Origin: an uncultured Lachnospiraceae bacterium
GTDB lineage: Bacteria > Bacillota > Clostridia > Lachnospirales > Lachnospiraceae
Direction of reading: 5' to 3'
Assembly (NCBI GenBank): GCA_902761225.1
Contig: CACWJQ010000009.1
Location: 1 to 54,899 of the forward strand
Length of the DNA: 54,899 nucleotides
Below, one piece after another: positions 1 through 54,899 of this stretch. The position numbers were made by a program, and so were the translations under genes. The stretch's first letter is position 1. Every line of letters begins with the position of its first letter. Under the pieces are notes generated by a model. The model saw only the letters and a list, made by a program, of their open reading frames with translations. It ran no database searches and was not told the DNA's origin.

Positions 1-467
1 ATGCCGAATTTTGTCAGGAAAAAGAATCTCAGGATATTGCCCACCACCTCCATGGTGTTTTCAACCCTGCGGTCCCGTACTCGTTTTTTATTCGCCGCAA
101 GTTTTTTCTGGTTGGCTATCTCCACTCTCAGTCTCTGATACAGTTCATTGACCGCATATCCTTCATCAGATCCCTGATATCTGATGGCTCTCTGACCGTT
201 ATCCTTGTTCTTATATACGACAAAATCTCCGGTCTCACTTTTATAGATACCGAAAGCCCTGGGCTCTTTGATATCTTTCCCTATGAAAAATCGTGTTACT
301 TTCTCGGGCGGAAGCTTATGTGCAGTATACCATTCCTTAAGCTCCTCAATAGTCTTCGGCTGATCCGAAGCGGTGCGGTTTACTGTTGGCATCGATCCGC
401 CGCAATTGGGGCAGTACTTAAGATTATCATCTATAAGCTGGTCACAGTAATTACACTTAACCTTCAT
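1..467 (-). CDS. Zinc-ribbon protein, 3' end outside window
   Basis: The reading frame starts with ATG at 467 behind an AGGAGG ribosome binding site and is still open at base 1, so the C-terminus lies outside the window. The N-terminus carries two CxxC pairs (CNYC and CPNC, about residues 5-8 and 19-22) typical of the short zinc-ribbon found at the start of many Firmicutes membrane or regulatory proteins. The following 90 residues are charged, with a basic stretch and then a hydrophobic run near the cut end that may begin a membrane segment. Its ATG overlaps the stop codon of the PrsW-like gene (ATGA), so the two are translationally coupled. The function is unknown; only the zinc-ribbon is recognisable. 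Confidence 0.7.
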   Translation of the reverse strand, partial: MKVKCNYCDQLIDDNLKYCPNCGGSMPTVNRTASDQPKTIEELKEWYTAHKLPPEKVTRFFIGKDIKEPRAFGIYKSETGDFVVYKNKDNGQRAIRYQGSDEGYAVNELYQRLRVEIANQKKLAANKKRVRDRRVENTMEVVGNILRFFFLTKFG

Positions 468-1246
468 TGATCTGCCTCCTTTCCGCCGGATTTCTTATTG
501 TGGAGCAGATCCGTGACGTTTATCTCAAATCCATCGCCATCCTGTATATCAGTCTCGTGCCATTCGATCTCAGTGTCTTCCTTACGCATTTTTATGAAAA
601 GGGCTACGGATAATGCTGTCATAGCGATCATATATACCGCAAGGATCACATAGAAAGCTATGGTCCCTGCTTTTATGCACATCTCATAAAATCCGTGAAT
701 TGCGATGGGGATCAGAACAGCAATGCAAAGACTCATCTTTTTATTCTTCGCATCATTCTTACTGACAGACACCTTAGCAAGGCCGTAATAGTATCCCATG
801 AACACCGATATGATGATCTGCGCAAATACCGGAAGCAGAAGAGCTGCGGGCTTAAGTGCGGATCCGTATTTTATCACATATACAATATTCTCCGTGATCA
901 GAAATCCCACGGACACCGCAACACTATAGACAATGGCATCGAATGTATAATTGAACTCCTTATTCTTCCATGTAAGGAGCTTAAGCACTATAAATCTTCC
1001 GCCCTCTTCGATAAGTGCGGTAAAGATAAAAGCATCGATAAATGTGTAAAGCAGGATCGATGTTCCGCCGTACGCGCTTTCAAGAAGCTTTAATCCCAGC
1101 GTACGAAGAAGAATGTCGATAAGCATCACCGCTGCTCCGGCTCCGAAAAGTTTCAGCAGCAGGATCGGTGATTCCTTTTCAACGGTGTCCAGTTTCCATA
1201 CCGTAAACAGCAGAACCAGTCCCGGTATAAATGCAAGTGCTAACAT
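464..1246 (-). CDS. PrsW-like intramembrane protease
   Basis: A 260-residue polytopic membrane protein with about seven hydrophobic segments. The arrangement fits the PrsW/CPBP-like family of intramembrane proteases: an EE pair at residues 80-81 in a membrane segment, an FxxxE motif at 115-119 and a conserved HxxxE at 184-188. In the family these residues form the presumed active site; the best-known member, PrsW of Bacillus, cleaves an anti-sigma factor. No sigma/anti-sigma pair is visible nearby, so the substrate is unknown. The start has a good RBS (GGAGG seven bases upstream). It lies 21 bp after the upstream membrane protein gene and overlaps the zinc-ribbon gene by 4 bp, so the three probably form one operon. 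The C-terminal 40 residues are hydrophilic. Confidence 0.7.
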   Translation of the reverse strand: MLALAFIPGLVLLFTVWKLDTVEKESPILLLKLFGAGAAVMLIDILLRTLGLKLLESAYGGTSILLYTFIDAFIFTALIEEGGRFIVLKLLTWKNKEFNYTFDAIVYSVAVSVGFLITENIVYVIKYGSALKPAALLLPVFAQIIISVFMGYYYGLAKVSVSKNDAKNKKMSLCIAVLIPIAIHGFYEMCIKAGTIAFYVILAVYMIAMTALSVALFIKMRKEDTEIEWHETDIQDGDGFEINVTDLLHNKKSGGKEADQ

Positions 1247-1267
1247 TATCTTACCTCCATAAAATGA

Positions 1268-2353
1268 TCAATCTTCCAGATCTGTCAGGACATCATCCCG
1301 ATATACCTTAAGATAATATTCCGGCTCGAACGTTTGGATATGGCCGGTTAATCCAAGACCACATATCCTGTCCATCTCCAGCCAGTTCCTTCTATAGGTG
1401 AACATATCCTCCAGTGTCTTTCCTCCGGGAAGATCACTTTCAGTTATTCCGAAATTCTCACTGAACCAGTCATAGGAAAAAGAAACAAGTTCCGGGTTTT
1501 CCCTTAAATATGCATCTCCGCATATTTCATTCAGTACATCTGCAAACTCTGCCCACCCTTCAGGAAATCCTTCATATCCCCAGACTGTGACTGAATCGTA
1601 TCCTTCACGGGTTTTATAGACTATGTATATCTTAAAGGCAAAATCACCATCAAAATCAGTATCCCGGTTATTCCTTACCTCTCTTGCCGCTTTAAGAAGA
1701 GCGTCCAGCTGCTCCTTCGTAACACTTTCCGGAGAGATTCCGTCCTCTATCGGTATTTTTTCATAATATCCGTATCTGTTTCCATCACTTCCTGCGGGAA
1801 CCAGATACATTGCACTCCCCGGGTATCTTAGACTGTTGCAGACACCCTGATGAACATCTGAAGTGATCACCTCGATGCTGCACAGTTCAATGGGAGTGTC
1901 GTTATATTTTTTTACAGCCATCTTAACTCCTGCCACAGCGCCGATAACTGCTGCCACGGCTGCGATGAGGATGAGGAGTTTTTTTACATGTTTATTTATT
2001 ATCGAAAGCACTATAAAAAAGATCACAGCCAAAAAGGCTGTCACCATAAGAACTCTTAAGAGAGAAAAATCCTTAACGGGTTCAGGGGCGGTATAGGACT
2101 GCGAACCGTCGGTCATGGGATAAAGATGTGTTATCGTCCAGTATAATCCGCTTTCAACCCTGCATTCACCGCCCCAGGACTGAGAATGCAGAGGAAGAAA
2201 ACCGACATATGCACACAGTGATTCGATGATCAGATATATGATGTTTATCCTGAGCGAAAGTCTGATACTGCTAAGGATCACACCCAGTACACTCAGATCC
2301 GTAAATCTGATCCTTGGGTATCTGATCTTTTTCCGATCATTGTTTTCTTCCAT
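1268..2353 (-). CDS. Uncharacterised membrane protein, 361 aa
   Basis: I do not recognise this family. The protein has a short basic N-terminus, a hydrophobic segment at about residues 35-55, two closely spaced hydrophobic segments at about 100-120 and 125-147, and then a soluble domain of about 210 residues that is probably extracytoplasmic. This domain is rich in aromatic and acidic residues and shows no catalytic motif I know. An AAGGGAG ribosome binding site precedes the ATG. It is the first gene of a probable three-gene operon with the PrsW-like protease (21 bp downstream) and the zinc-ribbon protein. A possible 24-codon ORF ends 4 bp upstream of its start. Confidence 0.65.
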   Translation of the reverse strand: MEENNDRKKIRYPRIRFTDLSVLGVILSSIRLSLRINIIYLIIESLCAYVGFLPLHSQSWGGECRVESGLYWTITHLYPMTDGSQSYTAPEPVKDFSLLRVLMVTAFLAVIFFIVLSIINKHVKKLLILIAAVAAVIGAVAGVKMAVKKYNDTPIELCSIEVITSDVHQGVCNSLRYPGSAMYLVPAGSDGNRYGYYEKIPIEDGISPESVTKEQLDALLKAAREVRNNRDTDFDGDFAFKIYIVYKTREGYDSVTVWGYEGFPEGWAEFADVLNEICGDAYLRENPELVSFSYDWFSENFGITESDLPGGKTLEDMFTYRRNWLEMDRICGLGLTGHIQTFEPEYYLKVYRDDVLTDLED

Positions 2354-2357
2354 AACA

Positions 2358-2432
2358 TTACTCCCTTGCGCTACTATATGTATCCCGCGCCTTCATATAA
2401 GCCCCATCTAAAACAATATCTTTTATATCCAT
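2358..2432 (-). CDS. Possible 24-codon upstream ORF
   Basis: An ATG at 2432, preceded by a G-rich stretch (GGGGG about ten bases upstream), opens a 24-residue frame (MDIKDIVLDGAYMKARDTYS...) that ends with TAA four bases before the ATG of the 361-residue membrane protein. The close spacing would suit translational coupling. No homology is recognised and the frame is short enough to occur by chance. Confidence 0.2.
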   Translation of the reverse strand: MDIKDIVLDGAYMKARDTYSSARE

Positions 2433-2497
2433 ATAATACAACCCCCAATGTCCTATATCCATACAGGCGGTGTTCTTCCCTTTATCGTCACAAAACG

Positions 2498-2541
2498 AAA
2501 TGGCTGCCGCACTAAGATTGATAAGTGTGACAGCCATTTTT
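2498..2541. terminator. Intrinsic terminator after nrdD
   Basis: A 9-bp stem (AAATGGCTG with CAGCCATTT) is extended by an inner CACTAA/TTAGTG-type pairing. It lies just past the nrdD stop and has T-rich flanks on both strands. It should end the nrdD transcript on the minus strand. Confidence 0.75.
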
Positions 2542-2557
2542 AGATTCCGGCATTTTA

Positions 2558-4729
2558 TTACAGATGAAGCACTCTTTCCTTGATCTCCTGGGTTCTTCCC
2601 TGGTTCCAGAACTGGGTTCCGATGTAGCCGCAGGTACGTCTTGCAACGTTCATCTTGTTCTGGTCACGGTTTCCGCAGTTGGGGCATTCCCAGATGAGCT
2701 TTCCGTCCTTGTCGCTGACGATCTGGATTTCTCCGTTATATCCGCATACCTGGCAGTAATCGCTCTTGGTATTGAGCTCCGCGTACATGATATTTTCGTA
2801 GATATACTGCATCACGGAAATGACCGCATCGATATTGTCCTGAAGGTTGGGAACCTCAACATAGCTGATGGCTCCGCCGGGTGAAAGTGCCTGGAACTGT
2901 GATTCGAACTTAAGCTTTTCGAAGGCATTGATATTCTCGGTAACATGTACATGATAAGAATTGGTGATGTAGCTCTTATCGGTAACACCGGGAATGATGC
3001 CGAATCTCTTCTGCAGGCATTTTGCGAACTTGTAGGTGGTGGACTCAAGAGGAGTTCCGTAAAGTGAGAACGCGATATTGCTCTCGCCTCTCCACTTCTT
3101 GCAGGCATCATTGAGCTTCTGCATGACCTCAAGTGCAAAAGGTGTAGCGGTAGGATCGGTGTGTGACTTACCTGTCATATATCTGGTACACTCGCAAAGT
3201 CCGGCATATCCCAGTGAAATGGTGGAATATCCGTCGAAGAGAAGCTTGTCTATCTTCTCGCCCTTCTGAAGTCTTGCAAGTGCGCCGTACTGCCAGAGGA
3301 TGGGAGCCACATCGGAAAGAGTTCCCTTGAGGCGGTTGTGTCTTGCCATGAGTGCTCTGTGGCAGAGCTCAAGACGCTCTTCGAAGATGCTCCAGAACTT
3401 ATCGATGTCACCGCCCGAAGAGCATGCGATATCCACAAGGTTAAGGGTTACAACACCCTGATTGAACCTGCCGTAGAACTTGGGAGTCCCGTCCACATTC
3501 TGGACACCGGGCTCGTAGGTAAGGAAGCTTCTGCATCCCATACAGGTATATACATTGCCGCCCTTGAGTTCCTTCATGACCTTGGCTGAGATATAATCGG
3601 GAACCATGCGCTTTGCGGTACATCTTGCGGCAAGTTCTGTCAGATAGTAATACTTGCTGTCCTTGGTTATATTGTCCTCATCGAGAACATAGATGAGCTT
3701 CGGGAATGCGGGGGTGATATATACACCCTTCTCATTCTTGACGCCCTTGATACGCTGCTTGAGCATCTCCTCGATAACGATGGCAAGGTCGTCCCTTGTC
3801 TGTCCCTCAGGAACCTCATCAAGGTACATGAAGACTGTGATAAAGGGAGCCTGTCCATTTGTGGTCATAAGGGTGATGACCTGGTACTGGATGGTCTGCA
3901 CGCCTGCCTTGATCTCATCAAGGACTCTCATCTCAGCGACCTTGTTGATCTCCTCCTCGGTCACCTCTATACCGGCATTCTCCATCTCCTCTTTTACGGT
4001 CTGTCTGAACTTCTCACGGCTTATCTGCACGAAAGGAGCAAGGTGTGAAAGAGAAATGCTCTGTCCGCCGTACTGTGAAGATGCGATCTGCGCGATGGCC
4101 TGGGTGGCAACATTACATGCGGTGGAGAATGAATGGGGCTTCTCAATCATGGTCTCGCTGATGACCGTGCCGTTCTGAAGCATATCCTTCAGATTGACGA
4201 GGCAGCAGTTATGCATATGCTGTGCAAAATAATCAGCATCATGGAAGTGGATGAGACCTGCCTCATGAGCGGCAACGATATCTTCATCAAGAAGGAATCT
4301 CTTGGTGATATCCTTGCTGACCTCACCGGCCATATAGTCACGCTGAACGCTGTTAACAGTGGGATTCTTGTTGGAATTCTCCTGCTTTACTTCCTCATTG
4401 TTGCACTCAATGAGAGAAAGGATCTGCTCATCCGTGGAATTAGACTTACGGACAAGCTGTCTCTTGTATCTGTATGTGATATAGGAACGGGCAACGGCGA
4501 AGGCTCTCTGGTTCATGATCTCATTCTCGACCATATCCTGGATCTCCTCGACAGAAAGAGATCTGGGGATCCTTGAACACTGAGTGAGCATATTGTCGGA
4601 AATGACATCGATCTGCTTCTCAGTCATCCTCTCGGTCTCAATAACACTCTCGTTGGCTTTGCGTACTGCCGCCGTTATCTTCTCAATGTCAAATGGCACC
4701 TCACTGCCGCTTCTCTTGATAATCTTCAT
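2558..4729 (-). CDS. nrdD: Anaerobic ribonucleoside-triphosphate reductase (class III)
   Basis: Reduces ribonucleoside triphosphates to deoxy forms under anoxia using a glycyl radical. The 723-residue protein begins with an ATP-cone (MKIIKRSGSEVPFDIEKIT, roughly residues 1-90), the allosteric nucleotide-binding domain. It contains the catalytic-core segments NCCLVNL and YTCMGCRSF, and ends with a four-cysteine zinc site (CQVC ... CPNC) followed by the glycyl-radical motif RRTCGYIG. The start is ATG at 4729, six bases from a GGGGGA ribosome binding site, rather than the GTG two codons upstream. Its own promoter overlaps a pair of NrdR boxes. The activase gene nrdG, which usually follows nrdD, is absent here: the next gene is an unrelated membrane protein. 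Confidence 0.97.
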   Translation of the reverse strand: MKIIKRSGSEVPFDIEKITAAVRKANESVIETERMTEKQIDVISDNMLTQCSRIPRSLSVEEIQDMVENEIMNQRAFAVARSYITYRYKRQLVRKSNSTDEQILSLIECNNEEVKQENSNKNPTVNSVQRDYMAGEVSKDITKRFLLDEDIVAAHEAGLIHFHDADYFAQHMHNCCLVNLKDMLQNGTVISETMIEKPHSFSTACNVATQAIAQIASSQYGGQSISLSHLAPFVQISREKFRQTVKEEMENAGIEVTEEEINKVAEMRVLDEIKAGVQTIQYQVITLMTTNGQAPFITVFMYLDEVPEGQTRDDLAIVIEEMLKQRIKGVKNEKGVYITPAFPKLIYVLDEDNITKDSKYYYLTELAARCTAKRMVPDYISAKVMKELKGGNVYTCMGCRSFLTYEPGVQNVDGTPKFYGRFNQGVVTLNLVDIACSSGGDIDKFWSIFEERLELCHRALMARHNRLKGTLSDVAPILWQYGALARLQKGEKIDKLLFDGYSTISLGYAGLCECTRYMTGKSHTDPTATPFALEVMQKLNDACKKWRGESNIAFSLYGTPLESTTYKFAKCLQKRFGIIPGVTDKSYITNSYHVHVTENINAFEKLKFESQFQALSPGGAISYVEVPNLQDNIDAVISVMQYIYENIMYAELNTKSDYCQVCGYNGEIQIVSDKDGKLIWECPNCGNRDQNKMNVARRTCGYIGTQFWNQGRTQEIKERVLHL

Positions 4730-4779
4730 GGACACTCCCCCGATACTATACGGTTTATATGTTTTTCAGGCCATTTTTC

Positions 4780-4795
4780 ACATTATATATAGTGT
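4780..4795 (-). promoter_or_regulatory. NrdR box 1 (promoter-proximal to nrdD)
   Basis: The 16-bp sequence ACATTATATATAGTGT is close to the NrdR consensus palindrome. Its start is 31 bp from a second box at 4811-4826, the spacing of about three helical turns known for NrdR pairs. NrdR is the zinc-finger/ATP-cone repressor of ribonucleotide reductase genes; its own gene is not in the window. Confidence 0.8.
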
Positions 4796-4810
4796 AAAAT
4801 ACATGGCCGT

Positions 4811-4826
4811 GCACTACATATTGTAT
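4811..4826 (-). promoter_or_regulatory. NrdR box 2, overlapping the nrdD -10
   Basis: GCACTACATATTGTAT, the second member of the NrdR pair. It covers the -10 hexamer of the nrdD promoter (4820-4825), so binding would directly block RNA polymerase. Confidence 0.75.
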
Positions 4827-4849
4827 TACCCAAAATATTTCAAAGTCAA
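4820..4849 (-). promoter_or_regulatory. nrdD promoter
   Basis: Minus-strand -35 TTGACT (4844-4849), 18-bp spacer and -10 TACAAT (4820-4825). This gives a leader of roughly 80 bases before nrdD. Between this promoter and the glgP terminator (4850-4959) I see only AT-rich sequence. Confidence 0.75.
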
Positions 4850-4959
4850 GATATGGTACCAAATAATAATATAAGAATGACCCGTGTTATTTTTGTGAAA
4901 AGTGTTCAATAACCCGACGAAAGGCGCATGGATACTGGATTTCAAGGGTGCAGGGCACC

Positions 4960-4986
4960 AAAAAACACGGCCGTAGCCGTGTTTTT
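4960..4986. terminator. Terminator downstream of glgP
   Basis: Perfect hairpin with stem ACACGGC/GCCGTGT and loop CGTA, flanked by A6 on one side and T5 on the other, so it can act in both directions. It lies 87 bp beyond the glgP stop. Confidence 0.85.
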
Positions 4987-5001
4987 CAGCATTTTCATGC
5001 A

Positions 5002-5017
5002 CCACTATATATTGTGG
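5002..5017. promoter_or_regulatory. Solitary NrdR-box-like palindrome
   Basis: CCACTATATATTGTGG matches the NrdR box core but has no partner 31 bp away on either side. It lies between glgP and its terminator. It may be an unpaired box, or a short hairpin in the glgP 3' untranslated region. Confidence 0.35.
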
Positions 5018-5072
5018 TAGGCCGCCCCAGGGCTAACAACCGTGTCCCGGAACCCGCACAGATCCTGCGTTT

Positions 5073-7382
5073 TCAGTTCAGATGCCAGATGTCCTCATTA
5101 TACTGTCTTATGGTCCTGTCGGATGAGAAGAAGCCTGCCTTGGCAATATTGACCAGCATCATCCTGCGCCATCTTTCGCGGTCCTCATATGCCGCAATCG
5201 CCTCATCCTTAACCCTGATGTAATCCTCAAGGTCTATAAGGGTCATGAACCAGTCCTTGTTAAGAAGCTCGCTCTTAAGTCTTGTAAGCTTCACCACATC
5301 TCCGATCTTAAGAAGCTGCATGCTTGTGATAAAGTCCACAGCCTCCTTGATGACAGGGCTCTTTCTGTAATGATCCCATGCCACATAATCAGCCTTCCGG
5401 TAATGCTCTATGACCTTATCCGATCCGAGGCCGAATTCGAAGATATTGTCCTTACCCACCAGCTCCGCTATCTCCACATTGGCTCCGTCTGCTGTACCGA
5501 GGGTAACCGCACCGTTAAGCATGAACTTCATGTTGCCGGTACCTGATGCCTCCTTGGATGCAAGGGATATCTGCTCGGAGATATCGCAGGCAGGGATCAT
5601 CTTTTCAGCGTAGGTCACATTGTAGTTCTCCACCATCAGCACCTTCATGTAAGGGTTCACCTCGGGATCCTTACTGATAAGTTCCTGCAGGCAGAGGATC
5701 AGATGGATGATATCCTGTGCGATCACATATGCCGGAGCGGCCTTTGCACCGAAGATGTAGGTGACAGGCCTTACGGGCTTCTTACCGGACTTGATCTCCA
5801 GATACTTGTGGATGATGTAGAGAGCGTTCATCTGCTGACGCTTGTATTCATGAAGCCTCTTGGACTGGATATCGAAGATGGAATCCACATTCAGCTCGAT
5901 CCCTTCCTTCGCTCTGACATAATCCGCAAGCTGCTGCTTCTTGATCTTCTTGATGTTCTCGATATTCTCAAGGACCATGTCATTATCCTTAAACTCAAGG
6001 AGCTTCTCGAGATCATCCGCATTCTTGGTAAATCCCTCTCCGATGGTCCTGCGGAGAAATCCGGAAAGCTCTCTGTTACAGGATATGAGCCATCTGCGGA
6101 AGGTTATACCGTTGGTCTTGTTATTGAACTTATCGGGATAGATCCTGTAGAAATGGTTGAGCTCTGTCTTTTCCAGGATATCGGTATGTATGGCGGCAAC
6201 TCCGTTGATGGAGTGTCCGTAATGGATATCGATGTGTGCCATATGAACCCTGCTGTCATCATCTACTATGGCAACCCTGGGATCATCGAACTTTTCCTTT
6301 GCTCTCTTGTCAAGCTCCATGATATAGGGGATAAGATGAGGCACAACCTGTTCAAGGTAATCCAGAGGCCAGGTCTCGAGAGCCTCTGCAAGGATCGTGT
6401 GATTGGTGTAGGCACAGGTTGCAGTCACTTCCTTGATGGCTTCGTCCATGGAGAAGTGCTCCTCCTCCACAAGGATCCTGATAAGTTCGGGAATGACCAG
6501 TGTGGGATGGGTATCGTTGATCTGGATAGCGGCGTGTTTGGAAAGATCCGCAAGCTCGTACTTCTTATCCTGCATCTCCTTTACAATAAGCCTTGCCGCA
6601 TTGGCGCACATGAAATATTCCTGGTAGATCCTGAGAAGATTGCCGTCCTTGTCGGAATCATCCGGATAGAGGAAGAGAGTAAGGTTACCGGAAACAGCCT
6701 TCTTATCGAAATCGATGCCCCTTTTCACAAGGTCTTCGTTCACGGTCTCAACATCGAAAAGATGAAGCTTATTAACGCCGTTTTCATACCCTATGACATC
6801 TATGTCATACATCCTGGATACGACTTCAAAATCGGCATACTTTACCTTGAAGGATACGCCTGTCTTCCTGAGCCAGCTGTTACTTTCGATCCAGTCGTTC
6901 TTCTCTGCGGTCTGACAGTTATTCCTGAACACCTGCTTAAAAAGTCCGAAATGATAATTGAGACCTATTCCGTCTCCGGGAAGTCCCAGACTTGCGATGG
7001 AATCAAGGAAGCACGCAGCCAGTCTTCCGAGTCCGCCGTTACCCAGGGACGGCTCGGGCTCAACCTCCTCGACAGCACCCAAGGATTTTCCGTTCCTTTC
7101 AAGGATGGCCGAAAGCTTCTCATAGATACCGAGATTGATCAGGTTATTGGACAGGAGTTTTCCGATGAGGAATTCCATGGAGATGTAATACAACTTCTTC
7201 TCTCCGGAGATAGGCATTGATACATCCATCAGAGTCTTTACAAGGGAAAGTATTGCGTAATACAGCTGACTGTCACTGCATTCCGCTATCTCCCTTCCGT
7301 ATTCCTTCCTTGTTATCAGGCTGAGCTGCTCCTCAAGATTCATAATGATAACATCCCTGCCCAGATTGCGATTACTTTCCAT
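5073..7382 (-). CDS. glgP: Glycogen/starch phosphorylase
   Basis: Releases glucose 1-phosphate from alpha-1,4-glucans using inorganic phosphate and a pyridoxal phosphate cofactor. The 769-residue protein has the family's N-terminal [11 protein letters not shown] motif, [15 protein letters not shown] in the glucan/PLP region, and the PLP-lysine segment [15 protein letters not shown] followed by [10 protein letters not shown]. It is slightly shorter than the E. coli enzyme (about 815). The chosen start at 7382 has an AGGAG about 13 bases upstream; Met14 (MNLEEQ) is an alternative with a weaker site. It follows a LacI-family regulator gene by 87 bp on the same strand, suggesting carbohydrate-responsive control. 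Confidence 0.97.
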
Positions 7383-7469
7383 ATGCGCTTACCATCTCCT
7401 TTAAGATCACCGGCATATCATCAATTTGCCGGATCTTCCTTCAAAATCTGTCTGATGACCCATCTGCTG

Positions 7470-8465
7470 TCAGGTGAGTACATCCTCGTATCTTACCTGT
7501 ACCAGGCTGTAGGGAACCCTGATGGAGCGTCCGCTTTCACCGCCCATCAGCCTTATGCATTCCCTGAGCGCTTCCTCTCCTATATCGTAAAAATCCTGTC
7601 TGACGGTGGTCATGTTCTTGCCTGCATATCCCATCAGTGTAATGCCGTCGAACCCGCATACCGGATGGAAAACGTTCATGTCCGTGAGCGCCTTCATGGC
7701 TCCTATTGCCATAAGGTCCGATCCGCAGGCTATTATATCCTTGTCCCTGCCGTACTTAAGGGTGATCTCACGGGCGGTCTTCTCACTGAATGCGCCGTTC
7801 ATAACGGTCAGTTCAAAGCCTATCTCCTCGGAAAGCTCCATTGCACCGCGGATCCTCTCCTCGGTAACGTAGCTGTTGGTCCTTCCCGAGATATAGAGTA
7901 CCGAATTGCTGGGACCCGTATTCTCTGTGATGGTCTTACGCAGGATGTCCTTCTGGGCCTGTGCGTGATCCACGCCTATGTTGGAGACATTCTCGCTCTC
8001 CATGGGCATATCCACCACGACCGTCTTGAACTTCTCCCTCTCCACCAGCTGTGTCAGTGCCTTCATATCGCGGTCAAGTCCGCATATTATGATGCTCCTG
8101 ATATTCTGGGCTTCAAGTCTGTGCTCGATCTCCTCCACCTTCATTCCCGCAAACATGGAGAAGAACAGAGGAACCACATCAAGTCTTGCCTCATTGCCTG
8201 CCTTCACGGCACCCATGATGTACTGCATCATTATTTCACTGGAAGCAAGGGTCTGTCCATCGGGATCCGTAAGCACCGCAACACGTCCGGATTGTTTTGA
8301 TGAAAGAGACGCTGCAACCGAATTCGGGATAAAATGCAGCTCCTCGATCGCTTCATTGACTCTTGCGATGGTATCTTCCGATACGCTTGGATATCTGTTG
8401 ATGACCTTGGAAACCGTCGAGACGGCGACGCCCGCTCTCTTTGCCACATCTCTTATCGTAACCAT
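7470..8465 (-). CDS. LacI-family transcriptional regulator
   Basis: A 331-residue repressor-type protein. The N-terminal helix-turn-helix (TIRDVAKRAGVAVSTVSKVIN) and hinge helix (about residues 45-58, HFIPNSVAASLSSKQSG) are typical of LacI/GalR; the rest is a periplasmic-binding-protein-like effector domain. ATG at 8465 is preferred over an in-frame TTG three bases upstream because it sits seven bases from GGAGG. Two LacI-type operator-like palindromes with central CG lie 40-65 bp upstream of the start, suggesting autoregulation. Because glgP follows by 87 bp on the same strand, the likely role is control of glycogen or maltodextrin use, but the effector cannot be read from sequence. Confidence 0.92.
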   Translation of the reverse strand: MVTIRDVAKRAGVAVSTVSKVINRYPSVSEDTIARVNEAIEELHFIPNSVAASLSSKQSGRVAVLTDPDGQTLASSEIMMQYIMGAVKAGNEARLDVVPLFFSMFAGMKVEEIEHRLEAQNIRSIIICGLDRDMKALTQLVEREKFKTVVVDMPMESENVSNIGVDHAQAQKDILRKTITENTGPSNSVLYISGRTNSYVTEERIRGAMELSEEIGFELTVMNGAFSEKTAREITLKYGRDKDIIACGSDLMAIGAMKALTDMNVFHPVCGFDGITLMGYAGKNMTTVRQDFYDIGEEALRECIRLMGGESGRSIRVPYSLVQVRYEDVLT

Positions 8466-8505
8466 CAAAAGCCCTCCTTTGCATATGATGAATGTTCTTT
8501 AATAT

Positions 8506-8529
8506 AAAACGTTTTCGGAAACCGTTTTC
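8506..8529. promoter_or_regulatory. Tandem LacI-type operators
   Basis: Two adjacent palindromes with central CG: AAAACGTTTT (8506-8515) and GAAACCGTTTTC (8518-8529), about 12 bp centre to centre. They lie just upstream of the LacI-family gene and match the general form of LacI/GalR operators. Confidence 0.65.
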
Positions 8530-8634
8530 TACATCGTACTACTATGGAAGGTATTTGTAAAGCAGACAATTGATTTTTCTGAAAATCCATATCCCGGAGG
8601 TCTATTTTGGAGAAGACTGTGGAACTGCGGCATC

Positions 8635-8667
8635 AAAAAAGCCTCCGGCTAGGTATGCCGGAGGCTT
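8635..8667 (-). terminator. Terminator after lipoprotein gene
   Basis: Stem GCCTCCGGC/GCCGGAGGC with a 7-base loop, followed on the minus strand by T6. It ends the tuf-lipoprotein region before the lacI-like gene. Confidence 0.88.
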
Positions 8668-8686
8668 CAATATCATAACTCAGAAA

Positions 8687-9256
8687 TTATTTCTCATCTG
8701 CAGTGAAGTATACGAAGAAGTAATCTCCCTCGGTATCATCCTCAAAGTACTCAACGAATGATACGGAGAAATCCTTATATCCCTCGGGAGCTTCGAATAC
8801 AAGAGTTCCTGTCATGGAATCCTTAACGCCGAGATCGTACTCTGCAGGAAGCTGATCGCTGAGAAGGTCCTCGTTGGTCTCTACAGGGAATGCATAAGCA
8901 TCATCATCGTCATCCTCGCCCCACTGAAGTTGGAAGTCCCAGTTGCTCATGGGAATTGACTGATTGAAGGTGTTCTTGATGGTAAGCTCAACAACTACAA
9001 GAACATTTCCGTTTGAAGGAGTGTATCCGCCGATAGCATCCTCGGTAAAGTATGCATCGTTAACGCTGAAATCAAACCATGCTGTCTTCATCTTGGATCC
9101 CATTCTTCCTTCATAGAGATGGGTTCCGTCGTCAAAATCGTAAACCTGAATATCCTCGTCCTCGCTTGCCCACTCGGTTCCGAGTCCGCTCTTTCCGCAG
9201 CCTGCAATGGAAAGGATCATTGTAAGCACAAGAACCATGCTGAGTAATTTTTTCAT
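8687..9256 (-). CDS. Secreted lipoprotein with DUF4352-like domain
   Basis: A 189-residue protein with a lipoprotein signal peptide: KK, a hydrophobic core and lipobox SIAGC with Cys20. After a short acidic linker comes a beta-rich domain with the pattern of the DUF4352 (telokin-like) family: NVLVVVELTIKN followed by an aromatic segment and a final SVSFVEYF strand. It contains a run of Asp residues. Such proteins are anchored outside the cytoplasmic membrane; the role is unknown. It has a strong AGAGGAG site, but no promoter is seen between it and the tuf terminator, so it may be expressed by read-through from tuf. Confidence 0.75.
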   Translation of the reverse strand: MKKLLSMVLVLTMILSIAGCGKSGLGTEWASEDEDIQVYDFDDGTHLYEGRMGSKMKTAWFDFSVNDAYFTEDAIGGYTPSNGNVLVVVELTIKNTFNQSIPMSNWDFQLQWGEDDDDDAYAFPVETNEDLLSDQLPAEYDLGVKDSMTGTLVFEAPEGYKDFSVSFVEYFEDDTEGDYFFVYFTADEK

Positions 9257-9281
9257 ATTTTCTCCTCTGTCTGTATCCTTT

Positions 9282-9313
9282 AAAAAATCCCGGAGAGATA
9301 ATCCCTCCGGGAT
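9282..9313 (-). terminator. Terminator after tuf
   Basis: Stem TCCCGGAG/CTCCGGGA followed on the minus strand by T6. It is located 36-67 bp past the tuf stop. Confidence 0.85.
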
Positions 9314-9348
9314 ATTAGATCAAAAATACTTAGGCGTTTCCTTACCGA

Positions 9349-10536
9349 TTACTCGATGACGGAAGCAACACGGCCTGAACCTACGGTTCTGCCACCCTCA
9401 CGGATAGCGAAGGTAAGTCCCTGCTCCATAGCGATGGGATGGATGAGCTCGATGGTCATCTCAACGTTGTCGCCGGGCATGCACATCTCGGTGCCTTCAG
9501 GAAGGTTGATAACGCCGGTAACGTCAGTTGTTCTGAAATAGAACTGAGGTCTGTAGTTGTTGAAGAAAGGAGTGTGACGTCCACCCTCGTCCTTGGTAAG
9601 AACGTAAACCTGTGCGGTAAACTTCTTATGGCAGGTAACGGTTCCGGGCTTAGCAACAACCTGTCCACGCTCGATATCTTTTCTGTCAACACCACGAAGG
9701 AGTGCTCCAATGTTGTCGCCGGCCTGAGCCTCGTCAAGCATCTTACGGAACATCTCGATACCGGTGATAACTGACTTGCCCTTCTCTTCCTTGATTCCAA
9801 GGATCTCGACTTCGTCGTTGAGGTGAAGAGTTCCACGCTCTACACGGCCGGTAGCAACAGTTCCACGTCCGGTGATGGTGAATACGTCCTCGACAGGCAT
9901 AAGGAAAGGCTTGTCGGTGTCACGCTGAGGATCAGGAATATAGCTGTCAACAGTAGCCATAAGCTCCATGATCTTGTCGCCCCACTCGCCGTTGGGATCT
10001 TCAAGAGCCTTAAGAGCGGAACCCTTGATGATAGGGCAATCCTTGAATCCGTACTCTTCAAGCTGCTCGGTAACTTCCATCTCAACGAGCTCGATAAGCT
10101 CAGGATCGTCAACCATGTCGCACTTGTTAAGGAATACTACGATGTAAGGAACGCCAACCTGTCTGGAAAGAAGGATGTGCTCCTTGGTCTGAGCCATAAC
10201 ACCGTCGGTAGCAGCAACAACGAGGATAGCACCATCCATCTGTGCAGCACCGGTGATCATGTTCTTAACGTAGTCAGCGTGTCCCGGGCAGTCAACGTGA
10301 GCATAGTGTCTGTTCTCGGTCTGATACTCAACGTGTGCGGTAGAAATGGTGATTCCACGCTCTCTCTCTTCGGGAGCCTTATCAATGTTGCTGAAATCGG
10401 TAGCGGTATTACCTGCAACTCTTGCTGCAAGAACCTTGGTTATAGCAGCGGTAAGAGTGGTCTTACCATGGTCAACGTGTCCGATGGTACCAATGTTACA
10501 ATGGGGTTTTGTTCTTTCAAACTTCTCTTTAGCCAT
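9349..10536 (-). CDS. tuf: Elongation factor Tu
   Basis: GTPase that delivers aminoacyl-tRNA to the ribosome. The 395-residue protein has the standard G1 loop [10 protein letters not shown]3 DCPGHADY, G4 NKCD and G5 SALK, then domains 2 and 3 ending in [18 protein letters not shown] at 10536 follows GGAGGG. It is the last gene of rpsL-rpsG-fusA-tuf but has its own promoter overlapping the end of fusA, and is followed by a terminator. Length and motifs are normal. Confidence 0.99.
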
Positions 10537-10572
10537 TTTACACTTTCCCTCCTAAAATGAAGTGTTTATACT

Positions 10573-10598
10573 GCGCCGTAGACTAGCGCCTACGGCGC
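10573..10598 (-). other. Hairpin in the tuf leader
   Basis: GCGCCGTAG pairs with CTACGGCGC around an 8-base loop. On the minus strand it is followed by AGTATAAAC rather than a T-tract, so it is not a good terminator for fusA. It would lie in the 5' untranslated region of a transcript from the tuf promoter. Confidence 0.6.
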
Positions 10599-10625
10599 CC
10601 ATTTTTCGTTACACGGCTAACGTCT

Positions 10626-10654
10626 ATTATATTAAAACCTCAGCCGTAATTCAA
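10626..10654 (-). promoter_or_regulatory. tuf promoter
   Basis: Minus-strand -35 TTGAAT (10649-10654), 17-bp spacer and perfect -10 TATAAT (10626-10631), directly after the fusA stop. It gives tuf transcription independent of the str operon. Confidence 0.8.
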
Positions 10655-10658
10655 GCAT

Positions 10659-12815
10659 TTATTTGCTTGCAAGGACCTTCTCCTGAACGTTCTTGGGAAC
10701 GGGCTCGTACTTTTCGAAGAACATTGAGTAGTTACCACGGCCCTGGGTTCTGGAACGAAGGTCTGTTGAGTATCCGAACATCTCTGCGAGAGGAACGAAT
10801 GCCTTAACCATCTTGCCTCCGCCGATATCTTCCATTCCCTCAACACGTCCACGTCTTGAGTTAAGGTCACCGATAACGTCGCCCATGTACTCCTCAGGCA
10901 TTGTAACCTCAACCTTCATGATGGGCTCGAGAAGAACGGGAGCCGCCTTGCTCATAGCATCCTTGAATGCCATCGATCCGGCAATGTGGAATGCCATTTC
11001 GGAAGAGTCGACCTCGTGGTAGGATCCGTCGTAAACATTAGCGTGAACGCCGAGTACGGGGAATCCGCCGAGGATACCTGCCTGCATTGCTTCCTTGATA
11101 CCTTCTCCGACTGCAGGTACATACTCCTTGGGAATAGCACCGCCCACGATGGTGGATTCGAAGAGCAGCTGAGGGGGCTCATTGAGCAGGATGTTAGCCT
11201 TGGGATCGAAGTCAAAGTGATCACAGTTAGCTTCCATGGGCTCGAACTTAACTTTACAGTGTCCGTACTGTCCACGTCCGCCGGACTGCTTAGCATACTT
11301 GCACTCGACATCAACAGCCTTTGTGAATGCTTCCTTGTAAGCAACCTGAGGTGCACCTACGTTAGCCTCAACCTTGTACTCACGAAGGAGTCTGTCAACG
11401 ATGATCTCAAGGTGAAGCTCACCCATACCTGCGATGATGGTCTGGCCGGTCTCGGTATTGGTATGTGCTCTGAATGTAGGATCCTCTTCAGCAAGCTTTG
11501 CAAGAGCATCTGCCATCTTGTCCTGACCTGCCTTGGTCTTGGGCTCGATAGCGAGCTCGATAACAGGCTCGGGGAACTCCATGGACTCGAGGATGATAGG
11601 ATGCTGCTCGTCGCAGATGGTATCACCGGTAGAGGTGGACTTAAATCCTACTGCTGCTGCTATATCACCTGAGAATACCTCGTCAAGCTCGGATCTCTTG
11701 TTAGCATGCATCTGAAGGATACGTCCGACTCTCTCTTTCTTGCCCTTTGAGGAGTTGTATACGTAGGAACCTGACTTCAGTGTTCCTGAATAAACTCTGA
11801 AGAATGCAAGTCTTCCTACGAAAGGATCGGAAATGATCTTGAATGCAAGAGCTGAGAAAGGCTCATCATCGGATGACTTTCTTGTAAGCTCATTGCCTTC
11901 GTCGTCGGTTCCTACAGCATCGGGGATGTCGGTAGGAGCGGGCATGAAGTCGATGACAGCATCAAGAAGCTTCTGGATACCCTTGTTCTGGTGTGCGGAT
12001 CCGCAGCATACGGGAACACCGGAATTGTCGATGGTAGCCTTACGAAGAGCTGCCTTCATCTCGGGAACAGTGGGCTCCTCGCCGTCGAGATACTTCATCA
12101 TGAGCTCATCATCGAACTCACAGATCTGCTCAACAAGCTTGGTGTGCCACTCATCAGCCTCAGCCTTCATATCATCGGGGATATCGGTGATGGAGATATC
12201 TTCGCCCTTGCTGTCATTATAGATATAAGCCTTCATCTCGAAGAGGTCGATGATTCCCTGGAAATAATCTTCCTTACCGATGGGGAGTTCGATAACAACA
12301 GGGTTCTTGCCCAGCTTGGTACGGATCTCCTTAACGGTGTTCATGAAGTTAGCTCCAAGAATGTCCATCTTGTTGACAAAAGCCATTCTCGGTACGTGAT
12401 AGGTGTCAGCCTGTCTCCATACGTTCTCGGACTGAGGCTCAACACCGCCCTTAGCATCGAAGACACCTACAGCTCCGTCGAGGACTCTGAGAGATCTCTC
12501 AACCTCTACGGTAAAGTCGACGTGTCCCGGGGTATCAATGATGTTGATACGGTGCTCAAGAGCTCCGGGCTGGGGCTTGCAGTTCTCCTGATGTGTCCAG
12601 TGGCAGGTGGTAGCTGCTGAAGTAATGGTTATACCTCTCTCCTGCTCCTGCTCCATGTAGTCCATGGTAGCGGTTCCTTCGTAGGTCTCACCAATCTTGT
12701 AGTTAACACCTGTATAATACAGAATACGCTCGGTAAGAGTTGTCTTACCTGCATCGATATGCGCCATGATACCGATGTTTCTCGTTCTCTCGAGGGGATA
12801 TTGTCTTTCTGCCAT
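10659..12815 (-). CDS. fusA: Elongation factor G
   Basis: Translocase GTPase of translation, also acting in ribosome recycling with RRF. The 718-residue protein shows G1 AHIDAGKTT, the switch I segment [12 protein letters not shown]3 DTPGHVDF and G4 NKMD, followed by the domain II-V sequence ending with the [11 protein letters not shown] region. It is slightly longer than the usual 690-705 residues. ATG at 12815 has AAGGAGG seven to eight bases upstream. It is 13 bp downstream of rpsG and clearly in the str operon. Confidence 0.99.
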
Positions 12816-12828
12816 TTACTATCCCTCC

Positions 12829-13299
12829 TTAAAAACGATAATGTGCAAACGCCTTGTTTGCCTCGGCCATCTTGTGCATATCTTCCTTACGCTTTACAGC
12901 ACCGCCGGTGTTGTTTGAAGCGTCAATGATCTCATTGGCAAGTCTGTCTACCATGGTCTTCTCGCCACGCTTGCGAGCGAACATGGTAAGCCATCTGAGG
13001 CCGAGTGTCTGTCTTCTCTCGGGCTTAACCTCGAGAGGAACCTGATAGGTAGCTCCGCCGACTCTTCTTGCCTTACACTCAAGAGTAGGCATAATGTTGT
13101 TCATTGCTGCCTGGAATACTTCGAGTGCGGGCTTGCCGGACTTCTCTTCTACCTGTGCAAATGCTCCGTAAACGATCTTCTGGGCTACGCCCTTCTTACC
13201 GTCAAGCATGACGTTGTTCACAAGCTTTGTGACAACCTTGTCATTATACAGAGGATCTGCCAAAACGTCTCTTTTTGCAATATGTCCTTTTCTTGGCAC
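12829..13299 (-). CDS. rpsG: 30S ribosomal protein S7
   Basis: Primary 16S rRNA-binding protein that nucleates assembly of the 30S head. The 156-residue length and sequence ([18 protein letters not shown] at the start; [20 protein letters not shown] near the end) are standard. The start codon is GTG with a GGAGGG site nine bases upstream. It lies 13 bp before fusA and 176 bp after rpsL; the rpsL-rpsG gap shows no terminator and could hold an S7-type leader, but I see no structure I can name. Confidence 0.98.
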
Positions 13300-13475
13300 G
13301 TTACTTCCCTCCTTAACAAATTAAAGTTAACTCATCGGTACTCACATGTGTTTCCCCAAGTGTTCGTGCTGTAGTTAGGTTCTCTTTAGATATATTAAAA
13401 GATGAACTAAGCTTTCCAACACTAAATCTCAGTTACGTTTTTGTAATTACCTTAACCCCGGATCACAAGAAATTA

Positions 13476-13895
13476 TTATTTCTTCTCCTTGGGTCTCTTG
13501 GCACCGTACTTGGAACGGGCCTGTCTGCGGTTTGCCACGCCTGCGGTATCAAGGGTTCCACGGATGATGTGATATCTGGTACCGGGAAGATCCTTAACAC
13601 GTCCGCCACGGATAAGAACTACAGAGTGCTCCTGAAGGTTGTGTCCTTCACCGGGAATGTAGCTGGTTACTTCGATTCCGTTTGAAAGACGTACTCTGGC
13701 GATCTTACGAAGTGCGGAGTTAGGCTTCTTAGGGGTAGCGGTCTTAACAGCTGTGCAGACGCCACGCTTCTGGGGTGAGGAGTTGTTAACAGCCTTCTTG
13801 TGAAGAGAGTTAAAGCTTCTCTGAAGAGCAGGAGCAGTAGACTTCTTAACGCTGGTCTCGCGGCCCTTTCTTACTAACTGGTTAAATGTGGGCAT
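13476..13895 (-). CDS. rpsL: 30S ribosomal protein S12
   Basis: Decoding-centre protein of the 30S subunit. The 139-residue protein starts [13 protein letters not shown], which sets ATG 13895 as the start rather than the GTG three codons upstream. The conserved loops [11 protein letters not shown] (site of streptomycin-resistance changes in other species) and [25 protein letters not shown] are intact, with wild-type lysines in both. It is the first gene of the str operon and has a strong promoter about 140 bp upstream. Confidence 0.99.
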
Positions 13896-13942
13896 TTCGT
13901 TCACCTTTCCTTTCTTAATATTTGCGTTCTATGCGCTATGGC

Positions 13943-14005
13943 TTATAATACCCTCAGACGGTGCGTTTCCGTCATTACGCTGCCTTGTATGCAGCATATG
14001 GGCAT
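13943..14005 (-). CDS. Possible 20-codon leader ORF of rpsL
   Basis: Within the transcribed rpsL leader, ATG at 14005 has a good Shine-Dalgarno (AAAGGA, six bases upstream) and opens a 20-residue frame that reads MPICCIQGSV and ends in TAA. It lies about 25 bp after the predicted transcription start and 47 bp before rpsL. It may be a leader peptide or a chance frame; no family is recognised. Confidence 0.3.
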   Translation of the reverse strand: MPICCIQGSVMTETHRLRVL

Positions 14006-14033
14006 AGTAAGTCCTTTTTACGCACGCTAAATG

Positions 14034-14062
14034 ATTATAGGTTGCACGGCTTCCTTTGTCAA
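14034..14062 (-). promoter_or_regulatory. rpsL (str operon) promoter
   Basis: Consensus -35 TTGACA (14057-14062), 17-bp spacer and consensus -10 TATAAT (14034-14039) on the minus strand. It drives rpsL-rpsG-fusA, separately from rpoBC. Confidence 0.92.
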
Positions 14063-14133
14063 TCAGTATTTTTTCTCTTTCAGCCCCATGAAAAAACCGC
14101 CCCGACTAATGATTGTGGCGGTATCTGTTTTTA

Positions 14134-14162
14134 TTGATAGATAAATCAACATATAGTATAAT
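14134..14162 (+). promoter_or_regulatory. Promoter of GlsB-like gene
   Basis: -35 TTGATA (14134-14139), 17-bp spacer and -10 TATAAT (14157-14162) on the plus strand, about 60 bp before the GlsB-like start. It is divergent from the rpsL promoter. A small hairpin (CCGCC/GGCGG, 14096-14121) lies between the two promoters. Confidence 0.85.
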
Positions 14163-14223
14163 TCCACCGGTAACGGAAAATAGTGTTTTCCGCAATGTAC
14201 CACATTATCGAAAGGAGAAAACA

Positions 14224-14472
14224 ATGGGCTCACTTGTATCAATCATAATAGCCATCATCATGGGCGGCATCTCAGGATGGCTTGCCGGCATCATCATGAA
14301 GAGCAACAACGGCATCCTTCTCAACATCATCCTCGGCATTGTCGGAGGTGCTGTAGCAGGTGCTCTCTTCGGACTCATCGGCATCAGCTTCAACGGCATC
14401 ATCGGCGGACTTATCTGCGGTGTGGTCGGTGCCTGCCTGCTGATCTTTATAGTAAGATTAATAAAAAAATAA
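14224..14472 (+). CDS. GlsB/YeaQ/YmgE-family membrane protein
   Basis: An 82-residue, very hydrophobic protein with three closely spaced membrane segments and many Gly pairs (GGISGWLAGIIMK, GIVGGAVAGALFGLIG, GLICGVVGACLL). This is the signature of the GlsB/YeaQ/YmgE family, often called transglycosylase-associated and linked to stress in other bacteria; the biochemical role is not established. The start at 14224 is fixed by AAAGGAG six bases upstream and lies downstream of a near-consensus promoter, so an in-frame extension further upstream can be ignored. It is monocistronic, followed by a hairpin with a T7 tract. Confidence 0.88.
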   Translation: MGSLVSIIIAIIMGGISGWLAGIIMKSNNGILLNIILGIVGGAVAGALFGLIGISFNGIIGGLICGVVGACLLIFIVRLIKK

Positions 14473-14490
14473 AGATTATCATGTGTTATT

Positions 14491-14542
14491 GGGGTCGGAA
14501 TGCTGTTATACTATGGCAGGGTTTCGGCCCCGATATTTTTTT
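14491..14542 (+). terminator. Terminator after GlsB-like gene
   Basis: Outer stem GGGG(T)CGG..AA with TTTCGGCCCC, inner CTG/CAG hairpin, followed by T7. The start of the lipoprotein gene is only about 20 bases further, so that gene probably has a promoter embedded here or depends on read-through. Confidence 0.6.
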
Positions 14543-14563
14543 GCTATAAGAAACGAGATCATC

Positions 14564-15886
14564 ATGAAGAAAACAATCCCCGCCATCATAATATCCACAA
14601 TGCTGTTCACAGGCGGATGCGCATTTACTGCTGCTCCTCCCGCAGACGAACCGGAGGTGCAGGAGGTTACCGTAAACTCCGTAACGGATGAAGAAGATCC
14701 TGCATCCGATGTTTCCGGAGGAGATACCTCTCCGGAGGTTCAGGAGCCCGAGATTCCTGAAGAACCCGAAGAGCCGGCAGAGCCCGAGCTTCCCCAAACC
14801 GTCAGTATACTTGGGGCAGAAACAGACATTCACGAACAGAGCCTGGACCTTGCCCTGATGACTCCTGATGACGTTCCCGCAGTTGCAGAAGCGATCGCGC
14901 AGATGCCTGAGCTTGGCTGGATCAACCTGATGAATGAAGAAGGTTTATCTGAGCTGTCTGTAGCCGATGTGAAGGCTCTTAAGGAAAGCAACCCCTCCGT
15001 TAATTTCATATATGATTTTGACCTCTTCGGAAAAAGAGTATCCACCATGGATACAGAGGTCACCTACCAGTGGGTTCCCATCGGAAACGAGGGCGAGGAA
15101 GAGATACGCAATGCTCTTTCAATTTTTAATGACTGTCAGTATTTTCTGCTGGATGACTGCGGAATAGACAATGAGGTCATGGACGGGATAAGGAACGATT
15201 TTCCGGATACCAAAGTGGTATGGAGGATCCACGTCGGCACCAGAAGCGCACTGACTGACGACCAGGTCATCCGCATGACCCACGGCATCAACGATTCCAT
15301 GACGGAACCCCTTAAGTACTGCCATGACGTGGTCTATATGGACCTTGGGCACGATGCGGGGATCACGGATATCTCCTTTATACAGTACATGCCCCTCCTT
15401 GAATGCATCATTCTCTCAGATGCCAAGATGACGGATATCACTCCCCTTTCATACTGCCACAACCTGACATGGGTGGAGCTGGTATATTGCGACAGGCTTA
15501 AGGATATAACCCCCATAGTGAACCTGGAGTCGGTAAAATATCTCAATATCAGCTACAGCGGGATCAGGGATATCACACCCATAGACACAATGAACCTGGA
15601 CAGATTCTGCGCCATCGCCATCGGTGTAAGTGATGAACAGCTGGAGGAATATAAGGCTGCCCATCCTGACACTCTTGCCATCAATTCCGGCAATCCTTAC
15701 GGATATGCGTGGCGCTACAATGATTACGGCTATCATTTCTTCTGGTATTACGCGAGAATGCGTGAGGCCTTCAGGTATGACCAGGGAAGCCCGGGCGGCT
15801 TCAAGCTTCCGGAGGTATGGATCAACAATCCGCCCGAGGAGATACCGGCAGAGACTGAGGAAAGCAGCCCTGCTGAGGAAACATAA
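14564..15886 (+). CDS. Leucine-rich-repeat lipoprotein
   Basis: A 440-residue surface lipoprotein. Signal peptide MKKTIPAIIISTMLFTGGC gives a lipidated Cys19. Residues about 25-80 form an acidic Pro/Glu-rich spacer (repeated PEIPEEPEEPAEPE-like runs), suited to crossing the wall. Residues about 240-360 contain internalin-like LRR units with the TDISFI, TDITPL, KDITPI and RDITPI pattern. The C-terminal 80 residues are Tyr/Trp-rich with a Pro/Glu tail. Cysteines are unusually frequent for an exported protein. It probably binds a protein or carbohydrate at the surface; the target is unknown. The ribosome binding site is weak. Confidence 0.8.
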   Translation: MKKTIPAIIISTMLFTGGCAFTAAPPADEPEVQEVTVNSVTDEEDPASDVSGGDTSPEVQEPEIPEEPEEPAEPELPQTVSILGAETDIHEQSLDLALMTPDDVPAVAEAIAQMPELGWINLMNEEGLSELSVADVKALKESNPSVNFIYDFDLFGKRVSTMDTEVTYQWVPIGNEGEEEIRNALSIFNDCQYFLLDDCGIDNEVMDGIRNDFPDTKVVWRIHVGTRSALTDDQVIRMTHGINDSMTEPLKYCHDVVYMDLGHDAGITDISFIQYMPLLECIILSDAKMTDITPLSYCHNLTWVELVYCDRLKDITPIVNLESVKYLNISYSGIRDITPIDTMNLDRFCAIAIGVSDEQLEEYKAAHPDTLAINSGNPYGYAWRYNDYGYHFFWYYARMREAFRYDQGSPGGFKLPEVWINNPPEEIPAETEESSPAEET

Positions 15887-15889
15887 AAT

Positions 15890-15930
15890 AAAGCCTGCAT
15901 GGACTTACTGTCCGATGCAGGCTTTCTTTT
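15890..15930. terminator. Bidirectional terminator between convergent genes
   Basis: Long stem AAAGCCTGCAT/ATGCAGGCTTT with an inner GGAC/GTCC stem, flanked by A- and T-rich tracts. It serves the LRR lipoprotein gene (plus) and rfbD (minus). Confidence 0.88.
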
Positions 15931-15944
15931 ATGTTACAGACCTT

Positions 15945-16865
15945 TCAGTTAACACTCTTAAGCTCAATAAGATATCTGTGAAGAGCATCCTTCCAGTCAG
16001 GAAGGGGAGTGAATCCGTTCTTAACAAGCTTGGACTTATCCAGTCTTGAATTGAAAGGCCTCTTTGCCTTGCTGAGTCCGTACTCCTCAGTGGTAACCCT
16101 GTTTATGACAGTGGACTTGCCACCCTCTTTCATTATCGCTTCCGCAAAATCAGCCCAGGATATATATCCGCCCTCGTTGGTCGCATGATAATAGCCGTAT
16201 TTTTCCGTAAGGATCATATCAACAAGCAGGACTGCAAGATCATAGGTATATGTGGGAGTTCCGATCTGGTCATCCACAACCCTGAGAGAGTCATGGGTAT
16301 CCGCAAGTCCCAGCATGGTCTTGATAAAGTTCTTGCCGTTAAGTCCGAAAACCCAGGCGATCCTTACTATGAAGTACTTCTCAAGTCTTGAAGATACAGC
16401 CTTCTCACCTTCAAGCTTGGTCTCACCGTAGTAATTGAGGGGAGCATAATCCTTACAGTCCGGATCCCAGGCTTCAGTACCCTCACCGTTAAAAACGTAA
16501 TCGGTGCTCAGGTACAGCATCTTGGCATCACATTCCCTGCAGGCTTCGGCGATATGGTCCGTTCCCTTCGCATTTACCGCATATACCTTATCCCTGTTTG
16601 CTTCGTCCTCAGCGGCATCAACCGCAGTCCATGCAGCGCAGTGCATTACAACATCCGCCCCGGTACTTCTGATGGTATCAAGCACCCCATCCCGGTCGGT
16701 TATATCCATCTGAACATATGCAGCGCTCCCGGCTGCGCTCCCATCCTTTATCCCGCTGTACTGAGGGGTAATATCAGAACCTACGCTTTCAATATTTCTC
16801 CTGGCAAGTTCGTTCATAAGATCATGACCGAGCTGTCCGTTAACTCCTGTGACGAGTACCTTCAT
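15945..16865 (-). CDS. rfbD: dTDP-4-dehydrorhamnose reductase
   Basis: Last enzyme of dTDP-L-rhamnose synthesis, an extended short-chain dehydrogenase. The 306-residue protein has the NAD(P)-binding motif VTGVNGQLGHDL at the N-terminus, the STDYVFNGEG segment and the catalytic YxxxK as YYGETK, followed by the RIAWVFG motif. The other rhamnose genes (rfbA/B/C) are not adjacent. ATG at 16865 has an AGGAG site. It sits between rpoC and the str operon, where unrelated genes are not usual, and is convergent with the LRR lipoprotein gene. Upstream a TATAAT is visible near 17010 but its -35 is poor. Confidence 0.95.
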   Translation of the reverse strand: MKVLVTGVNGQLGHDLMNELARRNIESVGSDITPQYSGIKDGSAAGSAAYVQMDITDRDGVLDTIRSTGADVVMHCAAWTAVDAAEDEANRDKVYAVNAKGTDHIAEACRECDAKMLYLSTDYVFNGEGTEAWDPDCKDYAPLNYYGETKLEGEKAVSSRLEKYFIVRIAWVFGLNGKNFIKTMLGLADTHDSLRVVDDQIGTPTYTYDLAVLLVDMILTEKYGYYHATNEGGYISWADFAEAIMKEGGKSTVINRVTTEEYGLSKAKRPFNSRLDKSKLVKNGFTPLPDWKDALHRYLIELKSVN

Positions 16866-17039
16866 ACCATTCTCCTGATCTTGTCTTCATTTCATAGATC
16901 CATATGATCCGCTTATCTGACCTGTCCCTTACATACACGGCTTACCCTGCTTTCCGGCATATAACTTATCCGGACCTGTTTCGGGCAGGCGGTCAGCTTC
17001 TGAAACATTATAAGATAAAAACCTCATAAATGCACGTTC

Positions 17040-17070
17040 CCGGCTCGGAAAATCCTTGCCGGGAACGAAA
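17040..17070 (-). terminator. Hairpin after rpoC
   Basis: GTTCCCGGC pairs with GCCGGGAAC around a 13-base loop just beyond the rpoC stop. The T-tract expected on the minus strand is weak (a T-rich run follows only after about 15 bases), so termination is likely but may be partial, leaving some read-through into rfbD. Confidence 0.55.
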
Positions 17071-17090
17071 AATTTATTTAACTGTGAAGA

Positions 17091-20000
17091 TCACTCTTCG
17101 CTGTCCGAATCCTCGGAAACTGCCTCTGCTGCTTCAAAAACTTCCTCAGCATTTTCAGCCTCATTGAGAGAATTCTTATTGTTGAGGTCAGTTGAGAGAG
17201 TGAGATTTCTGTATCTCTTGAGACCTGTTCCGGCAGGGATGAGCTTACCGATTATGACGTTCTCCTTAAGTCCGATAAGAGGATCGGTCTTACCCTTGAT
17301 GGCTGCATCGGTGAGAACCTTGGTGGTCTCCTGGAATGATGCTGCAGACATGAAGGAATCGGTTGCAAGTGCTGCCTTGGTGATTCCGAGGATGATCTGG
17401 GTTCCTTCGATGGGAGCCTTTCCTTCAGCAATAAGCTTCTCGTTGATCTCTTCGAAATCGAGCTTGTCGATCTGGGTTCCGGAAAGGAGCTCAGTATCTC
17501 CGGGCTCATCTATGCGGATCTTGCGGAGCATCTGACGAACGAGAACCTCGATATGCTTATCTGCGATATCAACGCCCTGCAGACGGTATACTCTCTGTAC
17601 TTCCTTGAGAAGGTAATCCTGTACGGCCCTGATTCCCTTGATCTTGAGAAGATCGTGGGGATCGATGGAACCCTCGGTGAGATAGTCACCGGCTTCGATG
17701 ATCTGTCCCTCTTCAACCTTAAGGCTTGATCCGTACTTGGTGAGATAATCTCTCTTCTCGCCGGTCTCTTCATTCTCGATGAAGATCTTTCTGGATCTCT
17801 TGATCTCTTCGATCTTGGTAACCTTACCGTCGATCTCGGAGATGATAGCAAGTCCCTTGGGCTTTCTTGCTTCGAAGAGCTCTTCGACTCTGGGAAGACC
17901 CTGGGTAATATCGCTACCTGCGACACCACCGGTGTGGAATGTTCTCATGGTAAGCTGTGTACCGGGCTCACCGATGGACTGTGCAGCGATGATACCTACT
18001 GCCTCACCGATCTGAACCTTCTCGCCGGTTGCCATGTTGGCACCATAGCACTTAGCACAGATACCGTTCTTGCAACGGCAGGTAAGGATGGTACGGATCC
18101 TGAGCTTATCAATGGGCTCGCCCTTCTCGTTAACGCCTTCCTTCATGATGCGCTCTGCTCTTGCAGGGGTGATCATGTGGTTGTGCTTAACGATCATATT
18201 GCCGTCTTTATCAAAGATATCGACGCAGGTGGTACGTCCTGTGATCCTGTCCTTAAGCTTCTCGATGGTCTCCTTGCCATCCATGAATGCCTTGACGGTC
18301 ATTCCGGGGATCTCTTCTCTGCCTACAGAGCAGTCCTCCTCCTGGATGACGAGCTGCTGTGATACGTCTACCATTCTTCTGGTGAGGTAACCGGAGTCAG
18401 CGGTACGGAGAGCGGTATCGGAAAGTCCCTTACGTGCACCGTGTGCCGACATGAAGTACTCCAGAACGTCCAGACCTTCACGGAAGTTGGACTTGATGGG
18501 AAGCTCGATGGTGTGTCCTGATGTATCTGCCATGAGTCCACGCATACCTGCAAGCTGCTTGATCTGCTGGTTGGATCCACGGGCACCGGAGTCAGCCATC
18601 ATGAATATGTTGTTGTACTTATCAAGACCGCCGATAAGCTTATCGGTAAGTTCCTTATCGGTCTTGGTCCAGACCTTGATAACCTGCTTATATCTCTCTT
18701 CCTCGGTAACAAGACCGTGATGGTAATCGAGAGCAAGTCTATCAACAGTCTCCTGTGCCTTAGCAAGAAGCTCGGGCTTCTCAGGGGGCACGGTCATATC
18801 GGAAATGGAAACCGTCATAGCGGCTCTTGTAGAGAACTTATATCCGATAGACTTAACATCATCAAGAACCTCAGCGGTCTTGAATACTCCGTGAGTATTG
18901 ATGACCTTCTCGAGGATCTGCTTGAGCTGCTTCTTGCCTACAAGGAAGTCGATCTCGGGCTTGAGGAAATCCTCGGGATTCTTCCTGTCGACATATCCGA
19001 GATCCTGAGGAAGGATCTCATTGAAATACAGTCTTCCGAGGGTAGTCTCAACGATACCGGTGACAACATCCCCGCCGGGAGCCTTCTTTGATACTCTTAC
19101 ATTGATGCTTGCGTGAAGATCAAGGATACCGTTCTCATATGCGAGAATGGCTTCGTTCATGTTCTTGAAGGTCATGCCCTCACCGGGTAAGGGTTCAGCA
19201 TCTCCTTCAGACTTTCCTCTCTTCTGGGTCAGGTAATAGATACCAAGGACCATATCCTGTGAAGGAACCGCAACAGGACCGCCGTCTGAAGGCTTCAGAA
19301 GGTTATTGGGTGAGAGCAGAAGGAATCTGCACTCTGCCTGAGCCTCTGCAGAAAGGGGAAGGTGAACAGCCATCTGGTCACCGTCGAAGTCTGCATTGAA
19401 AGCGGTACATACAAGGGGATGAAGCTTAATAGCCTTACCCTCTACAAGAATAGGCTCGAAAGCCTGAATTCCAAGTCTGTGAAGCGTAGGAGCACGGTTC
19501 AGCATTACGGGATGCTCTCTGATGACGTCTTCAAGAACGTCCCATACCTTATCATCCCAGCGCTCAACCAGCTTCTTGGCGTTCTTGATATTCTGGCTGA
19601 TGCCACGGCCGACAAGTTCCTTCATAACGAAGGGCTTGAAGAGCTCAAGTGCCATCTCCTTGGGAAGTCCGCACTGGTAGATCTTAAGTTCGGGACCTAC
19701 GACGATAACGGAACGTCCGGAATAGTCGACACGCTTTCCGAGAAGGTTCTGACGGAAACGTCCTGCCTTACCCTTGAGCATATCTGAAAGAGACTTGAGA
19801 GGTCTGTTGCCGGGGCCGGTAACAGGGCGTCCTCTGCGGCCGTTGTCGATAAGGGCATCAACAGCCTCCTGGAGCATTCTCTTCTCGTTTCTGACAATGA
19901 TGTCAGGAGCACCGAGTTCGATGAGTCTCTTAAGACGGTTATTTCTGTTTATGATACGGCGGTAAAGGTCATTGAGATCCGATGTAGCGAATCTTCCGCC

Positions 20001-20756
20001 GTCAAGCTGTACCATTGCTCTGAGTTCGGGGGGAATGACCGGAAGTGCATCCATGATCATCCACTCGGGCTTGTTGCCGGACTCACAGAAAGCCTCAACA
20101 ACCTCAAGTCTCTTGATGATACGTGCGCGCTTCTGACCGGTGGACTCGGAAAGCTCTGATCTTAATGCAGCTCTCTCCTCTTCAAGGTTAACCTCGGAAA
20201 GAAGCTCCTTAACAGCCTCAGCTCCCATTCCTACACGGAATTCCTTGCCCCACTTTTCTCTGGCTTCCTTGTATTCGTTCTCGGAAAGAAGATCCTTCTT
20301 CTGAAGGTCTGTGGTTCCGGGATCAAGAACTATATATGATGCAAAATAGATAACCTTCTCCAGCTGTCTGGGAGACATATCAAGGATAAGACCCATACGG
20401 CTGGGGATACCCTTGAAATACCAGATGTGTGATACAGGAGCAGCAAGTTCGATATGACCCATGCGCTCACGTCTGACGCTGGACTTGGTAACCTCAACTC
20501 CGCACTTATCGCAGACAACGCCCTTGAAACGGATCTTCTTGTACTTTCCGCAGTGGCATTCCCAGTCCTTGCTGGGTCCGAAGATCTTCTCGCAGAAAAG
20601 ACCGTCGCGCTCGGGCTTAAGTGTTCTGTAGTTGATGGTTTCGGGCTTGGTGACCTCACCGTGGGACCATTCTCTGATCTTCTCGGGAGATGCAAGTCCT
20701 ATTTTGATGGAATCAAATGTTACGGGCTGATATGACTCATTTATTGATTCAGGCAT
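17091..20756 (-). CDS. rpoC: RNA polymerase beta' subunit
   Basis: Catalytic subunit of RNA polymerase. The 1221-residue protein carries the N-terminal zinc site ([19 protein letters not shown]), the metal-binding active site [16 protein letters not shown], the bridge-helix/trigger-loop region ([19 protein letters not shown]-like and [17 protein letters not shown]) and the second zinc site ([14 protein letters not shown]). The C-terminal tail is acidic. ATG at 20756 has AAGGAG ten bases upstream. It follows rpoB by 57 bp. Confidence 0.99.
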
Positions 20757-20813
20757 CTGATGATACTCCTTTTATTTTCACCTACACGTTAACGGTAACA
20801 GTTTCAGGACAGA

Positions 20814-23800
20814 TCAGTTCTCATCGTCATCGAGGTCGTCTTCGAAATCGTCTGCTTCATCATCCACGGTAACGAGCTCTTCATCGTCGTTGAATTCCTG
20901 TGTCTGATATCCGTTATCCACGAATCTGTCTCCGTCTCTTTCGGAAGTGGAGCGGTTCTCACCTTCCATTACGGAACGGTAATCTGTCTCACCAAGGTCT
21001 ACATTCTCTTTGAGTTCAACCTCATTGCCGTTTTCATCAAGAACCTTCATATCCAGTCCCAGTGACTGAAGTTCCTTGAGAAGGACTTTGAAGGACTCGG
21101 GGATTCCCGCAGCGGGAACGTTCTGACCCTTGATGATAGCTTCGTAGGTCTTGACACGGCCGAGAATATCATCGGACTTAACGGTCAGGATCTCCTGAAG
21201 TGTATATGAAGCTCCGTATGCCTCCAGCGCCCAGACTTCCATCTCTCCGAAACGCTGTCCGCCGAACTGTGCCTTACCGCCGAGAGGCTGCTGTGTAACA
21301 AGGCTGTACGGGCCGGTAGAACGTGCGTGGATCTTATCGTCTACCAGGTGGTGGAGCTTGAGGTAATGCATGTGACCAATTGTTACGGGACCATCGAAGT
21401 ATTCTCCGGTACGTCCGTCTCTCAGGCGGACCTTACCGTCGGAATTGATGGGAACTCCTTCCCATACCTTCCTGTGATCTCTGTGCTCTGACAGATATTC
21501 AAATACTTCCTTTCTGAGCTCATCCTTGTGAAGCGAGGAGAAATCTCCCTTTCCGTTCTGAACCCAGATCTCATACTTCTTGCCGTACTTATCGGGATCT
21601 TCGCACTTCTTCTCCCAGTCTTTGACTTCCTTCTCATCGAAAGGAAGATTTACGTAATCGTTGGCAAGAGCCAGTGTCTCGGTAATATCAGCCTCGGTAG
21701 CTCCGTCGAATATGGGAGTGGAGACATTGAAACCAAGAGCCTTGGCTGCAAGTGACAGATGAATCTCGAGCACCTGTCCGATATTCATACGGGAAGGCAC
21801 GCCCAGAGGGTTAAGGACTATGTCGAGAGGTCTTCCATTGGGAAGGAAAGGCATATCCTCAACGGGAAGTACACGTGAAACGACACCCTTGTTACCGTGA
21901 CGTCCTGCCATCTTATCGCCGACAGAGATCTTTCTCTTCTGTGCGATATATACTCTTACGCTCTTATTAACACCGGGGGACAGCTCATCGCAGTTGTCCT
22001 TGGTGAATTCCTTGACATCGATAACTGTTCCGTATTCGCCGTGAGGAACCTTGAGAGAGGTATCTCTTACTTCTCTTGCCTTCTCGCCGAAAATAGCGCG
22101 GAGGAGTCTCTCCTCAGCGGTAAGCTCTGTCTCTCCCTTGGGAGTAACACGTCCGACAAGGATATCGCCTGCTCTGACCTGTGCGCCGATACGGATGATC
22201 CCGCGCTCGTCAAGATCCTTGAGAGCTTCCTCACCCACACCGTGAACATCACGGGTGATCTCCTCGGGTCCGAGCTTGGTATCTCTTGCTTCTGCTTCAT
22301 ACTCCTCGATGTGGATGGAGGTGTATACATCCTCACGTACAAGGCGCTCTGAGATAAGAACAGCGTCCTCGTAGTTATATCCTTCCCAGGTCATGAATCC
22401 GATAAGAGGATTCTTACCGAGTCCGAGCTCTCCGTGATAGGTTGAAGGACCGTCAGCGATAACCTCGCCCTTAACGATCTTCTCACCCTTTTCAACGATG
22501 GGTCTCTGATTGTAGCAGTTGCCCTGGTTGGAACGTGCGAACTTGCTTACCTTATATTCCATGTCGGTGCCGTCATCATTCTTAACCTTGATGGTGGTTG
22601 CATCAACATATGTTACGGTTCCGTTTTCCTTGGCAACAACGCAGACACCCGAGTCAACGGCTGCCTTTACTTCCATGCCGGTTCCTACTGCAGGAGCATC
22701 GGTGGTCATAAGAGGCACTGCCTGTCTCTGCATGTTGGATCCCATGAGAGCACGGTTAGCGTCGTCATTCTGAAGGAAAGGAATAAGTGCGGTAGCCACT
22801 GAGAAGACCATCTTAGGGGAGACATCCATATAGTCAAAACGTGCCTTGGGATATTCCTGGGTCTCGTCTCTGTGACGTCCTGATACGTACTTTCTAACGA
22901 AGTGGCCTTCCTCATCAAGCTGCTCGTTAGCCTGGGCAACATAGTAGTTGTCCTCTTCGTCGGCTGTCATGTAGACAACTTCATCGGTAACCTTCGGATT
23001 TGCGGGATCAGTCTTATCGATCTTGCGGTAAGGAGCCTCCACGAATCCGTAGTCATTGATACGTGCATAGCTTGCAAGGGAGTTGATGAGTCCGATGTTG
23101 GGACCTTCGGGGGTCTCAATGGGACACATTCTTCCGTAGTGTGAATAGTGAACGTCACGTACTTCGAATCCGGCACGGTCTCTTGAAAGACCACCGGGTC
23201 CGAGTGCGGAAAGACGTCTCTTGTGAGTAAGCTCACCAAGAGGGTTATTCTGGTCCATGAACTGTGACAGCTGGGATGATCCGAAGAACTCCTTGACTGC
23301 AGCAGTTACGGGCTTGATATTTATAAGGCTCTGAGGAGTGACATCCTCAGCATCGTGAGTGCTCATTCTCTCCCTTACCACACGCTCAAGTCTGGAAAGA
23401 CCGATGCGGTACTGGTTCTGAAGGAGCTCACCGACAGCTCTGATACGACGGTTTCCGAGATGATCGATATCATCCTTGTTACCGATTCCGTACTCGAGGT
23501 GCATGTTATAGTTGATCGAAGCGAAGATGTCGTCCTTGGTGATGTGCTTCGGAACAAGCTCATGAGCATTCAGCTTAATGGCGTCGGTAAGAGCCTCGGG
23601 ATCATCTCCGTATGCATCAAGGATCTCTCTGAGTACAGGATAGTAAACTCTTTCCTTGATACCGAAATCTTCCTTGGGATCACAGTCGATGAAATGAGAA
23701 AGGTCAACCATCATATTGGAAAGTACTCTCTCATTCTTCTCCTCGGTCTGGATGGTAACATACTCAACGGCAGAATCCTGAATGGTATCTGCGAGTTCGG

Positions 23801-24767
23801 TAGAAACCTCGGTGCCGGCTGCTGCGATAACCTCACCGGTCATGGGATCGATGACATCCTCAGCAAGAACAAGGCCTCTGATACGGTTTCTGAAGGCCAT
23901 CTTCTTATTGAACTTATAACGACCTACTCTTGCAAGGTCGTATCTTCTTGCATCGAAGAAAAGTCTGTCGACTTCCTGCTTTGCATTCTCCTTGGTATAA
24001 GGCTCACCGGGTCTGATCTTCTTGTAGAGTTCAAGCAGACCGCCTTCGTAGCTTCCCTCAGGATTCTCGGATGTAATGGCAGCATCCTTCTTAAAGGTCT
24101 CCTGAAGCTTGATCTCATCGCCGAATTTATCGAGCATCTCGGTGTTGGTTCCAAGTCCGAGAGCACGCAGAAGAACGGTCACAGGAACCTTTCTGGTCCT
24201 GTCGACACGTACATAGAACACATCATTGGCGTCGGTCTCATACTCAAGCCATGCTCCGCGGTTAGGGATAACCTGGCATGTGAAGAGCTCCTTACCGACC
24301 TTATCATTTGCAATCCCGTAATACATACCGGGAGAACGTACGAGCTGGGATACGATGACACGCTCGGCACCATTTATAACGAAGGTACCGGTATCGGTCA
24401 TTATGGGAAGATCTCCCATGAATATCTCATACTCCTGAATATTCTTGTCCTCATTACTGTGAAGACGCACAGTCACGAACAAAGGTGCGGAATATGTGGT
24501 ATCTCTCTCCTTGCACTCTTCTATGGTATATTTTGCTTCTTCGCGTCTGAGTTCATGCTTTACGAACTCAAGACTGAGTGCTCCCGCAAAATCTTCGATG
24601 GGAGATATATCATCGAAAGCTTCCTGAAGACCCTCTTCAAGAAACCACTTATAGGAATTCGTCTGAACTTCTATAAGATTTGGCATTTCGAGCACATCGC
24701 GCTGTCTTGCATAGCTCATACGCATTGACTTTGCGCTCTGCTCCGGGCGGATCCTGTTCTTGCTCAT
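20814..24767 (-). CDS. rpoB: RNA polymerase beta subunit
   Basis: Core RNA polymerase subunit and rifampicin target. The 1317-residue protein contains [17 protein letters not shown] and [14 protein letters not shown], the rifampicin-pocket region with wild-type-looking residues (S, D, H and S at the usual sites), and [10 protein letters not shown] and the [18 protein letters not shown] segment near the C-terminus. It ends in an acidic tail of about 60 residues rich in Asp/Glu, longer than in Bacillus. ATG at 24767 is chosen because GGGGTG lies nine bases upstream; a GTG four codons earlier is less well placed. It has a promoter of its own. Confidence 0.99.
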
Positions 24768-24869
24768 TGACACTTTCACCCCGTTCTTTCTGTTGACATT
24801 TTCCGGTTAATGCGCTTCTCTTATTTTGACGTGCAAAAAAAGAGCTCGTCGCAGAAACGTGCATCATCC

Positions 24870-24898
24870 ATAGTATCATTATGAATTCAATAGGTCAA
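24870..24898 (-). promoter_or_regulatory. rpoBC promoter
   Basis: Minus-strand -35 TTGACC (24893-24898), 17-bp spacer and -10 TACTAT (24870-24875), about 95 bp before rpoB. It is needed because the ABC operon upstream ends in a terminator, uncoupling rpoBC from rplJL. Confidence 0.85.
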
Positions 24899-24942
24899 GA
24901 GGGATTTTTGAAAAATCTCAAATTTGATATAAGAATCTCAAA

Positions 24943-24970
24943 ACCGTCTCCGCTGAGCCGCGAAGACGGT
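24943..24970 (-). terminator. Terminator after ABC permease gene
   Basis: ACCGTCT/AGACGGT stem with a GC-rich 14-base loop, followed on the minus strand by TTTGAGATT. It separates the ABC operon from rpoB. Confidence 0.65.
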
Positions 24971-24986
24971 AAAAGATAAAATCTCG

Positions 24987-26357
24987 TTATTCTGCCCTTA
25001 TGGCTGCAAGAGGCGAAAGCTTCATCGCTCTTATCGAGGGAAGGAATCCCGCAAGCATTGCTATAAAAGCTGCAAATATTATGGATATGAGTGCGAGCCA
25101 GGGAGGAATGATGGAAATACTTGCTCCCTCCTCAAACATCATGGCGCCGACATTCAGGACCTTATTGAGAAGGTACGATATCCCGTAGGACAGCCCTATC
25201 CCCAGAGCTCCTCCGATGAATCCGATATATCCCGCCTCCACAAGGAAAAGAAACTGGATATCCCTGATCCTGCACCCTATGACCTTCATGATGCCGATCT
25301 CCTTGGTCCTCTCGTAAATGGACATCATCATGGTATTGGTTATGCCTATTGCGGCAACAAAGAGCGAAATACCTCCGATACCTCCGAGAACTGCCTGGAT
25401 GATGTTCATCATCTTCATATCGGACTCCAGCCACTCGGCATTGGCGTATGTCCTGTATCCCATATCATTGATGATCTGCTGGATGGCGGTGACATTGTCC
25501 ATCGTGTCCGCATTCACATTTATCCTGGAATAGAATATCTCCTTGTAGGGCTTGCCGTTCTTCATGGTAGGCTGACCGGGGATCACCCTGCCCTTGAACT
25601 CTCTTGTAAGAAGAGCCTTCAGATCGTCTATATCACAGTAGATGGTATAGGAATCCTCAGTCCAGGTCTCACCGGGGGTGCCTGCAAAAACTCCCGCCGT
25701 ACTTATAATGTATTTCTTCGGAGCCTGTACCGGCTGACCGTCACCCGAGGGAAATCTCGACTGATAATACTTATCAGTATCAAATATTACGTACATCGAA
25801 CCATTCATAAGGTCGATATTCGGAAGTTCCCCCGTTTCCCAGTAGTCGTACGTATTGGTCTTCGAGTTCATGAACTCCGTGATGATGTTGCATCCGTAGA
25901 GAAACTCTATCTCCCCGCCGGCCGCGGGTATCGTTCCGGTCCCCACATCCTCTCTTTTGGATTCAAGGAAGGACTGGCTTACACCTCTCAGCTGGAAATT
26001 ACCTTCATAGATACCGCACTTTATTATGATGCTGGTCTCAAGAAAGGGATCCACCGACTCCACATGCTCCAGGCCCTCAAGGGTACTGACCAGATTGTCA
26101 TCCAAACGCAGCTCCTCCTGATCCTTGTTGGAGGATGAATCGTCATAGTATCTTCCGGCAGTGGTCACCTCTATGGATTTGAGGCTTCCGTAGGACTCCA
26201 TCTCCGAAAGAAGAGCTGACTTCATTCCGAGACCCAGAGAAAGCATGACTACTATGGAAGTTGTTCCGATGACAACTCCCATGATAGTCAGAATGGTACG
26301 TACTTTTCTTTTGAACAGACTCTCCAGACTCATCCGGAGAAGATCGGATATCTTCAT
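24987..26357 (-). CDS. ABC transporter permease, MacB/FtsX type
   Basis: A 456-residue permease with the MacB architecture: one N-terminal membrane segment (about residues 20-42) after a positively charged start, a large extracytoplasmic domain of about 280 residues, and three C-terminal membrane segments (roughly 330-450, including GGIGGISLFVAAIGI and the KEIGIMKVIGC coupling loop). Family members move hydrophobic compounds or lipoproteins, or transmit mechanical force. It begins 3 bp after the stop of the surface-protein gene and has no clear ribosome binding site, so translation is probably coupled. Its partner ATPase is two genes upstream. Confidence 0.92.
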   Translation of the reverse strand: MKISDLLRMSLESLFKRKVRTILTIMGVVIGTTSIVVMLSLGLGMKSALLSEMESYGSLKSIEVTTAGRYYDDSSSNKDQEELRLDDNLVSTLEGLEHVESVDPFLETSIIIKCGIYEGNFQLRGVSQSFLESKREDVGTGTIPAAGGEIEFLYGCNIITEFMNSKTNTYDYWETGELPNIDLMNGSMYVIFDTDKYYQSRFPSGDGQPVQAPKKYIISTAGVFAGTPGETWTEDSYTIYCDIDDLKALLTREFKGRVIPGQPTMKNGKPYKEIFYSRINVNADTMDNVTAIQQIINDMGYRTYANAEWLESDMKMMNIIQAVLGGIGGISLFVAAIGITNTMMMSIYERTKEIGIMKVIGCRIRDIQFLFLVEAGYIGFIGGALGIGLSYGISYLLNKVLNVGAMMFEEGASISIIPPWLALISIIFAAFIAMLAGFLPSIRAMKLSPLAAIRAE

Positions 26358-26360
26358 CTT

Positions 26361-28097
26361 TTAAATCTCATCGTCATCAAGGTCTTCGAGTTCCTTGAGC
26401 ATTTTCTTCTTCTTACGCTTGGAAGCTATCACCCTCCATATTATGATCGCTGCGATAACCACAACGACTATGGTTATGATGATGGGCTTCCAGAAAATAC
26501 CGCCTTTTTCCTCACTTATCGGTTCATCGTAGATGGGATAATCAGTCCAGTCGCTGTCTTCATAATAAGCTTCCATTACAAAAAGCGTTATCTCTTTGTC
26601 GAGATAGGAAACGTTTCCCGCCTCATCCTCATAGGAGATCCTGGCTATTATGGTACCGTCATCCATGGTGGGAGCGATGCCGTTTACCATGGCATCAACG
26701 TTTCCGGTTGCACCGGGCTCAAGCTTTCCAAGGAATGTGGAGCCGCCCTCAACACTGTCACCTATGAAATCCACCTGGACATTGTAAAGAGTGGTCTTTC
26801 CCTTGTTATAAACAGGGAACATGACATTGGCACTGTTTCCCACAAATATGGAATCGGGAAGTATCTCTGCTTCGCCGTAGTCCACTCTTGCTTCCTGTCT
26901 TACAGGGATCGAGATATTGGAAGACATCTGGTAAGGATTAGCCTTGCTGTCTTCATACACCGCATCAAGCACTATTACGTAAGGCTTCTGTGCAAGGTCG
27001 CTCCTTGCAGTCATCTCTATCGAGATGTTCGCGGTCGCACCTGCGGAGATCACAGAGACGAACTTGGAGGCAGACCCTGATGTGGGAAGGAACGCTTCAT
27101 AGGTCGTCTCGGAGTTATTGCCTGCACTGGCAGCCTTGAGATCAAACTGGATATTGGAAACCGCAGTGGTAAGGGATGTGTTCTGAACCGTGATCGTCAG
27201 ATTGAATGTATCTCCCGCATAGACAACCTCGGGATCTGTCTTGAATCCGGTGACGATTATCCTGGGAGTGGGGGTCCTGCCCTCTTCTTCCTTCTCCTCA
27301 TCTGTGGGTATCAGATTGCCGGATCCCGGCGCACCATTAATATTGATATATGTGGTAAGGGTTGTGGAAGAAGGAGTTCCGTTCCTGTAATAGATAACAT
27401 CGAAATTAAGAGGATATGTTCCGGTCTTGGCATCCTTGCGTACAAGGAATACCCATGTGGCATCCTGGGCAAGGGTATGAGCCGTATGAATATCCGAAGA
27501 TGCACAGATCTTGGGAATGACAAGTGCGTTGGATGCGGTGGTTATCTCAAAGGGCCACTTGGTAACATCGGTATTTTCCTGAGGGGTAATGACCACATCG
27601 GTAACATCTGCCTTACCGAGATTGATGATGGAAAGGGTAAGATATGTATATTCTCCGTAGGAAGCGGTTGTTGTGATGGAGTTGGTATTGATGAACAGGA
27701 ATTCCTCGGTGCTGGATACGGAAGACTGCTCGCTCATCACCAGGTCAAAGTTGGCTACGGTCTCATTTACATAGGCAACCAGTCCGGAAGCGGAATAATT
27801 GTTATTAGCAATATAGGAATTGGCTCCGCTCCATACCTCTTCAAGCCTGTCCTTGATATCCTGAGAAGGCTTGTTCACAGTGATCAGGTTATTCATGTAG
27901 GAAATGAGGTAATTGTATGCAGCCTGTCTGTCGGAAGCATCGATCGGGTCAGTACCTGTATGTCCTGAAGTTAAATATGATTCATTAAATGTTCCCGCAG
28001 CGCGGACGTTCATGCTCCCAGAAGGTGCAAATACAAGCATCGCTGCCATCATGATAAATGCTATTATCTTAACTATCGCTCTGTTATATGTCTTCAT
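26361..28097 (-). CDS. Membrane-anchored surface protein with CARDB/NEW3-like repeats
   Basis: A 578-residue protein with a signal peptide (basic start, hydrophobic core, cleavage near VRAAG at residues 31-35), a helical domain to about residue 120, and then three beta-sandwich domains of the CARDB/NEW3 type (COG1361-like): about 140-255, 275-395 and 405-510, each with the pattern NTSL...V or GKADV/TDVVITP expected of such folds. A single membrane segment (about 528-550) and a basic, then acidic, cytoplasmic tail follow. It lies between the genes of an ABC ATPase and a MacB-type permease, spaced 27 and 3 bp, so it is probably the extracytoplasmic partner of that transporter. The specific ligand is unknown. 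Confidence 0.78.
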   Translation of the reverse strand: MKTYNRAIVKIIAFIMMAAMLVFAPSGSMNVRAAGTFNESYLTSGHTGTDPIDASDRQAAYNYLISYMNNLITVNKPSQDIKDRLEEVWSGANSYIANNNYSASGLVAYVNETVANFDLVMSEQSSVSSTEEFLFINTNSITTTASYGEYTYLTLSIINLGKADVTDVVITPQENTDVTKWPFEITTASNALVIPKICASSDIHTAHTLAQDATWVFLVRKDAKTGTYPLNFDVIYYRNGTPSSTTLTTYININGAPGSGNLIPTDEEKEEEGRTPTPRIIVTGFKTDPEVVYAGDTFNLTITVQNTSLTTAVSNIQFDLKAASAGNNSETTYEAFLPTSGSASKFVSVISAGATANISIEMTARSDLAQKPYVIVLDAVYEDSKANPYQMSSNISIPVRQEARVDYGEAEILPDSIFVGNSANVMFPVYNKGKTTLYNVQVDFIGDSVEGGSTFLGKLEPGATGNVDAMVNGIAPTMDDGTIIARISYEDEAGNVSYLDKEITLFVMEAYYEDSDWTDYPIYDEPISEEKGGIFWKPIIITIVVVVIAAIIIWRVIASKRKKKKMLKELEDLDDDEI

Positions 28098-28124
28098 CTG
28101 ATATTATCTCCTCACCCGGAAAGC

Positions 28125-29234
28125 TTACTGCTGCCCCGGAATCTCCCCACTCATTACATTCTGTGCTGTATATTCAGATGCCGTCACAGCTGCCGGCTGT
28201 ACTGTATATTCCTGCGGTGTTTGTACCGCCATCTGCTGAGCCTGTATTATATCCTGCCCCGCTGTCTGTGCTGTATATGCCTGGGGCTGCTGCACCCATG
28301 GCTGCTGAGCCTGTGTCATATCTGCCGGCGCCGGCTGAACCATGTTCTGAACAGGCTGCGCTGTCTGCTGCCGGTACTGTATCGCAGCCGCCTGCGCCTC
28401 GTATCCCTGAGCAGGCTGCATAGTCTGCTGGTACTGTGCTGCAGAGTTTTCAATCGGCTTTGCCAGTGTGCCGCCGGGAACCGCGAGAGTTCCGCCCGGA
28501 AGGCTGTCCGCTGACAGGCTCTCCACATTCTCAATGGCACCGCCGGGATGTTCCTCAACCCTGATGATCTTACCGTCCCTGATATGAATGACCTTATCGC
28601 CGAAGGATGCCAGGTAGTTATCGTGGGTAACCATGACCATGGTCTGCCCCTTTTCATGGACTATCCTCTGCATGAGCTTCAGGACTTCCAGAGTTGTGTT
28701 GGAATCAAGGTTTCCTGTGGGCTCGTCCGCAAATACTATCTCCGGATTTACGACCAGCGCTCTTGCGATACCGACTCTCTGCTGCTGTCCTCCGGACATC
28801 TGTCCCGGTCTGTGATCCAGGAATTTCCCAAGACCCACCATCTTCAGCATCTTGACAGCCCTCTTCTCACGGATATCCCTGGGAACACCCTGGAATGTGA
28901 GCGGCATTGCAACATTTTCCACCGCTGTCAGGTTCGGCATCAGGTTGTAGGACTGGAATATAAATCCCACATGCGCCTGGCGGAACATAACCAACTGGCT
29001 CTCATTCTTTCTCTCTATATGCTCACCGGCTATGACTATCTGGCCCTTGGTGGGCGGTTCCAGTCCCGCCATCATGTTAAGGAGTGTTGATTTTCCCGAA
29101 CCGGAGGTTCCTACTATGCAGCAGAACTCACCTTTTTTGATGGTAAAATCAACTCCGTTGAGTGCACGGACCTTATTTTCACCGATGCGATATATCTTGT
29201 ATAGATTTTTTACCTGTATTACAGGCTTGTCCAT
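28125..29234 (-). CDS. ABC transporter ATPase with Gln/Ala/Pro-rich tail
   Basis: A 369-residue protein. Residues 1-230 are a normal MacB/LolD-type ATPase: Walker A GTSGSGKST, Q-loop FQSYNLMPNLT, signature MSGGQQQRVGIARAL, Walker B IVFADEPTGNLD and the H-loop VMVTHD. The remaining 140 residues are unusual: low complexity, rich in Gln, Ala, Pro, Thr and Tyr (for example QQTMQPAQGYEAQAA and PWVQQPQAYTAQTAGQ), with no known domain. The family normally ends near residue 230-250. It is the first gene of the operon with the surface protein and permease. RBS AGAGGAT precedes ATG 29234. Confidence 0.93.
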   Translation of the reverse strand: MDKPVIQVKNLYKIYRIGENKVRALNGVDFTIKKGEFCCIVGTSGSGKSTLLNMMAGLEPPTKGQIVIAGEHIERKNESQLVMFRQAHVGFIFQSYNLMPNLTAVENVAMPLTFQGVPRDIREKRAVKMLKMVGLGKFLDHRPGQMSGGQQQRVGIARALVVNPEIVFADEPTGNLDSNTTLEVLKLMQRIVHEKGQTMVMVTHDNYLASFGDKVIHIRDGKIIRVEEHPGGAIENVESLSADSLPGGTLAVPGGTLAKPIENSAAQYQQTMQPAQGYEAQAAAIQYRQQTAQPVQNMVQPAPADMTQAQQPWVQQPQAYTAQTAGQDIIQAQQMAVQTPQEYTVQPAAVTASEYTAQNVMSGEIPGQQ

Positions 29235-29303
29235 TGACAGATCCTCTGTCCCCCGTCACCTGAACGATCCTGACGGAAGGCCGTCTCATACTATATATAG
29301 TCA

Positions 29304-29321
29304 TCAAAAAACGTTTTTTGA
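29304..29321. promoter_or_regulatory. Perfect 18-bp palindrome at ABC operon promoter
   Basis: TCAAAAAACGTTTTTTGA, a perfect inverted repeat centred on CG. It lies just downstream of the -10 of the predicted promoter, where a repressor would block transcription. Its core AAAACGTTTT is the same as the left LacI-type site at 8506-8515. Confidence 0.6.
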
Positions 29322-29333
29322 CCACACTTTGAT

Positions 29334-29361
29334 TATTCTAACACAGCAAAAGTAAAACGCA
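29334..29361 (-). promoter_or_regulatory. ABC operon promoter
   Basis: Minus-strand -35 TTGCGT, 16-bp spacer and -10 TAGAAT, about 100 bp upstream of the ATPase gene. Between here and the rplL terminator (29362-29502) only AT-rich sequence without a gene is seen. Confidence 0.6.
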
Positions 29362-29502
29362 AGTTTCATAAACCGTTTTTAATCGATATTAAACAATTCT
29401 TAAAGTAATCGCGTGCTAACGCACCTGCATTTCTGATCCGCATCATCACTTCACACAGTTACAGACGCCAAACGATGCGTATACGTTACAGGTATTCGGA
29501 AA

Positions 29503-29530
29503 TAAAAAACGGGACGCATAAGCGTCCCGC
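29503..29530 (-). terminator. Terminator after rplL
   Basis: Stem CGGGACGC/GCGTCCCG with a four-base loop, followed on the minus strand by T6. It cleanly ends the rplJL transcript, so rplJL is not read through into rpoBC. Confidence 0.9.
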
Positions 29531-29553
29531 TTTGAATGTAAGATAAGATCGGA

Positions 29554-29922
29554 TTACTTAAGGGTAACCTTAGCTCCAACTTCCTCGAGCTTCTTCTTGA
29601 TCTCCTCAGCCTCTGCCTTAGCAGCTGCCTCTTTGATAACCTTGGGAGCAGCCTCAACAGCGTCCTTAGCTTCCTTGAGTCCAAGTCCGGTGATCTCACG
29701 AACAACCTTGATAACCTTAACCTTCTCAGCGCCAGCCTCAGTAAGCTCAACGTCGAACTCGGTCTTCTCCTCAACGGGAGCTGCAGGACCTGCAGCTACA
29801 ACAACACCTGCTGCAGCGGATACGCCGAACTCATCCTCAACAGCCTTTACAAGATCATTGAGCTCAAGAACGCTGAGCTCCTTTATTGCATCAAGAATTT
29901 CCTGTGCAGATAACTTAGCCAT
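29554..29922 (-). CDS. rplL: 50S ribosomal protein L7/L12
   Basis: Stalk protein that recruits translation GTPases. The 122-residue protein has the N-terminal dimerisation helices ([34 protein letters not shown]), an Ala-rich hinge and the C-terminal domain with the factor-binding segment [22 protein letters not shown]. Length and composition are normal. It is 90 bp downstream of rplJ and is followed by a strong terminator. Confidence 0.98.
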
Positions 29923-30012
29923 TTTAATCCTCCAATCGCCGCTTTAGCGGCATTAATTCAAGTGAGCGAAAGCAAAGCTTCCGCCGTGCCTACAAAATTA
30001 CTGTGCTGATGA

Positions 30013-30558
30013 TTAAGCCTCAGCGGGAGCTTCCTCAGCTGCGGGTGCCTCTTCAGCAGAAGCAGGTGCAGCCTCTCCATCCTTTTCTGCGATCTGCTTG
30101 ATGCAGCGTGCAAAATTGGTGATGGGGCTCTGCAGGGATCCAAGGAACTTGGAAAGGAGCTCTTCCCTTGAAGGGATCTGTGAGATCACAGCCATTCCTG
30201 CTGCGTCATAGAACTTGCCCTCTACGATTCCTGCCTTGATCTCAAGCGCGGGAGCGGTCTTAGCAAACTTAGCGATCACTCTTGCGGGTGCGGTTGCATC
30301 ATCCTTGGAGATAGCAACTGCGGTAGGTCCTTCGAGAACGCCGTCAAGCTGTGCGAAATCAGTTCCCTCGAATGCTCTTGTAAGGAAAGTATTCTTGTAA
30401 ACCTTGTACACAACTCCTGCTTCACGAAGGCTCTTACGAAGCTCGGTGTCCTGAGCAACGGTAAGTCCGCGGTAATCAACCGCAACTACGGACTGAGCGT
30501 CCTTAACATACTCGCTGATCTCAGCAACTATCGGCTTCTTCTCTTCGATCTTTGCCAT
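30013..30558 (-). CDS. rplJ: 50S ribosomal protein L10
   Basis: Base of the L7/L12 stalk and, in bacteria, the repressor of its own operon. The 181-residue protein starts MAKIEEKKPIVAEIS and contains VAVDYRGLTVAQDTELRK and the KNTFLTRAFEGT segment. The C-terminal helix, which binds L7/L12 dimers, is extended by an Ala/Glu/Pro-rich tail. It is preceded by a recognisable L10 leader and its own promoter. Confidence 0.98.
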   Translation of the reverse strand: MAKIEEKKPIVAEISEYVKDAQSVVAVDYRGLTVAQDTELRKSLREAGVVYKVYKNTFLTRAFEGTDFAQLDGVLEGPTAVAISKDDATAPARVIAKFAKTAPALEIKAGIVEGKFYDAAGMAVISQIPSREELLSKFLGSLQSPITNFARCIKQIAEKDGEAAPASAEEAPAAEEAPAEA

Positions 30559-30597
30559 TTTCTTACCTCCTTATAGATTTTTGATACTTTAGAGGCC

Positions 30598-30632
30598 GAA
30601 AAAAATCTCCCGCATCTGAAGACACGGGAGAT
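30598..30632 (-). terminator. Attenuator hairpin in L10 leader
   Basis: ATCTCCCG/CGGGAGAT stem followed on the minus strand by T7, located about 40 bp before rplJ. As a strong intrinsic terminator inside the leader, it allows premature termination of rplJL transcription. Confidence 0.85.
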
Positions 30633-30712
30633 GAAGATGATTCATTATTCATCACCTCGGCTGGACTTACAACGGTTGCCCGATGCCTGCTGTCTTCGGC
30701 TTATCATGACCT
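30600..30712 (-). promoter_or_regulatory. L10 ribosomal protein leader
   Basis: The transcribed leader contains GCCGAAGACAGCAGGC and later the GCCGAGG segment, which together form the L10-binding kink-turn-like region conserved in Firmicutes rplJ leaders. It ends in the T-rich attenuator hairpin. L10 (or L10-L12) binding is known to repress rplJL in this family of leaders. The assignment is by recognition of the conserved words and position. Confidence 0.8.
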
Positions 30713-30718
30713 TGCACA

Positions 30719-30747
30719 AGATAACATATACTGATATCTCGTGTCAA
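30719..30747 (-). promoter_or_regulatory. rplJL promoter
   Basis: Consensus -35 TTGACA (30742-30747), 17-bp spacer and -10 TTATCT (30719-30724), immediately after rplA. Confidence 0.85.
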
Positions 30748-30768
30748 GGGTCAATTCGGTATGAAAGA

Positions 30769-31461
30769 TTATGAATACTTAGCAGTTGTTACGTGGATGC
30801 CGGGGCCCATGGTGGTAGCAAGAGTAACACTCTTGAGATACTGACCCTTAAGGGTGCTGGGCTTAGCCTTGATGATGGCATCGATGACTGCATCGTAGTT
30901 AGCCTTAAGCTGATCCTCGGTGAAAGAAACCTTTCCTACGGGAACATGTACGATGTTAGCCTTGTCGAGTCTGTACTCGATCTTACCTGCTTTGATATCA
31001 GCGATAGCCTTCGCAACATCCATGGTAACGGTTCCTGCCTTGGGGTTGGGCATGAGACCCTTAGGTCCGAGCACCTTACCAAGACGTCCTACAACACCCA
31101 TCATGTCAGGGGTTGCAACAACAACGTCGAATCCGAACCATCCCTCGTTCTGGATCTTGGGAATGAGCTCCTCGCCACCGACGAAATCAGCGCCAGCGTT
31201 CTGAGCCTCGGTCAGCTTATCACCCTTAGCGAATACGAGTACCTTAACTTCCTTACCGGTACCGCTGGGGAGAACTACTGCACCACGGATCTGCTGATCT
31301 GCGTGTCTTCCGTCGCATCCTGTACGGATGTGAAGTTCTACAGTTTCATCAAACTTTGCAGAAGCAGTCTTCTTAACAAGTGCTACTGCGTCAGCGGGAT
31401 CATAAAATGTGCCGCGCTCGACCAGCTTAGCTGCCTCTGAATATTTCTTGCCATGCTTCAT
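30769..31461 (-). CDS. rplA: 50S ribosomal protein L1
   Basis: Protein of the L1 stalk, which helps release tRNA from the E site, and the translational repressor of rplKA. The 230-residue protein has the expected sequence ([45 protein letters not shown] in the conserved central region). It begins 50 bp after rplK with a CTAGGAGG ribosome binding site. Normal length. Confidence 0.98.
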
Positions 31462-31510
31462 TATAATTTCCTCCTAGGTTCAATCGGCGTTTTTCACGCC
31501 TCCCAAAGTG

Positions 31511-31936
31511 TTACTCACTGATAGTGATACCCATGCTGCGTGCGGTACCTTCGATCATGCTCATTGCTGCCTCGATGGAAGCTGCATTGAGGTCGGGCAT
31601 CTTGGTCTCAGCGATCTCTCTGACCTGAGCCTTGGTGATGCTTCCTACCTTGTTCTTGTTAGGTACACCGGACGCCTTCTGGACCTTAGCTGCCTTCTTG
31701 ATGAGAACTGCAGCAGGGGGAGTCTTGGTGATGAAGCTGAAAGATCTGTCTGCATAAACTGTGATGACGACAGGGATGATGGTATCACCCTTGTCTGCGG
31801 TTCTTGCGTTGAACTGCTTGGTGAACTCAACGATGTTGACACCATGCTGTCCAAGTGCAGGACCTACCGGGGGCGCGGGTGTTGCCTTGCCGGCCGGGAT
31901 CTGTAACTTGATATAGCCTTCTACTTTTTTTGCCAT
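31511..31936 (-). CDS. rplK: 50S ribosomal protein L11
   Basis: Component of the GTPase-associated centre, needed for RelA activation and the site of thiostrepton action. The 141-residue protein starts [38 protein letters not shown] 31936 is fixed by a perfect AGGAGGTG seven bases upstream; an open frame extends a further 35 codons upstream but covers the regulatory leader. An L1-type operator lies 40-70 bp upstream. Confidence 0.98.
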
Positions 31937-31975
31937 AATGGCACCTCCTGAATTAATTGCCGGAATATTCCGGTT

Positions 31976-32008
31976 CGTGGTGATCGTGCCCGGAGGCACA
32001 CTCCCACT
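31976..32008 (-). promoter_or_regulatory. L1-binding operator of rplKA
   Basis: On the minus strand, AGTGGGAG, the hairpin GTGCC-TCCG-GGCAC and then GATCACCAC. GTGG pairs with CCAC around an asymmetric internal loop (GAG opposite GATCA), the arrangement of the L1 binding site in 23S rRNA and its mRNA mimics. It probably mediates L1 feedback on rplK-rplA translation. Confidence 0.75.
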
Positions 32009-32025
32009 CTTAAATTTGTATACTC

Positions 32026-32046
32026 GTAAATTGCCATGCAATTTAC
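32026..32046. other. Perfect palindrome in nusG-rplK gap
   Basis: GTAAATTGC and GCAATTTAC flank three bases. It has no T-tract and lies between the terminator after nusG and the L1 operator. It could be an RNA stem in the rplK leader or an operator. No good promoter for rplK is visible. Confidence 0.5.
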
Positions 32047-32051
32047 TCGTT

Positions 32052-32079
32052 AAAAATGAATCGCTTGCGATTCATTTTT
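32052..32079. terminator. Terminator after nusG
   Basis: Perfect 12-bp inverted repeat AAAAATGAATCG/CGATTCATTTTT with a 4-base loop. The A/T ends allow function in both directions. rplK transcription then needs read-through or a weak promoter. Confidence 0.75.
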
Positions 32080-32112
32080 ATATTAAAGGGACAGAGCCCT
32101 GTAATATCACGA

Positions 32113-32673
32113 TCATCCCATCCTTCTTACGTTGTCGAGAGGAACCTCGAGAGGTGTCTCTCTTCCGAACATCTCAACATTGATGGTAACGGTCTGCTTG
32201 CTGTCATCGATCTTGAGTGCCTTGCCCTCGGTATCTTTCCAGGTACCGTCGACAACTGCGATAAGATCTCCGACCTTGATGCCGTAATCCTTCTTGGGAG
32301 CCTTCTCATCGGCACCTGCTCCGGGAGCGGGCTTTCCAATCTTAAGATTGATAAGCTCTTCCTCGGTAAGAGGCACGGGCTTGCTTCCGGGTCCTACAAA
32401 ACCGGTAACGCCTCTGGTATTTCTGACAATGTACCAGGTATTGTCATTCATCACCATGTGAACAATGACATAGCCGGGACACATCTTACGGTCTACGACT
32501 CTCTTCTTACCGTCCTTGACTTCCATAACACTCTCGGTAGGAACCTCAACGCCGAGAATCTTGTCAGCTATATTCTTATTGTTGGCAATGGTCTTCTCGA
32601 GATCCAGCTTTACTTTATTCTCATAGCCGGAATAAGTATGGACCACATACCATTTTGCTTCTGTATCTGCCAC
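32113..32673 (-). CDS. nusG: Transcription termination/antitermination factor NusG
   Basis: Binds RNA polymerase and couples transcription to Rho, pausing or ribosomes. The 186-residue protein has the NGN domain (KWYVVHTYSGYENKVKLDLEK; MCPGYVIVHMVMNDNTWYIVRNTRGVTGFVG) and a C-terminal KOW domain starting at about residue 128 (GDLIAVVDGTWKDTEG; NVEMFGRETPLEVPLDNV). A 20-residue linker rich in Ala/Gly/Pro/Lys joins them. The start codon is GTG with AGGAGG seven bases upstream. It follows secE by 12 bp. Confidence 0.98.
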   Translation of the reverse strand: MADTEAKWYVVHTYSGYENKVKLDLEKTIANNKNIADKILGVEVPTESVMEVKDGKKRVVDRKMCPGYVIVHMVMNDNTWYIVRNTRGVTGFVGPGSKPVPLTEEELINLKIGKPAPGAGADEKAPKKDYGIKVGDLIAVVDGTWKDTEGKALKIDDSKQTVTINVEMFGRETPLEVPLDNVRRMG

Positions 32674-32685
32674 CGGCGGTCCTCC

Positions 32686-32883
32686 TTATAATGATGTGAT
32701 CCAGTTAACACCGCTTTTTGCCGCAAAATCGATAAGAGCGATGATGAGTCCGGAAACAACCGAAATCAGGATAACAGCAACAGATTGTCTGAAGGCACCT
32801 TTTCCGTTAGGCCATACGATCTTGCCGAACTCTGCCTTCACACCACTCCAGAAGCTGATCTTCTTTTCATTAGTATCTGCCAT
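32686..32883 (-). CDS. secE: Preprotein translocase subunit SecE
   Basis: Single-span component of the SecYEG channel. The 65-residue protein has a basic/amphipathic N-terminal part (FWSGVKAEFGKIVWP) and one membrane segment (SVAVILISVVSGLIIALIDF), the normal minimal form in Firmicutes. It lies between rpmG and nusG as usual. Confidence 0.97.
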   Translation of the reverse strand: MADTNEKKISFWSGVKAEFGKIVWPNGKGAFRQSVAVILISVVSGLIIALIDFAAKSGVNWITSL

Positions 32884-32913
32884 CAGCTATTCTCCTTAAA
32901 GAAATCAATCCTG

Positions 32914-33063
32914 TTATTTGGTTTCCTTATGAACAGTATGCTTCTTGCAAAATCTGCAGTACTTCTTGATCTCCATGCGGTCCGGCATGTTCTTCTTCTC
33001 TTTGGTGGTGTTGTAGTTACGCTGTTTGCACTCGGTGCAAGCAAGTGTGATCTTTGTACGCAT
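32914..33063 (-). CDS. rpmG: 50S ribosomal protein L33, zinc form
   Basis: A 49-residue ribosomal protein, read directly from the minus strand: [12 protein letters not shown] at the start and [17 protein letters not shown] at the end. CxxC pairs at residues 9-12 and 36-39 mark the zinc-binding paralogue, which many Firmicutes replace with a cysteine-free copy during zinc starvation. ATG 33063 has GGAGG six bases upstream. It is the first gene of rpmG-secE-nusG. Confidence 0.97.
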
Positions 33064-33214
33064 AATAATCCTCCGTTTCGCCACGTAAGCGAGATTTATT
33101 TAGGGGAGCTGTGGCTTTGCTCGGCCAAGCCTCCTGACCGGTCACATGATGGTTCATCTTCCTGACCGGAAAATATTGCGCGAAAAAAATAGGCCTCAGA
33201 TCAGCCGCTTATGT

Positions 33215-33243
33215 AATGTAGCATATAGGCTGATGGACGTCAA
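33215..33243 (-). promoter_or_regulatory. rpmG-secE-nusG promoter
   Basis: Minus-strand -35 TTGACG (33238-33243), 17-bp spacer and -10 TACATT (33215-33220). It gives a leader of about 145 bases before rpmG. Confidence 0.82.
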
Positions 33244-33275
33244 TAGTTTTCTAAAAAAATCTATTCACGGACGGC

Positions 33276-33430
33276 CAGCGCCACATCGGGCTTTTTATCG
33301 CAGACCCGCCTTTCGGCTTCGGTTCACCCCGTAACGGTACTAAGCTCATGCTTCATTTCATTCGCATTCGCTAAGTGCCGACGGGGTTCACAGAGTCTGC
33401 TTATAAAAACCCGATGTGTGCACTGCCCTG
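33276..33430. repeat. Nested inverted-repeat element, possible structured RNA
   Basis: The outer arms (33276-33305 and 33395-33430) are imperfect inverted repeats sharing CACATCGGG, TTTTTAT and GCAGAC. Inside them lie ACCCCGT/ACGGGGT (33326-33332 and 33381-33387), then GGTACTAAGC against GCTAAGTGCC (8 of 10 paired), and an inner ATGC/GCAT. On the minus strand the right flank also holds a GCC-GAAA-GGC tetraloop hairpin, giving a three-way-junction-like fold. It lies between the acyl-CoA synthetase stop and the rpmG promoter. It could be a 3' UTR RNA, a large terminator (a T7 tract follows 17 bases after the outer arm) or a mobile palindrome. Confidence 0.7.
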
Positions 33431-33446
33431 TTTATGAAAAAATAAA

Positions 33447-35081
33447 TTACAACTCGTTCTCTTTACCGACGAGTCCCTCTACGCTGTAGCGCTTGCGGAG
33501 AACGGGCTTTTCGATCTTGCCGGTAGGGTTGCGGGGCACATCGTCGAATATAATCTTACGGGGACGCTTGTAACGGGGAAGTCCCTGGCAGAATTCGTTG
33601 ATCTCTTCTTCGGTGCAGGTCATTCCGTCCTTGATGGAAATGATGGCGCCTGCGATCTCTCCGAGTCTGGGGTCGGGGAGTCCGATGACAGCAACGTCCT
33701 TGATCTTGTCGTGCTTTCTCAGATAATCCTCGATCTGAACGGGATAGAGATTCTCACCGCCGGATACGATGACATCCTTCTTACGGTCTACAAGGAAGAT
33801 GAAGCCGTCCTCATCCTGCATCGCAACGTCGCCGGTATAGAGCCATCCGTCCTTCAGGACCTCTGCGGTAGCCTCGGGATTTCTGTAGTAGCAGGTCATG
33901 ACGCCGTCACCCTTGACACAGAGCTCTCCGGCTTCACCCTTCTTTACTTCATTGCCGTTATCATCAACGATCTTGCACTGCCATCCGTAGCCGGGCACTC
34001 CGATCGCACCGACCTTGTGGGTATTCTCCACTCCGAGATGCACGCAGCCGGGGCCTATGGATTCGCTGAGACCGTAGTTGGTATCGTACTGGTGGTTCGG
34101 GAAATATGCCATCCATCTTCTGATAAGAGAAGGAGGAACGGGCTGTGCACCGATGTGCATCAGTCTCCACTGGTCCAGTTCATAATCGGAGATCTTAAGA
34201 TCGCCGCTGTCCAGGGAATCAAGGATGTCCTGAGCCCAGGGCACAAGGAGCCATACAATGGTGCACTTTTCGCGGGATACGGCATCGAATATATATGAAG
34301 GCTTGGTACCCTTAAGAAGCACCGCCCTGGAGCCGCTTACAAGGCTTCCCATCCAGTGCATCTTGGCTCCGGTGTGATAAAGGGGAGGGATGCAGAGGAA
34401 ACAGTCATCATGCTGTGTGTTGTGATGGTGCTGTTCAACCGTTGCTGCGGTCATGAGGCTGAGATGCTTGTGAAGGATTGCCTTGGGGAATCCTGTTGTG
34501 CCTGATGAAAAATAGATGGCACCGTCGTCACTGTCCTTAACCTCGATATCGGGAGCAATACTGGAGCAGTCAGCTACCATTTCCCTGTAGCTTTCAGCAA
34601 ATGTGGGGCAGGTCTCTCCCACGAAAATGAGAAGCCTGTTCTGCTGAAGCTTATCGACGATCTGCTCTATACGTCCTATGAACTCGGGTCCGAAAAGAAG
34701 GACATCCACCTCTGCAAGCTCTGCGCAGTACAGGATCTCATCAGCAGAATATCTGAAGTTGAAGGGAACAGCTATGGCGCCGCTCTTAAGTATTCCCATG
34801 TAGATGGGGAGCCACTCAAGGCAGTTCATCATGAGGATTGCTACCTTATCGTTCCTCTTGACGCCTCTTTCCAGGAGCATGTTGGCAACACGGTTAGCCT
34901 TCTCGTCGAAAACTCTCCATGTGATCTCCCTTCTGTAGGGCTGATCCTCGGTCTGCTGGATGAGGGAATATTCCTTCCAGCTTACGCGCCTTGTCTCCTT
35001 CTGCTCCGGGTTAAGTTCGATAAGAGCCACCTCGTCACCGAACTCTCTGGCATTTCTTACAAGATAATCTGTAATAGGCAT
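33447..35081 (-). CDS. AMP-forming acyl-CoA synthetase / acid-CoA ligase
   Basis: Adenylate-forming enzyme that activates a carboxylic acid to acyl-AMP and transfers it to CoA. The 544-residue protein has the P-loop YFSSGTTGFPKAILHKH (about residue 190), the A5 motif YGLSES, the A7 motif LYTGDVA, the A8 hinge DRKKDVIVSGGENLYP and the catalytic lysine in PTGKIEKPVLRK. All core motifs are intact. The substrate (medium/long-chain fatty acid or aromatic acid) cannot be deduced. ATG 35081 has GGAGAAG upstream. It follows the M23 peptidase gene by 47 bp on the same strand; no terminator is seen between them. Confidence 0.93.
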   Translation of the reverse strand: MPITDYLVRNAREFGDEVALIELNPEQKETRRVSWKEYSLIQQTEDQPYRREITWRVFDEKANRVANMLLERGVKRNDKVAILMMNCLEWLPIYMGILKSGAIAVPFNFRYSADEILYCAELAEVDVLLFGPEFIGRIEQIVDKLQQNRLLIFVGETCPTFAESYREMVADCSSIAPDIEVKDSDDGAIYFSSGTTGFPKAILHKHLSLMTAATVEQHHHNTQHDDCFLCIPPLYHTGAKMHWMGSLVSGSRAVLLKGTKPSYIFDAVSREKCTIVWLLVPWAQDILDSLDSGDLKISDYELDQWRLMHIGAQPVPPSLIRRWMAYFPNHQYDTNYGLSESIGPGCVHLGVENTHKVGAIGVPGYGWQCKIVDDNGNEVKKGEAGELCVKGDGVMTCYYRNPEATAEVLKDGWLYTGDVAMQDEDGFIFLVDRKKDVIVSGGENLYPVQIEDYLRKHDKIKDVAVIGLPDPRLGEIAGAIISIKDGMTCTEEEINEFCQGLPRYKRPRKIIFDDVPRNPTGKIEKPVLRKRYSVEGLVGKENEL

Positions 35082-35128
35082 GTCTCTTCTCCATTCTTTT
35101 AATGATATTTATAAAAGAAACCGTACTT

Positions 35129-36700
35129 CTAATTTATATAATTAAGAGGGTTGACCGGGGTTCCGTTCTGCAGTATCTCAAAGTGCAGATGGGGACCGGT
35201 GGACCGTCCGGTATTACCGCTCCTTGCGATCACTTCTCCCTGGCTCACAGTCTGTCCGACAGATACGTTGATCCTGGACAGGTGAGCGTATCTCGTCTGC
35301 ATTCCGGCAGGATGCTGTATAAGCACCATGTAGCCGTAGCTTCCGGACCATCCGGCCTGAATGACGGTACCGCCGCAGGATGCCATTACGGAAGTTCCCG
35401 AAGGAGTTGCCCAGTCGATACCCCTGTGATATGTAGTCGCACCTGCAGTAGGAGCGTTTCTGTATCCGAAGTAGGAGCTGATCCTTCCGCCATAGATAGG
35501 CTTGATATAGGTGGGAGGAATCCTGGTGCCTCTTTCGACTATCTTGGGAACAGCCTCGATATCCACCTCTTCAATAAGAACAACTCTCTCGCTCTCGGTA
35601 TCATTGATAAAATGCTGGTCAACGATAGCTCTGTGATGTCCGGCAGAAGGCTGCTGGATAACATTGTATTCAGTGGTGTACCAGTCATCCCGGGGGATGA
35701 CGATTATATCGGCGTCGTAGTCCTCATCCACATAGTTTCTCTCAACATGCTCTATGGAAAGCTCCGGCTCAGGAACCGTGATGACAAGAGTGTCATCGAT
35801 ATGAAGAGTGGAATTAGCACTTTCAAGCTTATCCGAATTGAGGGCAAGAAGATCGTCGATGGTTATATCCAGCTTAAGGGATATTCCGCTCAAGGTATCA
35901 CCGGCAACTATCTTATACTCATATGCTGTCTCATGCTCTTTGGTAACATCCTCTATGGCAACATCAAGGTCTGTCAGCTGGCTGAGGGGCACATATCCTT
36001 CAGCAATGACAACGGGCTCTATGAATCCGATGGAGATCAGACCGGTCTCATAATCCTCGAAGGTGACCACATCCTCTTCTTCATCATCGGACAATCCCTG
36101 TGCCGAAAGATAAGACTGTATGCCTCCCTCGGGAAGCTCCAGTCCGCCGGAAACCTCCTTTTCGGTATATGTATCCACTATCTGGGCTGTCAGGACATTG
36201 AACTCCGTGCCCGGAGCTCTCACAAGTCTTACCTCAAACCTTCCGCCGGGATTGTATCTTTCGATAGCCTCGTTAAGAAGCTTCTCAACATCCTCCTTGG
36301 CAGCGAGATTGACCATGTAATCGCCCATCTTGACGGTATACGAAGGAGCAAGGGTCTCCCTGAGAGTTGCCCTCATCACATTCTCCGCGGCAGTCAGCGC
36401 CTCTTCATGCGGCGTCACCTCGCCCGTAAGTACGTTCTCCGACTCTATCCTGGATTCCACTTCCATAAAAGCCATTCCGGCATACTCTGCAGCCACATTT
36501 CTGCGCGCTTCAAGAAGGAGGGCTTCTGCTTCCCCCTGACTTGAAAAATCTCCGATCTTCACATCGTTCACATACATGTGGAAATAGTCATCCGTACCTT
36601 CCGAGAAGGGAGAATATCCGCGCACCCAGATAAAGCACACAAATATTGTGATGACTGACGAGACTATAAAGATAAATTCTCTCTTTTTGGAAAAAAACAT
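35129..36700 (-). CDS. M23 peptidase with LysM and G5 domains
   Basis: Cell-wall hydrolase of 523 residues. It has an N-terminal membrane anchor or signal (about residues 9-27), a long alpha/beta region, a LysM domain (about 240-295, YKIVAGDTLSGISLKLDI), a G5 domain (about 300-385) and a C-terminal M23 endopeptidase (about 390-523). Its zinc ligands are visible: HRGID and HLHFE, with SYFGYR at the start of the domain. LysM and G5 bind peptidoglycan sugars; the M23 domain cuts cross-bridges. It lies 20 bp after the coiled-coil gene, suggesting co-expression. Confidence 0.95.
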   Translation of the reverse strand: MFFSKKREFIFIVSSVITIFVCFIWVRGYSPFSEGTDDYFHMYVNDVKIGDFSSQGEAEALLLEARRNVAAEYAGMAFMEVESRIESENVLTGEVTPHEEALTAAENVMRATLRETLAPSYTVKMGDYMVNLAAKEDVEKLLNEAIERYNPGGRFEVRLVRAPGTEFNVLTAQIVDTYTEKEVSGGLELPEGGIQSYLSAQGLSDDEEEDVVTFEDYETGLISIGFIEPVVIAEGYVPLSQLTDLDVAIEDVTKEHETAYEYKIVAGDTLSGISLKLDITIDDLLALNSDKLESANSTLHIDDTLVITVPEPELSIEHVERNYVDEDYDADIIVIPRDDWYTTEYNVIQQPSAGHHRAIVDQHFINDTESERVVLIEEVDIEAVPKIVERGTRIPPTYIKPIYGGRISSYFGYRNAPTAGATTYHRGIDWATPSGTSVMASCGGTVIQAGWSGSYGYMVLIQHPAGMQTRYAHLSRINVSVGQTVSQGEVIARSGNTGRSTGPHLHFEILQNGTPVNPLNYIN

Positions 36701-36720
36701 TTCTAACTTACTTCAAAACA

Positions 36721-38607
36721 TCACAGAAACTTCGCAATAAAAGGAGCGATGATGGAGATGATCGACGCGATCAGGGCGATCAGGGCAAGCTTTCTTACGC
36801 CCTTAACCTGCTCCTCTATCTTGGAGGTTTCTGACTTCACGCTGACAAGGAATTTGGAATTCTCCTCCCTGAGTCCCTCGAGCTGTTTACTGCTGTCATT
36901 GCGCAGACTTCCCAAAAGTTTGGCACTTTCATCCTTAATGACAGTGATATGTCTGCTTGTGTCCGTTCTCATGCTTTCAAGCTGAACGGAATTCTCCTGC
37001 CTGATACCATCCAGCAGCTTTCCGTTCTCATCCTGAATGGAGGCCTGTACATTTCTGTAGACCCTTACGCATTCCTTATGGATATCCGCACCGTTCAAAG
37101 CCTGAGAGATGGAATTCTGGCTCTGGAGCATCTGCTCCTGACCCTTTCTCAGGTTGCTCTGCATGGTCTGCAGATACTGGTCGCTGTTAGTTCTCATATT
37201 GTCCATCTGAAGCTTCATCGCGGAGACTTCATCCCTGAGAACCTCGACCCTTTCGATTATGTCGCTGTCGGAAGATGATTCCGATATGATTGCCTGAAGA
37301 TCTGCCTTGAGCTTTTCAAGACTTTCTTCATTAACACTCTTTGCGGAATCGAACTTAGCACTTACATCCTGATTAAGCAGGTCAAGACCTGCCGACAGAT
37401 CCTCATTCACATTCTGTCTCAGGCTTCCTATGCCGGATGCAAAATCCGCATTCACTCCCTGCTTAAGATCACCCAGCTGACTTCCTATCTGAGCCTCAAG
37501 ACGGTCGAGTCTTGCATTAAGCTCTGTATTGTCATTTACGGGAAGCGCTGCAAACTGCTCACCGATCAGAGCTTCAAGACGGTCAATCCTTGTATTGATC
37601 TCAGAATTATCATTGACAGGAAGACCTGCAAAGCGGGTATCCATATCGGAACCCATGCCCTGCTTGAGGTCATCGAGCCTTACCTCCATCTCGGTGCTCA
37701 CATCCTGCCTTAAGCCGGTAAACTGATCTCCTATCTGAGCCTCGAGACGGTCGAGTCTTGCATTAAGTTCAGAATTATCGTTTACGGGAATACCGGCAAA
37801 GCGGGTATCCATATCGGATCCCATGCCCTGCTTGAGGTCATCGAACCTTACCTCCATCTCGGTGCTCACATCCTGCCTTAAGCCGGTAAGCTGCTCACCG
37901 ATCAGGGTTTCAAGGCGGTCGATCCTCGCATCAAGTTCATCATTATTATTGCCGGCAAGATCCGTTCCAATCCTCTCAAAGCGCTCATCGTTCGAAGTCC
38001 TGATGGCATCTATCTGAAGGCTTACAGCCTCCTTGAGCTCGCCCAGCTGGCTTCCGATCTGAGCCTCAAGAAGATCAAGTCTTTCCTTAAGATCATCATT
38101 TCCCGACTCTGCTATATCATTCCTTATCTTCTCAAGATGCTCCTCATTGGAGATCTTGATCGCTTCTATCTGTTCCCTGAGCTCATTGCTGCGGTTTTCC
38201 AGCATCTCGCTCTGCCTGCTCATAAGCTCGCTCTGGCTCTGGGCAAGATCCCTCTGGCTCTGGGCAAAGTCTCTCTGGTTGGCAAGGAAAGCATCCTGAC
38301 CCGCAAGAAGATCCGACTGGAGCCTCTGCAGATGATCCTCATTGGCCTTGTTCATGGATACCATTTCTTCCTTGAGACCCTCGAGGGCACTGTCATTAAC
38401 CCCCGCACTAAGGTCCGGAAGAGCGGCAATGGTCTGCTGAAGTCCGCCCAGTTCATCGGCGACGGTCTTCATGCGGTCAAGGCACTCCTGGTACTCCCTG
38501 ACCTGGGCTCTCATAACTCCCATAGCCTCGGATTCGGCTTCACCGTTCGCACGTATGATCTGCTGAGCATTCAGCTTTTGTGATAACTGATCCATGAATG
38601 TATCCAT
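36721..38607 (-). CDS. Long coiled-coil protein with C-terminal membrane anchor
   Basis: A 628-residue, almost wholly helical protein of unknown family. Apart from a short N-terminus it is heptad-rich throughout, with many Leu/Gln/Asp/Glu and no Cys in the middle. It contains a 56-residue repeat visible also in the DNA (168 bp): NSELNARLDRLEAQIGDQF-like followed by TEMEVRLDDLKQGMGSDMD. A single membrane segment ends the protein (LALIALIASIISIIAPFIAKF), so it is probably tail-anchored with the coiled coil in the cytoplasm. ATG 38607 has GGAGG six bases upstream. It precedes the M23 peptidase gene, suggesting an envelope or cell-shape role, but this is inference from position. Confidence 0.7.
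   Translation of the reverse strand: MDTFMDQLSQKLNAQQIIRANGEAESEAMGVMRAQVREYQECLDRMKTVADELGGLQQTIAALPDLSAGVNDSALEGLKEEMVSMNKANEDHLQRLQSDLLAGQDAFLANQRDFAQSQRDLAQSQSELMSRQSEMLENRSNELREQIEAIKISNEEHLEKIRNDIAESGNDDLKERLDLLEAQIGSQLGELKEAVSLQIDAIRTSNDERFERIGTDLAGNNNDELDARIDRLETLIGEQLTGLRQDVSTEMEVRFDDLKQGMGSDMDTRFAGIPVNDNSELNARLDRLEAQIGDQFTGLRQDVSTEMEVRLDDLKQGMGSDMDTRFAGLPVNDNSEINTRIDRLEALIGEQFAALPVNDNTELNARLDRLEAQIGSQLGDLKQGVNADFASGIGSLRQNVNEDLSAGLDLLNQDVSAKFDSAKSVNEESLEKLKADLQAIISESSSDSDIIERVEVLRDEVSAMKLQMDNMRTNSDQYLQTMQSNLRKGQEQMLQSQNSISQALNGADIHKECVRVYRNVQASIQDENGKLLDGIRQENSVQLESMRTDTSRHITVIKDESAKLLGSLRNDSSKQLEGLREENSKFLVSVKSETSKIEEQVKGVRKLALIALIASIISIIAPFIAKFL
37633..37968 (-). repeat. 168-bp internal repeats in coiled-coil gene
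   Basis: A 168-bp unit (56 codons) occurs at least twice in near-identical form (starts near 37633 and 37801), with more diverged partial copies on both sides. Both begin with GCGGGTATCCATATCGGA on the plus strand. The high identity suggests recent duplication or gene conversion, and copy number may vary between strains. Confidence 0.75.
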
Positions 38608-38675
38608 AATCGCCTCCGAAAAACAGTACTGCCGCTTTACGGCATACAGTCCGCAAAAAAGAATGACTGCACTAC

Positions 38676-38681
38676 ATTATA
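38676..38681 (-). promoter_or_regulatory. -10 element of coiled-coil gene
   Basis: Perfect minus-strand TATAAT, about 70 bp before the start. The -35 is poor (GTTTAT at 17 bp), which suggests an activator-dependent promoter. Confidence 0.5.
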
Positions 38682-38718
38682 CTTCAAAATGCCCTCAAAT
38701 AAACTGTTTGGGGCATCC

Positions 38719-38774
38719 AAATAATCCTGATTTTTTGTGCATATTGCACCAAAAACTTAAATAATCCTTGATTT
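38719..38774. promoter_or_regulatory. Direct repeats flanking a palindrome upstream of coiled-coil gene
   Basis: Two copies of AAATAATCCT(T)GATTT (38719-38734 and 38759-38774, 40 bp apart) flank the perfect palindrome GTGCATATTGCAC (38737-38749). The block is upstream of the weak -35, a fitting position for an activator. The rest of 38608-38961 holds only AT-rich sequence and the hairpin near 38889. Confidence 0.45.
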
Positions 38775-38888
38775 AAGTATAAACATTTACCATTTCTTTA
38801 CATGGTGTTCATACTTTATTCATATACTCCGAATATAATCTTCTTGAAAGCAGACGAAAGCAAATAAATCGATCATTTTTTCATAATA

Positions 38889-38937
38889 GCCCGGGAGCCG
38901 AAAGGTTTCCGGGCACTCCTCATTTCTGAGGCTTTTT
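38889..38937. terminator. Hairpins after relQ-like gene
   Basis: GCCCGG/CCGGGC with a 14-base loop lies about 50 bp past the relQ-like stop. A second small hairpin CCTCA/TGAGG followed by T5 points in the plus direction. The minus-strand T-tract is weak, so termination is likely but imperfect. Confidence 0.5.
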
Positions 38938-38961
38938 CTTATGTGTTCCGCTGCTTTATCC

Positions 38962-39627
38962 TTACTGAAGATCGGGATTTCCCATGATATTGCTGAGCTT
39001 GATGATCTCATCGTTAAGACTCAGCATCTTCTCATCCAGATCCGAAACAAGATGGGCGCACTCCACCAGCTCGTCCCTGATGTGCTGGGGCGCATCGCCT
39101 TCGAACTTGTAGTGGATCTTGTGCTCAAGGCTTGCCCAGAAATCCATGGCGACAGTTCTTATCTGGATCTCAACCTTCGTATCAACAACCCTGTCGGACA
39201 GATATACGGGAACAGTGACTATCATATGATAGCTCTTGTATCCGCTGGCCTTGGGGAAGGTGATATAGTCCTTGACGGTAAGGATCTTGATGTCCTGCTG
39301 ATGCTCTATCATATCGGCAATACGGTATATATCGGATGAAAAAGAGCATATGATCCTGACACCGGCAATATCATTGACGTTGTTGACCATGTTCTCTATG
39401 GTAGAATCCAGGCCGTGGCGCTTGAGCTTCTTGACGATACTCTCCGGCGTCTTCATCCTGCATTTCAGATGCTCGATGGGATTGTACTGATGAATATGCT
39501 GGAACTCTTCATTCAGGATCTCAATCTTGGTCTGTATCTGTCTCATTGCGGCATTATATACAAGAGTTACCTCCTGCCAGGTCTCAATGCCGTTTCCCTG
39601 CACTATATCATTGATATCATTATCCAT
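38962..39627 (-). CDS. relQ: Small alarmone synthetase (RelQ-type GTP pyrophosphokinase)
   Basis: Single-domain synthetase that makes (p)ppGpp-type alarmones by pyrophosphate transfer from ATP to GDP/GTP (some also use GMP). The 221-residue length and motifs are those of RelQ/SAS1: DIAGVRIICSFSSDIYRIAD, the YKSYH loop, and VEIQIRTVAMDFWASLEHKIHYKF containing the catalytic Glu. There is no hydrolase or TGS domain. The start (ATG 39627) has only a weak ribosome binding site. A 360-bp intergenic region with tandem hairpin repeats lies upstream. Confidence 0.95.
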   Translation of the reverse strand: MDNDINDIVQGNGIETWQEVTLVYNAAMRQIQTKIEILNEEFQHIHQYNPIEHLKCRMKTPESIVKKLKRHGLDSTIENMVNNVNDIAGVRIICSFSSDIYRIADMIEHQQDIKILTVKDYITFPKASGYKSYHMIVTVPVYLSDRVVDTKVEIQIRTVAMDFWASLEHKIHYKFEGDAPQHIRDELVECAHLVSDLDEKMLSLNDEIIKLSNIMGNPDLQ

Positions 39628-39670
39628 CGCTTGTTCCGGTCTTTCCGCTTTAAGGATTGCTTAAAACTAT

Positions 39671-39853
39671 AAATCGCCTGATTCAAGGCTATTGAATGCG
39701 ATACTTATGTATTGCTTTTAATTCAAATGGAAATTAGTCGCGTTCAATAGTACTTGTACTGCTCAACACCACAAACCGCCTGATTCACGACTATTGAACG
39801 CAATACCTTTTTTGGCATTTAAATCAAATGGAAATTAGTCGCGTTCAATAGTA
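39671..39853. repeat. Two tandem hairpin-forming repeats
   Basis: Copy 1 (39671-39752) and copy 2 (39773-39853) are imperfect direct repeats with a 102-bp period. The last 30 bp of each (39723-39752 and 39824-39853) are identical. Each unit also carries an inverted repeat: CTATTGAATGCG with CGCGTTCAATAG in copy 1 (11 of 12) and CTATTGAACGC with GCGTTCAATAG in copy 2 (perfect). Each could therefore fold into a hairpin with a 39-bp loop. They sit between divergent genes. The rest of this gap (39854-39987) is AT-rich with no recognised feature. Confidence 0.8.
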
Positions 39854-39987
39854 TAATCACAACATACTGACACCTGCATAGGTTCAGATATGCATACGCA
39901 TACAAAATATATTTTACCACATTAAAGCGTAAATGTGTACATTCAAAAAATGGCGTTCAGTATGTACAGGGGATAAAACAGACAAAA

Positions 39988-40260
39988 ATGTTCAGATTAT
40001 GGGTAAGAGAATTTAAGGATACAAGGATGCTGAAGGACGTGGTCATCGAAGATGCCTCCTCCGACACCCGGACTCACAAGATATTTAACAGCCTTGAAAA
40101 GGCCTGCCATGAACTTGATCTGGCAGTGCCTATCTGGCTGGATAAGAATATCGAGGACTTTAAACGCACCTCCAAGTGCAGGTTCAGAAAAGAGTCATTT
40201 ATAGAAGAAGTCCCTTTTGACTTTCTGGAGATACAGGTCATAGAAGAAGATCCTGCATGA
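39988..40260 (+). CDS. Conserved-looking hypothetical protein, 90 aa
   Basis: Family not recognised. A small soluble protein with a mixed charged composition (MFRLWVREFKDTRMLKDVVIEDAS; ends in acidic residues) and no signal peptide, cysteine motif or membrane segment. Its pattern of alternating beta strands and one helix suggests a compact domain. The Shine-Dalgarno (AGGGG) is about 14 bases from the ATG, which is long. It stands alone on the plus strand, divergent from relQ, and is followed by a bidirectional terminator. The frame covers the whole 270 bases and the codon usage is normal, so I think it is a real gene. Confidence 0.65.
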   Translation: MFRLWVREFKDTRMLKDVVIEDASSDTRTHKIFNSLEKACHELDLAVPIWLDKNIEDFKRTSKCRFRKESFIEEVPFDFLEIQVIEEDPA

Positions 40261-40293
40261 TCCTTCAGCATAGCCAGGTCCCATGCGCATAAA

Positions 40294-40337
40294 CAAAATC
40301 CCGGCATCCGAACACGGATACGCCGGGACTTATTTTT
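40294..40337. terminator. Bidirectional terminator
   Basis: Stem TCCCGGC/GCCGGGA extended by ATCCG/CGGAT, with T6 on the plus side and TTTTGTTT on the minus side. It serves the 90-residue gene and the galE-DUF1294 pair, which converge here. Confidence 0.88.
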
Positions 40338-40643
40338 TCAACTGGCATTAAGTATTGAACTTGCGATATCTGTCTTTGTAACGAGCAGGAACAGGATAAC
40401 AGCTTCGATCACAAGTATCATCGGAACACCGATGTAGAACTTCGGCTTTCTGATCTTGTGTCTGAACACAATCATCCCAAGCAGTGCCCCCGGAGCTCCC
40501 ATGACAGCCGCAGCTATCAGGTTCTTCTCCGGAGTTCTCCATTCGCCCTTTATGGCCTTCTTCTTGTCAAGACCATAGATCCCGAAGACAGCCAGATTTA
40601 CCAGCGCATATGCAATTATGAAGCTCCAGATACCGTGTATCAT
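40338..40643 (-). CDS. DUF1294 family membrane protein
   Basis: A 101-residue protein with about three membrane segments. The DUF1294 signature is visible: YGLDKKKAIKGEWRTPEKNLIAAAVMGAPGALLGMIVFRHKIRKPKF, combining the DKxxA, W-R-x-x-E and RH(K/R)-x-x-K elements. The role of the family is unknown; in other proteins the domain is fused to cold-shock-like domains. It starts 12 bp after galE and has GGAGAG upstream, so it is probably co-transcribed. Confidence 0.88.
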   Translation of the reverse strand: MIHGIWSFIIAYALVNLAVFGIYGLDKKKAIKGEWRTPEKNLIAAAVMGAPGALLGMIVFRHKIRKPKFYIGVPMILVIEAVILFLLVTKTDIASSILNAS

Positions 40644-40655
40644 GATATCTCTCCG

Positions 40656-41675
40656 TCATCCCTCATATCCATTGGGATTGTTCTTCTGCCATCTCCAGGA
40701 ATCCTCGCACATCTCGCGGATCCCGTACTGTGCCTTCCAGCCCAGTTCCTTCTCTGCAAGGGATGCATCCGCATAGCACTCAGCGATGTCACCGGGACGT
40801 CTGTCCTTGATGGAATAAGGGATCTTAACTCCGTTGGCCTCTTCGAAATTCTTAACGATATCGAGAACGCTGTAGCCCTGGCCTGTTCCGAGATTGTAGA
40901 TCTTAAGTCCGGGCTTTTCATCAATCTTGTCCAGTGCCTTAACGTGACCTATTGCAAGATCCACCACATGGATGTAGTCTCTTACTCCGGTTCCGTCATG
41001 AGTGTCATAATCATTTCCGAATACGCCAAGTTCCTTGAGCTTTCCAACAGCAACCTGAGTGATGTAGGGCATGAGGTTGTTGGGGATTCCATTGGGATTC
41101 TCGCCCATGGTTCCTGACTTATGCGCTCCGATGGGATTGAAGTATCTGAGCAGGATCACGTTCCACTCATTATCAGCCTTCTGGATGTCGGACAGGATCT
41201 GCTCGAGCATGGACTTGGTCCAGCCGTAAGGATTGGTGCACTGTCCCTTGGGGCACTCCTCGGTGATGGGAACAAATGCAGGATTTCCGTACACGGTGGC
41301 ACTGGATGAGAAGATGATGTTCTTGCATCCGTGCTTTCTCATCACATCAACAAGTGTAAGTGTACCGGTAATGTTGTTGTCATAGTATTCCCAGGGCTTT
41401 GCAACGGACTCACCAACAGCCTTAAGTCCTGCAAAGTGGATCACGGCGCTTATATCTTCCTTGGAAAAAATATCATCAAGTGCCTGTCTGTCCCTGATAT
41501 CAGCCTTGTAGAAAACCGGTGCCTTACCGGTTATGGCCTCGATTCTTCCCAGAACCTTCTCACTTGCATTGGAAAGATTATCAAGAATGACAACCTCCCT
41601 TCCCGCATTCTGAAGTTCCACAACAGTGTGGCTTCCGATAAATCCGGCACCGCCGGTAACAAGTATCTTGCCCAT
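40656..41675 (-). CDS. galE: UDP-glucose 4-epimerase
   Basis: Interconverts UDP-glucose and UDP-galactose with tightly bound NAD+. The 339-residue protein starts [21 protein letters not shown] (GxxGxxG), has the [10 protein letters not shown] segment with catalytic Ser/Thr and the [10 protein letters not shown] motif with Tyr-x-x-x-Lys, and ends [16 protein letters not shown] 41675 is fixed by AGGAGG and the family N-terminus. It is followed at 12 bp by the DUF1294 gene and preceded by the UDP-sugar pyrophosphorylase gene, giving a nucleotide-sugar module. Confidence 0.97.
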
Positions 41676-41719
41676 ATATCCTCCTATAATCCGTATTTTG
41701 ATCCCATGGGATCCGCAGC

Positions 41720-41800
41720 TGCAGGTGATGATCAGTCCTCCGGTTACGCGAAGTGCCGACGCCGGCATTTCAAAGGTTCCGCGGGGTATTTTCACCTGCA
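41720..41800. other. Long-range stem in gap before galE
   Basis: TGCAGGTGA (41720-41728) and TCACCTGCA (41792-41800) form a perfect 9-bp stem enclosing 63 bp with GC-rich internal pairs. On the minus strand this would be the galE leader or the 3' end of the upstream transcript. It shares the word GTCGGCACTT-GCG with the element at 33276-33430. No known riboswitch is recognised. Confidence 0.45.
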
Positions 41801-41864
41801 AAAGCAATCATAAAGGGTTCCCCTGGGGGAGAGTCAATAGTAATCCTGAAGGTATGTCAGCTGA

Positions 41865-43091
41865 TCAGAGGACAACTCCGTTCTGCTCAAGAAGTGCCTG
41901 TGCGCTCTCAACAGAGTCCACACCGGTCTTGTTCTTGATGGGCGCGAATTCCCTCTCTCTTACAACCTCGAAGGGAAGACAGCTGTCGCACTGATGTATC
42001 ATATCGAGAACCAGGTTCTCATACTTGTATCCGTTGGGAGTCTCGGGCTTGAAGAGATTGCCGTTTTCATCGAGGCAGGGGATCTTCTTTTCAACAATGT
42101 GAAGAGGAAGAGCTCCGTTAAGTATCCTCTCAAGCTGCTCGGTCTTGAACAGATAATTGAGTATGACTCCGAAATTATATGCGGGATCTCCCTTCTCATT
42201 CTTTGCGTTCATGAGATCTTCGGTAAGATCATAATACTCTACGATGGAGGGCTTGCCATCCTCAAGGCAGATAACGCCAACCTTCTCATCGGGAGCAGCC
42301 TTGCGCACCACCTTGGCACCTACGGTGCAGTTCTTTGAAATGGTGGCACCCACGAAAACAGGATCTGCGATCCTCTGGAGAACATTATCAACTGCGAAAA
42401 CATTGAACCACTCGATGCCGTTTGCATGAACATTATCAAGGAGTCCTGCATTTACAAGGGATACGAACCATCCGCCGTTACCGTTGGGCGATGTGGCCAT
42501 TCTGCCCTTTTCCTCAAGATAGATCTTTCCTTCATAATCTGTAGCCGCAGCCATTGCCTGCATGAAGAAATGGACGTGATCCTCGGGATATCCAAAGTAA
42601 TTCTTTTCCCTGAAAAATCTGACAGTGGAGTCATTATTTTTCTCAGAGGTCATGATATAGATATGGATGGGAGCTCCGGCTCTTTCTGTGACATCCTTCA
42701 TATTATTGAAGAGGCACTCGAAGATATAGAGGTCTCTGGTCTTTCCAACGTTGTACATTCCCTTGGGATCATCGGAACCGAGTCTTGTTCCCATGCCGCC
42801 CGCAAGAAGGAGCGCGGCAACCTTGCCCTGCTTTATGGCATCAAGTCCTACAGCGTCAAACTCTGCCTTGTGCTCTTCTATCTCCGATATCTCCATGCAG
42901 TCAAGAGGAGTGATGACTCCGCGCTTTCCAAGCTCCTCCTGATGCTTGCAGTTAGCCTGGATGCTCATATCGGTGGCATCGATCTGTGCAAGGAGAGCTT
43001 CCTTCCCCGCATCATCCAGTTCATCATAATATTTAAGGACCTGCATCTGGCCGAATTTCTCAAGTTTTGCTTTTGCTTCATCTAATGTCAT
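41865..43091 (-). CDS. UDP-sugar pyrophosphorylase, UAP1-like (UDPGP type 1)
   Basis: Makes a UDP-sugar from UTP and a sugar 1-phosphate. The 408-residue protein belongs to the eukaryote-like UDPGP/UAP family rather than the usual bacterial GalU: nucleotide-binding motif LLAGGMGTRLGSDDPKGMYNVG (about residues 95-116), then MTSEKNNDST, PNGNGG and FNVFAVDN as in UAP1. The preferred sugar (GlcNAc, Glc or Gal 1-phosphate) cannot be set. ATG 43091 has CAGGAG eight bases upstream; an in-frame extension upstream covers the promoter and is ignored. The promoter overlaps the terminator of the pilin gene. Confidence 0.93.
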   Translation of the reverse strand: MTLDEAKAKLEKFGQMQVLKYYDELDDAGKEALLAQIDATDMSIQANCKHQEELGKRGVITPLDCMEISEIEEHKAEFDAVGLDAIKQGKVAALLLAGGMGTRLGSDDPKGMYNVGKTRDLYIFECLFNNMKDVTERAGAPIHIYIMTSEKNNDSTVRFFREKNYFGYPEDHVHFFMQAMAAATDYEGKIYLEEKGRMATSPNGNGGWFVSLVNAGLLDNVHANGIEWFNVFAVDNVLQRIADPVFVGATISKNCTVGAKVVRKAAPDEKVGVICLEDGKPSIVEYYDLTEDLMNAKNEKGDPAYNFGVILNYLFKTEQLERILNGALPLHIVEKKIPCLDENGNLFKPETPNGYKYENLVLDMIHQCDSCLPFEVVREREFAPIKNKTGVDSVESAQALLEQNGVVL

Positions 43092-43161
43092 TTTGATTCT
43101 CCTGTCTGGGAAAATGCGTACATCCGCGATCATTTCCCGATAATTTACACTCAACTGATTT

Positions 43162-43190
43162 ATTTTAACACAAAAAAACATCCGGCTCAA
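43162..43190 (-). promoter_or_regulatory. Promoter of UDP-sugar pyrophosphorylase gene
   Basis: Minus-strand -35 TTGAGC (43185-43190), 17-bp spacer and -10 TAAAAT (43162-43167). The -35 lies inside the loop/stem of the preceding terminator. Confidence 0.65.
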
Positions 43191-43203
43191 TTAAGCCGGA
43201 TGC
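43172..43203 (-). terminator. Terminator after pilin-like gene
   Basis: CATCCGGC/GCCGGATG stem with a 7-base loop, followed on the minus strand by T7. Confidence 0.9.
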
Positions 43204-43255
43204 TTAAGAAAACATATTGAAGATCGAATGTCCGTAACACATCTGTCAGGGGTTC

Positions 43256-43669
43256 TCATGCATCTCTGTATGCCTGGGCACCTGATTCGGTGGTAAGGTT
43301 ATACTGCTTCGAACCGTAATAATCGGTCTTTACATAAATACCGACTATATTGCCGTCAGCATCATAAAGTGCCATGAATGTATCCCCATGTCCTATAACA
43401 TGTCCGGAAACATGGGGAGTCTCATTGATGGAGCCGGGAAGATAGGATGAGTTGATCTCAACCTCAATGGAGCCGTTTCCGGAAAGATTGCCCTCAGCGA
43501 TATCCGCAAGGAATGCCTCCCTGATCTGGTCAGCGGTCTGGATATCCCTGGACCTCCTGGACTGCTCGACATATTTTATGAAAAGAGGGGCAAGCACACC
43601 TACAAGAACAGCCATGATGGCTATAACGATTATGAGTTCTACTAATGAAAAGCCCTTATTATCTTTCAT
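43256..43669 (-). CDS. Type IV pilin-like (prepilin) protein
   Basis: A 137-residue protein with a classic class III/type IVa prepilin signal: a short charged leader MKDNKG, cleavage before Phe7, Glu at +5 and a 20-residue hydrophobic helix (FSLVELIIVIAIMAVLVGVL). A helical stalk (IKYVEQSRRSRDIQTADQIREAFL) and a small beta domain follow. ATG 43669 has AGGTGA five to six bases upstream; the frame is open further upstream but without a signal. No pilus motor, platform or prepilin peptidase gene is in the window, so this is an orphan pilin or pseudopilin. A near-consensus promoter lies at 43754-43782 and a terminator follows, so it is monocistronic. Confidence 0.88.
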   Translation of the reverse strand: MKDNKGFSLVELIIVIAIMAVLVGVLAPLFIKYVEQSRRSRDIQTADQIREAFLADIAEGNLSGNGSIEVEINSSYLPGSINETPHVSGHVIGHGDTFMALYDADGNIVGIYVKTDYYGSKQYNLTTESGAQAYRDA

Positions 43670-43753
43670 AAGATTCACCTTAGGGTCCTGTAAACGAAAG
43701 CAATTATCGGTTAATAAATCGGCCACAAAAATATTAATAAAATCTTAAGATTT

Positions 43754-43782
43754 ATTTTAAGACGAAAAAATGCCGATTTCAA
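43754..43782 (-). promoter_or_regulatory. Promoter of pilin-like gene
   Basis: Minus-strand -35 TTGAAA (43777-43782), 17-bp spacer and -10 TAAAAT (43754-43759), about 85 bp before the start. Confidence 0.75.
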
Positions 43783-43914
43783 GAGGTTTTGAAAAGTTGA
43801 AAACGATTTCTGACAATTTTTTGTATGTTTTCCTGTTTTTTTACCTTGACATTATCCAAATAGTAATACTCAAATGCCCCATGCCCGAAAAATGCGTCTC
43901 ATAGACAGGCATCC

Positions 43915-45534
43915 TCAGATATCAAAATTCTCATTCCTGACCTTGACATGTCCGTTTTTTCTTTTGAAAAGCCTTCTCAGTTCATCCACCGCATAGGGAA
44001 CCATCCATATCAGGGCCATGAAATAGGGAAGGATGTATCTGGCTTTATTTTCCCAGAAGGTAAAAAAGATAAGTCCGCCGAGGAAATATATCAGTCCCAG
44101 CTGGACAATATAAGGCATCTCACTCTTTTTACGGAAGAACATCAAAACCGCAAGGAGTGCTGCAGAAAGGTAGACAAGAGTCTGATATCTGTTGGCAAGA
44201 TTGATCAGCTTCTCATACAAAGGACCGGACCTGTAGAGCTCATCCAGCCATGCGGGGGCAGCTATTGGGTCAGTCCCGGAAAGAGTATCCCATACAGAAG
44301 TCATTGAGATTCCCTCCATATCGGGCGCAGTCCACTCCTGCCTCAGCTTGGTCTCAAAGAACCACTTTGCATGCTCTTTGTCATCCTTAAGGGCATCTAT
44401 CCGGTTTCTGATCTCTTCCTTCGCGGCTGCCGATGTTTTATCAGCATCAAAGCCGTTAGCCTCGAAGGTTCCCTGATTATATCTGTTGTACACTCCGGGA
44501 TCACCGTTTGTCTCCTGAAGTCCCATGGCAACCCAGCACAGAGCCGGAACACCTTCAACATCCTTATATCCGCTCTTTTTTTCGAAGAATTTTCCAACAG
44601 CCATATTTGCAAGAAAAGCGGCCGCCAGGATGCACACTCCGGTAACGAATATAAGGGGCTTCCTTTTACGCATATATGCAATAAGCAGCACAATGAAAGC
44701 AGCAATCAGAAGTATCCATATCTGCATCCGCATCAGCAGTGCGATGCTCCCGCACAGACACATGCCCAGCACATGATATACCCTGGCTGTGTTAAGATAT
44801 TTGATGAAAAAGAAAACAAAGGCCGCCGTAAAGGCTACGGCCCCAAGATCACCGTACATATACGGGATATATAAATACATGGGAAAGCATGCAAAGATCA
44901 AGATACAGTAAACCGCCCTCGCAAAAGGGGATATACCCTCTTCTTCAAGCGCATGGTATCCGGCATGCATTATCACAGCAGGATACAGAAGATGCAGATA
45001 CTGCAACGAATCAAACATCTTATCGCCAACCACGTGATACAGGAGATAATAAAAAAAGACAAGGCCCTTTTGCTGGGGATATATCCCTATATAGCCTCCG
45101 GGGCTGAACATGGCATACTGAACCGACGATCCTTCATCTGCAGCATACACCGCAGCGTAGAAGGTATTGATCTGATCGCCGTCCATATAATAGGGATGGT
45201 GCAGGAGGAATGCCAGTCCGATGACAATGGATAAGACCGACAGGATGTTGAGGATAAGATCCGCTGTCCTTTCCTTATCCCTGCACAGTCTGTCCCACAG
45301 AAAGCCCGTCACAAGTACTGCTGCGAGAAAGATCCCGAATACCGCAAGCTGCTTAACAGGGTCATCCGAAATATAGACCGATCCCTGCCCGTCAAATCTC
45401 CTTATGAGATATGTGCCGGTCACGGCATAATATGATATAAGTCCAAGCCCTGCAAATGCCAGGGCAAGCATCACGGTAAGCGCTATATCCGGCGCCTTCT
45501 GGTATATATTTCTGTAATCTCTGTTTCTGTCCAT
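43915..45534 (-). CDS. Polytopic membrane protein, GT-C glycosyltransferase-like
   Basis: A 539-residue protein with about 11-12 membrane segments. The layout resembles GT-C (PMT/ArnT/GT39-like) enzymes, which use lipid-linked sugars on the outer face: a first large loop with acidic residues (HHPYYMDGDQINTFYAAVYAADEGSS, about residues 112-137), a helical bundle, and a soluble loop (about 310-420) before the last segments. The family assignment is from architecture and is not certain. It may glycosylate or modify a surface polymer. It follows the LRR gene by 158 bp; no terminator is evident and the ribosome binding site is weak. Confidence 0.65.
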   Translation of the reverse strand: MDRNRDYRNIYQKAPDIALTVMLALAFAGLGLISYYAVTGTYLIRRFDGQGSVYISDDPVKQLAVFGIFLAAVLVTGFLWDRLCRDKERTADLILNILSVLSIVIGLAFLLHHPYYMDGDQINTFYAAVYAADEGSSVQYAMFSPGGYIGIYPQQKGLVFFYYLLYHVVGDKMFDSLQYLHLLYPAVIMHAGYHALEEEGISPFARAVYCILIFACFPMYLYIPYMYGDLGAVAFTAAFVFFFIKYLNTARVYHVLGMCLCGSIALLMRMQIWILLIAAFIVLLIAYMRKRKPLIFVTGVCILAAAFLANMAVGKFFEKKSGYKDVEGVPALCWVAMGLQETNGDPGVYNRYNQGTFEANGFDADKTSAAAKEEIRNRIDALKDDKEHAKWFFETKLRQEWTAPDMEGISMTSVWDTLSGTDPIAAPAWLDELYRSGPLYEKLINLANRYQTLVYLSAALLAVLMFFRKKSEMPYIVQLGLIYFLGGLIFFTFWENKARYILPYFMALIWMVPYAVDELRRLFKRKNGHVKVRNENFDI

Positions 45535-45692
45535 ATATTTTCTTTGCTTAAAATCTGCATCTGCAGAATATATCTCAGGTATCTTCCCGGGCTGACGCTT
45601 TTATGATCAGGATCATCAGGCCGGCTTTACACTGATCCCGTGCAGGATCATACACATTATCCTACCGCACTCCTTAAAGCTTCCGGATGTGA

Positions 45693-46568
45693 TCATAATT
45701 CAAGGGCTGAGAAAAATCTGTCACCAGCGTCACTTCCCGAGGTCTTGATAAGAAGACTCTTTAATTCCTGCTTATCGTCTCCCAGTCCCCTGAGCATCCG
45801 GTCCCTGTTGGTATCATCTATGCACCCGAGGCTTGCGAGCATATCAAAATGTTTCTTGTCCGGAAAATGATCTCTTACTGCGATCCAGCTTTCATTCCCC
45901 TTATCCGAGCCTTCCCTGTGATCACGGATATACCCGGACATTCTCTCACGGTCTTCATCCCGGATATTCTCCGGATGGAGAAGCCTGAGCAGGCATAAGG
46001 AAACCTTGAGAACTCTTCTCCCGCTCTCATATGCATCCTTATCACAGCTTCCGTAGTCCTCTTCACCGCACAGTATCTGATTGGTGAAACCTTCGTCATC
46101 AGGCTCATCAAGAAGACGCAGTACCCATGCATCCCACTTTTCAAAACGGTCAGCTTCGATGTTACGGATATCAGTAAGATGAGGAGGCGCTCCGTATCTT
46201 ACCGCACCCGCAAGAAGGTAGCCCATATCTCCCGATATCCCCGGAAGTATTATCTGCTCAAGCAGAGTGCATCCGTTAAAAATACCTTCCCCGGCAGTGC
46301 ATATCGGCATTCTCACACATGCAAGATTCACGCAGCTTGCAAAGCACCAGTCTCCGACCGAGCGTACGGTATCCGGAAGTACGATCTTTTTAATTGTCTT
46401 TCTTCCCAGGAATGCCTTTTTTGACACGGATGTCACAATCGCTTCACCGTCAGGTTTTTCGGGAATGTTTACTTCCGTAAAATTCCCTATGACCCTGACA
46501 AGGGTCAGACCATCCGCTTTTTCTTCAAATACGAGGCTTCCCTCGGGATAACTAATCTCTCTTTCCAA
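45693..46568 (-). CDS. Leucine-rich-repeat protein (BspA/LRR_5 type)
   Basis: A 291-residue protein with no signal peptide, so probably cytoplasmic. Residues about 10-130 hold LRR_5 units (VTSVSKKAFLGRKTIKKIVLPDTVRSVGDWCFASCVNLACVRMP and IFNGCTLLEQIILPG). The rest is helical and acidic, without a named domain. The start is TTG at 46568 with GAGG seven bases upstream; no other in-frame start fits. It is 62 bp downstream of the MoxR-type ATPase gene. The LRR part may bind a partner protein of the ATPase/VWA pair, by analogy with chaperone-adaptor systems; this is inference from position. Confidence 0.72.
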   Translation of the reverse strand: MEREISYPEGSLVFEEKADGLTLVRVIGNFTEVNIPEKPDGEAIVTSVSKKAFLGRKTIKKIVLPDTVRSVGDWCFASCVNLACVRMPICTAGEGIFNGCTLLEQIILPGISGDMGYLLAGAVRYGAPPHLTDIRNIEADRFEKWDAWVLRLLDEPDDEGFTNQILCGEEDYGSCDKDAYESGRRVLKVSLCLLRLLHPENIRDEDRERMSGYIRDHREGSDKGNESWIAVRDHFPDKKHFDMLASLGCIDDTNRDRMLRGLGDDKQELKSLLIKTSGSDAGDRFFSALEL

Positions 46569-46630
46569 ACCTGCGCCTCACGCATTCACAGCATATTTAC
46601 AGCAGGGCTTATCAAGCCATATCCGCCGCA

Positions 46631-48148
46631 TCAGAGATCCAGCTTCAGGATCTTCTCCTTCAGGTCATTTCCTCTTTCGGAAAGTTCCATATCCTTGGCA
46701 AGTCCCTCATAATCGCTGCTGCCGAAAGCCGCGATAAATCTTGACGACCAGGGATCCGATGTCAGCTTTGTGGCAAGGATCACAGGTTCATTACCATCCT
46801 TATATGCCTCCCTGACAAATGCGATCATGCTGGAAAGTTCCCTGCCGCACTTCTCAGACTCTGCCCTGAGCTGTGCAACCTTCTTCTGATATATGGAGGA
46901 TACTACCGTAAAGGAACCGTTTCCGTTCTCACACGAAGCATCCCTGCACGCTCTTATCATATCATCATAAAGCGCTGCACTGCCTTTCAGCTTCTTCCTG
47001 TCTCCGTCACTGAGAGCACCTGCTATCTTCAGTGAATGCAGCCTCTTTACCGCGCTTTCCGATGCCTTTACCAGGATATCAAGAGTCTCCTCACATCCGG
47101 CTCCATCCGCCGCCTTTGCCTTCACCGCCTTCAGCACCGGAGTGACAAACGAGATAAGGTCAGCCTTCTCCATCACATTCCTCATATCGGCACAGACAGC
47201 ATCAAAGAGCATTCCGAGGACCGACAGCCTTTCATCAAAGCCTGCTGCCGACGCTTTTCCGATTATGCCTGCAGGAGGATCGCCTGCAAGGATATCGGCA
47301 ATGCGGTAATCCCTCTTATACTTTCTGTACATGTCATAATATGCCGAAAAATCCTTGGCAACTCTGTCGCAGCGAAGATACTGGCTCACAAGAGTCTCAT
47401 CCGCCGTCACCTCATCCTCTTCGCACAGCTTAAGCATCTCGGACAGATCTTCCCATCCTCTTGCAGTGACATAGGACCTTCCTTCAGGGGACATCTCCAT
47501 AACATAGAAGTCGTCCTTCTTCACATCAAGATACCCGGTGACAGCGCCGTGGATATTCCTTGCATAGGCATATTCACGCCACACCTTAAGATCCGGCTCA
47601 ACATTAATGACCTTTAATCTGTCGAGAGTCGCAACATCGAACTCCCTTACGGATCTGTTATATTCCGGCGGATTTCCTGCAGTCACTATGACCCATCCGT
47701 CGGGAACCGCATGTCTTCCGAAGACCTTATACTGCAGGAACTGAAGCATGGAGGGGCCCAGGGTCTCAGACACACAGTTTATCTCGTCGAGAAACAGGAT
47801 TCCCTCACTGATACCGCTCTTTTCAATGGTCTCGTATACCGAGGCTATGATCTCACTCATGGTATATTCGGTGATGGAATATTCCTCTCCGCCAAAGGTC
47901 TTCTTCGTGATATAGGGAAGTCCAAGTGCCGACTGCCTTGTATGGTGAGTCATGGAATATGACACAAGTGCGATCCCCAGCTCCGATGCAACCTGCTCCA
48001 TGATGGCAGTCTTGCCTATTCCGGGTGCACCCAGCATGAAGATCGGGCGCTGCCTTACGACAGGTATGCAGTAGTCACCGTTATCATCCTTCTTAAGATA
48101 TATCGAGACAGTATCCTTTATCACCTGTTTTGCACGTGATATGTTCAC
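46631..48148 (-). CDS. MoxR-type AAA+ ATPase
   Basis: A 505-residue AAA+ protein. Walker A is GAPGIGKT at residues 40-47, Walker B ILFLDE at 117-122, sensor 1 VTAGNPPEYN (about 154-163), and an arginine-finger-like region FDVATLDRLKV follows. The C-terminal 250 residues are helical and not assigned. MoxR ATPases act with VWA proteins as chaperones that mature or remodel complexes. The start codon is GTG (48148) overlapping the stop of the VWA gene as GTGA, with GGAGG eight bases upstream; the pair is therefore translationally coupled. Confidence 0.9.
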   Translation of the reverse strand: MNISRAKQVIKDTVSIYLKKDDNGDYCIPVVRQRPIFMLGAPGIGKTAIMEQVASELGIALVSYSMTHHTRQSALGLPYITKKTFGGEEYSITEYTMSEIIASVYETIEKSGISEGILFLDEINCVSETLGPSMLQFLQYKVFGRHAVPDGWVIVTAGNPPEYNRSVREFDVATLDRLKVINVEPDLKVWREYAYARNIHGAVTGYLDVKKDDFYVMEMSPEGRSYVTARGWEDLSEMLKLCEEDEVTADETLVSQYLRCDRVAKDFSAYYDMYRKYKRDYRIADILAGDPPAGIIGKASAAGFDERLSVLGMLFDAVCADMRNVMEKADLISFVTPVLKAVKAKAADGAGCEETLDILVKASESAVKRLHSLKIAGALSDGDRKKLKGSAALYDDMIRACRDASCENGNGSFTVVSSIYQKKVAQLRAESEKCGRELSSMIAFVREAYKDGNEPVILATKLTSDPWSSRFIAAFGSSDYEGLAKDMELSERGNDLKEKILKLDL

Positions 48149-49446
48149 TTAAGTTCCTCCTCTTCAATAACCGCCTTCATGCTCCATGCAGGCGGGCTCA
48201 TCCTTCCGGGGTCTTCGTTCAGAAATGCAAATATGACATCAAAGTCAGGTTTTTTCTCCGGATATATGCCGTACCCGTCGGTAAAGTATATCATCCCTCT
48301 CAGGTCATCAAACTCTCTGTTTTCCCTGAGCTCATTAACATATGAAAATACGGGCCTGAAATCCGTGGCTCCTCCGCCGAAAAGCTTCATCCCTTCCAGG
48401 AATCTGTCAAGCTCCCCGATATCGGTTATCCTGTCGTCACTTTTAACTTCACTGTCGCACTGTACTATATGGACATTGATCTTGCGGAAGAAGCTCTCAC
48501 TCTTTTTCAAAAGATCGAATGTATGCCGTATGAACTTCCTGACCGTCTCTCCGCTGCAGGATGCCGAAGTATCTATGGCAATGACAAAATCCCTGATGCG
48601 CTTTTCATCCCTGTATTCCAGCGGTTCTATAAAGGGCATCCCGTTATACTTCTCAAGACCGTAGGTGTAATAGATATAATCGAATTCGTCATCGCTTAGG
48701 TGAAGATTCTCACCCATCACCACGAAATGCTCAAGGAGCCTTGTATAGTCGTACTTTACCGCAGCTCCCTCCGAAAGGTTTCTCTCAAGGGACTCCGCTG
48801 CGGTTCCCTTTTCGGAGAAATTCCTGATCTCGGCAAGCACCTGCCTTGCTATCTTCTTCCATTCCTCCTCGGAGATAACGATCTCGCCTTCGGATGATGA
48901 ATGCCACAGATCGTGTTCGTCCTTTTTAAATGCCCTTTCATACTCAAGCACTCTTGACGGCGTAAGAGGATTTTTCCTGAAATATTTATATACCTTCTCT
49001 GCAGACAGGGGGCCTATATCCTCTCTTAAAACCCTGAGCATTCCCGCCGTACCTAGATCTGCATCAAGTGTGATACAGGGTTCATGAAGATCTGCTATGA
49101 CACTCTCTACCGCGATATCGCACGCAAGATCCCACAGCACGGCATCGGTTCTTTCCCCCGTAAAGGGATGAGCAAAAATATGATGCAGCAGTACATGAAA
49201 AAGGATCCTTGCAGGATACCTGAAATCCCTCTGTGAGGCTTTCAGGATATAAACCGGATCGTAGTACATGACCGAATCGCTTGATGATACTCCCTCTATC
49301 CCGGGACGCATCTCAGTCTTAAGTTCCATAAGACTCCGGTCAAGGAATCTGAAGGACATAAGGATCTCGTCCCTTGCAAGTTCCAGCACGTTGCCCGCAA
49401 GAGTCTTTATCTCCTTTATCCTGTTTTCATCCGTCTGTACCGACAT
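48145..49446 (-). CDS. VWA protein with degenerate metallopeptidase-like domain (DUF2201-like)
   Basis: A 433-residue protein. The C-terminal half is a VWA domain with the MIDAS motif DTSAS (about residues 292-296), FTDG near the end of the fold and a GGGATD segment. The N-terminal half resembles the DUF2201 putative metallopeptidase associated with VWA; its helix reads FHVLLHHIFAH (residues 83-93), where the usual HExxH glutamate is Val, so it is probably not a protease as written. ATG 49446 has a weak ribosome binding site. It is the first gene of a VWA-MoxR-LRR set and has a TATAAT just upstream (49490-49495 region). Confidence 0.88.
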   Translation of the reverse strand: MSVQTDENRIKEIKTLAGNVLELARDEILMSFRFLDRSLMELKTEMRPGIEGVSSSDSVMYYDPVYILKASQRDFRYPARILFHVLLHHIFAHPFTGERTDAVLWDLACDIAVESVIADLHEPCITLDADLGTAGMLRVLREDIGPLSAEKVYKYFRKNPLTPSRVLEYERAFKKDEHDLWHSSSEGEIVISEEEWKKIARQVLAEIRNFSEKGTAAESLERNLSEGAAVKYDYTRLLEHFVVMGENLHLSDDEFDYIYYTYGLEKYNGMPFIEPLEYRDEKRIRDFVIAIDTSASCSGETVRKFIRHTFDLLKKSESFFRKINVHIVQCDSEVKSDDRITDIGELDRFLEGMKLFGGGATDFRPVFSYVNELRENREFDDLRGMIYFTDGYGIYPEKKPDFDVIFAFLNEDPGRMSPPAWSMKAVIEEEELK

Positions 49447-49495
49447 TGTTTCTTATTCCATAATCCCGGAAGCCTTCCGTATACCCCTGATTATA

Positions 49496-49528
49496 TCAAA
49501 AAAGGAGCTCCGTAAGGTGCTCCTTTTG
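49496..49528 (-). terminator. Terminator after 112-residue gene
   Basis: AAAAGGAGC/GCTCCTTTT stem, with T6 on the minus strand running directly into TTGATATAAT, a likely -10 of the VWA gene. Confidence 0.88.
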
Positions 49529-49537
49529 ATCTTGTTG

Positions 49538-49876
49538 TTAAGTGAAAACATCAAATATCCGTCCTGACGCTTCGTATCCGTATCCCTCACCCTTAGAGCC
49601 GTATAAGACGGTCTCACCGTAGTGATCTCCGGCTATCCTGTTAAAGGCTTCTTCAATCTCTCTCGCCTTTTGAGAACCCTTCCTGGGACCCGTGCTCACT
49701 GCCCGGGAATCAGCATATCCGACAGGCACTGACGCACCCACGGAATACTTTCCGGCATTCCGCTTTACACTTTCCGCAAATCCCGCAGATGAAGCAGATG
49801 TGTTCCCGATATTATAGTGAAGAGGATTTATATAAACTTGTGAACCGCCATAAGCGGAAACAGGTGATATCTTCAT
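49538..49876 (-). CDS. Hypothetical protein, 112 aa
   Basis: Family not recognised. A small soluble protein rich in Gly, Ser, Ala and Tyr in the first half (MKISPVSAYGGSQVYINPLHYN) and with one predicted helix (KAREIEEAFNRIAGDHYG, about 70-87). No signal peptide, membrane segment or cysteine. The extended, Ser/Ala-rich N-terminus resembles those of flagellar or secreted-protein-like short factors, but I cannot assign it. It lies 50 bp after putP and is followed by a good terminator. A possible promoter TTGTTT-N17-TAAAGT lies between. Confidence 0.55.
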   Translation of the reverse strand: MKISPVSAYGGSQVYINPLHYNIGNTSASSAGFAESVKRNAGKYSVGASVPVGYADSRAVSTGPRKGSQKAREIEEAFNRIAGDHYGETVLYGSKGEGYGYEASGRIFDVFT

Positions 49877-49926
49877 ATATCCACTTTAGTGCATATCGGT
49901 TCAAAAAACAAGACGGGAAAGCAGGC

Positions 49927-51444
49927 CTATTTTGCGGAAGCTTTATCAAAATCGTCCGTGATCTTCTTATCGGGTGCTGGGGTAAGAAGGCTTACCACAA
50001 CAATGAAGATAAAGGATACGATAAAGCCGGGAAGGAGCTCGTATATATCAAGCACGCCTCCCAGAGGTCTTACCAGGAACTTCCAGATAAAGATCATGGC
50101 TCCGCCGCTGATCATTCCGGCAAGTGCACCGTACTTGTTGGTCCTCTTCCAGAACAGGGCGCAGAGCATAAGGGGGCCGAAGGCTGCACCGAATCCCGCC
50201 CATGCAAATGACACGATCTGGAATACGGAGGAGTTCTGATCACGTGCGATAAAGAGAGCAATGATCGACATTACGATAACGGCGCCTCTTGCTATGAGCA
50301 TTCCGGTCCTGCTGTCCATATCCTTCATAAAGAACTTCTTACATATATCATCCGATGCACTGGATGCTGCGGCAAGAAGCTGTGAATCTGCAGTGGACAT
50401 GGTAGCTGCAAGGATACCCGCAAGGATGAGTCCGGCAACGCATGCGGTAAATACGCCGTGGGAGCTGAGCAGTGAAGAGATGGCAATGATCGCTGTCTCC
50501 GGATCCTCCAGGCTCTCAAGCTTTCCGTTAGCTGTCATGGCATTTGCCACAAAGCCGATGATAATTGCTGAGAACATTGCGATGACCACCCATACTGTGG
50601 CGATCCTTCTTGAAAGAGTGAGCTTTTCCTCCTTCTCGATAGCCATGAACCTCAGAAGGATATGGGGCATACCGAAGTATCCGAGTCCCCATGCAAGGGT
50701 TGATATCTTGGTCAGGAGATTATAAGGGGATGCACCGTCTGCGGTATGAGTAAAGTTCAGATCAAAATACCCGCTAATATCCTTCGCATTATCGAACACC
50801 GCACCCCAGCCGCCTGCCTGTGAGGCGCCATAGAAAAGGATCGTGCCGAGGGCGATGGTCATTATAACGCTCTGCACAAGGTCTGAAGTAGATGCCGCAA
50901 GGAATCCGCCAAGTGCCGTGTAGGCGATGATGACACATGCGAAGATGATCATGGCAGTGGTGTACTTCACATCAAAAAGCTTATTGAAAAGCTTGCCGCA
51001 TGCGGAAAATCCGCTGGCGGTATAGGGAACGAAGAACACTATGATGACGACTGCGGAGATAAGAGAAAGGATATTCTTATCATCTCCGAACCTGTTGGAG
51101 AAAAAGGAGGGAATGGTTGCGGAATTATTGATCTGGGAATATCTCCTGAGCTTTTTGGCAACTATAAGCCAGTTAAAATAGGTTCCCACCGCAAGACCGA
51201 GAGAGGTCCAGAAGGGATCTGCGAAGCCTCCGGCATATGCAAGTCCCGGGATTCCAAGAAGCAGCCAGGAACTCATGTCGGATGCCTCTGCGCTCATTGC
51301 CGTAACGAGGGGGCCAAGTTTTCTTCCTCCGAGATAATAGTCCTCGGTAGTCTTGTTGCTGCGGGAAAACTTTACACCTATGACAACTACAAATGCCAGG
51401 TAAAGGATTATCACCGCAAGGATACAGATCTGTGATACAGCCAT
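49927..51444 (-). CDS. putP: Sodium/proline-type symporter (SSS family)
   Basis: A 505-residue transporter with about 13 membrane segments. The N-terminal sequence is typical of PutP-like members: YYLGGRKLGPLVTAMSAEASDMSSWLLLGIPGLAYAGG. Later segments include ALGGFLAASTSDLVQSVIM and AATMSTADSQLLAAASS (Na2-site region with Ser/Thr). It imports a small solute, most likely proline, driven by Na+. ATG 51444 has AAGGAG nine bases upstream. It starts 51 bp after the cysteine-peptidase-like gene, so it may be in the same transcript. Confidence 0.92.
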   Translation of the reverse strand: MAVSQICILAVIILYLAFVVVIGVKFSRSNKTTEDYYLGGRKLGPLVTAMSAEASDMSSWLLLGIPGLAYAGGFADPFWTSLGLAVGTYFNWLIVAKKLRRYSQINNSATIPSFFSNRFGDDKNILSLISAVVIIVFFVPYTASGFSACGKLFNKLFDVKYTTAMIIFACVIIAYTALGGFLAASTSDLVQSVIMTIALGTILFYGASQAGGWGAVFDNAKDISGYFDLNFTHTADGASPYNLLTKISTLAWGLGYFGMPHILLRFMAIEKEEKLTLSRRIATVWVVIAMFSAIIIGFVANAMTANGKLESLEDPETAIIAISSLLSSHGVFTACVAGLILAGILAATMSTADSQLLAAASSASDDICKKFFMKDMDSRTGMLIARGAVIVMSIIALFIARDQNSSVFQIVSFAWAGFGAAFGPLMLCALFWKRTNKYGALAGMISGGAMIFIWKFLVRPLGGVLDIYELLPGFIVSFIFIVVVSLLTPAPDKKITDDFDKASAK

Positions 51445-51494
51445 AGTAAGTGTCTCCTTTTTATTTTTTAGTCAGCGCATTTTAGTGATCACGC

Positions 51495-52181
51495 TTAACC
51501 TTTACTCACCTTTTGATCTTTCTTCATGTAGGGTCTGTAGAATCTGGTAGTAAGGGGAAAAGAATATCCGGAATGTTCCGCCAGATCCTTAAGCTTTACG
51601 CTGTACTTCCTTCCCCAGGATACGATATCAAGCCAGATCTCATCACCATCCTCCTCAACTCCCACAACCGTCATATAGTGACCCTTTGTCCAGGTTTCAG
51701 GAGTCTTTCTGTCCCTGCTGTAGAGGGTGACTTTTTTCTTTTTGAAAAGAAACGGAATGGTGGGGCCTGCGGCAAATATGACGGGCATGTCATTCTTCAG
51801 ACATTCCTTTATATGATATGCATGGCACCTTAGCTCAGCCGATGCGGTATGCCCCCATCCGATCCTGAAGGGCATGTGCTTTCTCCTGAGATAGAGATTA
51901 CACATCAGGGAATAATAATAAGGAGCTATACCCAGATACGGAAAGACAAATATCCCTGCCTTTTCCGTCTTCCGGATATGCTCCCTGTAATCATCTCTTG
52001 TTTTGGACGTCCCTGCGCAGCCCTTATATACACTAAGATCGTGCAGTGCAACAACCCCGCATCCGTACCCGCGGAGATGCCTGTCCAGAAAGTTTTCCTT
52101 GGAAAACCACATCTGGGACCCTGCCGTATAATGCTTCTTCAGTGTAACAGATTTACTGTGCACTATAAGTCCAGCCTCCAA
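51495..52181 (-). CDS. C39/papain-like cysteine-peptidase-like protein
   Basis: A 228-residue protein with the layout of a C39 or BtrH-like cysteine peptidase: Cys41 in GYGCGVVALHDL, His168 in TKGHYMTVVGV and Asp185 in IWLDIVSWG, a plausible triad. It has no signal peptide or membrane segment, so it would act in the cytoplasm or be an inactive relative. The start is uncertain: the longest frame starts at TTG 52181, with GTG 52163 also possible; a GGAGG lies 11 bases before the GTG. Substrate unknown. It follows the DegV gene by 35 bp. Confidence 0.72.
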   Translation of the reverse strand: MEAGLIVHSKSVTLKKHYTAGSQMWFSKENFLDRHLRGYGCGVVALHDLSVYKGCAGTSKTRDDYREHIRKTEKAGIFVFPYLGIAPYYYSLMCNLYLRRKHMPFRIGWGHTASAELRCHAYHIKECLKNDMPVIFAAGPTIPFLFKKKKVTLYSRDRKTPETWTKGHYMTVVGVEEDGDEIWLDIVSWGRKYSVKLKDLAEHSGYSFPLTTRFYRPYMKKDQKVSKG

Positions 52182-52216
52182 AACATTCCTGTGCAGATAT
52201 AATGCTTTTACGGATA

Positions 52217-53104
52217 TTACCGGGTCCTCTCATCGCCCCAGTAGAAAAGTGCCACTGTTCCGGGACCTGTATGGCTGCCGATGGTGGCGCCTATTGAGTA
52301 GATCTCCACCTTGCCGTTCATCTTCGTGAACTTCTCTTCGATAAGATCGGCAACAGCCCTTGCATCCTCGTAACAGTCCGAATTACTGATGAACACCTTG
52401 CCGGTATAATCAAGGCCGTTTTCAGCATGCTGCTCCATAACCTCGACGATACGCTTCTCTACCTTCTTCTTGCCTCTGATCTTCTCTCTGGGGATCAGCT
52501 TACCCTCATCATTGACATTGAGAAGAGGACATATTCCCAGCACGGTTCCTATCGCGCCGGCAGTCTTGCTGACTCTTCCTCCTCTGATAAAGAAGGTCAG
52601 ATCACTGGAGAAGAACCAGTGGTGCGCCCTGTTCTTATTGGCCTCTATCCAGTCCCTTACCTCATCTATGCTCTTTCCCTCATCTCTGAGATCGGCCGCT
52701 TTATCAAGCACAAGTCCGTGTCCCGTTGATGCAGCAAGAGAATCGATGACATAGAGTTTTCTGTCAGGATACTTCGGTGCAAGCTCCTCCGCAGCAAGTC
52801 TTGCGGAATTGTATGAACCTGAAAGGCCGCTGGAAAATGCTATATGGAGAATATCCCTGCCCTCCTGAAGATAGGGCTCGAAGAACTCAATGTATTCTCC
52901 CATGGTAACCTGGCTTGTCTTGGTATCCTCACCTGCGAGCATCCTCTCGAACAGTTCCTTGGGCGGTACGCTTTTGCCCATATCATCGAGATAGTCCTTC
53001 CCGCCAAGTTCAAAGTGAAAATACTTAACGCCTATGTTTCTATTTTCAAAATATTCATGTGACAGATCAGTCGTTGAGCAACTGGTCAATTGAAAATCAG
53101 CCAC
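52217..53104 (-). CDS. DegV family fatty-acid-binding protein
   Basis: A 295-residue protein of the DegV family, related to FakB, which presents fatty acids to the FakA kinase. The characteristic DxxxxS/T start (TSCSTTDLSHEYF), the ligand-binding loop TSQVTMGEYIEFF and IAFSSGLSGSYNSA, and the HHWFFSSDLTFFIRGGRVSK segment are present. Many Clostridia have several DegV genes, so the exact lipid is unknown. The start is GTG 53104 with GGAGG eight bases upstream. It has its own promoter. Confidence 0.95.
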   Translation of the reverse strand: MADFQLTSCSTTDLSHEYFENRNIGVKYFHFELGGKDYLDDMGKSVPPKELFERMLAGEDTKTSQVTMGEYIEFFEPYLQEGRDILHIAFSSGLSGSYNSARLAAEELAPKYPDRKLYVIDSLAASTGHGLVLDKAADLRDEGKSIDEVRDWIEANKNRAHHWFFSSDLTFFIRGGRVSKTAGAIGTVLGICPLLNVNDEGKLIPREKIRGKKKVEKRIVEVMEQHAENGLDYTGKVFISNSDCYEDARAVADLIEEKFTKMNGKVEIYSIGATIGSHTGPGTVALFYWGDERTR

Positions 53105-53146
53105 TTTACTAACCTCCGAATCAGCATCAATAATTGGTACTGATAT

Positions 53147-53175
53147 AGTTTATCATAGATATCTCATGTAGACAA
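53147..53175 (-). promoter_or_regulatory. degV promoter
   Basis: Minus-strand -35 TTGTCT (53170-53175), 17-bp spacer and -10 TAAACT (53147-53152), about 40 bp before the GTG start. Confidence 0.75.
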
Positions 53176-53201
53176 GGTTACTACCTCGGCACCCCTTCAG
53201 G

Positions 53202-54899
53202 TCACTTCTTTGGCACCTGCTCGGTCCAATATTCCTGATTGTAAATATCAACCAGACGGTAGAGTGCTATGTAATCTCCTCCAACGTAGGTATTGCTGAT
53301 CTTAATGTTATCCGGATCCGATACCACAAGGGTATCACCCAGGTAATAGCTGTCCTCATACTCACCGTTATAGGTGTAGTAGTCACATACAAAATCGATC
53401 CTGTCACCGGCTTCAAGCTCAATGAGGCCCCTTGCCTCAGTCTCATTTCCGGTACCGGTGTAATCGATCCTTGCACCTGCGATGTAGCCGTAAGGATGAT
53501 CGTTATCGAAAATAAGCTCAAGCTTTACCAGGGTATCGTTCAGATAAGCGGGAACATATCCTGTGATGGTATAGTTATCACCGTCATCTATGGTATCCGT
53601 GTGGTAATATGCCACCGGCTGATCCTCTATGGAAAGCCATGTTCCGTCTACGGCCGCGATGAGGTTGCCCTTTTCATCTATCTCGAATACATTATCAAGT
53701 CCTAAGTCGACATAGCCTGTTCCGTCATCATAATACATTGCAAGATCAAGGCAGTTGATAAGGGTCCACTGCTCTGCATCAATGGGAATGTAATATGTGC
53801 CGTCTTCAGCACTCCAGCTAAGGAGGGAAGCATCGAAATAATTGTCTGCGATATAATCTGCAGTCTCCTGATCTGACATTGCTCTTCCGGAAGCAAGCGA
53901 CTGGGAGGTGAATGATGAAATAAGGTTCAGCATATCAGACATGCCTGATGAAGATCCAAGCGTTGAAAGAAGATCATATGAAGAACCTGCGCTGCCTCCC
54001 GAGAGCATGGAAACAGGATTGGGGGATGCCTGGCTCATGATGCTCTGTCCTGCTCCCTCAAGACTTGCGAACTCTCTTATACAGTCAGTGTATTCGTCAT
54101 CAAGTCCGATCCTTTCATAGGTGCTTATAGCCTGTGACACCTTGGCGGACTTACTGTTGTAAGGGAAATAGATCGATACGCCGTATGCATTGGTCATATT
54201 GGCGGAGGTACGGTTGTACTTGACGGCGCTGAGAATGGTCTGTGCAAGAACTCTTCCCTCTTCGGTTCCCATCTGCTGTGCGAAGTTGACCAGGTCGATC
54301 TGGTCGATCTTCGAGCTTGTTGCGAATTCCCTGGAGCAGGTTCTTGCATCGGAAACAGTATGGTAGCCTCCGTTTGTGATCATCTCCTGGGTATCCGCAC
54401 AGAATGCCCTGAAATCATCTCCTACGGTCTGCTGGAGCTCCGCAAGGTCCACCAGTGAAAGGGTGGTCTTCTGGCCTGCGCACTGTCTGCTGCAGGTATC
54501 AACGAAATCATCGATGATCTGCTTGCCAAGATCCAGGGTATCCATGGAAGTATTTCGTGAAAGGGCGGTGAGCCAGTCGGTATAATACCATCCCACACCT
54601 GGCTCGGTCTCTTCCGATCCAATGAGATAGTCCGCATACTTCGCAGCCATGAGGTCCGTCTCCACGGTTCCCATGAGACATGCATCGAATCCGATAAAGT
54701 CGTACTTTATGCCTGCTGAGGCAAGTGCGGAGTCGATCTCCGCAAGGTCCATGGAACCCTCCTTCGGGTTCTTCTCATCATATCCGTAACCGGAAACAGA
54801 TCCGCCGCCGTGATCCCAGAAGATCAGCATGTTCCTGTTTGCGGGGAAGTTCTCGTGTGCATACTTAATGAACTCCGTGAGAGTCTTGGGATCGGTCAT
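53202..54899 (-). CDS. Clostripain-family (C11) cysteine peptidase, 5' end outside window
   Basis: The frame runs to the right edge; the Met at the edge is probably internal, because the signal peptide and first strands of the family are missing. The 565 residues seen include both catalytic centres of C11 peptidases: His30 in FWDHGGGSVSGYGYD and Cys74 in GFDACLMGTVE. A 100-residue helical insert and a C-terminal beta-rich domain of about 200 residues (Tyr/Asp-rich) follow, probably for binding or anchoring. These enzymes are usually exported and self-processed, with arginine-type specificity in clostripain. No typical terminator is seen after its stop. Confidence 0.92.
   Translation of the reverse strand: MTDPKTLTEFIKYAHENFPANRNMLIFWDHGGGSVSGYGYDEKNPKEGSMDLAEIDSALASAGIKYDFIGFDACLMGTVETDLMAAKYADYLIGSEETEPGVGWYYTDWLTALSRNTSMDTLDLGKQIIDDFVDTCSRQCAGQKTTLSLVDLAELQQTVGDDFRAFCADTQEMITNGGYHTVSDARTCSREFATSSKIDQIDLVNFAQQMGTEEGRVLAQTILSAVKYNRTSANMTNAYGVSIYFPYNSKSAKVSQAISTYERIGLDDEYTDCIREFASLEGAGQSIMSQASPNPVSMLSGGSAGSSYDLLSTLGSSSGMSDMLNLISSFTSQSLASGRAMSDQETADYIADNYFDASLLSWSAEDGTYYIPIDAEQWTLINCLDLAMYYDDGTGYVDLGLDNVFEIDEKGNLIAAVDGTWLSIEDQPVAYYHTDTIDDGDNYTITGYVPAYLNDTLVKLELIFDNDHPYGYIAGARIDYTGTGNETEARGLIELEAGDRIDFVCDYYTYNGEYEDSYYLGDTLVVSDPDNIKISNTYVGGDYIALYRLVDIYNQEYWTEQVPKK

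Follow-up and report, generated by a model that had tools for sequence, protein, structure and literature searches.

What kind of element occupies the non-coding DNA between an AMP-binding ligase gene and its downstream neighbour in an uncultured Lachnospiraceae bacterium? The stretch analysed (the window) comprises 54,899 nucleotides of contig CACWJQ010000009.1. A first-pass annotation, based on the letters of this DNA, had described a block of nested inverted repeats at 33276-33430 and suggested either a selected RNA fold or a family of dispersed palindromes. Copies found in other genomes, and the covariation among them, support a combination of the two, namely a dispersed family with a selected fold. 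The element belongs to a dispersed non-coding family that is present in many gut Lachnospiraceae and is apparently uncatalogued. How the family spreads, and which molecule is selected for its shape, is considered below.

Structure and position of the element

The whole element lies on the minus strand, taken here as the RNA-sense strand. It spans 33428 to 33273, a length of 156 nt from one end of the outer helix to the other, and the annotated ends differ from these by at most 3 nt. The four nested paired segments and the GCC-GAAA-GGC hairpin noted in the first-pass annotation were all recovered. Overall, a long outer helix (P1) leads into a short helix (P2), beyond which a junction carries the irregular P3 and the GNRA-type hairpin P4. 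In the predicted fold, P1 is formed by a 5' strand at 33404-33428 and a 3' strand at 33273-33298, and P2 by AAGCAGACTC (33393-33402) and GGGTCTGCG (33299-33307). P3 is predicted as a long irregular hairpin (33324-33389) with a 2-nt bulge, a U-U mismatch and a tandem G-A. The P4 hairpin with its GNRA loop (33308-33317) is apparent in the sequence as well as in the predicted fold. Comparison of the left and right ends of copies delimits two short feet, ACA (33429-33431), which adjoins the outer helix on the 5' side, and GTCCGTG (33266-33272) on the 3' side. The latter may be a diverged form of the GTNACT end found in many copies of the genus.

On the minus strand, the RNA fold of 33260-33445, flanks included, reached -90.8 kcal/mol with z -9.63; the plus strand gave -79.0 kcal/mol with z -8.16. 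On either strand, 0 of 200 shuffles folded equally well. The element starts 18 nt past the stop codon of the ligase gene (ORF 33447-35081). A run of seven T begins 13 nt beyond its end, and a promoter-like site follows at 33243-33215, upstream of a gene which we take to be rpmG; secE and nusG come after it.

Distribution of copies

Fifteen copies were aligned (A1) and a model, R1, was built from this alignment. The window copy is one of the 15, and its R1 match (33264-33435, flanks included, 149.3 bits) is therefore obtained by construction, as are those of the other copies in A1. No further match was present in the window at E<=10. The first-pass annotation had also pointed out a word near 41740 that is shared with the element. 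This word, GTCGGCACTTCGCG, does recur exactly on the minus strand at 41747-41760 (2 matches in the window at no more than one mismatch, against 0.09 expected), while a recognisable second copy of the element does not. R1 gave no match there at E<=10, the fold was weak (z -1.37; 21 of 200 shuffles were at least as good), and an intact element of G022 (L035) in the corresponding gap showed an 8-nt match and no likeness beyond it. A second copy at this site was consequently rejected as not shown. The word stands upstream of a gene, in the very gap where G022 carries its intact element.

The search of the own genome and of other Lachnospiraceae that had been proposed in the annotation, together with a model, yielded further copies in the own genome and matches throughout the family. 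BLAST found three strong matches in the own genome, the window copy and two more, and R1 found seven at E<=1. Over 97 genomes including the own one, BLAST at E<=0.01 matched 19, of which 17 belong to the genus and two gave short matches elsewhere. R1, whose E-values are rough, matched 31 of the 31 genomes of the genus at E<=0.01. Under strict filters and with no more than nine candidates scored per genome, it matched 116 of 299 sampled family genomes, representing 115 of 298 genera, at E<=1e-4. In G245, an assembly of two contigs, 54 R1 matches at E<=0.01, some of them weak or partial, lie in one contig of 2.45 Mb. Named genomes were scanned with a pattern that has the tandem G-A and U-U motifs built in, and at least 114 stretches fitted it. 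The 80 matches listed come mostly from Lachnospiraceae and from MAGs of other Clostridia; a few carry different labels, one of them a Muribaculaceae MAG. Falcatimonas sp. MSJ-15 and Lachnospiraceae FE2018 are among the genomes hit. The element measures 156 nt in the window and about 150-210 nt in other copies.

An origin from phages or plasmids was considered and set aside, as BLAST with the window copy as the only query gave no match in phages and plasmids at E<=0.1, and one exact pattern had no match in viral contigs. In Rfam 15, no family reached its gathering cut-off at the window element. The only sub-threshold match was SpF36 (24.1 bits against a cut-off of 48). Twenty loci with other copies likewise gave no family at cut-off on the element; three ordinary cis-regulatory RNAs were detected elsewhere in these loci. 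The annotation had named a lack of other copies and of covariation, or coverage by one known Rfam family, as outcomes that would speak against it. Neither occurred, since there are further copies in the genome and strong covariation, and no Rfam family at cut-off. No description of the family was found in open-licence papers, with supplements outside reach, which is no proof of absence.

For the analyses below, 89 matches, less eight from duplicate or near-identical loci or of partial or antisense nature, were combined with 111 matches less ten (one duplicate, the others truncated, partial or antisense). The resulting 182 copies include some orthologues, and 173 of them have enough flank for analysis of ends, arms and loops.

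Covariation and the selected strand

In A1, 93.7% of pair cells hold a standard pair, compared to 75.1% after shuffling, and the covariation score is 0.540 compared to 0.186; none of 500 shuffles reached the A1 value. Sliding the partners by 1-3 columns lowered the standard pairs to 29-43%. Changes on both sides were found in 33 of the 49 pairs, including 20/21 in P1, 2/7 in P2 and 9/16 in P3; P4 is invariant in the 15 copies. The sequence of P1 thus varies among most copies compared. This helix is free in sequence while its pairing is kept in the great majority of copies, and the core keeps its shape across copies. Given how strongly the core covaries, the folded strand is probably functional in its own right.

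The P4 loop obeys a narrow rule. A strict parse yielded 125 G..A loops (48 of the 173 copies remained unparsed), every one with a purine at the third position. A looser parse gave 199 of 201, made up of 66/68 in the genus, 41/41 in G245 and 92/92 in named genomes, and the two exceptions are genus loops with C at this position. The irregularities of P3 are nearly constant within the genus. In 74 placed copies out of 76 found by BLAST or model, the tandem G-A is present in 71, the U-U mismatch in 73 and a YU bulge in 71. The 94 placed copies from named genomes are no evidence for these motifs because the search pattern demanded them. In G245, where the genus geometry of P3 could be placed in just 13 of 42 copies, 24 of the 42 are fully paired in that stretch and lack the tandem G-A, and at least 12 keep a G-A version with different neighbours. 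The tandem G-A and U-U are hence nearly invariant in the genus but not universal across subtypes.

Mispairs give an indication of the strand. Model alignments, which lean towards the model structure, were counted over 84 of the 89 A2 rows and all 42 A4 rows; on these, G-U exceeded A-C by 124 to 44 in the arms and by 64 to 18 in the core. Counted without a model, in the 92 of 173 copies with an ungapped arm register, the arms gave 60 to 26; P3 of the genus gave 19 to 9. The minus strand of the window is likely the selected strand, as the excess of G-U over A-C would be reversed on the opposite one. Together with the purine rule of the loop, this excess points to the minus strand as the selected molecule and favours RNA. 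At one step or more the selected molecule is probably RNA, and single-stranded DNA throughout is the less likely form.

Genomic setting and pairing of copies

The setting of the 182 copies was determined with gene calls from a simple, purpose-made ORF scorer. Overlap with predicted genes was absent in 174 of them. Relative to both neighbours, 69 copies lie in sense and 59 in antisense orientation; a further 19 are flanked by convergent and 13 by divergent genes, and for 22 a neighbour falls outside the available stretch. Single copies between co-directional neighbours showed a similar division (46 sense, 37 antisense) and lie close to stop codons, at a median distance of 31 nt in sense and 23 nt in antisense orientation. 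No orientation bias to genes was found among the 182 copies. The absence of a sense-orientation bias indicates that the element is not a leader RNA.

Copies do have a preferred orientation towards each other. Among 26 pairs less than 600 nt apart, 22 are divergent, four have the same direction and none is convergent. The divergent pairs represent 18 sites once two groups of three orthologous pairs are each counted singly. Spacers measure 2-308 nt between model ends, and in eight of the 22 divergent pairs just 2-36 nt.

In G245, a weak strand bias relative to GC skew was observed (31/46, 36/53 or 36/54, depending on the choice of boundary; P 0.013-0.026). If contig C1 of this genome is circular, its sampled GC skew flips sign four times around it, a pattern that hints at a large inversion or a misassembly.

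Presence, amplification and divergence of copies

The copies are dispersed, occur in some relatives and are missing from others, and have in places been recently amplified. The ligase end was compared in 18 genomes. The own genome has one element there, G007, G011, G015 and G028 have divergent pairs, and in G023 and G020 rpmG adjoins the ligase gene without an element; the other 11 have no element and different neighbours. The gap in G023 contains a CGTCACT sequence and may for that reason be a remnant rather than an empty site. Similarly, at a site where G012 has a divergent pair, G009, G006 and G005 have just a short, element-free spacer, and G013 carries an element of its own.

Recent amplification is seen in two genomes. 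G012 has five copies with nearly the same arms and unrelated flanks; in four pairs compared, 0-5 of 27 positions per side differ in the arms, and the cores differ at 9-19 of about 100 positions, mainly in P3. In G245, one arm pair is common to 14 of 42 copies, and 12 of 26 copies examined are near-identical and far apart. Ten G245 units of 198-208 bp have the inverted ends AGGGGCTGT / ACAGCCCCT, one of them slightly changed. No target-site duplication was seen by eye at these ten units or at the five G012 copies. In the genus, many copies have only short feet in common while their arms differ. The feet read CGTNACT in many genus copies and GTAG in copies of one named genome. It had been considered that the arms are derived from the target, as hinted by G030, in which the left arm of the G017 copy is directly followed by the downstream flank. 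This idea was dropped because copies in G012 and G245 have the same arms at unrelated sites.

Six near-identical copies in G012 (L289-L292, L303 and L304) have a right flank of about 65 nt in common, which ends in a second CCGTCACT. These copies may belong to larger duplicated segments. Four of the six sit at contig ends, so that copy numbers from draft genomes are probably underestimates. In the same genome, L331 (G012:C32) contains near its start a 251-nt hairpin unit with apparently another core and the ends AGTGACAG / CCGTCACT, which suggests that there is more than one core with this kind of end.

At one orthologous site, in G011 and G015, 3 of 104 core positions differ, every one in the tip of P3, against 15 of 54 arm positions, where most changes look compensated by eye. 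Three other orthologous comparisons gave 3-10 of 104 for the core and 3-10 of 54 for the arms. The contrast between core and arms is thus strong in G011/G015 only, smaller in the other comparisons, and reversed in the recent G012 copies. Both the orthologue and the G012 patterns would follow if copies exchanged contiguous inner hairpins. Exchange as a cassette at a fixed arm mismatch, which eight copies beside one gene had hinted at, was rejected since the outer arms track the element type. Two element types stand beside the same gene in L047, L048, L049, L072 and L042, and their order in G015 (with G011, which has one element) is opposite to that in G007 and G002 (with G026, likewise with one element), the arrangement that an in-place inversion of a divergent pair would leave. 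A small palindrome, CAAGTACATCCATGTACTTG, was observed within a longer hairpin at a similar point of the element in two species, G023 and G028 (L009 1612-1631 and L305 1581-1600), and was present in two of the 328 loci examined.

Search for a mobilising enzyme

None of the searches linked a transposase, integrase or reverse transcriptase to the element. Matches to the Y1 transposase (PF01797) are absent from nine of 14 genomes, the own genome included, and the model search found no elements in the seven Y1 loci (about 2.5-3.4 kb) of the other five. Mobilisation by a RAYT/IS200-type enzyme was rejected on these grounds. A gene carried between divergent copies that lie far apart was rejected as well, as none of the ORFs in such intervals (L164, L167, L180 and L174) was recognised by eye as a transposase. 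In G027, the site orthologous to that of the G017 element (L243, about 2990-3070) holds a different palindrome with GGGGACGGTTC twice, which resembles RAYT-type repeats. The G027 genome has two Y1 matches.

Nature of the element

The element is, with fair probability, a non-autonomous, REP/MITE-like dispersed mobile element that consists almost wholly of one folded hairpin. We infer that an enzyme acting in trans would recognise the folded single strand together with its short feet, and would place new copies in intergenic DNA. The differing outer helices would then arise, probably, by drift and compensation at each site, and contiguous inner hairpins may pass from one copy to another by recombination.

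A selfish palindrome that acts purely at the level of DNA, akin to REP or CGTC-tagged repeats but larger, and whose folded single-stranded DNA is read by a transposase, would account for the lack of gene-orientation bias, the preference for divergent pairs and the feet at both ends. It also agrees with a REP-like distribution as described in PMC3733652, with the loss of the tandem G-A in the G245 burst and with the weak strand bias of that genome. The RNA fold would then be a by-product. However, RNA accounts more naturally for the loop purine (125/125 and 199/201) and for G-U outnumbering A-C, and such a palindrome is possible though rather unlikely.

More speculative, and in our estimation unlikely, is a structured RNA of the whole family acting as the mobile unit in its own right. 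Its transcript, or a single strand, would be recognised in folded form and copied back into the chromosome, selection for movement and not for the host would maintain the GNRA-type junction, and nested hairpin modules (outer arms, core and P3 tip) would be reshuffled between copies.

Service to the host, as a 3'-end stabiliser, terminator or leader acting in cis and multiplied through its usefulness, could be read from the window copy, 18 nt past the ligase stop with the seven-T run 13 nt beyond its end, from the short distances of single copies to stop codons, and from the one orthologous site at which the core is kept and the arms drift. Such a role is improbable, as antisense copies nearly equal sense copies (59 against 69; 37 against 46 among singles) and relatives differ in the presence of an element at the same gene. 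It is highly improbable that each copy is an independent small-RNA gene with a promoter of its own: the core covaries and divergent pairs could share a promoter region, but 8 of the 22 divergent pairs leave just 2-36 nt between model ends, a scan limited to small hairpins showed no minus-strand terminator near the end of the window element, and the nearest upstream minus-strand promoter-like site (33574-33547) falls inside the ligase gene.

More than a third of the sampled Lachnospiraceae genera matched this structured non-coding element, at up to dozens of matches per genome, and Rfam has no entry for it; the known repeats of gut commensals would thereby gain a major class. It widens the spacers between genes and probably breaks assemblies. 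It offers a testable case of a mobile element that is conserved in its folded core more than in its ends, and the identity of the moving enzyme would tell whether RNA takes part.

Comparison with known systems

REPs, REPINs and CGTC-tagged repeats are described in PMC3733652 as simple intergenic hairpins of 20-40 bp, present in many copies, with short unpaired feet and with dimers in a preferred opposite orientation. According to the same paper, whose main text does not mention clostridia, CGTC repeats have no dedicated transposase. The element resembles these repeats as an intergenic palindrome with many copies, opposite-orientation pairs and feet, and without a dedicated transposase. It differs from the simple REP hairpin with its GTAG or CGTC foot in its length of about 150-210 nt and its branched core. 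Unlike REPs mobilised by RAYTs, it has no link to Y1 in the 14 genomes searched.

A study of structured RNAs in the human microbiome reported, in its main text, 250 palindromic candidates among 3161, of which 20 were not predicted terminators (PMC8040213). Lachnospiraceae, Agathobacter and Roseburia are not named in that main text, and overlap of the family with its candidates is possible. With the structured RNAs of Rfam the element shares strong covariation, a GNRA-type hairpin and a junction, but no family of Rfam 15 reached its cut-off at the element in the window or in the 20 further loci. MITEs, such as BOX, ERIC and EFAR, offer a further comparison. Like these, the element is short, non-coding and dispersed, and its G245 units have clear inverted ends. 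Unlike them, it shows no target-site duplication at the copies inspected, and it is the folded centre that is conserved while the ends vary between genomes.
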